NCBI GenBank assembly: GCA_913049555.1
Contig: CAJWYM010000024.1
Location: 1 to 42,492 of the forward strand
Direction of reading: 5' to 3'
Origin: an uncultured Opitutia bacterium
Lineage (GTDB): Bacteria; Verrucomicrobiota; Verrucomicrobiia; Opitutales; CAJWYM01
Length of the DNA stretch: 42,492 nt
Positions 1 to 42,492 of the stretch are shown piece after piece (the first letter of the stretch is position 1; each line of letters starts with the position of its first letter). A program made the position numbers and the translations under genes. Under the pieces are notes generated by a model. It was not told the origin of the DNA. It searched no databases and saw only the letters and a program-made list of their open reading frames with translations.

Positions 1-107
1 CACACGCAATCACCCTACTAAAATCATAACTCAATCACAGCAAGGGCCAGGATTCAAAACTAATTTCAAAGTTTTTAGGGTTCAAATTCAAAAGCCGATC
101 TTTCGAA

Positions 108-1520
108 TCAAATGCCTAAGGCTTTGAGGATGGCTTCAAATTTTAATTCCGTTTCAGTGAATTCCTTTTCTGGGTTAGAGGCGTTTACGATCCCTGCCCC
201 AGCAAATACAGAAACTTGATTTTTGTAAATTCTCATGGAGCGTATACCAACCACAAATTCACCATTGCCTTGGGTATCTAACCAGCCGATTGGGCCAGCA
301 TAGTAACCCCGGTCCCAGTTTTCAATTGTTGCGATTTTTTCTTTAGCGAGTTGGTTTGGAATCCCACCCACAGCTGCAGTTGGATGAAGCACGTCAATAA
401 TTTCTAGGATGGAGGCTTCTTTAATATCCGCTTCAATAAAGGTTTGAAGATGTTGAACATTTGCTAGTTGGAGCAGGTGAGGGGTGTCTTGGGCTTTTAT
501 TTCTATGCCCAGTTTCTTCAATCTTCTACGAATGCTATCAATTACGTAGGTGTGTTCTGATAAATCTTTGGAGCTTTTTAATAGTTCATGAGATAGACGA
601 GCATCCGACGAAACCGTTTTCCCGCGTGGAGCAGATCCAGCAATGGCAACGGTTTTGAGTTTTCCAACTTCAGTCATAGCAAGTCTCTCTGGAGTGGCGC
701 CTATAAAAAACTTACCCTCCCCGGGTGAAAAGGCAAAAGTATAGCATTCTTTAAATTGATGCCTGAGGCGATTGAGAAGGAGAACGAGTTGAAGCGAATG
801 GGTTTTATAGGTTTTACAACGAGCCAGCACAATTTTATCAAGTTTAGAGTTCTGTATGTTGTGGATGCCTTCTTGAACCCATTTTTTGTAGCTCGTTGAA
901 TTGCCAAATTCTTCTCTAGGTTCTAATTCTATTTCCGGACCATCGGATTCTTTGCTTAAGCTGGAATAATCATAGGTGATAAACTTTTCGTGCAGCGACC
1001 AAAGAAAATGAGCATATTGATTTGTATCCGTATTTTCATCGATTAAAAAGTTTGCAATAGCAACATACTTATTCCCTTTTCTTGAAACATGCCAGCGGGG
1101 AACAAAAACATAAGCTTTGTCTTCAACGCTTTCTTCTGTGAAGGGAAATCCGGAAAAAAAGACAGGTCCTTTTAAGAAAAGGTTCGGGTCTGAAACACAA
1201 ACACAATTGTCTTTCCATTCATTGATCCATTTCTGGGTTTCTATGAATCTATGCTTCGTATGTAGGTCCGTTTTCTGGATAATTGCCTCAGCGGCAGCAT
1301 GAGATTCTTTTAAAGCTGTGTTTTCAATATAAAATTGGGGTACGTTTTTATCGAATACAGAATCCAAGACCGCTAATGGCTCGGTGTATGGAACTGCAAG
1401 AGAGATCGAGCAGAGTTGGGGGTGATCTCTAGCAATTGCTAATTCTTGGGCCAGATGGATGAGAGTTTTTAATGACTCTAGGTCTTTCTGCCCCTTAAAT
1501 AATTCTGAAACGTCTCTCAA
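108..1520 (-). CDS. menF: Isochorismate synthase (MenF/EntC family)
   Basis: Converts chorismate to isochorismate, the entry step of menaquinone (or siderophore) synthesis; cytosolic and Mg2+-dependent. The 470-residue protein is normal for the family. The C-terminal chorismate-binding domain shows the hallmarks in order: DKIVLAR, whose Lys is the general base in this family, then GATPERL, AGSAPRG, HPTAAVGGIP and RGYYAGPIGW. The N-terminal third is less conserved, as usual. The start appears to be TTG at 1520: an in-frame stop lies three codons upstream and no ATG occurs early in the frame. It begins 11 bp after the metG stop, so it is probably co-transcribed as the distal gene. No other men or siderophore gene is in the window, so menaquinone rather than siderophore is an inference. 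The family call is firm; the MenF versus EntC role is less so. Confidence 0.9.
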   Translation of the reverse strand: MRDVSELFKGQKDLESLKTLIHLAQELAIARDHPQLCSISLAVPYTEPLAVLDSVFDKNVPQFYIENTALKESHAAAEAIIQKTDLHTKHRFIETQKWINEWKDNCVCVSDPNLFLKGPVFFSGFPFTEESVEDKAYVFVPRWHVSRKGNKYVAIANFLIDENTDTNQYAHFLWSLHEKFITYDYSSLSKESDGPEIELEPREEFGNSTSYKKWVQEGIHNIQNSKLDKIVLARCKTYKTHSLQLVLLLNRLRHQFKECYTFAFSPGEGKFFIGATPERLAMTEVGKLKTVAIAGSAPRGKTVSSDARLSHELLKSSKDLSEHTYVIDSIRRRLKKLGIEIKAQDTPHLLQLANVQHLQTFIEADIKEASILEIIDVLHPTAAVGGIPNQLAKEKIATIENWDRGYYAGPIGWLDTQGNGEFVVGIRSMRIYKNQVSVFAGAGIVNASNPEKEFTETELKFEAILKALGI

Positions 1521-1531
1521 ATTTAATTATT

Positions 1532-3055
1532 TTAAAGTTCTAAACGGGGGAATAGGATCATTTTTTCGCCAACATTTGACCCCTCCAAAGAGCTCCCCCA
1601 ATGAGCATCTTGGATCCAATTTTGATTGTCTGGTGCTCCAATGCTTTTGGTGATTTCAGAGCTAATCTTAGGCATAACTGGATTTAGTAAAAGAGCACAT
1701 AGCCTCAATCCTTCAGCGATTGAAGCAAGGCAAGTTTGTAGGCGATATTTGTCAGCAGTTTCTTCTGATTTGGCAAGTTTCCATGGGGCTCGGGTTTCAA
1801 TATAACGATTTAAAGAACGGATAAATTCAAAAATCTGATCCAATCCCTCTTGAATTTGAAAATCTTCAAATTGTTGGAAAACCTCATTTTCTAGTTTTTG
1901 CCAATTCTGGATCAATTCCACTTCTGCTTCCTCTTTTACAGTAGATGCAGGAATTATTTGATCTGCATAACGACTTGTCATGTTTAAAAAACGACTTACG
2001 AGGTTTCCTAAATCATTAGCTAACTCACTGGTGTATCGGATGAAAAATTGATCTTGACTGAAGTCACTGTCTTGACCCACTCTCATTTCTCTCATAACAA
2101 AATAACGGAAAGAATCGGTCCCAAATTTCTGAACGAGGTCTAAAGGGTTGACAACCGTGCCTGCACTTTTTGACATCTTTTTACCTGAAATATTCCAAAA
2201 TCCGTGAACTAGAAGGTGTTTAGGGAGTTCTTTATTACAAGCTTTAAGAATAATCGGCCAATAGACAGCATGCGGGGGAACTAAAATATCCTTGCCAATT
2301 ACATGGTAATCTGCCGGCCATTTGTCTTGATCAGCAACGGCTGAAATATAATTTAACAACGCGTCAAACCATACGTAGGTTACAAATTTTTGGTCAAATG
2401 GAAGCGGAATCCCCCAACTCAGTCTCTCAATGGGTCTTGAGATACAAAGGTCATTTAGGGGTTCTTTTAAAAATTCAAGGACTTGGTTTTTTCTAAAACG
2501 AGGGAAAATAAACGAATCATGGGCCTCTAGAAATTCAATCAGCCACTCTTGGTATTGAGCGAGTCTAAAAAAATAACTTTCCTCGGTGATTTCTTCGACC
2601 TCTCCGTAAATCTCAGGCCACTCTCCCTCTATTTGGTCTTTCTCTTGAAGAAATTGCTCGGCCCTTTTACTGTAGTATCCAGTATATTCTGATTTGTAGA
2701 TTAAGTCATCATTAAATAGTTTTTGTAATAATTTGCAGACATACTCTTTGTGCCTTGTTTGAGTGGTCCGTATATAATCTGAGTTAGAAATATTGAGATC
2801 TCGACATAGAGTTAGGAATTCGGCAGCAACAAGGTCACAACGAGCTTGAGGTTGGATATTTTCTTTTTCCGCTCCTTGTTGAACTTTTTGTCCGTGCTCA
2901 TCCAGTCCTGTAAGAAAATGAACATTGCGGCCTGTCAATCTACGATGCCTCGCAATTACATCCGTAAGTACTTTTTCATAGGCATGACCTAGATGAGGGG
3001 ATCCATTGGCGTAATCAATGGCTGTTGTAATGTAAAAATTTTCCTGATTGTTCAT
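1532..3055 (-). CDS. metG: Methionyl-tRNA synthetase, short zinc-less form
   Basis: Charges tRNA-Met with methionine; cytosolic class I synthetase. The HIGH signature is HLGH at residues 21-24 and KMSKS is at 293-297. The anticodon-binding helical domain follows and the protein ends at 507 residues, so the C-terminal EMAP/Trbp111-like tRNA-binding domain of longer bacterial enzymes is absent. The connective-peptide knuckle, normally carrying Cys pairs, reads TGYYSKRAEQF here and the second half reads GEWPEIYGEVEE. All expected zinc ligands are replaced, placing it among the zinc-free MetRS forms. The ATG at 3055 has no obvious Shine-Dalgarno sequence. menF follows after 11 bp and the ribD-like gene lies 94 bp upstream on the same strand. 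Confidence 0.95.
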   Translation of the reverse strand: MNNQENFYITTAIDYANGSPHLGHAYEKVLTDVIARHRRLTGRNVHFLTGLDEHGQKVQQGAEKENIQPQARCDLVAAEFLTLCRDLNISNSDYIRTTQTRHKEYVCKLLQKLFNDDLIYKSEYTGYYSKRAEQFLQEKDQIEGEWPEIYGEVEEITEESYFFRLAQYQEWLIEFLEAHDSFIFPRFRKNQVLEFLKEPLNDLCISRPIERLSWGIPLPFDQKFVTYVWFDALLNYISAVADQDKWPADYHVIGKDILVPPHAVYWPIILKACNKELPKHLLVHGFWNISGKKMSKSAGTVVNPLDLVQKFGTDSFRYFVMREMRVGQDSDFSQDQFFIRYTSELANDLGNLVSRFLNMTSRYADQIIPASTVKEEAEVELIQNWQKLENEVFQQFEDFQIQEGLDQIFEFIRSLNRYIETRAPWKLAKSEETADKYRLQTCLASIAEGLRLCALLLNPVMPKISSEITKSIGAPDNQNWIQDAHWGSSLEGSNVGEKMILFPRLEL

Positions 3056-3149
3056 TTTATATAAAAATATAACCCAACATGAACCCGTTTAAAATAAAAA
3101 TGATTCAGGGCTCTTTATTCGTTTGGATTTAAATTTGGAGAGATTGGTT

Positions 3150-3596
3150 TCAAAGATGCATACTTTTATTAAAGATTGGATTTAAAGCTTCACATTCCTC
3201 AGCTAATAAATGGGTGTGAACTTTTATTTTTGCCTCTCTGAGAATAGAGATTCCTTTTCCATTGTGAATGGGGTTGGGGTCAATGGTTCCTATGAAAACT
3301 TCTAGAATTCCGGAACTTATTATGGCATCACAACAGGCACCTGTATTTCCTTGGGTCGAACAGGGCTCTAGAGTAACATAGAGCTTTGCTCCTTTAGGAC
3401 TGGAATTGCCCAACTTTTTAAGTGCCATTTTTTCTGCATGGTCTGTGCCTGCTTTTTTGTGGAAACCTCTTGAAATAATTTTATCTTTGTGAGTAATTAT
3501 GCATCCTACTCTTGGGTTAGGCGAGGTTTGAGTCTCCGTAACTTTCTGAGCCTCATAGATCGCTTCTTTCATGAATTTGTAATCCGATTCGGTCAT
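3150..3596 (-). CDS. ribD: Stand-alone RibD-type deaminase domain
   Basis: Predicted pyrimidine deaminase of riboflavin synthesis, acting on the diaminohydroxyphosphoribosylaminopyrimidine intermediate; cytosolic, zinc-dependent. Visible motifs are NPRVGC near the start, the HAE zinc/catalytic motif (DHAEKMAL) and the PC-x8-C zinc motif (EPCSTQGNTGAC). Usual RibD is about 360 residues with a C-terminal reductase. This protein stops at 148 residues just past the deaminase fold (EALNPIF, where RibD normally reads LNxxF). Only 94 bp separate its stop from metG, so no broken reductase follows. The reductase would have to be a separate protein elsewhere. A related cytidine/dCMP deaminase-like function cannot be excluded, but the NPRVGC context favours RibD. 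A plausible promoter lies in the upstream region that also carries a repeat shared with position 38.88 kb. Confidence 0.78.
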   Translation of the reverse strand: MTESDYKFMKEAIYEAQKVTETQTSPNPRVGCIITHKDKIISRGFHKKAGTDHAEKMALKKLGNSSPKGAKLYVTLEPCSTQGNTGACCDAIISSGILEVFIGTIDPNPIHNGKGISILREAKIKVHTHLLAEECEALNPIFNKSMHL

Positions 3597-3641
3597 GTCC
3601 TTAATTGTGATTTAGATAGTCCTATCTTTATAATTATTTTA

Positions 3642-3675
3642 AACTCGGAGGATGCAATAGAAAATAAGATTCAAG
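3642..3675 (-). repeat. 34-bp intergenic repeat, copy 1
   Basis: Read on the minus strand this carries CTTGAATCT, a 4-nt variable stretch, then a 21-bp block centred on CTATTGCATCCTCCGAG. The second copy at 38864-38897 on the plus strand matches the 21-bp block exactly and the full 34 bp at 30 positions. This copy ends 45 bp before the ribD-like start codon. Its TTGCAT could act as a -35 element, with an AT-rich -10-like stretch (TATAAA) about 19 bp downstream, so it may be part of the ribD promoter. I do not know the family of this repeat. Confidence 0.7.
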
Positions 3676-3772
3676 AATTCTTCTAACTTTACATCTGATA
3701 AAGCTGGATGATTTTTAAAAACAGGAAAGTTCTGGATCCTTCTTTTCAGCGATTTGAATGCGAGCTAAAATT

Positions 3773-3803
3773 AAAAAAGCCGGAAAAATTCCGGCTTTTT
3801 AAT
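3773..3803 (-). terminator. Rho-independent terminator after pnp
   Basis: A perfect 7-bp GC-rich stem, GCCGGAA/TTCCGGC, encloses a 3-nt loop at 3779-3795 and is flanked by T-runs on both strands. It lies 54 bp beyond the pnp stop codon and should end the rpsO-pnp transcript. The symmetry means it could also act in the other direction, though no plus-strand gene leads into it. Confidence 0.85.
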
Positions 3804-3856
3804 TAAATAGGGCCAAAATTAAGTTTGGCTCTCAAAAGAATTTTTAAAATATGAAA

Positions 3857-6028
3857 TTAACTAGATGCCAGTTCAATTTCATCTGATTCTTCCGATTTTT
3901 GATCCTCGTCTTGATCGATAACATCTGCCAATGCAGCTTTTCTACTCAAACGAACTCTTCCACGGTCATCAATACCAATACATTTAACAACAATTTCATC
4001 GCCTTGTTTACAAATATCCTCAGTCTTTTTAACTCGAAAATCTGCTAGCTCGGAAATGTGGACCAATCCTTCTTTTCCAGGTAGACATTCAACGAAAGCA
4101 CCAAAATCCTTGATGGATTTCACCAAGCCTCGGTAGGTTTTCCCGACTTCAATTTCACCCGTTGCCATTTCAACTTCTTCGATCGCTCTTGCTAGACTAT
4201 TTCCATCGCTAGCAAAGATCTTAACGAGTCCAGAATCATCGATATCTAGATTTGCACCCGTTATTTCAGTAATTCTTTTTATATTTTTACCTCCAGGGCC
4301 GATCAGTGCACCTATCTTGTCAGGAGCAATATTAACAGCATGAATCCTTGGAGCGGTTTCTCTGAGTTCTTGTCTAGGTTCAGGGGAACAAACATCCATT
4401 GTTTCAAGAATTTTGAATCGAGCTTCATTCGCCTGACGAATTGCTTTTTTAGCAATATCGAAAGGAAGACCCTTTATTTTAAGATCCAATTGAAAACCTG
4501 TAATTCCTGCCTTTGAGCCGGCTATTTTGAAGTCCATATCACCAAAATGGTCCTCTGCACCAATGATATCTGTCAAAATAACGTGTTTTTCAATTTCTTC
4601 AGCATCGTTCATTTTGCTTACTAGTCCTGCTGAAATTCCTGCGACCGCACCGGTAATTGGAACACCGGCATCCATGAGTGAAAGGGATCCTCCGCAAATA
4701 CTCGCCATGGAGGTAGACCCGTTGGATTCCATAATCTCAGACACAATTCGGATCGCATATGGAAAGTCTTCCTCGGAGGGTAGGACGGGGACGAGTGAGC
4801 GTTCTGCGAGTGCGCCATGTCCAATTTCTCTTCTTCCAGTCATTCCAAATCTACCGGTTTCTCCAACGGAGTAAGGGGGGAAGTTGTAGTGCAATAAGAA
4901 TGATTTTGAAGTGGCACCTCCTGTCAATCCATCAATATCTTGAGTGTCCCTAGAGGTTCCAAGTGTAGTAAGAACAAGCGCTTGAGTTTCTCCTCGGTTG
5001 AAAAGACTTGAACCATGTACTTTAGGTAAAACACCAGTTTCACAGGAGATCTCTCTTAAATCGGCAGCAGCCCTTCCATCCGCTCTTTTGCCAAGTTCTA
5101 GAATATTATTACGATAGACTTCCTCTTGGAGAACTTCAAAAGACATACTGATTTGATCTTTATCAAATGCGTCTTCTCCTATTTTTTCAAGGACGATTGC
5201 AGCAGCCTCTTCCTTAATAACATCGACAGCTTTTTCACGCTCTTGCTTGGAATCAGTAAAGATGGCATCTACCAGTTTGTCAGCTGCATATGAACGACAA
5301 GTTTCTAGTATTTCAGGATCCGCAATAACAAGGTCAAATTCTGTTTTTGTATTTCCGACTTTTTCAGCCAGTTCTTTTTGAGCAACAATGATCGGTTGGA
5401 TTGCTTGGTGAGCATATTCCAATGCCTCGCAAAATCTTTCTTCAGAGATTTCGTCAGCACTTCCTTCAATCATCATCATCTCTTTTTCATTGCCAACATA
5501 GATGAGGTCCAAAGTAGATTCAAAAATTTCCTCATTGCTTGGATTTACAACAAATTCGCCATCAATCTCTCCCAATCGAATACAACCAACGGGACCTTCC
5601 CAAGGAATGTCAGAGATCATCAAAGCAGCTGAAGCTCCATTGACCATCAATATATCAGGCTCATTGATTTTATCACAGGAAAGTAGCAAACCAATTACTT
5701 GAACTTCATTTAAAAATCCCTTAGGAAACAAGGGTCTGAGGGGTCTGTCGCAGAGGCGGGAAGTTAAGATTTCTTTTTCAGAGGGGCGGGCTTCTCTTTT
5801 AAAAAATCCACCTGGGAATCGACCTGCGGCAGCAAATTTTTCACGGTAATCTACAGTGAGAGGGAAGAAGTCCTGGCCGGGTCTGATGCTGGAAGCAGCA
5901 GTAGCAGTAACGAGTAGGGAGGTGTCTCCCATTCCAATAGTGACCGCACCATTTGATTGTTTAGCAATCGTGCCAGTCGATAGGGTGATGTTCATACCGG
6001 GAACATCTACAGAGAATTTCTGTTTCAT
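3857..6028 (-). CDS. pnp: Polyribonucleotide nucleotidyltransferase (PNPase)
   Basis: Phosphorolytic 3'-5' exoribonuclease and part of the RNA degradation machinery; works as a trimer in the cytosol. The 723-residue protein has the full architecture: a first RNase PH-like domain (about 1-225), an all-alpha linker, a second catalytic RNase PH domain (about 310-545), a KH domain with the GPGGK loop near residues 575-580, and an S1 domain at the C-terminus (about 625-695). The tail is acidic ([12 protein letters not shown]). The ATG at 6028 has AGGA about 8 nt upstream, one of the better ribosome-binding sites in the window. It follows rpsO after 164 bp, the classic rpsO-pnp arrangement, with a hairpin between them. 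Confidence 0.98.
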
Positions 6029-6113
6029 ATATTATCCTTATTTTTCAGAGGGATCGGACCCCTGTTTGTTTGATTATTATTTACTTCTTTAATAGTTTAT
6101 AGTTGTTAAAAAC

Positions 6114-6174
6114 AACTATAAAAAAAGCTGAGCTTCCCATTTAGAAATAATTGGAAAGGTCAGCGTTTAAAAAT
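6114..6174 (-). terminator. Imperfect hairpin with T-run between rpsO and pnp
   Basis: On the minus strand CGCTGACCTTTCC is followed by about 12 nt and then GGGAAGCTCAGC, which pairs with it imperfectly (GCTGA and TTCC segments pair), and then by a run of seven T. This looks like an attenuating terminator after rpsO. A terminator at this place is known in the E. coli rpsO-pnp operon, so partial readthrough into pnp is a reasonable inference. Confidence 0.6.
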
Positions 6175-6192
6175 TAAGAGACTTTTATGCAA

Positions 6193-6456
6193 CTATTTGC
6201 GTAAATTCAATTTACTTAAGATAGACTGATATTTATTAAGGTCATTTCTCTTAAGATAATCGAGCAATTTTCTTCTTCTAGCGGTCATGGCTATCAGACC
6301 ACGACGGGAGTGAAAATCTTTTCTATTTTTTTGCAAATGCAAACTCAAGTGTTGAATTTTAGCACTTAGGACAGCAATTTGAACTTCAGAAGAACCTGTG
6401 TCTTTGTCATGATTTTTAAATTCTTCTATTACTTTTGATTTATCTATTTTGGCCAT
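6193..6456 (-). CDS. rpsO: 30S ribosomal protein S15
   Basis: Primary 16S rRNA-binding protein that organises the central domain of the 30S subunit. The 87-residue length is normal. The conserved core is clear: TGSSEVQIA, then HLSLHLQKNRKDFHSRRGL, then RRKLLDYLKRND, with a final basic helix. The start is ATG at 6456 with no recognisable Shine-Dalgarno sequence. It is the first gene of the rpsO-pnp unit. In enterobacteria S15 represses its own mRNA through the leader; whether this leader folds similarly cannot be judged by eye. Confidence 0.97.
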   Translation of the reverse strand: MAKIDKSKVIEEFKNHDKDTGSSEVQIAVLSAKIQHLSLHLQKNRKDFHSRRGLIAMTARRRKLLDYLKRNDLNKYQSILSKLNLRK

Positions 6457-6807
6457 TATTAATTGTTTGTTTGCCTAGGGTGTGAATTTCAAACAATTGA
6501 AATCGTGGTTTAGCACCTCACCAAAACACCGATACACAACTCAATAGAGTCTAACCTAGGGAGATTTGGCAAAACCGCATCTCTAACGCAAATTTTATAT
6601 TTGTAAAATGAATACTTTTTGGCAAGTCAATTTTTGATAAAATTCTGTAATTTTTATAGTTCTAGTTGATTGCAAAAGTATTAAAGGCAATTTCATGAGT
6701 TTGAGTTTTCCTAAATTTGCAGGTTTTTTAAATCTATATTTTTAAATAATCACGAATCATTACTCCAAAAAAACAAATCTTGAGATTTACAACCTAAAAA
6801 GGTTTGT
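6457..6807. other. Divergent intergenic region, rpsO / ftsB-like gene
   Basis: About 350 bp with no credible gene. It must hold the promoters of both flanking transcripts. On the minus strand TTGACT (6625-6630) is followed after 17 bp by TTTACA, a weak promoter match that would give rpsO a leader of about 150 nt. A small inverted repeat, TTTCAA/TTGAAA, lies around 6487-6502, and CCTAGGG occurs twice (near 6474 and 6554). None of these can be assigned a function. Confidence 0.4.
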
Positions 6808-7233
6808 TTGCAAAAAGAAGGAAAATATTCGTTCAGAGACGATATTTCCCTGTATGAGGATTTTTTATACTTTCCATCGCTTTTAATTTCTTTTATTAAT
6901 AATTTAGTGAACGATCCCTATACTACCCATGAACCAGTCCATCAGTCTTCTAAAAGAATTGTATTATTACTTTTTGTAGGTGTTTTCTTGGGTATCTGTT
7001 TTGTTTCCGGATCGAAGTTGATGGACACTTTCAGGGAATATAAAGTATTTCGTTCCCAAGTGGCTTCCAATGAGAGTTTACTCGCTGTTTCTAAGATGGA
7101 ACTCAAAAAACGCGAACGTTACATAGAGCAACTCGAAAATGATCCAGAACTTTTTGAACATATAGCCAGACAACGTTTGCAATACTCTAAATCTGGAGAA
7201 ATCGTATTTCATTTTAAAGACAAAACCAATTAA
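6808..7233 (+). CDS. FtsB/DivIC-like septum formation initiator
   Basis: Probable divisome protein of the FtsB/DivIC/FtsL type, bridging the periplasmic part of the septal machinery. The 141-residue protein has a basic cytoplasmic stretch (about 1-46), one membrane span at about 47-67 (IVLLLFVGVFLGICFVSG), then a coiled coil (about 70-115) and the family-like ending LENDPELFEHIARQRLQYSKSGEIVFHF. FtsB proteins usually have almost no cytoplasmic tail, so this one is long at the N-terminus. The only start giving this full length is TTG at 6808; a GTG at about 6907 would give a shorter and more typical protein. Neither has a good Shine-Dalgarno sequence. The pyrophosphorylase gene follows after 16 bp. 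Confidence 0.75.
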   Translation: MQKEGKYSFRDDISLYEDFLYFPSLLISFINNLVNDPYTTHEPVHQSSKRIVLLLFVGVFLGICFVSGSKLMDTFREYKVFRSQVASNESLLAVSKMELKKRERYIEQLENDPELFEHIARQRLQYSKSGEIVFHFKDKTN

Positions 7234-7249
7234 AACCAATTACATTTTA

Positions 7250-8671
7250 ATGAGTGACGAACTGAACATAATGGAACAATTTAAAAACTTCGGTCAAGGA
7301 CATGTCTTTGACCATTGGGAGTTTTTAAGTGAAGAGGAGCAAGTTTTGCTTCTGGAACAAGCAGATTCAATAGATTTATCCGAGATTCATTCACTCTGTG
7401 AAGGTTTGGATGCAGAATCTGAAAGCCTAGACTTATCCAACCTAAATCCTGCTAATTACATTAAAAGACCAGAAAACGGTGGGGATCTTAATGAATGGAA
7501 AGATTCTTTTAAAATTGGCAATAAAGCATTGATCGAGGGTAAAGTTGCATTTTTCACGGTTGCTGGAGGACAGGGGACTCGATTGGGCTTTGATGGTCCT
7601 AAGGGAACTTTTCCAATCACACCTGTCCAACACAATACTCTTTTTCAAGTATTTAGCGATAAAGTTTTTAGAGCTCAGGAGTTAGCGGGCAAAAAATTGC
7701 ACTGGTTTATAATGACTAGCTTGTTGAATCACGAAGAAACCGTTCAGTTTTTTACAAAAAATGATTTTTTTCGCTTAGATAAAGATCAAGTTCATTTTTT
7801 TAGTCAAGGTTTGATGCCAGCCCTTTCTCCGGAGGGGAAGATCCTCATGGAGGCAAAAGGCTTAATCTCCATGACCCCTGATGGACACGGTGGGGCTTTG
7901 AGAGCTCTTGTAAAAAGCGGTTCTGTAGAATTCATGGAGCAAGAGGGGATTGAAATTATAAGTTATTTTCAAGTAGACAATCCTCTTGTTCACATCGCAG
8001 ATCCAGAATTTATTGGTTTTCATGCAAATGCAGGTTCTGAAATGTCTTCCAAAATGGTAGTAAAAGCTTATGCAGGAGAAAAAGTGGGACATTTTTGTTC
8101 TTTAGAGGATGTATTAACCGTTATAGAATACAGCGATATGCCCTACGAATTGGCTAGACAGAAAGATGATGAGGGGGATTTACTTTATAAGTCTGGAAGC
8201 GTTGCGATCCACATATTAGATCGAGAATTTATTAAACGAATTGGTTCGGGATCGGACGATGCTTGCAAGTTGCCTTTTCATAAGGCTTTTAAAAAGATAA
8301 AAGTTTTAGGTACCGATGGCGAATCTGCCAAACCAGATGAAGAAAATGGTTACAAAATGGAAATGTTTGTTTTTGACGCATTGCCATTGGCTAAGAACCC
8401 TATAATTATTGAAGCTCTGAGAGCAGATGAATTTAGCCCGGTGAAAAATGCTAAGGGTGTAGACTCGGCAGATACATGCAAGGAGGATCAGTTGAGGCAA
8501 TGGGCTGGCTGGTTAGAGTCCGTCGGTATTGACCTTATTTTGGATGAAACTGGTTTGCCAATGACAAATTTTGAAGTGAGACCGGTTTATGCGGCAAGCA
8601 AACATGAGTTTTTAAACAAATGGGAGGAATCTGATCCCAAACCGATTATTCAAGAAAATACAGTTCTCTAA
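7250..8671 (+). CDS. Eukaryote-type UDP-sugar pyrophosphorylase (UAP1/UDPGP family)
   Basis: Predicted to form a UDP-sugar from UTP and a sugar 1-phosphate; UDP-GlcNAc is the best guess. The 473-residue protein has the UDPGP-family nucleotide loop GGQGTRLGFDGPKGTFPI (about residues 104-121). It then follows the AGX/UAP1 pattern: LMPALSPEGKILME, the glycine-rich PDGHGGALRAL, FQVDNPLVHIADPEFIGFH, and the uracil/sugar region ending VIEYSDMP. This differs from the bacterial GlmU and GalU folds in sequence and length. A hexose-phosphate mutase follows after only 12-15 bp, so the pair could convert a hexose 6-phosphate to a UDP-sugar. UDP-glucose rather than UDP-GlcNAc as product remains possible. 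The ATG at 7250 has no Shine-Dalgarno sequence. Confidence 0.87.
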   Translation: MSDELNIMEQFKNFGQGHVFDHWEFLSEEEQVLLLEQADSIDLSEIHSLCEGLDAESESLDLSNLNPANYIKRPENGGDLNEWKDSFKIGNKALIEGKVAFFTVAGGQGTRLGFDGPKGTFPITPVQHNTLFQVFSDKVFRAQELAGKKLHWFIMTSLLNHEETVQFFTKNDFFRLDKDQVHFFSQGLMPALSPEGKILMEAKGLISMTPDGHGGALRALVKSGSVEFMEQEGIEIISYFQVDNPLVHIADPEFIGFHANAGSEMSSKMVVKAYAGEKVGHFCSLEDVLTVIEYSDMPYELARQKDDEGDLLYKSGSVAIHILDREFIKRIGSGSDDACKLPFHKAFKKIKVLGTDGESAKPDEENGYKMEMFVFDALPLAKNPIIIEALRADEFSPVKNAKGVDSADTCKEDQLRQWAGWLESVGIDLILDETGLPMTNFEVRPVYAASKHEFLNKWEESDPKPIIQENTVL

Positions 8672-8686
8672 ATTATTAAACAATTG

Positions 8687-10645
8687 ATGATAGAACAAAT
8701 CAAACAAGCAGGTGCAAGTGGAGAATTACTTGCCGGAACAGTAGAAAATTTAGAGGCATGGCTTGGAGGTTCCTTTCTGCCAGTTTGGGCTAGGAAAAGT
8801 ATCGAGGAGCTCGTGCACGAAAAACGCTTTGACGACTTGAATGACCGTTTTTTCAAAACAATGGCTTTTGGGACAGGCGGAATGCGTGGGCGAACTATTG
8901 GGAACTATATTACTCAAGCGGAACAGGGAGGGAATGCCTCTGGAGCAGCGCCAAAGTTTCCGGGTGCAGGTAGCAATTTTCTAAATGATATCAACGTGAT
9001 TCGTGCAACCATGGCACTTTTCCGATATACTAAAAAATATTTAGACATGAATGGTATTTTTGATTCACCAAAGCTTGTGATTGCTCACGATGTTCGTCAT
9101 TTTTCTCGCCATTTTTGTGAACTGAGTTCCTCAGTTTGGACTCTCCTAGGGGGACAAGCCTTTATATTTGAAGGGCCTCGTTCCACTCCTCAGTTAAGTT
9201 TTACAGTTAGATACTTGAAGGCACACACAGGGATTGTAATTACAGCAAGTCACAACCCTCCCCACGACAACGGTTACAAAGTGTATTTTTCTGATGGAGC
9301 TCAAGTGGTATCTCCTCACGCTGAAGAAATTGTCGCAAATGTTAGTAAAATCGATTTGTCAGAAACTGCGGCTTTTTTCGAAAAAGATTTGCGACGAGTT
9401 GTGACTCTTCCATCTTCAGTAGATGATGCCTACCTAACAAGTGTTGAGGAAGTAATTTTGGATCCTCAGGTGGTTGAAAAGAGCAAGCCAAAAATTGTTT
9501 TTACACCCATTCACGGAACGGGGGGATTTGCCTCTATTCCCCTTTTAGAGGAAATTGGTGTGGATGTTGTCACAGTGGCTGAGCAAGATAAGATGGATGG
9601 TGCTTTTCCTACTGTAGCTTCTCCGAATCCAGAAAATGCTGAGGCATTAGCCATGGGTATTGAGCGTGCTAAACAAGTGAATGCAGATGCAGTGATAGCT
9701 ACAGATCCTGATTGCGACCGAGTTGGCGTGGCAGTGAAAAACAGTGACGGTGAAATGGTTCTTCTTTCTGGCAATCAAACGGGAGCCATGCTGGCAGAAT
9801 ATAGAATTGAAAAATTAAAAGAGTATGGAATTTTACCCCAAGAAGGTTGTGAGAATTCTGCACTGATCAAGACTTTTGTGACGTCCCCAATTTTTGAAGC
9901 GATCGCTAAGCATCATGGTCTGAAATTGATCAATACTTTAACTGGTTTTAAATGGATTGGCGAAAAACTTCACATCTACGAAGAACAGATGAAACAATCC
10001 TTGTTCGACGAGGAGGGGATCGGTCTTGATTATGATTCTACCGAATTTACTACCCGTGCTGAACTTTTAAGAGAATACAGCACTTTCTATGTTTTTGGTG
10101 GAGAGGAAAGTTATGGATACTTGCCTGGTGATGGGGTTCGGGACAAAGATGGAAATGCTGCTTCTATCTGTTTTGCCGAATTAGCCGGATATTTAAAAAA
10201 TCAGGGAAAAACTTTTTTACAGTATTTAGATGAGATGTATCTGAGATATGGGTATTACTTAGAAAATATACTAAATATTTACTATGAAGGAGCATCCGGG
10301 GATGCAAAGATAAAATCTATTATTGATTCTTTCAGAAGTGACCCTCCGAAAACAGTGGGTGAATTTAAAATTTCTAAGCTGACGGATTTTGGAGTTGAGG
10401 ATTTGCTGGATGCGGATGGAAAACAAATACCAAAACAAGATTTTTATTTCTTTGAATTTGAGAATGGTTATTCTTGTGCCGCACGTGCTAGCGGAACGGA
10501 GCCTAAAATAAAATTTTACATGTTTGCAAGAGAAGAGGTAAGCGATCCCTCAAAACTTGAAGAAATTAAAATTGCCACTCGTCAAACTTTAGAATCTATC
10601 AAAACAGCTCTAGATATCGAAGCTCGAAAAAGAGCTGAATCCTAA
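8687..10645 (+). CDS. Alpha-D-phosphohexomutase (phosphoglucomutase/phosphomannomutase)
   Basis: Interconverts hexose 1- and 6-phosphates through a phosphoserine. All four family signatures are present: the phosphoserine loop TASHNPPHDNGYKVYF, the metal loop DPDCDRVGVA, the sugar-binding loop GGEESYGYLPGDGVRDKDG, and the phosphate-binding loop RASGTEPKIKFYM near the C-terminus. At about 652 residues it is longer than typical ManB/GlmM (about 450) and resembles the PGM2/PgcA branch, including GTGGMRG near the start. I place the start at the ATG at 8687; a TTG directly before it would add one residue. It lies 15 bp downstream of the UAP1-type gene and very likely shares its transcript. A terminator-like hairpin follows at 10670. 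Confidence 0.92.
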   Translation: MIEQIKQAGASGELLAGTVENLEAWLGGSFLPVWARKSIEELVHEKRFDDLNDRFFKTMAFGTGGMRGRTIGNYITQAEQGGNASGAAPKFPGAGSNFLNDINVIRATMALFRYTKKYLDMNGIFDSPKLVIAHDVRHFSRHFCELSSSVWTLLGGQAFIFEGPRSTPQLSFTVRYLKAHTGIVITASHNPPHDNGYKVYFSDGAQVVSPHAEEIVANVSKIDLSETAAFFEKDLRRVVTLPSSVDDAYLTSVEEVILDPQVVEKSKPKIVFTPIHGTGGFASIPLLEEIGVDVVTVAEQDKMDGAFPTVASPNPENAEALAMGIERAKQVNADAVIATDPDCDRVGVAVKNSDGEMVLLSGNQTGAMLAEYRIEKLKEYGILPQEGCENSALIKTFVTSPIFEAIAKHHGLKLINTLTGFKWIGEKLHIYEEQMKQSLFDEEGIGLDYDSTEFTTRAELLREYSTFYVFGGEESYGYLPGDGVRDKDGNAASICFAELAGYLKNQGKTFLQYLDEMYLRYGYYLENILNIYYEGASGDAKIKSIIDSFRSDPPKTVGEFKISKLTDFGVEDLLDADGKQIPKQDFYFFEFENGYSCAARASGTEPKIKFYMFAREEVSDPSKLEEIKIATRQTLESIKTALDIEARKRAES

Positions 10646-10669
10646 ATACACGCGATATAAAATTTTTAC

Positions 10670-10708
10670 ACCCGCCTGATGAGTGCAAACTTTTCTGGTG
10701 GGTTTTTT
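10670..10708 (+). terminator. Terminator after the phosphohexomutase gene
   Basis: ACCCGCC (10670-10676) pairs with GGTGGGT (10697-10703) through one G-T wobble across a 20-nt loop and is followed by T5. It sits 24 bp after the mutase stop and ends just before the ATG at 10712. Its presence argues against starting the next gene at the in-frame ATG at 10679, which would place coding sequence inside the hairpin. Confidence 0.6.
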
Positions 10709-10711
10709 ATT

Positions 10712-11443
10712 ATGAAAGAAATTCCAGTTAGAGTTCAGAAATTTATTGCACATGCAGGAATTTGTTCCAGAAGAAAAGCGGAACAATCTATTAAAGATGG
10801 GGATGTGACCATCAATAATTTAATTGCTGAAATCGGGGACACTATCAATCCCGGAAAAGATGAAGTGCGGCTTAATGGTCGATTGATTACAATTCCCAAA
10901 GTGAAGGAAAAAGTGGTTCTTCTAATGAATAAACCCAAAGGTTTTGTTTGCTCCAATGAAGATCCGCACAATCCTCGAACTGTATTTGAACTATTACCAA
11001 ATAATTATCAAAAGCAAAGGCTTTATTGTGCCGGTCGATTGGACAAGGAGAGTGAGGGTCTTTTGATCATTACGAATGATGGTGATCTGAGTCAGAAAGT
11101 GACTCATCCTTCGACTAAAATTACCAAGAAATATCGAGTTACCATTCAAAAAGATTTGAGAGAAGAAATGGTTCCCAAGCTTTTACAAGGAAGAGAACTA
11201 GAAGGTGATTTCCTGAGATTTGAAAAGGTAATTGTTGGGGGTAAGGGAGACTTAGCCGGTAAAATTTTAGAAATTCATTTGCACCATGGCAAAAAAAGAG
11301 AAATTCGTCGTTTGCTTGAGAGTTATGGGTTTTACGTGAAAAAGCTTCGACGATTTCAGATTGGAAAAATGATATTAAAGAAAATGGCCCCCGGGAGTGT
11401 CCGTGAGTTGAATAATAAAGAAATAGATTTGTTATTCTCTTAA
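10712..11443 (+). CDS. rRNA pseudouridine synthase, RsuA/RluB/RluE/RluF family
   Basis: Isomerises specific uridines of ribosomal RNA to pseudouridine. An N-terminal S4 RNA-binding domain (VRVQKFIAHAGICSRRKAEQ, about residues 5-50) is followed by the catalytic domain with GRLDKESEGLLIITNDG, whose Asp is the family nucleophile, and by the HHGKKREIRRLLESYG motif. I choose ATG at 10712 (243 residues) over the longer ATG at 10679 because the S4 domain begins just after 10712 and the upstream segment is a terminator hairpin. Which rRNA position is modified cannot be read from the sequence; RluB is the commonest assignment for proteins of this size. Confidence 0.9.
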   Translation: MKEIPVRVQKFIAHAGICSRRKAEQSIKDGDVTINNLIAEIGDTINPGKDEVRLNGRLITIPKVKEKVVLLMNKPKGFVCSNEDPHNPRTVFELLPNNYQKQRLYCAGRLDKESEGLLIITNDGDLSQKVTHPSTKITKKYRVTIQKDLREEMVPKLLQGRELEGDFLRFEKVIVGGKGDLAGKILEIHLHHGKKREIRRLLESYGFYVKKLRRFQIGKMILKKMAPGSVRELNNKEIDLLFS

Positions 11444-11481
11444 AAAATCTTTATATTAATATTCTTTAATTAATAACAGCC

Positions 11482-12588
11482 ATGCAAATTATAATAAAAG
11501 CATTTCTTATTTTAGTAACGGTATCTGGTTTACTGGCTCAAGACATGATTCCTGTTTACTTAGAGCCCAGTCCCCAGTCTCCGATTTTAACGCTCATTCG
11601 ATTTGACGACCCTGTAATTCAAGATTCCAGCGCAATTTCTGATTCTTCAAAAGCCAAAATTGGATGGCGAGTGACTCGTTACAATGGGAACTTTCGTGGT
11701 TTTGTTAGTGGCGATGATATCACTAGATCTGGTGAAATTAAACCCGGATCGAGTGTTTATTTGAGAAAGACTTCTGAAAGTATGGTTTTAACTAAAATTA
11801 CTTCTGGAGACATCTATATTATCATTAGAAAAGGAGAGTGGGTTGAGATTGACTTTGAAAAACCTGTTTCGGTTTATTTTCAAGACGATCGCTTTTATGC
11901 GAATGTACCCAGTTCTCCGAAAAAACCACTAGAATTACCAGACGCTGGTTCAGAAAATATTGAGGGTGCTCGTATTCTTGGTGAGATTTCAGACAATGAA
12001 GACCTTGAAGACTTAATTGCTTCTTTGCCGGATACAGAATCATCCAATTCTGGACTAGACAATCTTCCTGAGCCTGTTTTGCAACCGTATACTACAGATG
12101 AAGAATTCGTGGCTCAATCTTTGGAGGCTCCTATTATTGACGAGGACACTGAAATCGTTAGCTTAGAGGACATTCCGGATGTTTTGTCGCAGGAACCGAC
12201 AACAAACGAACTTTCTAACGAAAGAACTCAGGCTGTAGTAGAGACTGAAGAGGACTTGCCTGAATTAGATCCTATCGGTGGAGATGATTTTGATTCAGAA
12301 GAGCTCTCTATTAAGGTACCTACGATCAAGCCCCCGACTACATTGTCTAGAAGGTTTGAAGGAAGATTGGTGCACAGACCTTCAAATTTACTTATAAGAA
12401 GGCCCTTTGATTATCGTTTAGAAACGGCTTCCGGTTTATTTATGGCTTTTGTTGATACAAGTGCTCTTCGTATCCACAAAGTCCATGCTTACAGAGACTT
12501 ATTGGTAATTCTAGAGGGTCCTCTAAAAACAATTGAAAAGTCTAGAAAAACAGTGATCTCTGCTAGAACATTAAGATTGAGACCCTAA
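11482..12588 (+). CDS. Secreted protein with SH3-like N-terminal region
   Basis: Not assigned to a known function. An N-terminal signal peptide (about residues 1-19, ending LLAQ) predicts export. Residues about 23-130 look like one or two bacterial SH3-type beta domains (PVYLEPSPQSPIL, then SVYLRKTSESMVLTKI and KGEWVEIDFEKPVSVYF). The centre (about 150-270) is very acidic and low in complexity, probably disordered. The last about 100 residues (RRFEGRLVHRP to the end) form a compact basic segment that may be a second domain. SH3-like modules often bind cell-wall peptides, but no catalytic domain is visible. It sits 38 bp after the pseudouridine synthase and 16 bp before folD, so co-transcription is likely. 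Confidence 0.65.
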   Translation: MQIIIKAFLILVTVSGLLAQDMIPVYLEPSPQSPILTLIRFDDPVIQDSSAISDSSKAKIGWRVTRYNGNFRGFVSGDDITRSGEIKPGSSVYLRKTSESMVLTKITSGDIYIIIRKGEWVEIDFEKPVSVYFQDDRFYANVPSSPKKPLELPDAGSENIEGARILGEISDNEDLEDLIASLPDTESSNSGLDNLPEPVLQPYTTDEEFVAQSLEAPIIDEDTEIVSLEDIPDVLSQEPTTNELSNERTQAVVETEEDLPELDPIGGDDFDSEELSIKVPTIKPPTTLSRRFEGRLVHRPSNLLIRRPFDYRLETASGLFMAFVDTSALRIHKVHAYRDLLVILEGPLKTIEKSRKTVISARTLRLRP

Positions 12589-12604
12589 TTTTAAATTATT
12601 ATCT

Positions 12605-13480
12605 ATGCCGGACATCATTGATGGAAACCAGATATCTAAAGATATCATTGAAGAATTGACAATTGAGGTTTCCAAACTCCTAGACTCCAAACCTAAAGTT
12701 GTTTTTGTTCGTGTGGGTGAAGATCCAGCTTCCGTTTCCTATGTAAATAAGAAACAGAAGGTATCTGCTCAAATTGGGATCGAGAGTGTTCTCCTTGTTT
12801 TAGATGTGTCCATCTCTCAACAGGAATTGATCGCTCAGATTCGAAAGTTAAATGAGGATCCAGAGGTCAACGGTATTTTGATTCAATCTCCACTCCCCTC
12901 TCACATGATCGAGACAGAGGTATTTAATTCGGTTGCACCGGAGAAAGATGTGGATGGCTTCAATGTTGTCAATGTTGGAAAGCTTTGCCAAGAGGATGAA
13001 AGTGGATTTGTAGCCTGCACACCCGCTGGTATCATTGAGTTGTTAAAGAGACAAAATATTGTCGTTGAAGGCAAGCATGTGGTTGTCGTTGGACGCAGTC
13101 TAATTGTCGGCAAACCTGCTGGTTTACTTCTAGTTAAAAAGTCTAAAATAGGCAATGCGACTGTTACATTTTGCCATTCTCGAACTCAAGAAATCGCTTC
13201 GATCGCAAAACAAGCAGATATTTTAATTGCAGCTATAGGGAAGCCCAATTTTATTGATGCCACCATGGTGAAAAAAGGGGCAGTTGTGATCGATGTAGGT
13301 ATAAACAGAGTGGAAGATGGATCTAAGAAAAGTGGTTTTAGATTGGTTGGTGACGTGGACTTTGAAGCAGTTCAATCCAAGGTCAGTGCGATCACTCCAG
13401 TTCCTGGTGGAGTTGGACCCATGACTGTTGCTATGCTTATGAAAAATACCATAAAAGCATACAGATTGTCTCATAAATAA
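12605..13480 (+). CDS. folD: Bifunctional methylenetetrahydrofolate dehydrogenase/cyclohydrolase
   Basis: Converts 5,10-methylene-THF to 10-formyl-THF in two steps, feeding purine and formyl-Met synthesis. The 291-residue length is normal. Diagnostic motifs are SYVNKKQK (substrate Tyr and catalytic Lys), GILIQSPLP, PEKDVDGFN, the NADP-binding VVGRSLIVGKPAG and the C-terminal PVPGGVGPMTVAML. The ATG at 12605 is preceded by an AT-rich leader without a Shine-Dalgarno sequence. It is followed after 30 bp by the RDD gene. Confidence 0.97.
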   Translation: MPDIIDGNQISKDIIEELTIEVSKLLDSKPKVVFVRVGEDPASVSYVNKKQKVSAQIGIESVLLVLDVSISQQELIAQIRKLNEDPEVNGILIQSPLPSHMIETEVFNSVAPEKDVDGFNVVNVGKLCQEDESGFVACTPAGIIELLKRQNIVVEGKHVVVVGRSLIVGKPAGLLLVKKSKIGNATVTFCHSRTQEIASIAKQADILIAAIGKPNFIDATMVKKGAVVIDVGINRVEDGSKKSGFRLVGDVDFEAVQSKVSAITPVPGGVGPMTVAMLMKNTIKAYRLSHK

Positions 13481-13510
13481 TAGGCCTCTTGTTTATCCCC
13501 TTGTTTATGC

Positions 13511-14119
13511 ATGCCTGAAACTAAATCATCAGAATTTGGATCTTCCTCAGAAGACTTAGAATTTATCCATTTAGTTGCGCCCCTTGGGAAAAGAGCTCTT
13601 GCATTTCTTACAGATGCATTCGTGATCTTTTTGTTGTTGTTTTTGGTTTATAAAAATTTGATTATTCCTCATTCCTTCCCGGGGGGCATGAGTGCTTATG
13701 AATTAGAGGCAATTGATTTGTTTCAACAATTGACGAATCAAACTTCGGATCCTGATTACTCCGGGATTCCCGAGTTTAAAATCAGTGAGAATATGCAAAA
13801 TGCTAGTAAGTTTTTCGCCTCAATGTTATTTGTAGGATTTGCATTTTATTTCTCAGCAATGGAATTGTTTTTAGATAGGAGTAGTCTTGGAAAGAAAATT
13901 TTCAAACTTAGATCTGTTCGAAGGTATGATCTAGGGGTTCCTCCTGCTATAACTGTAATCGCTCGTTCCATTGTAAAGTCTTTCACTATGATTTCGGGCT
14001 TCTATATTTTATTAAACATTTTACCTATGTTTTTTAGTAAATTTAGACAATCAGGGCATGACTGGATCTTTAGAACTATTGTCATTCAGGAAGATATGGA
14101 TTCTGAGGATAAAAGCTAA
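13511..14119 (+). CDS. RDD-family integral membrane protein
   Basis: Function unknown beyond the family, whose members are small inner-membrane proteins and in some cases exchangers. The 202-residue protein opens its domain with GKRALAFLTDAFVIFLLLFLVY: the Arg and Asp of the RDD signature sit at the edge of the first span (about 32-52). A second span lies near 100-120 (FFASMLFVGFAFYFSAMELFL), then the typical SLGKKIFKLRSV turn, and a third span around 155-175. A roughly 50-residue loop separates spans one and two. Its TAA is immediately followed by the first ATG of proC, which implies translational coupling. Confidence 0.85.
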   Translation: MPETKSSEFGSSSEDLEFIHLVAPLGKRALAFLTDAFVIFLLLFLVYKNLIIPHSFPGGMSAYELEAIDLFQQLTNQTSDPDYSGIPEFKISENMQNASKFFASMLFVGFAFYFSAMELFLDRSSLGKKIFKLRSVRRYDLGVPPAITVIARSIVKSFTMISGFYILLNILPMFFSKFRQSGHDWIFRTIVIQEDMDSEDKS

Positions 14120-14932
14120 ATGAATGAAATGAAAAGTATGAAAATTGGATTTGTAGGTTGTGGAAATATGGCACGCGCAATGATACAAGGAATGATTGCT
14201 GGTCAAGTTTTTCAGCCACAGGATATTTATTGTTATACGCAGAGCGGATTTTCATCGAATCTCGCAAATGTTGATTTTGGAGTTCAAGTTGCCACCAAAG
14301 TGGACTCACTTTTAAAAATGGATTTTATTGTTTTAGCTTGTAAGCCCTTTCAGATCCAAAATTTAGACCCATCCGTGTTTCAAGTTGTGAATGGAAAAAT
14401 TTTGATTTCTGTTCTTGCGGGAACAAAAATTGAAAAACTGCGTGCTTCTTTTAAGGATTCTAAATGCATTGTAAGAACGATGCCGAATACAGCATCTCAA
14501 GTCCAGCAAGGCTTTACTGGTTATGCCGTTGAAGGTTTCTTGGCTGATTTAGACAAAGAGGTTTTGTTGAATATTTTGAGTTCTTTTGGAGATTCCATTG
14601 AGGTTGAAGAGGATAAAATCGATTTAATCACTGCAGTCAGTGGCAGTGGCCCTGCTTATATATTTGAGTTCGCATCTGCTATGATAGAAGCATCCATTCG
14701 CTTAGGTTTGAACAAACAGGAAGCCGAGTTGGCTGTTCAGAAAACTTTTAAAGGCGCCTCGGCTCTAATGGAATCAAGCGTTTTGGATCCTGATATATTA
14801 AGAGATCAGGTAACTTCAAAAGGCGGCACTACGGAAGCCGCTTTAAGCCGTTTTAAGAAATTTGAACTCAGAAATATCGTCTATTCAGCGGTGGAGGCAG
14901 CAAAAATGAGATCCATTGAATTATCATCTTAA
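14120..14932 (+). CDS. proC: Pyrroline-5-carboxylate reductase
   Basis: Last step of proline synthesis, reducing pyrroline-5-carboxylate with NAD(P)H. The Rossmann start KIGFVGCGNMARAMIQG, the substrate-pocket motif AVSGSGPAYIFEF and the C-terminal signature DQVTSKGGTTEAAL are all intact; 270 residues is normal. The start is ambiguous between ATGs at 14120, 14129 and 14138. The first directly abuts the upstream TAA and the third would place the Rossmann strand at the very N-terminus as in many orthologues. It is followed after 9 bp by hldD. Confidence 0.96.
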   Translation: MNEMKSMKIGFVGCGNMARAMIQGMIAGQVFQPQDIYCYTQSGFSSNLANVDFGVQVATKVDSLLKMDFIVLACKPFQIQNLDPSVFQVVNGKILISVLAGTKIEKLRASFKDSKCIVRTMPNTASQVQQGFTGYAVEGFLADLDKEVLLNILSSFGDSIEVEEDKIDLITAVSGSGPAYIFEFASAMIEASIRLGLNKQEAELAVQKTFKGASALMESSVLDPDILRDQVTSKGGTTEAALSRFKKFELRNIVYSAVEAAKMRSIELSS

Positions 14933-14941
14933 AGGAATATT

Positions 14942-15949
14942 ATGATCGACTTAAATAAAGGAAGAATTTTAGTAACTGGAGGTGCTGGATTTATTGGAAG
15001 TGCTTTAGTTTGGGCTTTAAATAAACGTGGGATCACTAATATTTTAATTGTAGATCTCTTAAGAAAAGATACGAAATGGAAAAATTTGGTTTCTTTGAAA
15101 TATGAGGATTATTTAGAGGCTGAAGATTTTCAAGAATTATTGGCATTGAACCCAAGCCAATTTTCAGACGTATCTTTGGTTTTCCATTTAGGTGCCTGTT
15201 CTGCTACCACCGAGAAAGATGCCTCATATTTGGTTCGCAATAATTTTGAATGGTCGAAACAACTCGCTCAATGGGCATTGTCTCAAGAGATTCGATTTGT
15301 CTATGCTTCTTCTGCTGCAACTTATGGAGGGGGAGAATTGGGCATGGATGACCACATAGAAAATTTACATGCGCTGCGTCCTCTAAACATGTATGGGTAT
15401 TCTAAGCATATGTTTGATTTATACGCTCAGAAACATGAGATTCTTAATAAATTAGTTGGGATTAAGTATTTCAATGTTTATGGTCCGAACGAGAATCATA
15501 AGGGGGATATGAGAAGTTTGGTAAATAAGGCCTACGCTCAGATTCTAAAAACAGGAAAAGTGGACTTGTTTAAAAGTTATCTTCCAGAATACAATGATGG
15601 AGAGCAAATGAGAGATTTTTTGTATGTCAAAGATGCTGTAGAAATGACTATTCATTTGGCTGAGAGTGAATTCGCTGGAGGTATTTACAACCTGGGATCT
15701 GGAGAAGCAAATACATGGGTTTCTTTGGCTACTGCAATTTTTGATGCTTTAAATATGAAAACTAAAATCGAATTCATTGATATGCCTGATGATTTGAAAG
15801 ATAAATATCAATATTACACCAAAGCGAGTATCGATAAGTTGCGTTCCTCTGGTTATGAAAAAGAGATTTTCTCTTTGCAAAATGCTGTTTCAGATTATGT
15901 GAAAAACTATCTTGTTCCAAACTTGCACCTTGGGGATGAGAATTCCTAA
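14942..15949 (+). CDS. hldD: ADP-L-glycero-D-manno-heptose 6-epimerase
   Basis: Epimerises ADP-heptose for the inner core of lipopolysaccharide, so its presence supports a Gram-negative envelope. It is an extended short-chain dehydrogenase: the NADP-binding loop GGAGFIGSA near the start, HLGACSATTE (typical of HldD), ASSAATYG carrying the catalytic Ser, and the YxxxK catalytic pair in MYGYSKHMFD. Length 335 is normal. AAAGGA about 7 nt before the ATG is one of the few clear ribosome-binding sites here. It is the last gene of the folD-RDD-proC-hldD run. Confidence 0.95.
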   Translation: MIDLNKGRILVTGGAGFIGSALVWALNKRGITNILIVDLLRKDTKWKNLVSLKYEDYLEAEDFQELLALNPSQFSDVSLVFHLGACSATTEKDASYLVRNNFEWSKQLAQWALSQEIRFVYASSAATYGGGELGMDDHIENLHALRPLNMYGYSKHMFDLYAQKHEILNKLVGIKYFNVYGPNENHKGDMRSLVNKAYAQILKTGKVDLFKSYLPEYNDGEQMRDFLYVKDAVEMTIHLAESEFAGGIYNLGSGEANTWVSLATAIFDALNMKTKIEFIDMPDDLKDKYQYYTKASIDKLRSSGYEKEIFSLQNAVSDYVKNYLVPNLHLGDENS

Positions 15950-16251
15950 ATGGTTCTTTTAAATAGCAAGCAAACCACTTTTTAGAATGAAACTTTCTGC
16001 AAAAGGGAGGGCATTCATTGATTTAGTAGAGCAAATGTCGATGTATTTTTATGCAAGATCCAAGAGTCATACGTTTGGGTTCTATAAGAATATTATTAGA
16101 TCTTCAATTGGATTCAAAGTTTGAAGGCAAGGCAATCATTTCAGATTTGGAATCTTTAGAAATGGATGAATAAACAATATCTTTTTGCTGAAAAATGGAA
16201 TGATTTTTTTTAATAATTACGACTCTTAGGGGAACAAAAGCATTCACAAGA
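15950..16251. other. Gap after hldD with two short overlapping ORFs
   Basis: About 300 bp. Two small overlapping frames are open: 15987-16124 (45 codons, beginning MKLSAKGRAF, faintly like the first residues of Rrf2 regulators) and 16051-16173 (40 codons, ending SDLESLEMDE). Neither is long enough to be a known domain and together they could be the remnant of one frameshifted gene. No terminator stands out after hldD. Confidence 0.3.
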
Positions 16252-16263
16252 ATGGAGCTTAAA

Positions 16264-17685
16264 ATGAAAAAAATATGTGCTTTGATTTTGATTGCCATTG
16301 CATCTCAGCTTTTTAGCCGTGAGATAACCGATTTGAATGGTCGTAAGCTAAATGTAGAGGTTTTGGCATTAGAAATAGATCGTGTGAAGGTTTTAAGAAT
16401 AAAAGACCGTCGTGAATTTTGGGTTGATTTGGATCAATTGATCTTATCAGATAAGGAGGCTTTTAATAAGGAGTTCCGTAATAAATCAGAACCAACTGTT
16501 CACTTTGAAAAGATGAATGAAATTTTAGGCGCAGATCTATTTATAGATTTTAATTTATGGGATGATCCTGTTCAATCTGTAGCAAAACGATTGAAATGGC
16601 CCCTTGAATCTGAAACAGAATCTCAGTCCAGTTACAGATATTACCCCAAAAAGTCTTACCGTTTAATTGGTGAGCGACCTTATTCTGCATCCCTTTATGG
16701 GAGTCGATCGGAGTCGAATTCTTTATCAATTGTGTTTGCAAACAAAGGGGATTTAGTGAGTTCTACCGGAAGATTGATTGGCTCGCCAGAGATTAAAGAC
16801 ATTGGAAAAGTTTCAAAACGGATCAAAGATCTAATTGAGGATGTTTCTAAGCGTATGGAGCTGAAATTGACTACAATCTTAGGGGAGCCAATCCGGACAA
16901 ATTTGGGTTCTCGTGATCTTAAAGAAAGAGTCAGTCGTTGGGATTGGGGAAAGCATGCAATTATGCTTTCAGAACAAAAAAGCGAGTATGTCAGCTTGCG
17001 GATTATGAGCTCTCAGTTAGCAGATAACAAAGGAATGTCAGCAAAAATAAGGGGTGCAGATTTAAAAACAATGCTCCTTAAAAATGTGGTTACCAAAGAA
17101 AATGGAGATGTTTTTATTAAGAATATCCCTATGGTAGATCAAGGACCTAAAGGTTATTGTGTGCCTGCAACTTTTGAAAGATATCTTAGATACATGGGGA
17201 TTTTTGCTGACATGTATGTTCTAGCTATGGCCGGAAATTCAGGCATTGGAGGAGGGACTAATATGGATTCAATCTTAGAAGGGACTCAGAGTTATGTATC
17301 TCAAAGTGGGCGTAATTTGGAGACCGTTCAAATTGCTTTCAAGTCTATTCGAAACATTTCCAGTTATATTGACGATGGCTATCCTCTGATGTGGGGAATG
17401 TCTTCAGGGAAATCTTACAATGATTTAACGAATCAAAACACACTTGCAAGAAAAGATAAAAAAATTTCGGAATGGAAAGCTTTGGCCAAAGATTTTTTTA
17501 AAAAAGGAGAAGAGATCCGGCTAGATTTAAATGCGGGTCATATTTGTTTAATAATCGGTTACAATAAAGAAACCAAAGAAATAGCCGTGAGCGATTCTTG
17601 GGGAAATAGATATCAGATTCGATGGATCCCGCTATCAGCAGCCAAGTCTGTATCTCATGGCTATTTTTACATCATTGATCGATGA
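16264..17685 (+). CDS. Secreted C39-like papain-fold protein with SHD1-like domain
   Basis: Probable exported cysteine peptidase or amidase-like protein of unknown substrate. A signal peptide (MKKICALILIAIASQLFS) is followed by an SHD1-like beta domain (REITDLNGRKLNVEVLALE to LDQLILSDKEAF, about residues 18-75), a module frequent in Planctomycetes-Verrucomicrobia secreted proteins. The C-terminal 190 residues fit the C39-like fold: candidate Cys in GPKGYCVPATFERYL (residue 299 from this start), His in NAGHICLIIGY (426) and Asp/Asn in VSDSWGN (444-448). No Gly-Gly-type ABC transporter accompanies it. An ATG at 16252 would add four residues; GGAG just before 16264 and the signal peptide favour the later start. 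Confidence 0.72.
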   Translation: MKKICALILIAIASQLFSREITDLNGRKLNVEVLALEIDRVKVLRIKDRREFWVDLDQLILSDKEAFNKEFRNKSEPTVHFEKMNEILGADLFIDFNLWDDPVQSVAKRLKWPLESETESQSSYRYYPKKSYRLIGERPYSASLYGSRSESNSLSIVFANKGDLVSSTGRLIGSPEIKDIGKVSKRIKDLIEDVSKRMELKLTTILGEPIRTNLGSRDLKERVSRWDWGKHAIMLSEQKSEYVSLRIMSSQLADNKGMSAKIRGADLKTMLLKNVVTKENGDVFIKNIPMVDQGPKGYCVPATFERYLRYMGIFADMYVLAMAGNSGIGGGTNMDSILEGTQSYVSQSGRNLETVQIAFKSIRNISSYIDDGYPLMWGMSSGKSYNDLTNQNTLARKDKKISEWKALAKDFFKKGEEIRLDLNAGHICLIIGYNKETKEIAVSDSWGNRYQIRWIPLSAAKSVSHGYFYIIDR

Positions 17686-17863
17686 ATCATTAAATCTACT
17701 ATTTGAGAGTCCTATGTCTCATGAATAGATTTTTTACTTTATACCCTTGGGAATTCTCCTTTGTAAAATACCAATAGGATATTCTAAAAACAAAAGCGAA
17801 GTATCCATGAATTGAAAATTCTCTCTCAATTTGAGTTAACTTTTGATAAAAATCTCAATTTAT

Positions 17864-17884
17864 TGAATCTTATTGTTCGATTCA
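17864..17884. promoter_or_regulatory. Possible operator upstream of the GH3 gene
   Basis: An inverted repeat TGAATC/GATTCA with a 9-nt spacer lies 50 bp before the GH3 start. The arms are short and the region is AT-rich, so this is only a candidate binding site for a regulator. The rest of the 248-bp gap upstream of GH3 holds nothing recognisable. Confidence 0.2.
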
Positions 17885-17933
17885 TAAGGTTGTCTCCGAT
17901 TAAAAGTTCTAAACACGCACAACAGGAAAAAAT

Positions 17934-20540
17934 ATGAAATTAGCTTACACATTATCACTGTTTTTTTTAATTGGAATGGGTCATTATTCTTTGGCAGAAG
18001 ATGGGAATTCCAAGATAGAAAATGGTCCTTTCAGTAGTTCTTCTATGCTAGTAAAAGAGAGGATTCATGAAGGAGTGCTCCTAAAAACCAATTTTCTTCC
18101 AAATTACGCTTTTGATGGAGATGAGAATACGCGATGGGAATCGATTAAGAGAGAGAATCAATGGCTTATTGTTGATTTTCAAAAGAAAGTTTCTATTGCA
18201 TCTTTGGATCTGTCTTGGGGTTCTGCCTATGCAAAATCCTTTGAGCTTTTGGTTTCTTCAGATAAGAACAATTGGATATCCATTTTTACAGCAGAAGATA
18301 TCAAAGAACCAAAAGTTTTAACAAAAGTCTCTTTGAACGAAAAAGTGGAAGCTAGGTATTTAAAAGTTTTATGTAAAGAGAGAGGAAGCAACTTCGGATT
18401 TTCAATCCATGAAATCAAGATCAACGGCATGAGTATTGCCGAATTAACTTTGCCTTCAGTGCCCAAAGATGCCCCTTATAAAAATGCAAATTTAGATCCC
18501 AAATTACGAGCCAAAGACTTAATCAGTCGAATGACTTTTGAGGAAAAAATGAGGATGACGGGTGGAGTGGATCATATGTATTTAAACGCACTGAAACGTT
18601 TTGATATTCCGCGCGTTCGAGTCACCGATGCCTCTGCTGGGATTCGGATTAAAAAAGGAACTCCAAACCCTATCGATACAACCGCTTTCCCCTCACCAAC
18701 TGCATTGGCTGCTTCATGGGATCCTGAAATCGCTTATAATTACGCTCAGGCGATTGGAGAGGAGTGTAGAGCTTTTGGTTACAGTGTTCTTTTAGGTCCG
18801 GGAGTTAATATTTACAGAGTTTCCCAAAATGGACGTAATTTTGAATATTACGGGGAAGACCCATACCTAGCCTCCAGAACGGTGGTTGGATATGTGAATG
18901 GTCTTCAGAGCCAAGGAATTTTGGCCACTGTGAAGCATTTTATTGCAGATAACCAAGAGTTTATTCGGCATAACTACAATGCTGTCATTGATGATCGAAC
19001 TATGCATGAAATCTATCTTCCAGCTTTTAAGGCAGCGATTCATGAAGCAGATGCGAAGGCTATCATGACCGCCTACAATTATGTAAACGGAGAAGATGCT
19101 GGGGATCAGAAAGAGATCATTAAAAAGTTGCTACGAGATGAGATCGGTTTTGAAGGCATTGTTATGACAGATTGGGGTGGGTATGAAAACCACGAATTGG
19201 TTCTAAAATCAGGTCAGAATTTGATGATGCCTTCCAATCGAAGATTTGAAAAATTTTGGAACAAGCATATTCGTGAAAATCCTGAAGATTCAGCGATGGT
19301 TGAGAAGGAAATTGAGCGCATGGCATTTCGGATTTTATCTACTCTTTTTGAAATGGGGGTTTATGATAGAGAGCCATACAATGCTGAATTTGTTAAAAAA
19401 TTTCCCTCTCACAAAGAGGTTGCTCGTAAGACAGCGGAGGCAGGAATTACTTTGTTAAAAAACAATAAAGGCTTTTTACCTCTAAACCCGAAAAATTATC
19501 AGAGGGTTCTGTTTTGTGGGGATGATCAAAAGTATGCTGGCGGAGGTTCTGCTACAGTTAAGGGTTACGATCAGGTTTCCTACTTATCAGGACTTAAAAA
19601 TATTTTTGGAGAAAGTAAGGTGACTTATATTGAAAAACCAAATCCAGAACAGATAAAAAATGCGGATTTAGTCATTTGTCGCACACTGAATCATGGTTGG
19701 GAGGGAAGTGATACCCCTTTTGCAGTCAAAGATAAAACAGCATCCTTGTGTGTAGATAATAACGAAAACACCGTAGTTTTAGCCGCAGGTGGCAAAGGAA
19801 TGTCTATGCCTTGGTTAGAAAAAGCACAAGCGGTTCTCGCGACTTATTATTTGGGACAAGAGGCCGGGAATGCAATTGGCAATATAATGACTGGTAAAGT
19901 CAACCCCTCTGGTAAGTTGCCATACACGATTGAGGAGAAGTTTGAGGACTCTTTTGCTTATGGTTATAATTATCTAGAAGAAACGGGTAAATATCACATG
20001 CCTGCTCATGTAGATAAAATCGAGAAAGATCTCAAACCAGGGAAATCTTTGGATTTACCTAAAGATATTGTGTATGAAGAGGGAATATTTGTGGGTTATC
20101 GCTGGTATGATAGAGAAAAAATTGAGCCAAGGTTCCCTTTTGGATATGGACTTAGTTATACGACTTTTCAATACAGTGACCTAAAGATAGAAAGCTCTGG
20201 ATTCAAAGATGAGTTGGTAGCTCAAGTGAGTTTAAATCTAAAAAATACCGGTAGTAGAGCTGGAGCTGAAGTGGTTCAACTTTATGTTCAAGATCCGGAG
20301 TGTTCTGTCGAAAGGCCTATTCAGGAACTCAAAGGATTTAAGAAGGTCTTTCTAAAACCAGGAGAAAGTAAGAAAATGACTTTTAATATAAAAAAAGAAG
20401 ACCTTGCTTTTTGGGAGGTGAACAACCAGCATTGGAAAGCTGAGGAGGGTTTGTTTAATATTCGAATTGGAACTTCCTCTCGAGGCATTCATTTGAATGG
20501 ATCTTTCGAGTTGAAAGAAACTGTAATTGTAGGACTTTGA
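17934..20540 (+). CDS. Secreted GH3 beta-glycosidase with F5/8C domain
   Basis: Hydrolyses beta-linked glycosides outside the cytoplasm; the exact sugar is not readable. The signal peptide (about 1-22) is followed by a discoidin/F5-8 type C domain (about 40-155; WLIVDFQKKVSIASLDLSW), which usually binds sugars or surfaces. The GH3 barrel runs from about 185 to 460 with KHFIADNQE and the nucleophile Asp413 in GIVMTDWGGYE. The GH3 C-terminal domain follows, with Glu590 in HGWEGSD as the candidate acid/base, and a fibronectin-III-like domain (GAEVVQLYVQDPECSVERP). Length 868 fits. AGGA lies 7 nt before the ATG. A sodium:solute symporter follows on the same strand after 313 bp, suggesting import of the released sugar. 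Confidence 0.92.
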   Translation: MKLAYTLSLFFLIGMGHYSLAEDGNSKIENGPFSSSSMLVKERIHEGVLLKTNFLPNYAFDGDENTRWESIKRENQWLIVDFQKKVSIASLDLSWGSAYAKSFELLVSSDKNNWISIFTAEDIKEPKVLTKVSLNEKVEARYLKVLCKERGSNFGFSIHEIKINGMSIAELTLPSVPKDAPYKNANLDPKLRAKDLISRMTFEEKMRMTGGVDHMYLNALKRFDIPRVRVTDASAGIRIKKGTPNPIDTTAFPSPTALAASWDPEIAYNYAQAIGEECRAFGYSVLLGPGVNIYRVSQNGRNFEYYGEDPYLASRTVVGYVNGLQSQGILATVKHFIADNQEFIRHNYNAVIDDRTMHEIYLPAFKAAIHEADAKAIMTAYNYVNGEDAGDQKEIIKKLLRDEIGFEGIVMTDWGGYENHELVLKSGQNLMMPSNRRFEKFWNKHIRENPEDSAMVEKEIERMAFRILSTLFEMGVYDREPYNAEFVKKFPSHKEVARKTAEAGITLLKNNKGFLPLNPKNYQRVLFCGDDQKYAGGGSATVKGYDQVSYLSGLKNIFGESKVTYIEKPNPEQIKNADLVICRTLNHGWEGSDTPFAVKDKTASLCVDNNENTVVLAAGGKGMSMPWLEKAQAVLATYYLGQEAGNAIGNIMTGKVNPSGKLPYTIEEKFEDSFAYGYNYLEETGKYHMPAHVDKIEKDLKPGKSLDLPKDIVYEEGIFVGYRWYDREKIEPRFPFGYGLSYTTFQYSDLKIESSGFKDELVAQVSLNLKNTGSRAGAEVVQLYVQDPECSVERPIQELKGFKKVFLKPGESKKMTFNIKKEDLAFWEVNNQHWKAEEGLFNIRIGTSSRGIHLNGSFELKETVIVGL

Positions 20541-20853
20541 TTGGAACCCAAACGGTTGATTAAGGAATGACATCCAAGTTTGTAACTTATTTGCAAAGGC
20601 TTAAAAAACTCTTTAATTTTTTTAAATCTTTAAAACTATATTACTCAAATTAATTGTGGGATCTTAATATCATTTTTGATTTATTAGAGCTCGAAGGCCA
20701 ATGATTTGCATTTGAAGCATTTTACTATTCCAATCAAACCCAGCTTATTTTAAATTAAGATCAGTGTTATAGATCCAAGAAGCTCTTTAGAACTTTTTTG
20801 AATTTCATTGGCTTAAAATTTATTTATACGAAAACACCTTAATAATACCAAAT
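20541..20853. other. Gap between the GH3 gene and the symporter gene
   Basis: About 310 AT-rich bases. I see no gene, no clear terminator and no convincing promoter. The length suggests that the symporter may have its own promoter rather than depending on GH3 readthrough. Confidence 0.4.
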
Positions 20854-22479
20854 ATGTTAACCATCATCTCTTTTATTTTCTGCACAACTTTAGTCGCTAT
20901 TTTAACTTGGCTTGTTACTCGAAAAGATTCTAATACCTCTCAAGAGGGCTATTTTTTAGGAGGAAGAAGCCTGACTTTTCCGATCATTGCAGGTTCTTTA
21001 TTGCTCACAAATTTGTCCACGGAACAGTTGGTTGGTTTGAATGGAGCTGCTTTTCAGCATGGGTTGCAGGTTATGGTTTGGGAAGTGTATGCTGTGATTG
21101 CCTTGGTGATTATGGCCTTGTTTTTTCTGCCTAAATTTTTACGAAGTGGGATTTCAACGGTTCCACAATATATAGAGGTTCGATTTGATAAACGTACTCG
21201 AATCATTGTTGACTGTATTTTCCTCAGTGCCTATGCGTTCATTTTACTTCCAATTATTTTATATTCAGGGGCAAGAGGTCTTTCTAGTATGTTGGATTTA
21301 CAATCTATTACAGGAATCGAAAGTCAGACGACTCTCTTATGGTCCGTTGTTGTAATGATCGGAGTGATCGGTTCCGTGTATGCGTTGTTCGGTGGTTTGA
21401 GAGCGGTTGCAGTCTCCGATACTCTAAATGGAGTTGGTTTATTGGTGGGTGGTTTATTGATCGCTTACTTTGGGCTCCAAGCAGTCAGCGATGGGAATGG
21501 AATTGTTAAGGGTTGGAATCTTATGGTCGAGTCGAGTCCGGAAAGATTCAACTCTATAGGAGGTCCTGAAGACAATATTCCATTTTCTACGATTTTTACA
21601 GGTATTACCTTGCTGAATTTGTTTTACTGGTGTACGAATCAACAAATTATTCAACGAACCTTTGCAGCTAGTAGTTTGGAGGAGGGACAAAAAGGAGTTC
21701 TTTTGACTGCATTTTTAAAATTGCTTGGACCTCTTTATCTAGTCATACCTGGCATGGTTGCTTTTGCACTTTACAGTGAATCCGGGATTTCGAATGATGA
21801 AGCTTATGGAACTTTAGTAAAAAGCGTACTTCCAGCACCTTTGACTGGATTTTTTGCAGCTGTAATGATTGGAGCGATCTTGAGTTCATTTAACTCAGCG
21901 CTGAACTCTACTTGCACCCTTTTTAGTCTGGGTATTTATAAAGAGATTTTAAATAAAAAAGCAAGCGAGGGACAGGTAATTTTGTCTGGAAAAATATTTG
22001 GTTTGATGATTGCAATTTTATCTGTGCTAGTCGCGCCTATGCTTGCAGGTCAGGATAGTTTATTCGGTTATTTACAGAAAATGAATGGGATTTATTTCAT
22101 CCCTATTTTCGCAGTTGTTTTAGTTGGTATGTTGACCAAGAGAGTTTCCTCGTATGCAGCTAGATTAGGTTTGTTGGTAGGTTTTACTTTTATTCCTTTT
22201 GGGTATTTCTTTCCACTTGAATATTCTCTTGTAGAGGGCGTTGAGAAGGCGGTGTATTTTTCGGGGGGCGTTATGAATGATTACCATTTTCTGGGACTCG
22301 CGTTCATTTTAATCGTGTTCACTTTATTGTCAGTCGGAAAATGGAAACCGAGAGATTCCGATTTTATTCAGAAAGATGTGGGGGCAGTGGATATGACTCC
22401 CTGGAAACATAGAAACGTGACTGGGATGGTATTAGTAGGTTTAGTGATTCTCATTTACGCTATTTTTGCAGATTTTTGA
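20854..22479 (+). CDS. Sodium:solute symporter (SSS/SLC5 family)
   Basis: Inner-membrane Na+-coupled importer, probably of a sugar. The 541-residue protein has about 14 hydrophobic segments. It shows family landmarks: an early LGGRSLTFPIIAGSLLLTNLSTEQ-like stretch (SGLT proteins have GGR and a following small-residue helix), FLPKFLRSGISTVPQYIEVRF (the conserved T-x-P-x-Y/F-L region), YALFGGLRAVAVSDTLNG, NLFYWCTNQQIIQRTFAA (close to the sugar-transporting members, which read YWCTNQ-x-IVQR), and GAILSSFNSALNSTCTLFS. The YWCTNQ motif favours a sugar or polyol over an amino acid. The start is ATG at 20854. The gene runs into the convergent relic at 22460, overlapping it by 20 bp. Confidence 0.9.
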   Translation: MLTIISFIFCTTLVAILTWLVTRKDSNTSQEGYFLGGRSLTFPIIAGSLLLTNLSTEQLVGLNGAAFQHGLQVMVWEVYAVIALVIMALFFLPKFLRSGISTVPQYIEVRFDKRTRIIVDCIFLSAYAFILLPIILYSGARGLSSMLDLQSITGIESQTTLLWSVVVMIGVIGSVYALFGGLRAVAVSDTLNGVGLLVGGLLIAYFGLQAVSDGNGIVKGWNLMVESSPERFNSIGGPEDNIPFSTIFTGITLLNLFYWCTNQQIIQRTFAASSLEEGQKGVLLTAFLKLLGPLYLVIPGMVAFALYSESGISNDEAYGTLVKSVLPAPLTGFFAAVMIGAILSSFNSALNSTCTLFSLGIYKEILNKKASEGQVILSGKIFGLMIAILSVLVAPMLAGQDSLFGYLQKMNGIYFIPIFAVVLVGMLTKRVSSYAARLGLLVGFTFIPFGYFFPLEYSLVEGVEKAVYFSGGVMNDYHFLGLAFILIVFTLLSVGKWKPRDSDFIQKDVGAVDMTPWKHRNVTGMVLVGLVILIYAIFADF

Positions 22480-23197
22480 TCTCTTTGAACTTTTCTAGCA
22501 GATTCATAAACTCTTCTTCTTGAACGTTTCGAGGGTTAGACAATATAGATTTGGCTTCTCGATAAAGTTTTGCAGCTGTGAATTCTCCTATGTATGGGGA
22601 CTCTCTCAATGCCATTCCCAAACTGGCTACGAGACTGGACAAATTAAAATCTGCATCAGACGATTTAAATGCGAGAATAGGATCTCAGTATGATTCTTTT
22701 TAGAGTTTACTCTTATTAGCTGAAGGTCCTTTATAACGAACTCTAACTGTAAACCAATCTTCAGAGGGTAGGATTTTTGATACTTGATATTTAAGTTCAT
22801 TTTTATTCACCGTTTGATTTTCCAATTTATAGACAAGCTCATAGAGGGCCGGCAGTTACTGAATGTCCAGCACCAATCTCACCTGCATCTTTTTGATCGT
22901 TTGCAAAATCTTGATTATTCATTTTTCGATTTTCGTATCCGATGAGTCTGTAAGAAGATATTTTACTGGGATTGAACTCCAATTGGATTTTAACTTCTTA
23001 AGCCATCGTGAAAAGGGTTTCTCCTACTTGTTCAACAAGTATTTTTTGGCCTCTTGCAAAGAGTCTATGTATGCATAGTTGCCGTTTCCCTTGTTTGAGA
23101 GTTCCTCCATGACTGAATCCTTTTAGTTTCCAGAACCAAAACCTAGAATACTTAAGAAAATATCCTTTTTAGCGTTTTTTTGGAGGAGTCCTACTAA
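22460..23197 (-). pseudogene. Decayed YfbK-type vWA/DUF3520 protein, C-terminal part
   Basis: Three-frame reading of the minus strand recovers a coherent YfbK-like C-terminus broken by lesions: LVGLLQKNAKKDIFLSILG, a TAA at 23123-23125 where Tyr is expected after [20 protein letters not shown], a frameshift near 23040, a TAA at 22998-23000 after [16 protein letters not shown] and [18 protein letters not shown], a second frame change near 22860, LYELVY, then stops at 22700-22702 and 22685-22687, and a final open stretch from SLVASLGMALRESPY to the end. These are the end of the von Willebrand A domain and the DUF3520 domain of YfbK, known from E. coli and common in Verrucomicrobiota and Planctomycetes. 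The first part of the gene is missing and is replaced by a sigma-factor fragment. Confidence 0.85.
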
Positions 23198-23352
23198 TTG
23201 GGATTGATTTGACTCAGTTGTCTCAAGGTTTCTTGCAGTGGATCTCTAGCTGCCTCACGATTGGATAGAATGCTGGAGGCATATCTAAGCAATGAATCTC
23301 CATTTTCATCTAATACAATTTTAAGCTTTTCGCTCGCTAATTTCATAATCAT
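23194..23352 (-). pseudogene. N-terminal fragment of an ECF sigma factor
   Basis: A 52-codon frame beginning with ATG at 23352 (or 23346) reads like sigma-70 region 2 of ECF factors: LDENGDSLLRYASSIL followed by SNREAARDPLQETLRQLS, matching the common pattern LLRYA-x2-IL-x4-AxDxVQETFxxL. It ends at a TAG after about half of region 2 and runs directly, in another frame, into the vWA remains. Regions 2.3-4 and any anti-sigma gene are missing. A deletion fusing the start of a sigma gene to the end of a YfbK-type gene explains this best. The similarity is judged by eye over about 35 residues. Confidence 0.65.
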
Positions 23353-23571
23353 ATTTGGGTTTTCATATTGATATCGAAGCCGACCGAATGTTTCTTAAAA
23401 AAAACATTTTAAAACGATACGTATTTTTAGCTAAAAAGAACTTTTGTTGATTTATGATCCGTTTATTCAATGTATTTGCCCCTGTTTTTAAACAAACTTC
23501 AGCGGTTCAAAGCTTATATCGGACAAAAAAAGAGAATGAAAAAGCAAATCCAGGTTATTTTAAAAATGTGT

Positions 23572-23600
23572 TTGACGAAAGAGGAAAAATGGAATCTAAT
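23572..23600 (+). promoter_or_regulatory. Promoter of tRNA-Asp
   Basis: TTGACG (23572-23577), a 17-bp spacer, and TCTAAT (23595-23600) match the sigma-70 consensus at 5 of 6 positions each. The predicted transcription start is about 14 bp before the tRNA. This is the best promoter match I see in the window. Confidence 0.8.
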
Positions 23601-23620
23601 TAGACCTTATTCAACCAAAC

Positions 23621-23697
23621 GGGGTAGTAGTTCAGTTGGTTAGAATGCCTGCCTGTCACGCAGGAGGTCGCGAGTTCGAGTCTCGTCTATCCCGCCA
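23621..23697 (+). tRNA. tRNA-Asp (anticodon GTC)
   Basis: A 77-nt cloverleaf with encoded CCA. The acceptor arm GGGGTAG/CTATCCC pairs with one G-T wobble, the D-arm is followed by the anticodon stem CCTGC/GCAGG with GTC at 23655-23657, and the T-arm contains GTTCGAGTC. The discriminator is G, the identity base for Asp. A promoter precedes it and a terminator follows. Confidence 0.97.
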
Positions 23698-23704
23698 CTT
23701 TATT

Positions 23705-23738
23705 AAAGTCCTCTTGTTTAAACTTGAGGACTTTTTTT
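23705..23738 (+). terminator. Terminator after tRNA-Asp
   Basis: AAAGTCCTC (23705-23713) pairs perfectly with GAGGACTTT (23726-23734) across a 12-nt loop and ends in a T7 run. It starts 7 bp after the encoded CCA, so tRNA-Asp is a single-gene transcript. Confidence 0.9.
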
Positions 23739-24167
23739 GTCTATTTTTTTGAAATATTTTTTAGTTTCCTTGGATTCAAAGATATAAAAAAGAGCTCTTT
23801 TTCTTCTCTAAGAAAAGTAAAGAATAGCAAACTTTTTTACAGGGAGAGTACAGTAAAAAAGATTAGAACGAAATGTGTTATTAAATCCTGAAATAGTACC
23901 GATTTGGTTCCTTAAATGTTTTCATAAATCATTGCATTTGAATATTTAAAGATTTAAATCAAAGTTCTAATTAGGAATTCGGATTCAAAATATGTGAACG
24001 AATCTTTCATGGTTTCAACCTTTCTAGATTTTCTTCTATTCGTTTTGATAAAAAATCCCAAGGTCAAAAAATTCTTAAATATTTTGATTGCATTGAATGA
24101 TTTATTTCAAAGGGAATATGAATCATTCATAGGAACTATTTTAGAGGCTATCGTGGAAACGGATTGG
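23739..24167. other. Gap between tRNA-Asp terminator and outer-membrane gene
   Basis: About 430 AT-rich bases. A 65-codon frame on the plus strand (23994-24191) is open but runs into the convergent gene, has no domain-like pattern and has no ribosome-binding site. I regard it as chance. Nothing else is recognisable. Confidence 0.4.
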
Positions 24168-24836
24168 TTAAAATCGGTAATTCAAACCTAGGTTTACCAC
24201 AGGATAAAATTCAAATTTGTGGATATCTTTCTCAAATTCTGCTTTTTCTTTATCTAGATTCAATTTAAAAATTGGATTGGATGCTATGGGTCCATTTGCT
24301 GTCATGACTACATCTGGAGAACCTGTAAACATCAATCCGGCATTCAACACAAAACCCCAACCAGATTCTTTTTGAGCGGAAGTATTCCAACCAAATCCCA
24401 CATAGGGTGAAAGGTCACCAAGCTCAACATTTGCATTTAAAGTTCCAATTTCTGACCCTGAATAATTAGTTCCTCCAATATCAAAGCTTAATGAGGAAGA
24501 ACCCTCCCCAAGGATTTCATTGTTGTTGAAATAGATCCCCCCAGATAAATGGAAGGAGTTTTTAAAAGGGTGCAGATCGAGGATTATTGAGAGGTTGAGC
24601 ATATCTAAGTCTAAATCATAATTAATATCATCAATTTTATCTTCATGAGAAAATGTAAAATATGAAACATTAGTTCTCATACCAAAATAATCATTCACTC
24701 TTGAATGAACCTCAATCCCAGGTCCCAGTGTCGTTATTTGAGTCCCTAAAGAAAAATTAAAATCCTCTGCTTGAGCCAAGGTGATTGTAAAAGTAGATAA
24801 AATAAAAACTATGGTTTTAAGTTTGATAGATAACAT
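24168..24836 (-). CDS. Outer-membrane beta-barrel protein
   Basis: Small predicted porin-like or OmpA/OmpW-like barrel with no specific family recognised. From ATG at 24836 the protein has 222 residues: a signal peptide ending TLAQAED, then alternating hydrophobic beta strands with Gly/Asn/Asp-rich turns (SLGTQITTLGPGIEVHSRV, LSPYVGFGWNTS, GWGFVLNAGLMF), and a final strand FYPVVNLGLNYRF ending in Phe, the usual barrel-assembly signal. An upstream ATG at 24893 would add 19 charged residues before the signal peptide, so the later start is preferred. It stands alone between tRNA genes. Confidence 0.75.
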   Translation of the reverse strand: MLSIKLKTIVFILSTFTITLAQAEDFNFSLGTQITTLGPGIEVHSRVNDYFGMRTNVSYFTFSHEDKIDDINYDLDLDMLNLSIILDLHPFKNSFHLSGGIYFNNNEILGEGSSSLSFDIGGTNYSGSEIGTLNANVELGDLSPYVGFGWNTSAQKESGWGFVLNAGLMFTGSPDVVMTANGPIASNPIFKLNLDKEKAEFEKDIHKFEFYPVVNLGLNYRF

Positions 24837-25006
24837 GACTTCGATCTTAGTGGGATCCTTTTTATTCTGCAATTGATTTTCATGAACTCTCATCCTTAAG
24901 TAAGGACAAAAAAGTGTAAATTCATTCTAATGAAGCAATCTCATTTCTGAAGTTTCCCGTGTCTTGGGATAATTAAAATAGACTCAATTAAAATTTAAAG
25001 TCTAAA

Positions 25007-25094
25007 TGGCGGAGAGAGCGGGATTCGAACCCGCGGAACCGTGAGGTTCACTACATTTCCAATGTAGCGCGATCGTCCACTCTGCCATCTCTCC
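25007..25094 (-). tRNA. tRNA-Ser (anticodon GGA)
   Basis: An 88-nt tRNA with encoded CCA. The acceptor GGAGAGA/TCTCTCC pairs, the anticodon GGA is at 25058-25060 (plus-strand TCC) in a CTACAT/ATGTAG stem, and the long variable arm (AACCTCACGGTT) marks a class II tRNA. The T-arm contains GTTCGAATC. It lies 43 bp downstream of tRNA-Gly on the same strand with a hairpin between. Confidence 0.97.
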
Positions 25095-25095
25095 T

Positions 25096-25122
25096 AAAAA
25101 AAGCCTATTATGAAATAGGCTT
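25096..25122 (-). terminator. Hairpin with T-run between tRNA-Gly and tRNA-Ser
   Basis: AAGCCTATT and AATAGGCTT (25101-25122) form a perfect 9-bp stem with a 4-nt loop, followed on the minus strand by further Ts ending one base before tRNA-Ser. It looks like an intrinsic terminator for tRNA-Gly, but leaves no room for a separate tRNA-Ser promoter downstream of it. It may instead be a processing or attenuation structure. Confidence 0.7.
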
Positions 25123-25137
25123 GGACGAATTTGATTA

Positions 25138-25211
25138 TGGTGCGGGCAGGCGGAATCGAACCGCCGACACCAGTTTGGAAGACTGGGGTTTTACCCCTAA
25201 ACTATGCCCGC
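25138..25211 (-). tRNA. tRNA-Gly (anticodon TCC)
   Basis: A 74-nt tRNA with encoded CCA. The acceptor GCGGGCA/TGCCCGC is perfect, the D-loop is TAGTTTAGGGGTAAAAC-like, and the anticodon TCC lies within CAGTCTTCCAAACTG. The T-arm reads GGCGGTTCGATTCCGCC. The discriminator is A. Confidence 0.97.
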
Positions 25212-25235
25212 CTTTTGTTTCCAAAAAAGAACTCA

Positions 25236-25264
25236 AATAAACTGTTTTCAAAGTCCTGAGTCAA
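25236..25264 (-). promoter_or_regulatory. Promoter of tRNA-Gly
   Basis: On the minus strand TTGACT (25259-25264), a 17-bp spacer and TTTATT (25236-25241) give a good -35 and a moderate -10. The start would be about 20 bp before tRNA-Gly. The -35 overlaps the last codons of the AsmA-like gene. Confidence 0.65.
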
Positions 25265-28037
25265 TAGTATTTTCAAGATTTTTTAGACCTATGTCTTTTT
25301 TCTGCCTGAAGTCTTTAAAGATATTTCTTGGGTCGATCATAAAACGCCAAGAGGGCTTAGCGGAATTCCCAGTTATTTTAAATTCTAACACATGGGCTAT
25401 GGGATTCACTGCATTGATGATTTCTTGAACAATTGGAATCTTTAATCCACCCAGCAGAAATAATTTAGATGTAAAGTCCAAAGATTTTTCATTGATTTTA
25501 TAAGTTCCTTTTGCATCCAAACGATGGGCATTCCCTTCCAGTCTAAAAAGGGAGAACTTTAGGTTTCCTTGTTCCATGTCAAATTGTCCATTCGCCTGTT
25601 TGAACTTTACTGATGAAAATGCGATTGGAGTTTTAGAAAGCACTTTAGATAACGGACCTAGCAAATGAAACTCTTGAAGCTTTTTTCCTGAAAGAGAAAA
25701 GTTTCCAGAGCCTTGCATGGTTTCTACGACTTGCTCCGGATTGCAGACCCCTTTTGTTTTTAGGCTAATTTTATATTTGGGTGTATTTGTTGAAATTTCT
25801 TCTTCTTCTTTTTTTGTATTTAAATTTGTCAAGATCTCCTGAAGTTTTATCCCTTCTGCATCGATCAATTCTCCAGAAAAGTTAAGGTTTTTAGAATCTC
25901 CTTCAGAGTTTATGATTGCATTGGCATCTACATTTCCTCCCGCAATACCAAATTTTAATTTCTCTAAATTTAGGGATCCAATTCTCCAATGGCCCTTTAA
26001 GTCTAGATTTTCTAAAGGAATATTATTATAATAGACCCTTTCATTAGTGAATCCAGAAAAGCGAACTTTCGATTGGAGCCTTACACCGTTTATTGGAATT
26101 TCAGGATTTTTGTAAATTTTGGAGCTAAAATCAACGGTAGGATCCCCTTGGAAGCTAAGTTGAGACAAGGAATCTTTGAGGGTCTTATTTTTAATAAACT
26201 TCAAGAGTTCTGAATATTCGATTGTGCTTTTAAAATTATAACTACTAGAGACCAAAGTTCGCAATTGACTCGGGTGAAAAACCCAGTGCATGTGGCCGCA
26301 TATTTCTCCTTCCTCTCTATGGGAAGATACTTGGTAAATTTCTAAATACTTAGGAACAGATCTCAAATTGGCTTCCCCTTTTTCTAATTGAATACCGTTG
26401 TAAGTGACGATGTCTGTTTTTATAAATCCAAATATATCTATCTTATTCTTATTAAACCATTGACCCTGTATGTCAAAGTCTGCAAAAGGGGCAGTTTGAG
26501 GAAATTTAATATCCTTCCACAAACGCTCCCAGAAATGGAGCTTGGTAAGCCAAGGGTTGATCATGTGGGGAAAGGCATCTCCTTTTACTGTTATTCTATA
26601 GTCTTTAGTTGTAAAGTCTTGAAAAAAAGAACCTTCAGTATCTATGAATGGGCTCTTGGTTTTCACATTTTTTAGGTAGATCTTATCTTCTCCGTCAAAA
26701 TGGATCTCCCCACGAGCTTTTTTAAGCGGAACCCCATATGCTACAAAATCTTCACATCTAATCTTTCCTTTGAAGGATGGAACTTTTTTAAAGATGGATT
26801 CCAATTTTATTGAGGATTGAATCTCGCCGACCAAAGGTTGGTTCAATTTAAATAAATCTTTTTTTTCCAACTCTAATTTTTGCACAATCGGATCCAAAAA
26901 TTTTTGATCTATCTTAAATTCTGAGTGAACAAAAAAGTTTTTAATGAATGGGTCTGAGATTCCATGGAAAGTCCATAGTTGGTTTTTCTCATTTGCAATT
27001 GAGGCGGTACCTTCAATTTTATTTTTTTGGTTGTAAGTTAGAGAACAAATTAAAGGGGCTTTGAATACAGGGGTATGAAATTCATTTATATTTATATTTA
27101 CTCTTGAGGTCTTGTGTGGGTCTTCAAATAGATTTAAAGAGCAATGAAAGTTCCTAGCTGAAAATGAAGCATAATAGACCTCAGGAACATTCAATTTAAG
27201 GATTCCTGAACTTCGATTGAGTTCAGGAGAAATTTGAATGTCAGCCAGAGCATAAATTTCGTCAAGATGGAGGTGTGTGTTTTCGGTCTTTTCTGATAGA
27301 AATTTTAAGTGGCTTTTGGCTCGGATTTGCAGTTGAGATTTTCGCTTGAATAATCGCAGATTAAGATCGCCCTTACATGGATATTTACTCTTAAAAGAGT
27401 TCAGATTTTTTTCTAAGAACAAAAACGGTTCTTCCCAATGGACCTGTTTTTTTTGGTTCGAATTAGATCTGGAAATTCGATTGGAGAAGAAACGCTCGAA
27501 GTTTATAAAAAGTTCCTCGTCAAATGAGGCTGCCCAATCAATATTCGCAATGGTTCCTGAAGATTCTTTGAGGTATACGGATTTACCATTCATCATTATA
27601 TTGGCATAGCGAATGGTTGCTAGCTCTTGTTCAGGAGAAAATGGACTGAGAATTTTGGTATCAAAGAATTTTACATTTTTAAGAAATGGTCCTCTTTTTA
27701 ATAGTTGGATTAGCTGGATCTTAGCGGTTCCTCTTTTTATATTTATTGAATGTCCGGTTGGGCTTATTATCTTTAAATCGATTACTTTCAAATCCCCTTT
27801 TAGGTTGAAAAAAATCTTTTCAGATTGAAATACCCAGCCATCTTTTTGTTTGAGTTGTTTGGGTATGATTTGGAATGGGATTTCTAGGTTGTTCTGATTA
27901 TAGCTCAAGAACAAACAGAGGCACTGAAGGAATAGAAGAAAAGTCAAGAATCCAATGAATCCCCAAAGCGCAATCTTATGCAAAATGGGTTTTTGAAAAG
28001 AAGAATAGCGGTTGATTGCCTTTGGATCCGAGATCAT
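25248..28037 (-). CDS. AsmA-like envelope protein
   Basis: Large inner-membrane-anchored periplasmic protein of the AsmA/TamB/YhdP superfamily. Proteins of this type are thought to form long beta-sheet grooves for lipid transport between membranes. One N-terminal span (about 25-49, IALWGFIGFLTFLLFLQCL) is followed by about 880 residues of beta-rich repeats. The last 160 residues resemble the AsmA C-terminal region: GSGNFSLSGKKL, LDFTSKLFLLGGLKIPIVQEI, LEFKITGNSAKPSWRF. The gene starts 4 bp after the stop of the antiporter gene, so the two are probably one operon. AsmA-like proteins of 900-1200 residues near housekeeping genes are typical of Verrucomicrobiota. The superfamily call rests on pattern, not on a profile score. 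Confidence 0.75.
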   Translation of the reverse strand: MISDPKAINRYSSFQKPILHKIALWGFIGFLTFLLFLQCLCLFLSYNQNNLEIPFQIIPKQLKQKDGWVFQSEKIFFNLKGDLKVIDLKIISPTGHSINIKRGTAKIQLIQLLKRGPFLKNVKFFDTKILSPFSPEQELATIRYANIMMNGKSVYLKESSGTIANIDWAASFDEELFINFERFFSNRISRSNSNQKKQVHWEEPFLFLEKNLNSFKSKYPCKGDLNLRLFKRKSQLQIRAKSHLKFLSEKTENTHLHLDEIYALADIQISPELNRSSGILKLNVPEVYYASFSARNFHCSLNLFEDPHKTSRVNININEFHTPVFKAPLICSLTYNQKNKIEGTASIANEKNQLWTFHGISDPFIKNFFVHSEFKIDQKFLDPIVQKLELEKKDLFKLNQPLVGEIQSSIKLESIFKKVPSFKGKIRCEDFVAYGVPLKKARGEIHFDGEDKIYLKNVKTKSPFIDTEGSFFQDFTTKDYRITVKGDAFPHMINPWLTKLHFWERLWKDIKFPQTAPFADFDIQGQWFNKNKIDIFGFIKTDIVTYNGIQLEKGEANLRSVPKYLEIYQVSSHREEGEICGHMHWVFHPSQLRTLVSSSYNFKSTIEYSELLKFIKNKTLKDSLSQLSFQGDPTVDFSSKIYKNPEIPINGVRLQSKVRFSGFTNERVYYNNIPLENLDLKGHWRIGSLNLEKLKFGIAGGNVDANAIINSEGDSKNLNFSGELIDAEGIKLQEILTNLNTKKEEEEISTNTPKYKISLKTKGVCNPEQVVETMQGSGNFSLSGKKLQEFHLLGPLSKVLSKTPIAFSSVKFKQANGQFDMEQGNLKFSLFRLEGNAHRLDAKGTYKINEKSLDFTSKLFLLGGLKIPIVQEIINAVNPIAHVLEFKITGNSAKPSWRFMIDPRNIFKDFRQKKDIGLKNLENTIDSGL

Positions 28038-28041
28038 TCAC

Positions 28042-29046
28042 TTACAGGATACCATTTCTATAAAGATAGATAATGGAGATTACTAGGAGGTAGAGCAAGA
28101 CGAGAACAATCCCTTCACTGCGAGAAACTTTCTTATCTGTGCTGTAAAACAACCAAACAATTCCGGTCAATAAAAGCATGACAGGATATTCAAATTTAAT
28201 GAGCATCGGCTCTTGATTCAATGGGGATACAATAGAGGCAGCGCCGCCAACTAACAAAAGATTAAATAGATTGGATCCAATAATGTTTCCCGCAATCAAG
28301 TCGCTTTCCTTTCTGATTGCTGCTACTATACTGGTTGCTAATTCAGGAAGACTGGTTCCAATAGCTACGATTGTTAAACCGATAATCGTCTCACTGAGAT
28401 CCAATCGGTGGGCTACGACGGTCGCAGATTGAATCATCATATCGGCCCCGAATCCAAGCATAACTGTTCCGATTAGAATATAGAAAATACAGAAGGGAAC
28501 TGTTTGTCTTTTTGTAGGACCGATTTCAACTTCATCCGATTTTGTCAAACCCATGTCTGGATCCCCTTCGATTGCATTCCTTACAAGTACTAGAATGTAG
28601 GCAACAATTGTAGCAATCAACACTATGCCTTCGTGCCTAGCGAGCACTCCATCGCCAGCAAAGAAAATGAAAACAATTGTGACCCCTAATAAAAAAGGCA
28701 CTTCCCATTTAATCAGTCTTTTTTGAATGAGAACCGGAGAAATTATTGCTGCAACTCCAAGTATGAGTCCTAGATTTCCAATATTACTTCCAACAATGTT
28801 TCCGATTACAAGATCGTCTCTCCCCTGAATCGTTCCGATAATGGAAGTAAAAAGCTCTGGCATGCTAGTTGCCATAGAGACCACTGTGAGGCCTATAATT
28901 GTTGCAGGGATTTTAAGTAAAAATGCAATGTCTGAAGATCCTCTGGTAAGTAAATCTCCTCCCCAAGTAAGCAAGGCGACTCCAACTATAAAAATCAGGC
29001 TTAGGATTGATAGTGACAGGCTCTCTACGTTAAAAATTGGAATCAT
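28042..29046 (-). CDS. Na+/Ca2+ exchanger-family transporter (YrbG-like)
   Basis: Inner-membrane cation antiporter of the CaCA family. The 334-residue protein has two inverted five-helix halves, each with an alpha-repeat: TIIGLTVVSMATSMPELFTS with GNIVGSNIGN, and TIIGLTIVAIGTSLPELATS with GNIIGSNLFN. The acidic residues of SMPEL and SLPEL are the ion ligands. A short polar loop around 160-175 separates the halves. The ion pair may be Ca2+/Na+ or K+; the family does not decide this. It is the first gene of a two-gene unit with the AsmA-like gene and is divergent from ileS. Confidence 0.93.
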   Translation of the reverse strand: MIPIFNVESLSLSILSLIFIVGVALLTWGGDLLTRGSSDIAFLLKIPATIIGLTVVSMATSMPELFTSIIGTIQGRDDLVIGNIVGSNIGNLGLILGVAAIISPVLIQKRLIKWEVPFLLGVTIVFIFFAGDGVLARHEGIVLIATIVAYILVLVRNAIEGDPDMGLTKSDEVEIGPTKRQTVPFCIFYILIGTVMLGFGADMMIQSATVVAHRLDLSETIIGLTIVAIGTSLPELATSIVAAIRKESDLIAGNIIGSNLFNLLLVGGAASIVSPLNQEPMLIKFEYPVMLLLTGIVWLFYSTDKKVSRSEGIVLVLLYLLVISIIYLYRNGIL

Positions 29047-29217
29047 ACAATTAAACTCACAGTATGGATTGAACGCGTAAATGATTGCAATACTAGATAT
29101 AAATTAAAGGGCCCAGTAGATGGATATTCATATGCTTTAAAATTCTAGGCTTGACTTGATGGCCTTTTGAAATTCTCTTTTGCGTTTTATAAATCACAAA
29201 GAGTTGCAATTATAAAC

Positions 29218-32010
29218 ATGTCTACTGACTTAAAAGACACACTAAATTTACCGAAAACGGATTTCCCAATGAGAGGAAATCTCCCTAAAAGAGAACCTCT
29301 TAGAATTCAACACTGGGAGAAGGTGGATTTGTATCGTAAAGTGCAAGAGAAAAATAAGGATGGAGTTCCATTTATATTACATGACGGTCCGCCTTTTACT
29401 AATGGAGATGTGCATATAGGAACTGCACTGAATAAGGTTCTAAAAGATTCCATTTTAAGATACAAATCAATGCGAGGATTTAGAACTCCTTATGTTCCTG
29501 GTTGGGATTGTCATGGTTTGCCCATTGAGCACAAAGTCGCAAAAAATCTTAAAGACGAGGGCAAGCGTTTATCGCCCCTTGAAATCCGCCAAAATTGTGC
29601 TGAATTTTCAAGGGGATTTATCGAAAAGCAACGCGGCCAATTTAAGAGATTGGGAATTCTTGCCGATTGGGATCGAGAATATCGGACCATGAACCCAGAG
29701 TATGAATCTGTGATTCTGGAAACATTTGCCGCTTTTGTTAAAAAAGATTTGGTCTATCGCTCCAAAAAGCCTGTTTATTGGTCGATCCCTTGTGGAACTG
29801 CTCTTGCAGAGGCCGAAGTCGAATATCAAGACCATAAGAGTCCCTCTATCTATGTTCATTTTGAAATAGCTGAAGCTTCTGAAATTGATTTAGAAGGTCC
29901 GGTTTCTTTCGTTATCTGGACTACAACTCCCTGGACATTGCCTGCAAATTTAGCGGTCGCCGTTCATCCCCGATTTCAATATGTGGCTTTGAAGTATCAA
30001 GGACGAACTTATATTGTTGCAGAGGAGTTGGCAGATTCCTTAATTGCAAAATGGGACTGGTTGGGGGTTGAAAAAGGCAAAGTTTTTAAGGGCTCTGAAC
30101 TAGAGGGTCTTAAAGCGAAGCATCCATTTATAGATCGAGAAAGTCCAATCGTCAGTGCTGAGTATGTCACTGCTGAGTCTGGGACTGGTTGTGTTCATAC
30201 CGCTCCGGGTCATGGTTTGGATGACTACTTAACAGGTCTTAATTACGGACTTGAGATCTACTGCCCAATCGATGATCAGGGATGTTATCTGGAGGATGGA
30301 GATGTTCCGTCCGAATTAGTGGGCGTATCCGTTTTAGAAACAAAGGGCAAATGTCCTGCTAATCAATCGGTTTTATCTATAATTAAAGAAAATGGATCTT
30401 TACTATTTATTGAGTCATACAGCCATCAGTATCCCCATTGTTGGAGATCCAAAACACCCGTAGTTTTCCGCGCTATGGATCAATGGTTTGTCTCTCTTGA
30501 CAAAAATGGTGAAAAACAAGCTGCAATCGATTCTGTTTCTGATGTAAAGTGGGTTCCTGAATGGGGAGAGAACCGGATCAAGGGATCTCTTCTAACTAGG
30601 CCTGATTGGTGTATCAGTAGACAAAGATCTTGGGGAGTGCCTATACCTGTATTTTATGATGAGGATGGTAATCCTCTTCTCGATGCAAATGTTATCCAAG
30701 GAATTGCCGAAAAAGTTAAATTAGAAGGCACGGATATTTGGTATTCTTGGGATGTATCAAAATTACTTGAGGGAATTGTCCTGCCTCCATTCTTTGTAGG
30801 CAAAAAACTGGTTAAGGGAGCAGATACTCTGGATGTATGGATCGATTCTGGAACCAGTCATAGAGCTGTTTTGCAAAAACATGAAGATCTTAAATGGCCT
30901 GCAGATTTATACTTAGAGGGAAGTGACCAACATCGTGGTTGGTTTCAGTCCTCTCTTTGGACTGCAATGCTTGCAGATGGAAAACCTCCATACGAGCAAA
31001 TAATAACTCACGGTTTTATTGTGGGTCAGAATGGAAAGAAAATATCTAAAAGTGATGGCAAACCCCAAACAGCGGATAATTTTGTAAAACAATACGGTGC
31101 AGATGTATTGAGGTTATGGATTTGTTCTGAAGATTATAGAAATGATGTTCCTATGTCGGATGAGATTTTTAAGCATGTATCTCAGAGCTACAGAAATATT
31201 AGAAATACTCTTAGATTTCAGGTCGCGATTTTGTCTGATTTCAATCATGAGAAGGATCAGATTTCCGCCAAAGATTTGAATCCTCTTGATCAATGGGTGA
31301 TTCGGGAGTCTGATTTATTGATTGAGCAAATCACGACCCATTTAGAAAAATATGAATTCCACAAAGCTTATCAGGTGTTGACGCGATTCTGTGGGGTCAC
31401 TTTATCTTCTATTTATCATGATATCATCAAGGATCGGATGTATACATTGGCTTTATCGGATCCTCTTCGTAGATCCTCTCAAACTGCGATCCATCATGTA
31501 TTTCAAGTCTTAGTCAAGTTATTCACACCCATCATTCCTTTTACCGCAGATGAGGCTTGGTCTTATTTTGGAAATAACCACGATTTTTGTGAGGACCCTT
31601 CATTATTAAATGATTGGCCAAATCCAAAAAGTATAGCAGTAGATTCTGAAGTTTGTGATGCCGTTTCCAAGATTTTGGGTTTCAAAGCTGAATTTGTGAA
31701 CGACAAACTGGAGGCCTTGAGAAAGGAGAAGTCAATTGGGCAATCTTTAGATGCGCATGCATTGATTAGTGGTTCTAACTCCAACGAGTTATTTCTATTG
31801 TTGAAAAAATATGAGGACCATTTGCCCGAGCTTATGATTGTTTCCACAGTCACTTTAGAGTTGCAAGATCGAGATTTACAAGTTTTATGCTGTAAGTCAG
31901 ATAAAGATCGTTGTCCAAGATGTTGGAGGCGTGTTGATTTGAATGCGAAAGCAAAAAGTGGAGAAGCAATTTGTCAAAGGTGTTACGATGCATTGATTGA
32001 ACTTGAATAA
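29218..32010 (+). CDS. ileS: Isoleucyl-tRNA synthetase
   Basis: Charges tRNA-Ile and edits misactivated valine. From ATG at 29218 the protein has 930 residues and begins with the family-typical KDTLNLPKTDFPMRGNLPKREP. The HIGH motif is HIGT at 66-69, the editing domain contains WTTTPWTLPANLA and GTGCVHTAPGHG, KISKS is at 608-612, and a C-terminal zinc finger uses Cys 899, 902, 919 and 922. A TTG at 29167 could add 17 residues but lies in what may be promoter sequence (TTGACT at about 29151), so I reject it. It has no clear Shine-Dalgarno sequence. dksA-like and lspA genes follow after 31 and 11 bp. Confidence 0.97.
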   Translation: MSTDLKDTLNLPKTDFPMRGNLPKREPLRIQHWEKVDLYRKVQEKNKDGVPFILHDGPPFTNGDVHIGTALNKVLKDSILRYKSMRGFRTPYVPGWDCHGLPIEHKVAKNLKDEGKRLSPLEIRQNCAEFSRGFIEKQRGQFKRLGILADWDREYRTMNPEYESVILETFAAFVKKDLVYRSKKPVYWSIPCGTALAEAEVEYQDHKSPSIYVHFEIAEASEIDLEGPVSFVIWTTTPWTLPANLAVAVHPRFQYVALKYQGRTYIVAEELADSLIAKWDWLGVEKGKVFKGSELEGLKAKHPFIDRESPIVSAEYVTAESGTGCVHTAPGHGLDDYLTGLNYGLEIYCPIDDQGCYLEDGDVPSELVGVSVLETKGKCPANQSVLSIIKENGSLLFIESYSHQYPHCWRSKTPVVFRAMDQWFVSLDKNGEKQAAIDSVSDVKWVPEWGENRIKGSLLTRPDWCISRQRSWGVPIPVFYDEDGNPLLDANVIQGIAEKVKLEGTDIWYSWDVSKLLEGIVLPPFFVGKKLVKGADTLDVWIDSGTSHRAVLQKHEDLKWPADLYLEGSDQHRGWFQSSLWTAMLADGKPPYEQIITHGFIVGQNGKKISKSDGKPQTADNFVKQYGADVLRLWICSEDYRNDVPMSDEIFKHVSQSYRNIRNTLRFQVAILSDFNHEKDQISAKDLNPLDQWVIRESDLLIEQITTHLEKYEFHKAYQVLTRFCGVTLSSIYHDIIKDRMYTLALSDPLRRSSQTAIHHVFQVLVKLFTPIIPFTADEAWSYFGNNHDFCEDPSLLNDWPNPKSIAVDSEVCDAVSKILGFKAEFVNDKLEALRKEKSIGQSLDAHALISGSNSNELFLLLKKYEDHLPELMIVSTVTLELQDRDLQVLCCKSDKDRCPRCWRRVDLNAKAKSGEAICQRCYDALIELE

Positions 32011-32041
32011 TTTAAAAGTAAACTCTTAAAGATTAAGAAAT

Positions 32042-32890
32042 ATGGTCAGAAAAAAAGCTGCGAAAAAAAGTACTAGAGCAAAAAAAGCCAAAGTAGAAAA
32101 ACTCACTCCTGAGGAGGAAGCTGGTATTAGCGAGATTGCTAAAAGAATTTCCAGCATGAAAAAGCAAAAAGCTTCGGTTAAAGAAGAAAAACAAACTTCT
32201 TCAATTACTTTTACCATGCAAGATGTGGATGACTTCCTTAAGTCACACAAAAAGAAGACCGCTCGGAAAACTAAGAAAAAAAAGAAGAATGACTCTGCAA
32301 ATCAAAAAATAATTCAGAGTCAACCAGAGGCACCGAAAAAGGTAAAAAAAGTGTCCGCAGCTTCTTTGGATGATATCTTGGGAATTGGATCTGCACCAGT
32401 GATTGGTTCCAGAAAAGTCAAAAATGAAGGTTCTGTTCCCAAGAAGTTCAAAAAATATTATGACCTTTTAATTGATCTTAGAAATCATTTGTCTGATGAT
32501 TTGGCAATGCATACGCAGGAAACCTTAAATACTTCTGGTAAAGAGGATTCAGGAGATCTCTCAGGCTATGGTCAGCACACTGCGGATGCGGGTTCTGAAG
32601 CGTTCGATCGAGATTTGGCTTTGAATATGGTTTCCTCCGAGCAGGATGCTCTAAAGGAGGTTGAGGCTGCCATCGATCGAATTTTTGAAGGGTCTTATGG
32701 GGTGTGTGAACAAACCGGCCAAGCGATCAATCACGATCGATTGATGGCTGTTCCCTTCACTCGATTTTCTTTGATGGGTCAGCAGGATTTTGAAAAAAAC
32801 TCTAAAAGAAAGCGTGAAGAAGACGGGCAAGTTTTTGAAGATTCTGGAGATGACATTCCATTATTTACAGAACTGGATCCGGATGCTTAA
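32042..32890 (+). CDS. TraR/DksA-family protein with a degenerate zinc finger
   Basis: Probable RNA-polymerase-associated regulator. The 282-residue protein has an unusual Lys-rich N-terminal half (residues 1-105, mostly low complexity: VRKKAAKKSTRAKKAK, KKTARKTKKKKKND). A DksA-like half follows: a coiled-coil arm (KKFKKYYDLLIDLRNHL, DRDLALNMVSSEQDALKEVEAA) and the finger region GSYGVCEQTGQAINHDRLMAVPFTRFSLMGQ. DksA normally has four Cys here; only one remains. The order ileS-traR/dksA-lspA with short gaps suggests one transcript. Similar TraR/DksA-like genes beside lspA are known in the Planctomycetes-Verrucomicrobia-Chlamydiae group. A function beyond the family cannot be stated. Confidence 0.85.
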   Translation: MVRKKAAKKSTRAKKAKVEKLTPEEEAGISEIAKRISSMKKQKASVKEEKQTSSITFTMQDVDDFLKSHKKKTARKTKKKKKNDSANQKIIQSQPEAPKKVKKVSAASLDDILGIGSAPVIGSRKVKNEGSVPKKFKKYYDLLIDLRNHLSDDLAMHTQETLNTSGKEDSGDLSGYGQHTADAGSEAFDRDLALNMVSSEQDALKEVEAAIDRIFEGSYGVCEQTGQAINHDRLMAVPFTRFSLMGQQDFEKNSKRKREEDGQVFEDSGDDIPLFTELDPDA

Positions 32891-32901
32891 TTTCGAAGAA
32901 G

Positions 32902-33414
32902 TTGAAATATAACAAATTATTCATAGTAGCATTGGTTGCACTGCTACTAGATCAATTAACTAAATGGATCATCATTCAACAGATCCCATACGGTTCCTAC
33001 TATCCCTCAGATCCAAATGTAGTTCCTGTTTGGGACTCTATCTTTTACTTGGTTCATATAGGTAACAAAGGAGCTGCTTGGGGAATGTTCTCTGACTACA
33101 GTTTTATCTTTTTGTTTTTACCGCCTTTGGCTTTATTTGGGATCTTCTATTTCCGAGAAGCATTGGGTCTGTATTTACCAATAATGCAGGTAATCTTTGG
33201 TCTTTTTGTGGGTGGGATTATTGGGAATTATGTAGATCGGATTGTCCATGGACATGTCATCGACTTCTTAGATCTTCACTTTCCCCTAACACTTCCTATT
33301 TTAGGGGATCGTTGGCCTGCGTTTAATATTGCAGATTCGGCGATCTGTATTGGAGCTGGTCTCTATATTTATGCTTCTTTTTTCTTATTAGAAGAACCAA
33401 TTCAGGAAGATTGA
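32902..33414 (+). CDS. lspA: Signal peptidase II (lipoprotein signal peptidase)
   Basis: Aspartyl protease of the inner membrane that cleaves prolipoprotein signal peptides. The 170-residue protein has four spans and the catalytic motifs GNYVDRIVHGHVIDFLD and FNIADSAICIG, which carry the two Asp of the family dyad; the earlier motif NKGAAWGMFSD is also present. The start is TTG at 32902, 11 bp after the dksA-like stop, with GAAG just upstream; no ATG would keep the first span. It is the last gene of the ileS unit. A lipoprotein substrate is encoded nearby at 37438. Confidence 0.95.
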   Translation: MKYNKLFIVALVALLLDQLTKWIIIQQIPYGSYYPSDPNVVPVWDSIFYLVHIGNKGAAWGMFSDYSFIFLFLPPLALFGIFYFREALGLYLPIMQVIFGLFVGGIIGNYVDRIVHGHVIDFLDLHFPLTLPILGDRWPAFNIADSAICIGAGLYIYASFFLLEEPIQED

Positions 33415-33585
33415 ATAGGACTTGCAGAGGGTTGTATTGAGGGAGCAATAGATCGGAATTATCTATAAATATTAAATTCCTCATTATTAACAGGTATCCT
33501 TTTGGATCTATTTCTTACAGAAGACCTCAAGGATTTATTAAAATTTTGCTCTGAAATCTTAAAATTTCCTAAACTACTCCGAGGA

Positions 33586-36500
33586 TCAAAGACTGTTTTT
33601 ATTCAGCCATTGAAAATGGGTAATTCTATACTTTCTTCCAAAATTCGAATTTTCATCGGGTTCATATGGGGTTTCACTGGTTTCTAAAGCTTCTGGATAT
33701 CTTTGGATGATGGCTTCGCAATAGGAGGTTGAAACTTGCTTGGTGGTTGGATTTATAGCCTCTCCGCATGTGCGGATTGTAAAAGTATCAGAGCGTGTTG
33801 TAAGCAGGGATCCTAACTTAGCCAACAAATCCCCTTGTTTGAAGTATGCTGGAATGTCTTGAAAAATAGAGCCCATGCCTGCCTCCGCATGAGGAGGGTA
33901 AAAAGGATTGCCCGCTTGTTGAGGCCAATAATAATTATTTCTTTTCGCGGCTGAGGTGTGGAGGTAGTCATGAATATGGAGACCATTTGGATCATCGAAT
34001 TCATGATTGATCCCAGATTGATAAATTGCAGCATCCAAAACTCCTATATAACTTTTATGGTTTGCTGCCTCTTGAAATGTCTTTGGCTTATTAGAGGGAT
34101 CAGGCTTAGCGGTGTCATGAAAACGGTTTACAAATTCAGAAAGGCTCTTAAAAGGACCATAAAGTTTTACCTGTTTTACAATCTCTTTAGCGAGCAATTC
34201 GACCTCAGATGGATTCAGGGTTCTAAATCCAGCAAAAGCCTCGTTGTTTTCAATGTCATCCGTGTATTTAGACCCATACGGATCTATGAGTGGATAAAGA
34301 CTTTCATTGTCAATCGTTTCCCCATTGAAGGAAGTGGATTGAACGTTGTAGATTCCTAAGATATTTTTCCATGCTTCTACAGACGTAGAATTGACATTGA
34401 ATGCTCCGTTTGTAAAGAGATGGGAAGCTATTTTTTGGTAATCATTCAATTCAGTATCTGTGTTTGCAATCCGGTCAATTGGATAGAGTCTTGGATTGTC
34501 GATACCGGTTAGATAATCTTCCTCATCCATGATTGTTGAGAAAAAATAGCGATCCCATAAACTGTCATTTGCGGCATAAGTCCAATCCCCTAATGGGAAA
34601 ATGGCGTTACCCTTTATGTGGCGGTAGGACAATCTAGCACTGGTTATATCAAGCAGTGAATTTGGATCAGCAATGGCAAGATTCACAAAAGGGCTAGGCT
34701 TTGAATTTCCTAGTTGATAATTAGGAGAGGCATAGAGATCAGAAAAGTTACAATGCCTGAGTTGTCCAATGGAGTGAACCACCTCATCTTCGTCTAAAAC
34801 ATGATAGAGGATTGCTCGGTCCGCAGTCGATGGTTTCTCGGAATAACCAATGAATGTTGTTGTGGCGGGTTCGGATCTCTCGACAGCAAAATTTTGGTCA
34901 AAGCTATATTGATAGTTGAAGACAACTCTACCATAAAAGCGAACTTCTCCAAGGGCTTTTATGTAAGCCGACTGGGTATTGTATTCTCTAATAAAAGGAG
35001 CAAAAGAGGCCCTAAGATTATAATTTCCAAAAATCCTACTGGGAGAGCGGCTGCCATGATCACGAGCAGACCATTTAAAATTTATGAATGGCTGGTTGAT
35101 AGTAATTTCAAAACCATAGCATTGGTATAAGGAGTCGTGAATATCAATGAGTTCTGTTGAGGGGGTGGCACCAAGACCTGTATCATCTCTACATTTTAAT
35201 GGATCGAGCTGATACTTTTTCGAATCAATTTCGTTGACAGACGTAATCTGAGCTGGAGTTCCTGGGTTTAGTCGGATGGAGTCCGTTGAATGAAGTTGAG
35301 AGCCGATTTCGGTGTATGGGTTGTCTAAAAAAAAGCGGTATCCTATAAATAAAGTCCCTCCATGGGGTTGCTCTGAATGAATTCGAACCTTATAGTTATT
35401 TACGTTTGCATCGGGTAGGGTAATGACTTCTTCACTGTCCTCAAAAAAACCATAGCCCTCGTAAGCTAGGGGTAACATATCCATTTCTGATGACCTAGCT
35501 TGGTTTTCAGCGAGAGAAAAAACTACCGCTTGACCAGCTTCCAGGCGATCGGATTTAAGTCTCAATCGGACTTCAGTATCGAATGGCTGCATAAGATTTT
35601 TATTTTTGTAGATAAAATAAGGAAAATTGCCCGTGATACGAGGACTCAAGGGTTGCCCACTGCTATCTAAAACTTCGTACTGGTTACGATAATAACTGAT
35701 GTTAGTTCTGAAATTTTCTCGGTTCGAATTTAGAGTCAAAACATAATCTTGAGAAGAAATCGCTACATCGTACGGATTCCAGAGCACAACGGTGGGAACT
35801 TGGAACAATCGGATTTTTAACCCAGTTCCATCATTGACCCAAGTTGGGTAAAAATAAACTTGGAAACGAGCAACGAGAGGAAATACACCATGCTGAACTT
35901 TTTCAGGACGATCATGATAAAAATAGGTCTCTGGAAGATTTGAACTATTGGATTTATGAGGTCTAGGCTCTATTTCGTTTTGGTTGCTTCGCAAATTTAG
36001 ATAAGAGCGAATGAGTTCCCAATCGGGTCCATAACCTTCCCAGAGATCCAGTCCATTTTTATCTGTAAAAATAGGTCCAGATAATGGGGACGATTTCTTG
36101 GATAAACCTTTGCTTAGATCCTTTTTAAGACCCCCGTTTTTAGAATCTGACAGAACTCCGTAGCTGAAAGTGGTGAAATCGTGAAAGTAATCATTCATGA
36201 TTTCTTTTTTTGAGGATATATTTTCTAATTGCTTATAATTTAAAATCTTTTTAGCGAGCTGAGAATAGGCAAGATCACTAGTATCAAAAAGAGATCCTAG
36301 AGGGTCTCCGGCAAGTTCTAGTCCAACCTTAGAGGGGATGGATATGCTTGTTTCCTCTCCATGGCTAAAGTTAGAAGCAACTGCATTGATTTTAGCTTTA
36401 ATGGATTCATCTCCAACCCACCATGCAAAGCGACCCTCGATTTGATTGTCATAATTTAAAATTTCTTGAGCAGGAGCATACACTGCTTTTTTGTTTTCAT

Positions 36501-36936
36501 TTAACTCTGAGGAGGATACCAATTGAATCCTTTCATTTTCCTCAAGCTTATAGGAAGGACTTTTACTTTCATTGTTGGATACGAGCCAATTTACAAGTTC
36601 ACCCTCCGAGTTCCAGACTCCTGTCCAGTGGCAGTTTTCAATCGAATCAATGGAGAAGGTGGAGGGATCTGAGTCTAGTATGTTAGAACTGGTCGTTGTG
36701 ACCATATCGGAGCCGGTGCTTGATTGAACCGATGCGATCGCCTTCTTGAGGGCTAAAATTGCAATTTGTTTGGACTTCTCAATTGTAATTCCTTTAGTAG
36801 CAATTGAATTTTCTTTTTTTGCAATGATTGAAATAGTGAGCATCATCAAAATGACCAGCGATAGAACAATCAGCGAAACCACCAGTGCAAACCCTTTTTT
36901 CTTAAATGAAGATGATTTTTTAAGAGGGATTTTCAA
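33586..36936 (-). CDS. Giant PilX/GspK-like pseudopilin
   Basis: Large exported protein with a prepilin-like start; function unknown. The N-terminus KKKGFALVVSLIVLSLVILMM matches type IV prepilins of the PilX/GspK kind: basic leader, Gly before the cleavage point, then a hydrophobic helix without the usual Glu at +5. About 1,050 mostly beta-rich extracytoplasmic residues follow, with a helix-rich C-terminal 250 residues (LNPSEVELLAKEIVKQVKLYGPFKSLSEFVNRF, partly like a helix-hairpin-helix region). The architecture recalls the Verru_Chthon cassette protein A family of Verrucomicrobiota, but I cannot confirm this by eye. The start is TTG at 36936. No other pilus genes are in the window. Confidence 0.6.
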   Translation of the reverse strand: MKIPLKKSSSFKKKGFALVVSLIVLSLVILMMLTISIIAKKENSIATKGITIEKSKQIAILALKKAIASVQSSTGSDMVTTTSSNILDSDPSTFSIDSIENCHWTGVWNSEGELVNWLVSNNESKSPSYKLEENERIQLVSSSELNENKKAVYAPAQEILNYDNQIEGRFAWWVGDESIKAKINAVASNFSHGEETSISIPSKVGLELAGDPLGSLFDTSDLAYSQLAKKILNYKQLENISSKKEIMNDYFHDFTTFSYGVLSDSKNGGLKKDLSKGLSKKSSPLSGPIFTDKNGLDLWEGYGPDWELIRSYLNLRSNQNEIEPRPHKSNSSNLPETYFYHDRPEKVQHGVFPLVARFQVYFYPTWVNDGTGLKIRLFQVPTVVLWNPYDVAISSQDYVLTLNSNRENFRTNISYYRNQYEVLDSSGQPLSPRITGNFPYFIYKNKNLMQPFDTEVRLRLKSDRLEAGQAVVFSLAENQARSSEMDMLPLAYEGYGFFEDSEEVITLPDANVNNYKVRIHSEQPHGGTLFIGYRFFLDNPYTEIGSQLHSTDSIRLNPGTPAQITSVNEIDSKKYQLDPLKCRDDTGLGATPSTELIDIHDSLYQCYGFEITINQPFINFKWSARDHGSRSPSRIFGNYNLRASFAPFIREYNTQSAYIKALGEVRFYGRVVFNYQYSFDQNFAVERSEPATTTFIGYSEKPSTADRAILYHVLDEDEVVHSIGQLRHCNFSDLYASPNYQLGNSKPSPFVNLAIADPNSLLDITSARLSYRHIKGNAIFPLGDWTYAANDSLWDRYFFSTIMDEEDYLTGIDNPRLYPIDRIANTDTELNDYQKIASHLFTNGAFNVNSTSVEAWKNILGIYNVQSTSFNGETIDNESLYPLIDPYGSKYTDDIENNEAFAGFRTLNPSEVELLAKEIVKQVKLYGPFKSLSEFVNRFHDTAKPDPSNKPKTFQEAANHKSYIGVLDAAIYQSGINHEFDDPNGLHIHDYLHTSAAKRNNYYWPQQAGNPFYPPHAEAGMGSIFQDIPAYFKQGDLLAKLGSLLTTRSDTFTIRTCGEAINPTTKQVSTSYCEAIIQRYPEALETSETPYEPDENSNFGRKYRITHFQWLNKNSL

Positions 36937-37437
36937 TTTGAAATAAATTTTTTAGGGAGTTGAAACATACGAAGGATAAAATGGGTTGTTCTCAATTAGT
37001 TTAATTAATAGAGACTGAAGAACCGAATTTATTTTAAAGCAAAATAAGGAACCTATAAAACGAAGTGAAAGTTTTCCTCAAATTTTTGGATTTTTAGCAA
37101 AGCATCCACTTAAAAGACAATCTATGAAAAGAATTTGCAAGAGCAATTAAATGAGGGTTAAAAAAGCCTAATGAGTTCACGAGAATTGGAAGATTATAAG
37201 GGGAATTGATTGGAGAAATTGGGTGAATAAATACAAATATTAAAAGTGGTATTGATTGGTACGATTACTCTTATTTCTATTCTTTGCAAGTGATATGTGA
37301 GTTCCTCTTTTTAGAGTTATTAAAATCTTGCTCTTTAAAATCGATTGAAGAAAAGTAGTAAAATCTTGCTAAATCATTTTTAAACTTATTAATTATAGGC
37401 GGAACTATTTCTTTAGAGAATACTTAAAATAAAAATT
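36937..37437. other. Divergent gap between pseudopilin and lipoprotein genes
   Basis: About 500 AT-rich bases without a credible gene, RNA or strong hairpin. It should contain the promoters of both divergent genes, but I cannot pick a convincing -35/-10 pair. Confidence 0.4.
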
Positions 37438-38613
37438 ATGATTGATATTAAATTAAGTGTTTTGTTTCTCGTCAGTTCATTTCTCTGGATTTTTCTCGGA
37501 TGTCAACATGCCCCGAGTCCTGAAATCACTCGCGAAAAAAAACCAGAGAATAGATCGATGGCTTTTTCATGGCCATTTTTAAGTCAAGAATCTGTTCAAT
37601 TTAGAGGGGGGATGACTCAAGGGGGGGATATACTTCTTGCCAATAATACAGACCAGCGTTGGCTTGATTTACAAGAGCCGGGCATCAGTGATTTTGAAAA
37701 GGACAGGCGTTCTATATTGAATATGGCGGGTTCTTTCAGAGTGAGTTTTCAATTTATCGAGACTGCTGGATTCGTAGACAATTACTCGCCTCCGCGACCT
37801 TATTTTTCTTGGGGAACGGAGAAAGTTCAAGTTCTGGAGGATCGTGGAGATTTTATTTGTTTGCAACATACACTTGTTATGTTTTTTAAGGATTCCTCTG
37901 GAACAATTCAGGGTCCCATGGTTATGAAGCATTGGAGACAGGATTGGACTTATCAAGATACAGATCTTCACCTTTATGAAGTCCAAAGAAAATGGTCTCG
38001 CAAGAATTTTGAAGAATCGGATGTTCAAGGTAAATGGTCTCAAGCTGTTTTTCAAGTGGATGATTCCCCTCGCTATGAGGTATTAGGAAGATGGAAACAT
38101 GAAAATGGAGTTTCCTTTTGGAAAAGCGATTTTTCTGGTCGTCCTTTGCCTCGAAGAGAATTTTCAGTTCGAAAAGATTACAATTTGCTTGAGGGGGAAC
38201 ATCAAATTACTATTTTACCAACGGGTTGGTTGCATGAGCAAAATAATATGAAGGTAAATGTGATCAACGATCAGTCTTCTACCCAGACTCAATACCTTGC
38301 AAAGGAGACAGGATTCAATCGGTATGAGCGAATTTCAGATCCCTCATTGAGTGCCGCAGACGATTATTGGGAAGCAACCAGTGATTACTGGAAAGATGTA
38401 AGAAAAGCATGGGAAGTTGTGTATGCTGAGAACGATACCTTCATTTTATCGTCCAATTTTGAGGACAGAAAGCTGTATGAATATCATTTTGGACATGCCC
38501 ATGAGATTGAACAATCTGGAACTTACGACCCTGATAAGTATAAAAAGCTGATCGACCAAACCTTAGACAATTTTTTGGATAAAAAGCTCGATAAGGAAAA
38601 AGATTCTTACTGA
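37438..38613 (+). CDS. DUF6607-like lipoprotein
   Basis: Exported lipoprotein of unknown function. The signal peptide ends in a lipobox, FLGC, with Cys at residue 22 as the lipidation site for LspA. The body resembles DUF6607: SFRVSFQFIETAGF, a stretch with FICLQHTLVMFF, MKHWRQDWTYQDTDLHLYE, then GKWSQAVFQVDDSPRYEVLGRW and LPRREFSVRKDYNLLEGEHQI, and GWLHEQNNMKV. The charged Trp-rich motifs are distinctive, but no enzymatic activity has been linked to them to my knowledge. Length 391 is a little above what I expect for the family. It stands alone and converges with gatB. Confidence 0.7.
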   Translation: MIDIKLSVLFLVSSFLWIFLGCQHAPSPEITREKKPENRSMAFSWPFLSQESVQFRGGMTQGGDILLANNTDQRWLDLQEPGISDFEKDRRSILNMAGSFRVSFQFIETAGFVDNYSPPRPYFSWGTEKVQVLEDRGDFICLQHTLVMFFKDSSGTIQGPMVMKHWRQDWTYQDTDLHLYEVQRKWSRKNFEESDVQGKWSQAVFQVDDSPRYEVLGRWKHENGVSFWKSDFSGRPLPRREFSVRKDYNLLEGEHQITILPTGWLHEQNNMKVNVINDQSSTQTQYLAKETGFNRYERISDPSLSAADDYWEATSDYWKDVRKAWEVVYAENDTFILSSNFEDRKLYEYHFGHAHEIEQSGTYDPDKYKKLIDQTLDNFLDKKLDKEKDSY

Positions 38614-39010
38614 TCGAATCTTCATTTTTCAAAACAGGATCTTAGATTCATGTGAATTAAATCCTTGTAGACTTTTATTTTCAAAGGAGCTTTGCTTGCA
38701 ATTTGACTTAAGAGATGAAATCTAAAATGTTTAAACCGAGTAAGTCATTAGAACTTTGATTTCAAGCTCCACAGATTCGGTTGTAATGATTTGTTGTAAA
38801 CTGTTCGGAACCAAAAAGATCTCATACAGGATTCAATAACTCATTTTACACTTATATTTTTTTCTCGAATCTGACATTCTATTGCATCCTCCGAGTTCCA
38901 TCAAAAAAGCGGTTCAATTTTTTTCTTTGTAATTTAAGAGGCTATTTAATGGGATCAGAACTGTGGATTTAAAAGGAATAAGTCATTTAAAAAGAGGATT
39001 TCAGGAATAA
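38614..39010. other. Gap between lipoprotein and gatB genes
   Basis: About 400 AT-rich bases between convergent genes. It contains repeat copy 2 (38864-38897), and no gene or clear terminator. Two convergent transcripts should end here, which makes the lack of a visible hairpin notable. Confidence 0.4.
38864..38897 (+). repeat. 34-bp intergenic repeat, copy 2
   Basis: CTCGAATCT, a 4-nt variable stretch and a 21-bp block centred on CTATTGCATCCTCCGAG. The block is identical to copy 1 at 3642-3675, which lies on the opposite strand. No gene starts downstream and no -10 element is visible, so a promoter role shared with copy 1 is doubtful here. It may be a small RNA, a protein-binding site or the remains of a larger repeat. 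Confidence 0.7.
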
Positions 39011-40465
39011 TCAATCCAACAGTCCTCGCAATATCTGGTCAATGATCTTAGGGTTCGCTTTCCCTTTGGTTGCTTTCATGACTTTGCCTTTAATGGCGTT
39101 GATTGCTTTTTCTTGTCCAGCTTTATATTCCTCGACTGCTTTGGGAGTTTCTTCAATTGCTTTTTTACAAAGTTCTTCAATTTCACCGGAATCGCTTTGT
39201 TGTTCTAATCCTTTTTCTTTCACAATTTGCGAAGCTAGTTTTCCAGTTTTAATGATCTCTGGAAATAAGTCTTTGGCAATTTGATTAGATATTGTACCTG
39301 CCTCACAAATTTTTACCAAGTCCGCAATATGTTCTGGAAGAACTTTTGACTCTTTTATGGAAAGAGATCCAAAATCCCCCGCTTCTGATAAATATCTTAG
39401 AACTTCGTTTGTAATCCAATTGGCAACTGCTTTGGGTTTGTTTTCAATTGCAATCGTATCTTCAAAAAATTGGGACAATTCTCTGTCTGGGGTTAAGACC
39501 GAAGTGATGGTGTAAGGTAAATCCAATTTTTCCATGTAGCGCCTTTGTTTTTCAAAGGGACTTTCTGGAAGGGCCGCTTTGAGTTCTTGAACCCAGGCAT
39601 CCTCAATTTTTACAGGCATGAGGTCTGGGTCAGGGAAATAGCGGTAGTCATGAGCATTTTCCTTAGTCCTCATAGACACTGTAAATCCTCCCTCGGGGTT
39701 CCATCTTCGAGTTTCTTGAGTGATGGTTTCACCTGATTCTAGGGAGTCGATTTGTCTTTGAATCTCATAGGCAACTCCATTTTTTACACCGGAAATGGTA
39801 TTTAAGTTTTTAATTTCGACCTTGGTGCCTAATCTTGATTCGCCTTTTTTTCGAACACTGATATTGGCATCACAACGAAGTTGTCCTTTTTCCATATCAC
39901 AATCAGAAATGTCTGCATTGACTAGGAGATTGCGAAGTGCAGTTAAATAAGCAAAAACTTCCTCTTCATTGTAGAGGTCTGGTTCAGATACAATTTCAAT
40001 CAGAGGGGTTCCTGCTCGATTGTAATCGACAATGCTATCATTTTCATAATGCGTGAGTTTTCCAACGTCTTCTTCAAGGTGGATTCGATTGAGTTGAACT
40101 TTTCTATGATGCCCCATGGTATTTCTGGAAGCTCCAAGCATTTCAATTTCAACCATGCCTCCCACGCATAGAGGTTGGGCAGCTTGTGTGATTTGGTAGT
40201 TCTTTGGGCTGTCAGGATAAAAGTAATTTTTTCTATCCCAGCGGCTTATTTTGGCTATTTCGCAATCTAACAAAAGTCCAGACTGGATTGTTTTTTTGAT
40301 GGCCTCCCTGTTCAATACTGGTAGGGCTCCGGGGAGTGCTAGAACTACTGGATTGGTCAGTGAATTTGGATCGGCTCCATAATAACATGGAGCATCTGTA
40401 AACATTTTACTTTTTGTCTTTAATTGAACATGCACTTCAAGACCGATAACAGCTTCGTATTCCAT
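39011..40465 (-). CDS. gatB: Asp-tRNA(Asn)/Glu-tRNA(Gln) amidotransferase subunit B
   Basis: Binds and phosphorylates the mischarged aminoacyl-tRNA before amidation. The 484-residue protein has the canonical start YEAVIGLEVHVQLKTKSKMF, YPDSPKNYQITQ, the LEEDVGKLTHYE and DYNRAGTPLIEIVSEPD motifs of the kinase cradle, and a C-terminal YqeY-like tRNA-binding tail (GKVMKATKGKANPKIIDQIL). It follows gatA after 8 bp. The ATG at 40465 has no clear Shine-Dalgarno sequence. Confidence 0.98.
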   Translation of the reverse strand: MEYEAVIGLEVHVQLKTKSKMFTDAPCYYGADPNSLTNPVVLALPGALPVLNREAIKKTIQSGLLLDCEIAKISRWDRKNYFYPDSPKNYQITQAAQPLCVGGMVEIEMLGASRNTMGHHRKVQLNRIHLEEDVGKLTHYENDSIVDYNRAGTPLIEIVSEPDLYNEEEVFAYLTALRNLLVNADISDCDMEKGQLRCDANISVRKKGESRLGTKVEIKNLNTISGVKNGVAYEIQRQIDSLESGETITQETRRWNPEGGFTVSMRTKENAHDYRYFPDPDLMPVKIEDAWVQELKAALPESPFEKQRRYMEKLDLPYTITSVLTPDRELSQFFEDTIAIENKPKAVANWITNEVLRYLSEAGDFGSLSIKESKVLPEHIADLVKICEAGTISNQIAKDLFPEIIKTGKLASQIVKEKGLEQQSDSGEIEELCKKAIEETPKAVEEYKAGQEKAINAIKGKVMKATKGKANPKIIDQILRGLLD

Positions 40466-40473
40466 AATAATAT

Positions 40474-41952
40474 TTAATTAAAGGATTCAAGGATGGGTGT
40501 TTTTTTCCAGTAATCATGACCCTGCTCAAATGCATGGGCAATGGAGAGTAAATTGGATTCCTGGTAAGCTTGTCCAATCAACTGAAGACCAATGGGCAAT
40601 CCTGTATTAGAGAATCCACAGGGCAATGAAATTGCAGGAAGACCTGCAAGATTCGTTGAGATTGTAAAGATGTCACTCAAATACATAGAGATAGGATCTT
40701 TTGATTTTTCACCCGATTTAAAAGCAGGCTTTGGAGCCGTTGGGGTTATAATTGCATCCACTTTCTCAAAGGCATTGAGGAAATCTTGTCGAATCAAAGT
40801 TCTAACCTTCTGGGCTTTAAGGTAATAGGCATCATAATAACCAGAGCTGAGAACGTAGGTTCCTAAAATAATTCTTCTCTTCACCTCAGGACCAAAAAAT
40901 TCTCCTCGCGTTTTAAAATATAGATCCACCCCATCTTCGGATTCTTTTGCTCTGGAACTGTAGCGGATACCGTCATATCTGGAAAGATTTGAAGAAGCTT
41001 CTGCCGTGGCAATGATATAATAAACGGGAACGGCAAGATCTGTGTGGGGGAGGGACACATTCACAATTTCGCATCCCATTGATTTGTAAAAATCAACGGC
41101 TTTCATCACAGATTCTTTGACCTCTGAATCTAAGCCCTCTGCAAAATACTCTTTGGCAATTCCAAGTTTCCAAGGACCTTTTTTCTCCCGAAGTTCCTTG
41201 CGGTAATTTGGAACTTCCACTTGCACGGAGGTGGAATCTAGAGGATCGTGACCACTGACAGTTTGTAAGAGCATGGCTGCATCTTCTACGGTTCTAGCAA
41301 ACGGTCCGATTTGGTCTAAAGAGGAGGCGAAGGCGGCCAGTCCATACCTTGAAACCATTCCGTAGGTGGGTTTCATGCCTACAACTCCGCACAGGGAGGC
41401 CGGTTGGCGGATGGAACCCCCAGTATCCGAGCCTAGTGTTAAAGGACTTTCTCCTGCTGCGACCGCCGCAGCACTCCCGCCACTACTACCCCCAGGAACG
41501 CATTCTAAATTCCAAGGATTGCAAGTTTGATCAAAGGCCGAATTCTCAGTTGAAGAGCCCATTGCAAATTCGTCTAAGTTCAATCGACCCCATACAACGG
41601 CCCCAGCCTCTTTGAGTTTGCGAGTGCTGGTGGCATCATAGGGTGAGATGTAATCTTTTAGCATTTTACTAGATGCTGAAAGGGGTTGTCCTTTGTGAGA
41701 GATCACATCCTTAAGGGCGATGGGTATACCGTCTAAATCACTCAATGGTTCTCCCTTTTCTCTTCTTGCATCACTTGCAGAAGCCTGTTCTAAAGCATCC
41801 TTTTCATCGAAGGAAAGAAAGGCATGCACCTGATTGTCTACGGCTTTTGTCCGATTGATAACGGCTTGAGTGATTTGAACGGAAGTCAGCTTTTTTTCAG
41901 AGAGTAGGTCGCTCAGTTCTGCTGCAGTTTTATAAAAAATTTCTTCAGACAT
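40474..41952 (-). CDS. gatA: Asp-tRNA(Asn)/Glu-tRNA(Gln) amidotransferase subunit A
   Basis: Amidase-signature enzyme that hydrolyses glutamine and channels ammonia to GatB. The Ser-cisSer-Lys triad is visible: Lys in GIPIALKDVIS, the first Ser in PGGSSGGSAAAVAAG and the nucleophile Ser in GSDTGGSIRQPASLCG. Further motifs are GRLNLDEFAMGSSTENSA and the C-terminal PCGFSNTGLPIGLQLIGQ. The 492 residues are typical. It is the middle gene of gatC-gatA-gatB, 4 bp after gatC. Confidence 0.98.
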   Translation of the reverse strand: MSEEIFYKTAAELSDLLSEKKLTSVQITQAVINRTKAVDNQVHAFLSFDEKDALEQASASDARREKGEPLSDLDGIPIALKDVISHKGQPLSASSKMLKDYISPYDATSTRKLKEAGAVVWGRLNLDEFAMGSSTENSAFDQTCNPWNLECVPGGSSGGSAAAVAAGESPLTLGSDTGGSIRQPASLCGVVGMKPTYGMVSRYGLAAFASSLDQIGPFARTVEDAAMLLQTVSGHDPLDSTSVQVEVPNYRKELREKKGPWKLGIAKEYFAEGLDSEVKESVMKAVDFYKSMGCEIVNVSLPHTDLAVPVYYIIATAEASSNLSRYDGIRYSSRAKESEDGVDLYFKTRGEFFGPEVKRRIILGTYVLSSGYYDAYYLKAQKVRTLIRQDFLNAFEKVDAIITPTAPKPAFKSGEKSKDPISMYLSDIFTISTNLAGLPAISLPCGFSNTGLPIGLQLIGQAYQESNLLSIAHAFEQGHDYWKKTPILESFN

Positions 41953-41956
41953 CTTA

Positions 41957-42247
41957 TTATTCTACAACTTTTGGAACGATGATTTGATCTTGTCTTTCAG
42001 CAGGAGCATTTCGGAGTGCATTTTCTACATTTAATGGCTCCCCAGATCTATCCTCTCTCCATACATTGAAGTGGGGAAATGCATGTGCCATTGGTTCAAC
42101 ACCCTCAACGTCCACTTCGTTGAGTTTTTTAAAATAGTGCAAGACATCTCCCAGTTGTGAGGAAAATTCTTTCTTCTCTTCATTAGTTAATTCGATGCGA
42201 GCTAAGTTCGCAACGTAATCGATATCAATTTTAGATGGATCACTCAT
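41957..42247 (-). CDS. gatC: Asp-tRNA(Asn)/Glu-tRNA(Gln) amidotransferase subunit C
   Basis: Small subunit that wraps around and stabilises the GatA-GatB interface. The 96-residue protein matches the family closely: VANLARIELTNEEKKEFSSQL, then FKKLNEVDVEGVEPMAHAF, then the conserved RNAPAERQDQIIVPKVVE ending. It is the first gene of the gatCAB unit. The presence of GatCAB implies that Gln-tRNA or Asn-tRNA, or both, are made by transamidation in this organism. Confidence 0.97.
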   Translation of the reverse strand: MSDPSKIDIDYVANLARIELTNEEKKEFSSQLGDVLHYFKKLNEVDVEGVEPMAHAFPHFNVWREDRSGEPLNVENALRNAPAERQDQIIVPKVVE

Positions 42248-42272
42248 AATTTAGGATTTTACAAAAAGTTAA

Positions 42273-42302
42273 ACTATAGAAATGAGGATGAATCACAAAC
42301 AA
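42273..42302 (-). promoter_or_regulatory. Candidate gatCAB promoter
   Basis: On the minus strand TTGTTT (42297-42302), an 18-bp spacer and TATAGT (42273-42278) form a weak -35 and a strong -10. It would give a leader of about 20 nt before the gatC ATG at 42247. The remaining bases to the window end hold nothing I can name. Confidence 0.45.
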
Positions 42303-42492
42303 GAAATCTTTTGAATTTTCAATTCGATCAACCTTTTTTTAAAAGGAAAAATTCAAAATGGGGATTCAACAAATGCTTTGAGTGAATTCGTTCAGAAGAT
42401 TTTAAGAGGTTTCCAAAGGTGACTGGATCAATGCTGTCTGCCATTTGATTCAAGCTAAAATAAGAAATTATTTTTTAATGATTGAAAGCTGT

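Follow-up and report, generated by a model that had tools for sequence, protein, structure and literature searches.

The window, by which we mean the whole 42,492-nucleotide stretch that was analysed, contains two related 34-bp sequences, one of which lies in front of a ribD-like deaminase gene, as the earlier note on this DNA had reported. The two match at 30 of 34 positions and share an identical 21-bp block (3642–3662 and 38877–38897), and the pair is beyond chance; a 31-mer with four free positions has two exact matches in the window and none in 100 dinucleotide shuffles. The ribD-like gene (3150–3596, minus strand) encodes only the deaminase half, matching positions 1–136 of the 343 in the TIGR00326 profile with 158.1 bits (cut-off 156.35), and there is no room beside it for the reductase domain because the next ORF spans 1532–3055. 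The features considered here are as follows.

3642–3675, minus strand: 34-mer copy 1, CTTGAATCTTATTTTCTATTGCATCCTCCGAGTT, very probably from the right terminus of a MITE copy
3640–3681, minus strand: stretch over which this end fragment can still be recognised; it lies between the ribD-like deaminase gene and the terminator that follows pnp
3682–3752, minus strand: possible decayed interior of the 3640 copy, in register, of low posterior and not significant
3774–3800: terminator behind pnp
23844–23988, minus strand: third copy, right end missing (E 4.3e-22; model positions 2–145)
38731–38898, plus strand: fullest copy of the old MITE family in the window (E 1.9e-37, 123.4 bits; model positions 3–170 of 172)
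38864–38897, plus strand: 34-mer copy 2, CTCGAATCTGACATTCTATTGCATCCTCCGAGTT, right terminal part of the 38731–38898 copy

At first sight the pair is a two-copy curiosity, since the exact 14-letter core occurs genome-wide only at these two sites. Allowing three mismatches in the 21-mer gives six genomic sites (none for the reversed control), and flanking sequence is common to most of the six. A sequence-only model (R1), started from seven stretches aligned over about 170 columns, finds at least 52 copies at E ≤ 1e-7, from 50 source loci of the 3.1-Mb draft genome (95% complete), so that the genome holds far more than the two copies whose isolation, together with a lack of conservation in relatives, would according to the earlier note have spoken against a functional or mobile element. 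At E ≤ 1 there are at least 89 matches, some of them on both strands of one place and thus indicative of an imperfect palindrome. These numbers are lower bounds, 150 of 3572 first-look candidates having been scored. For the divergence, flank and location counts we used 52 rows, leaving out eight antisense matches and weak rows from a 77-row alignment.

A consensus of about 165 bp, of which the 34-mer forms the right terminal part, starts CCCGAATTCCTCATTAG, ends CCTCCGGG and sits inside TTnAA; its termini (AACCCG...CGGGTT) have longer weak arms, and its end-to-end fold has an energy of -40.5 kcal/mol (z -4.6). The real unit is therefore about 165 bp and not 34 bp, and the proposal that the flanks diverge at once holds on the right side, for this one pair only, and fails on the left, where the 38877 copy runs about 130 bp further with sequence common to dozens of loci. 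Nor is the pair special: among 53 rows (the 52-row set plus the 3640 copy), 95 of 1378 copy pairs agree at 30 or more positions in some block of 34 columns, and this pair was noticed because both copies fall within the window. We rejected an inversion site, or a pair of attachment sites, bounding the 35 kb between the copies because they are two of at least 52.

The fullest copy in the window is flanked by TTTAA on the left and TTCCA on the right, a worn 5-bp target duplication with three of five letters retained. At 3642 the sequence model matches 3640–3752 on the minus strand (E 1e-6), although confident alignment covers only the terminal 40 bp or so; the left part has no significant similarity to the element (p 0.31 against shuffles), which rules out a recognisable full-length copy. 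This left part is lost or decayed beyond recognition, and in the 3642 copy by itself neither a left end nor a target duplication can be tested. The third copy, at 23844–23988, was absent from the earlier note and lies about 150 bp after a tRNA-Asp gene (23621–23697).

Weak R1 matches led to a younger subfamily of near-identical 162-bp elements related to the old family. Their inverted ends are 18 bp long (CCTAAATnnCTCAGTTGA), and the two ends, CCTAAATTCCTCAGTTGA and CCTAAATAACTCAGTTGA, match at 16 of 18 positions. There are eight whole copies of 161–162 bp, with 5-bp flanking duplications that are exact in six (TTTAA, ATAAA, ATAAA, ATTAA, TTTAA and ATCAA) and one letter off in the other two (GTTAT/GTTTT and ATAAA/ACAAA). 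Seven further young ends, of which six fit the pattern exactly and the seventh has a single mismatch, lie 49–59 bp from contig edges; contigs C15, C49, C52, C64, C78 and C85 of this genome (G000) stop 49–59 bp inside young copies. The assembly thus breaks there and the young copy number is underestimated. The younger subfamily is a classical MITE. Its consensus, drawn up by eye, has a fold z of -8.1, and it resembles the old consensus at the ends and has a middle in common with it. Ends of these elements take the general form CC(T/C)(A/G)AATTCCTCA.

The old copies were inserted in the same way as the young ones, with 5-bp AT-rich duplications. Twenty of the 52 reach both ends and can be tested, and six of these keep an exact duplication (TTTAA three times, ATAAA, TTTAT and TTCAA). 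Overall, flank letters agree 71 times compared with 62.2 in shuffles (p 0.003), and the variable middle base of the duplication 12 times compared with 5.6 (p 0.002). Many old copies lack one end, as judged from model spans. Divergence from the consensus averages 23% (10–42%), and mean pairwise identity is 0.64 in a near-star pattern. None of the 52 copies lies mostly inside an ORF of at least 100 aa (mean ORF overlap 2%, compared with 83% for the flanks). Together, the intergenic position, the near-star divergence of about 23% and the lack of compensatory pairing point to a decayed burst. By crude ORF calls the neighbouring ORFs are codirectional for 28 copies, convergent for 20, divergent for three and undetermined for one, whereas other gaps of the same loci include two convergent and six divergent (Fisher p 0.003, with small numbers). 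This convergent or 3' bias fits the removal of promoter insertions, and it may also be compatible with a 3'-end role for the copies.

A regulator site and an sRNA promoter were among the explanations offered in the earlier note, and a reading in which the two sites form a small regulon is favoured by the exact 21-bp block and by the position of one copy in front of the deaminase gene. The 34-mer is conserved no more than other parts of the element (15-nt block means of 0.19–0.27 around a copy mean of 0.23, with no block conserved above the others), most of the remaining copies are located outside 5'/5' regions, and promoter-like sites occur near shuffle level, with none on the strand of the deaminase gene. 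On location, conservation profile and scan controls together we rejected the regulon or promoter, which we regard as very improbable. A structured RNA or RNA-processing element (e.g. an ERIC-type mRNA stabiliser), selected at gene 3' ends, is somewhat less improbable, although we still consider it unlikely. The old consensus folds far better than shuffles, copies are biased to 3' ends, and the young central hairpin differs from the old one yet still pairs; when 41 old pairs are mapped onto the young sequence, 29 still pair and 18 are paired in its predicted fold, with double compensatory changes in three. Across the 52 copies, however, pairs are rescued no more than by chance (71 double-changed paired cells, where shuffles average 65.6 and reach at most 87). 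The copy at 38733–38896, moreover, has a single-stranded DNA fold no better than those of its shuffles (z +0.99), one end is missing from many copies, and a 3' bias would arise equally if harmful insertions in promoters were removed. Rfam has no family that matches any of the three elements tested (the 38731 copy, the 23844 copy and one young copy), which weighs against the structured RNA and the sRNA promoter alike, and we rejected the structured RNA on this and on the lack of covariation.

We conclude that the 34-mer at 3642 is almost certainly the end fragment of a dispersed MITE insertion that has since decayed, in agreement with the small mobile repeat family that was also among the earlier proposals: at least 52 copies are related at E ≤ 1e-7, and in a younger subfamily the target duplications are clean. 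The element is of an ordinary kind, the end of a transposon from a MITE family that has decayed, and nothing found indicates a function for this copy. Terminal inverted repeats are present at both ends of young and old elements, target-site duplications are of 5 bp, both the old (52) and the young (eight whole and seven edge) copies are numerous, and neither the 165-bp old nor the 161–162-bp young form has coding room for a transposase gene. ERIC repeats are likewise imperfect palindromes that are dispersed and intergenic, a likeness of shape, and the elements here differ from them in having defined ends of IS type and clear duplications of 5 bp. In a MITE review, ERIC repeats are given MITE status (PMC10969869). 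The same text describes prokaryotic MITEs that resemble our elements in being short and intergenic, with no transposase gene, inverted ends, target duplications and tens of copies; it does not mention IS1380 (PMC10969869). The point of difference is the usual, though not strictly required, autonomous partner, which is not found in this genome.

Which transposase moved these elements is suggested by the end letters and the duplication length, from which an IS1380-type enzyme is the likely mobiliser. The IS1380 family, to which we take ISEcp1 to belong, has ends beginning CC and 4–5-bp duplications, and the elements here conform to this rule with their CC start and 5-bp duplications. IS1380 insertion sequences are about 1.5 kb long and carry a DDE transposase, whereas our elements are 162–165 bp and carry none. 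The right end of ISEcp1, when reverse-complemented, begins CCTAAATTCC, with the same first ten letters as the elements here (its reverse-complemented IRR is CCTAAATTCCACGT), and 5-bp duplications are made (PMC7864471). In our own genome (a 95% complete draft, broken at young copies) we found no match to PF13701 or NF033539 and no credible match to DDE_Tnp_1 (PF01609), and hence no autonomous partner with the same ends by these searches; the single DDE_Tnp_1 candidate (E 0.5, with stops) was dismissed. Since no IS1380 transposase was found in the genome, we do not file the elements as IS1380 members, and say only that they look like IS1380-driven MITEs.

The same ends are found well beyond this genome. 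The exact 19-bp end is present in 40 stretches of genome_contigs, where about two are expected by chance (an estimate from 257 Gb with equal base use); these are mainly Beta- and Gammaproteobacteria MAGs, plus Opitutae and a deltaproteobacterium. In 26 of the 40 there is an inverted partner no more than 600 bp away, most commonly at a spacing of 234–236 bp, and 12 of these 26 have exact 5-bp duplications, compared with 2.1 in shuffles. The MITEs of about 234 bp (in Nitrosomonas, Rhodoferax, Undibacterium and other MAGs) resemble ours in their ends, CCT(A/G)(A/G)ATTCCTCAGTTGA, and in their 5-bp AT-rich duplications; they differ in length (234–236 bp being commonest, as opposed to 162–165 bp). 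Seven such genomes were searched and hold 5 to 305 ends each. The Nitrosomonas sp. OFTM23 MAG (G018, locus L141) has a very high MITE load, with 305 end matches at up to three mismatches and two for the control. In the only long pair among the 40 stretches (L148, 2425 bp) no transposase was seen, and it was rejected as an autonomous element. Between its 25-bp inverted MITE-type ends, which are identical but for two letters and are flanked by ATCAT and ATAAT, L148:3950–6374 holds a Dam-type adenine methylase (TIGR00571) together with an unnamed ORF of 425 aa that may be the restriction partner of the methylase; this is a possible case of cargo capture.

Of the genomes from which the 40 stretches come, 15 were searched for PF13701 transposases, and seven of these have them at E ≤ 0.001 (four over the cut-off). 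One locus (L181) is a complete PF13701 element of 1517 bp with perfect CCCAGATTTTCCATTA ends and TTTAT duplications; its ends start CCC, and their letters are not identical to those of the elements here. It is the only IS1380 locus of the other genomes with accepted clean paired ends and duplications, L182 and L192 having a similar end on one side only, upstream. That the same MITEs were instead moved by a transposase from outside the IS1380 family, one with similar ends, would be in keeping with the lack of an IS1380 transposase in our own genome, and with there being no complete IS with exactly these ends in the loci read. We consider this possible but rather doubtful, given that ISEcp1 matches in end letters and 5-bp duplications, as does, less closely, the complete element at L181.

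The element as a whole appears more restricted. When 17 other genomes of the order were searched with R1, matches were seen in seven, all at E 0.008–0.1 and taken as noise; 287 other genomes of the phylum gave a single 41-nt match to the young element (E 9e-4), taken as chance. The phylum search recovered two of eight known young copies in our own genome, and thus informs on presence and not on number. Viral contigs gave no match, and plasmids none to window positions 3560–3860. With the order and phylum searches near-empty, the interior appears lineage-specific as far as tested, and the ends widespread. The literature searched contained no description of the family or of the four end-letter variants (ISfinder and most subscription journals being outside its coverage).

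We favour a history in which a transposase supplied in trans, most likely of IS1380 type, would have acted on the inverted ends and inserted copies at AT-rich WTNAW sites, making 5-bp duplications. Copies would have been kept mainly where harm is small, 3' of genes, and the older burst would then have decayed neutrally, leaving at 3642 the end fragment of one such insertion. Several host genomes of such elements have no detectable matching transposase. More tentatively, and with less confidence than in the history itself, a single end-and-target code (CCTRRATTCCTCAGTTGA ends and a WTNAW target) could be common to short non-autonomous elements in far-apart bacterial groups, where they number up to hundreds of ends in a genome; transient, horizontally visiting helpers would then spread the elements, which would sometimes capture cargo.

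An unexplained repeat thus becomes a piece of mobile-DNA history, in which one genome has seen two bursts of related elements, an old one now decayed and a young one whose copies are nearly identical. Anyone annotating this genome should read its conserved-looking intergenic blocks as transposon ends instead of regulatory sites, and should bear in mind that young copies break the assembly. Ends common to distant bacteria would allow the mobilising transposase to be identified.
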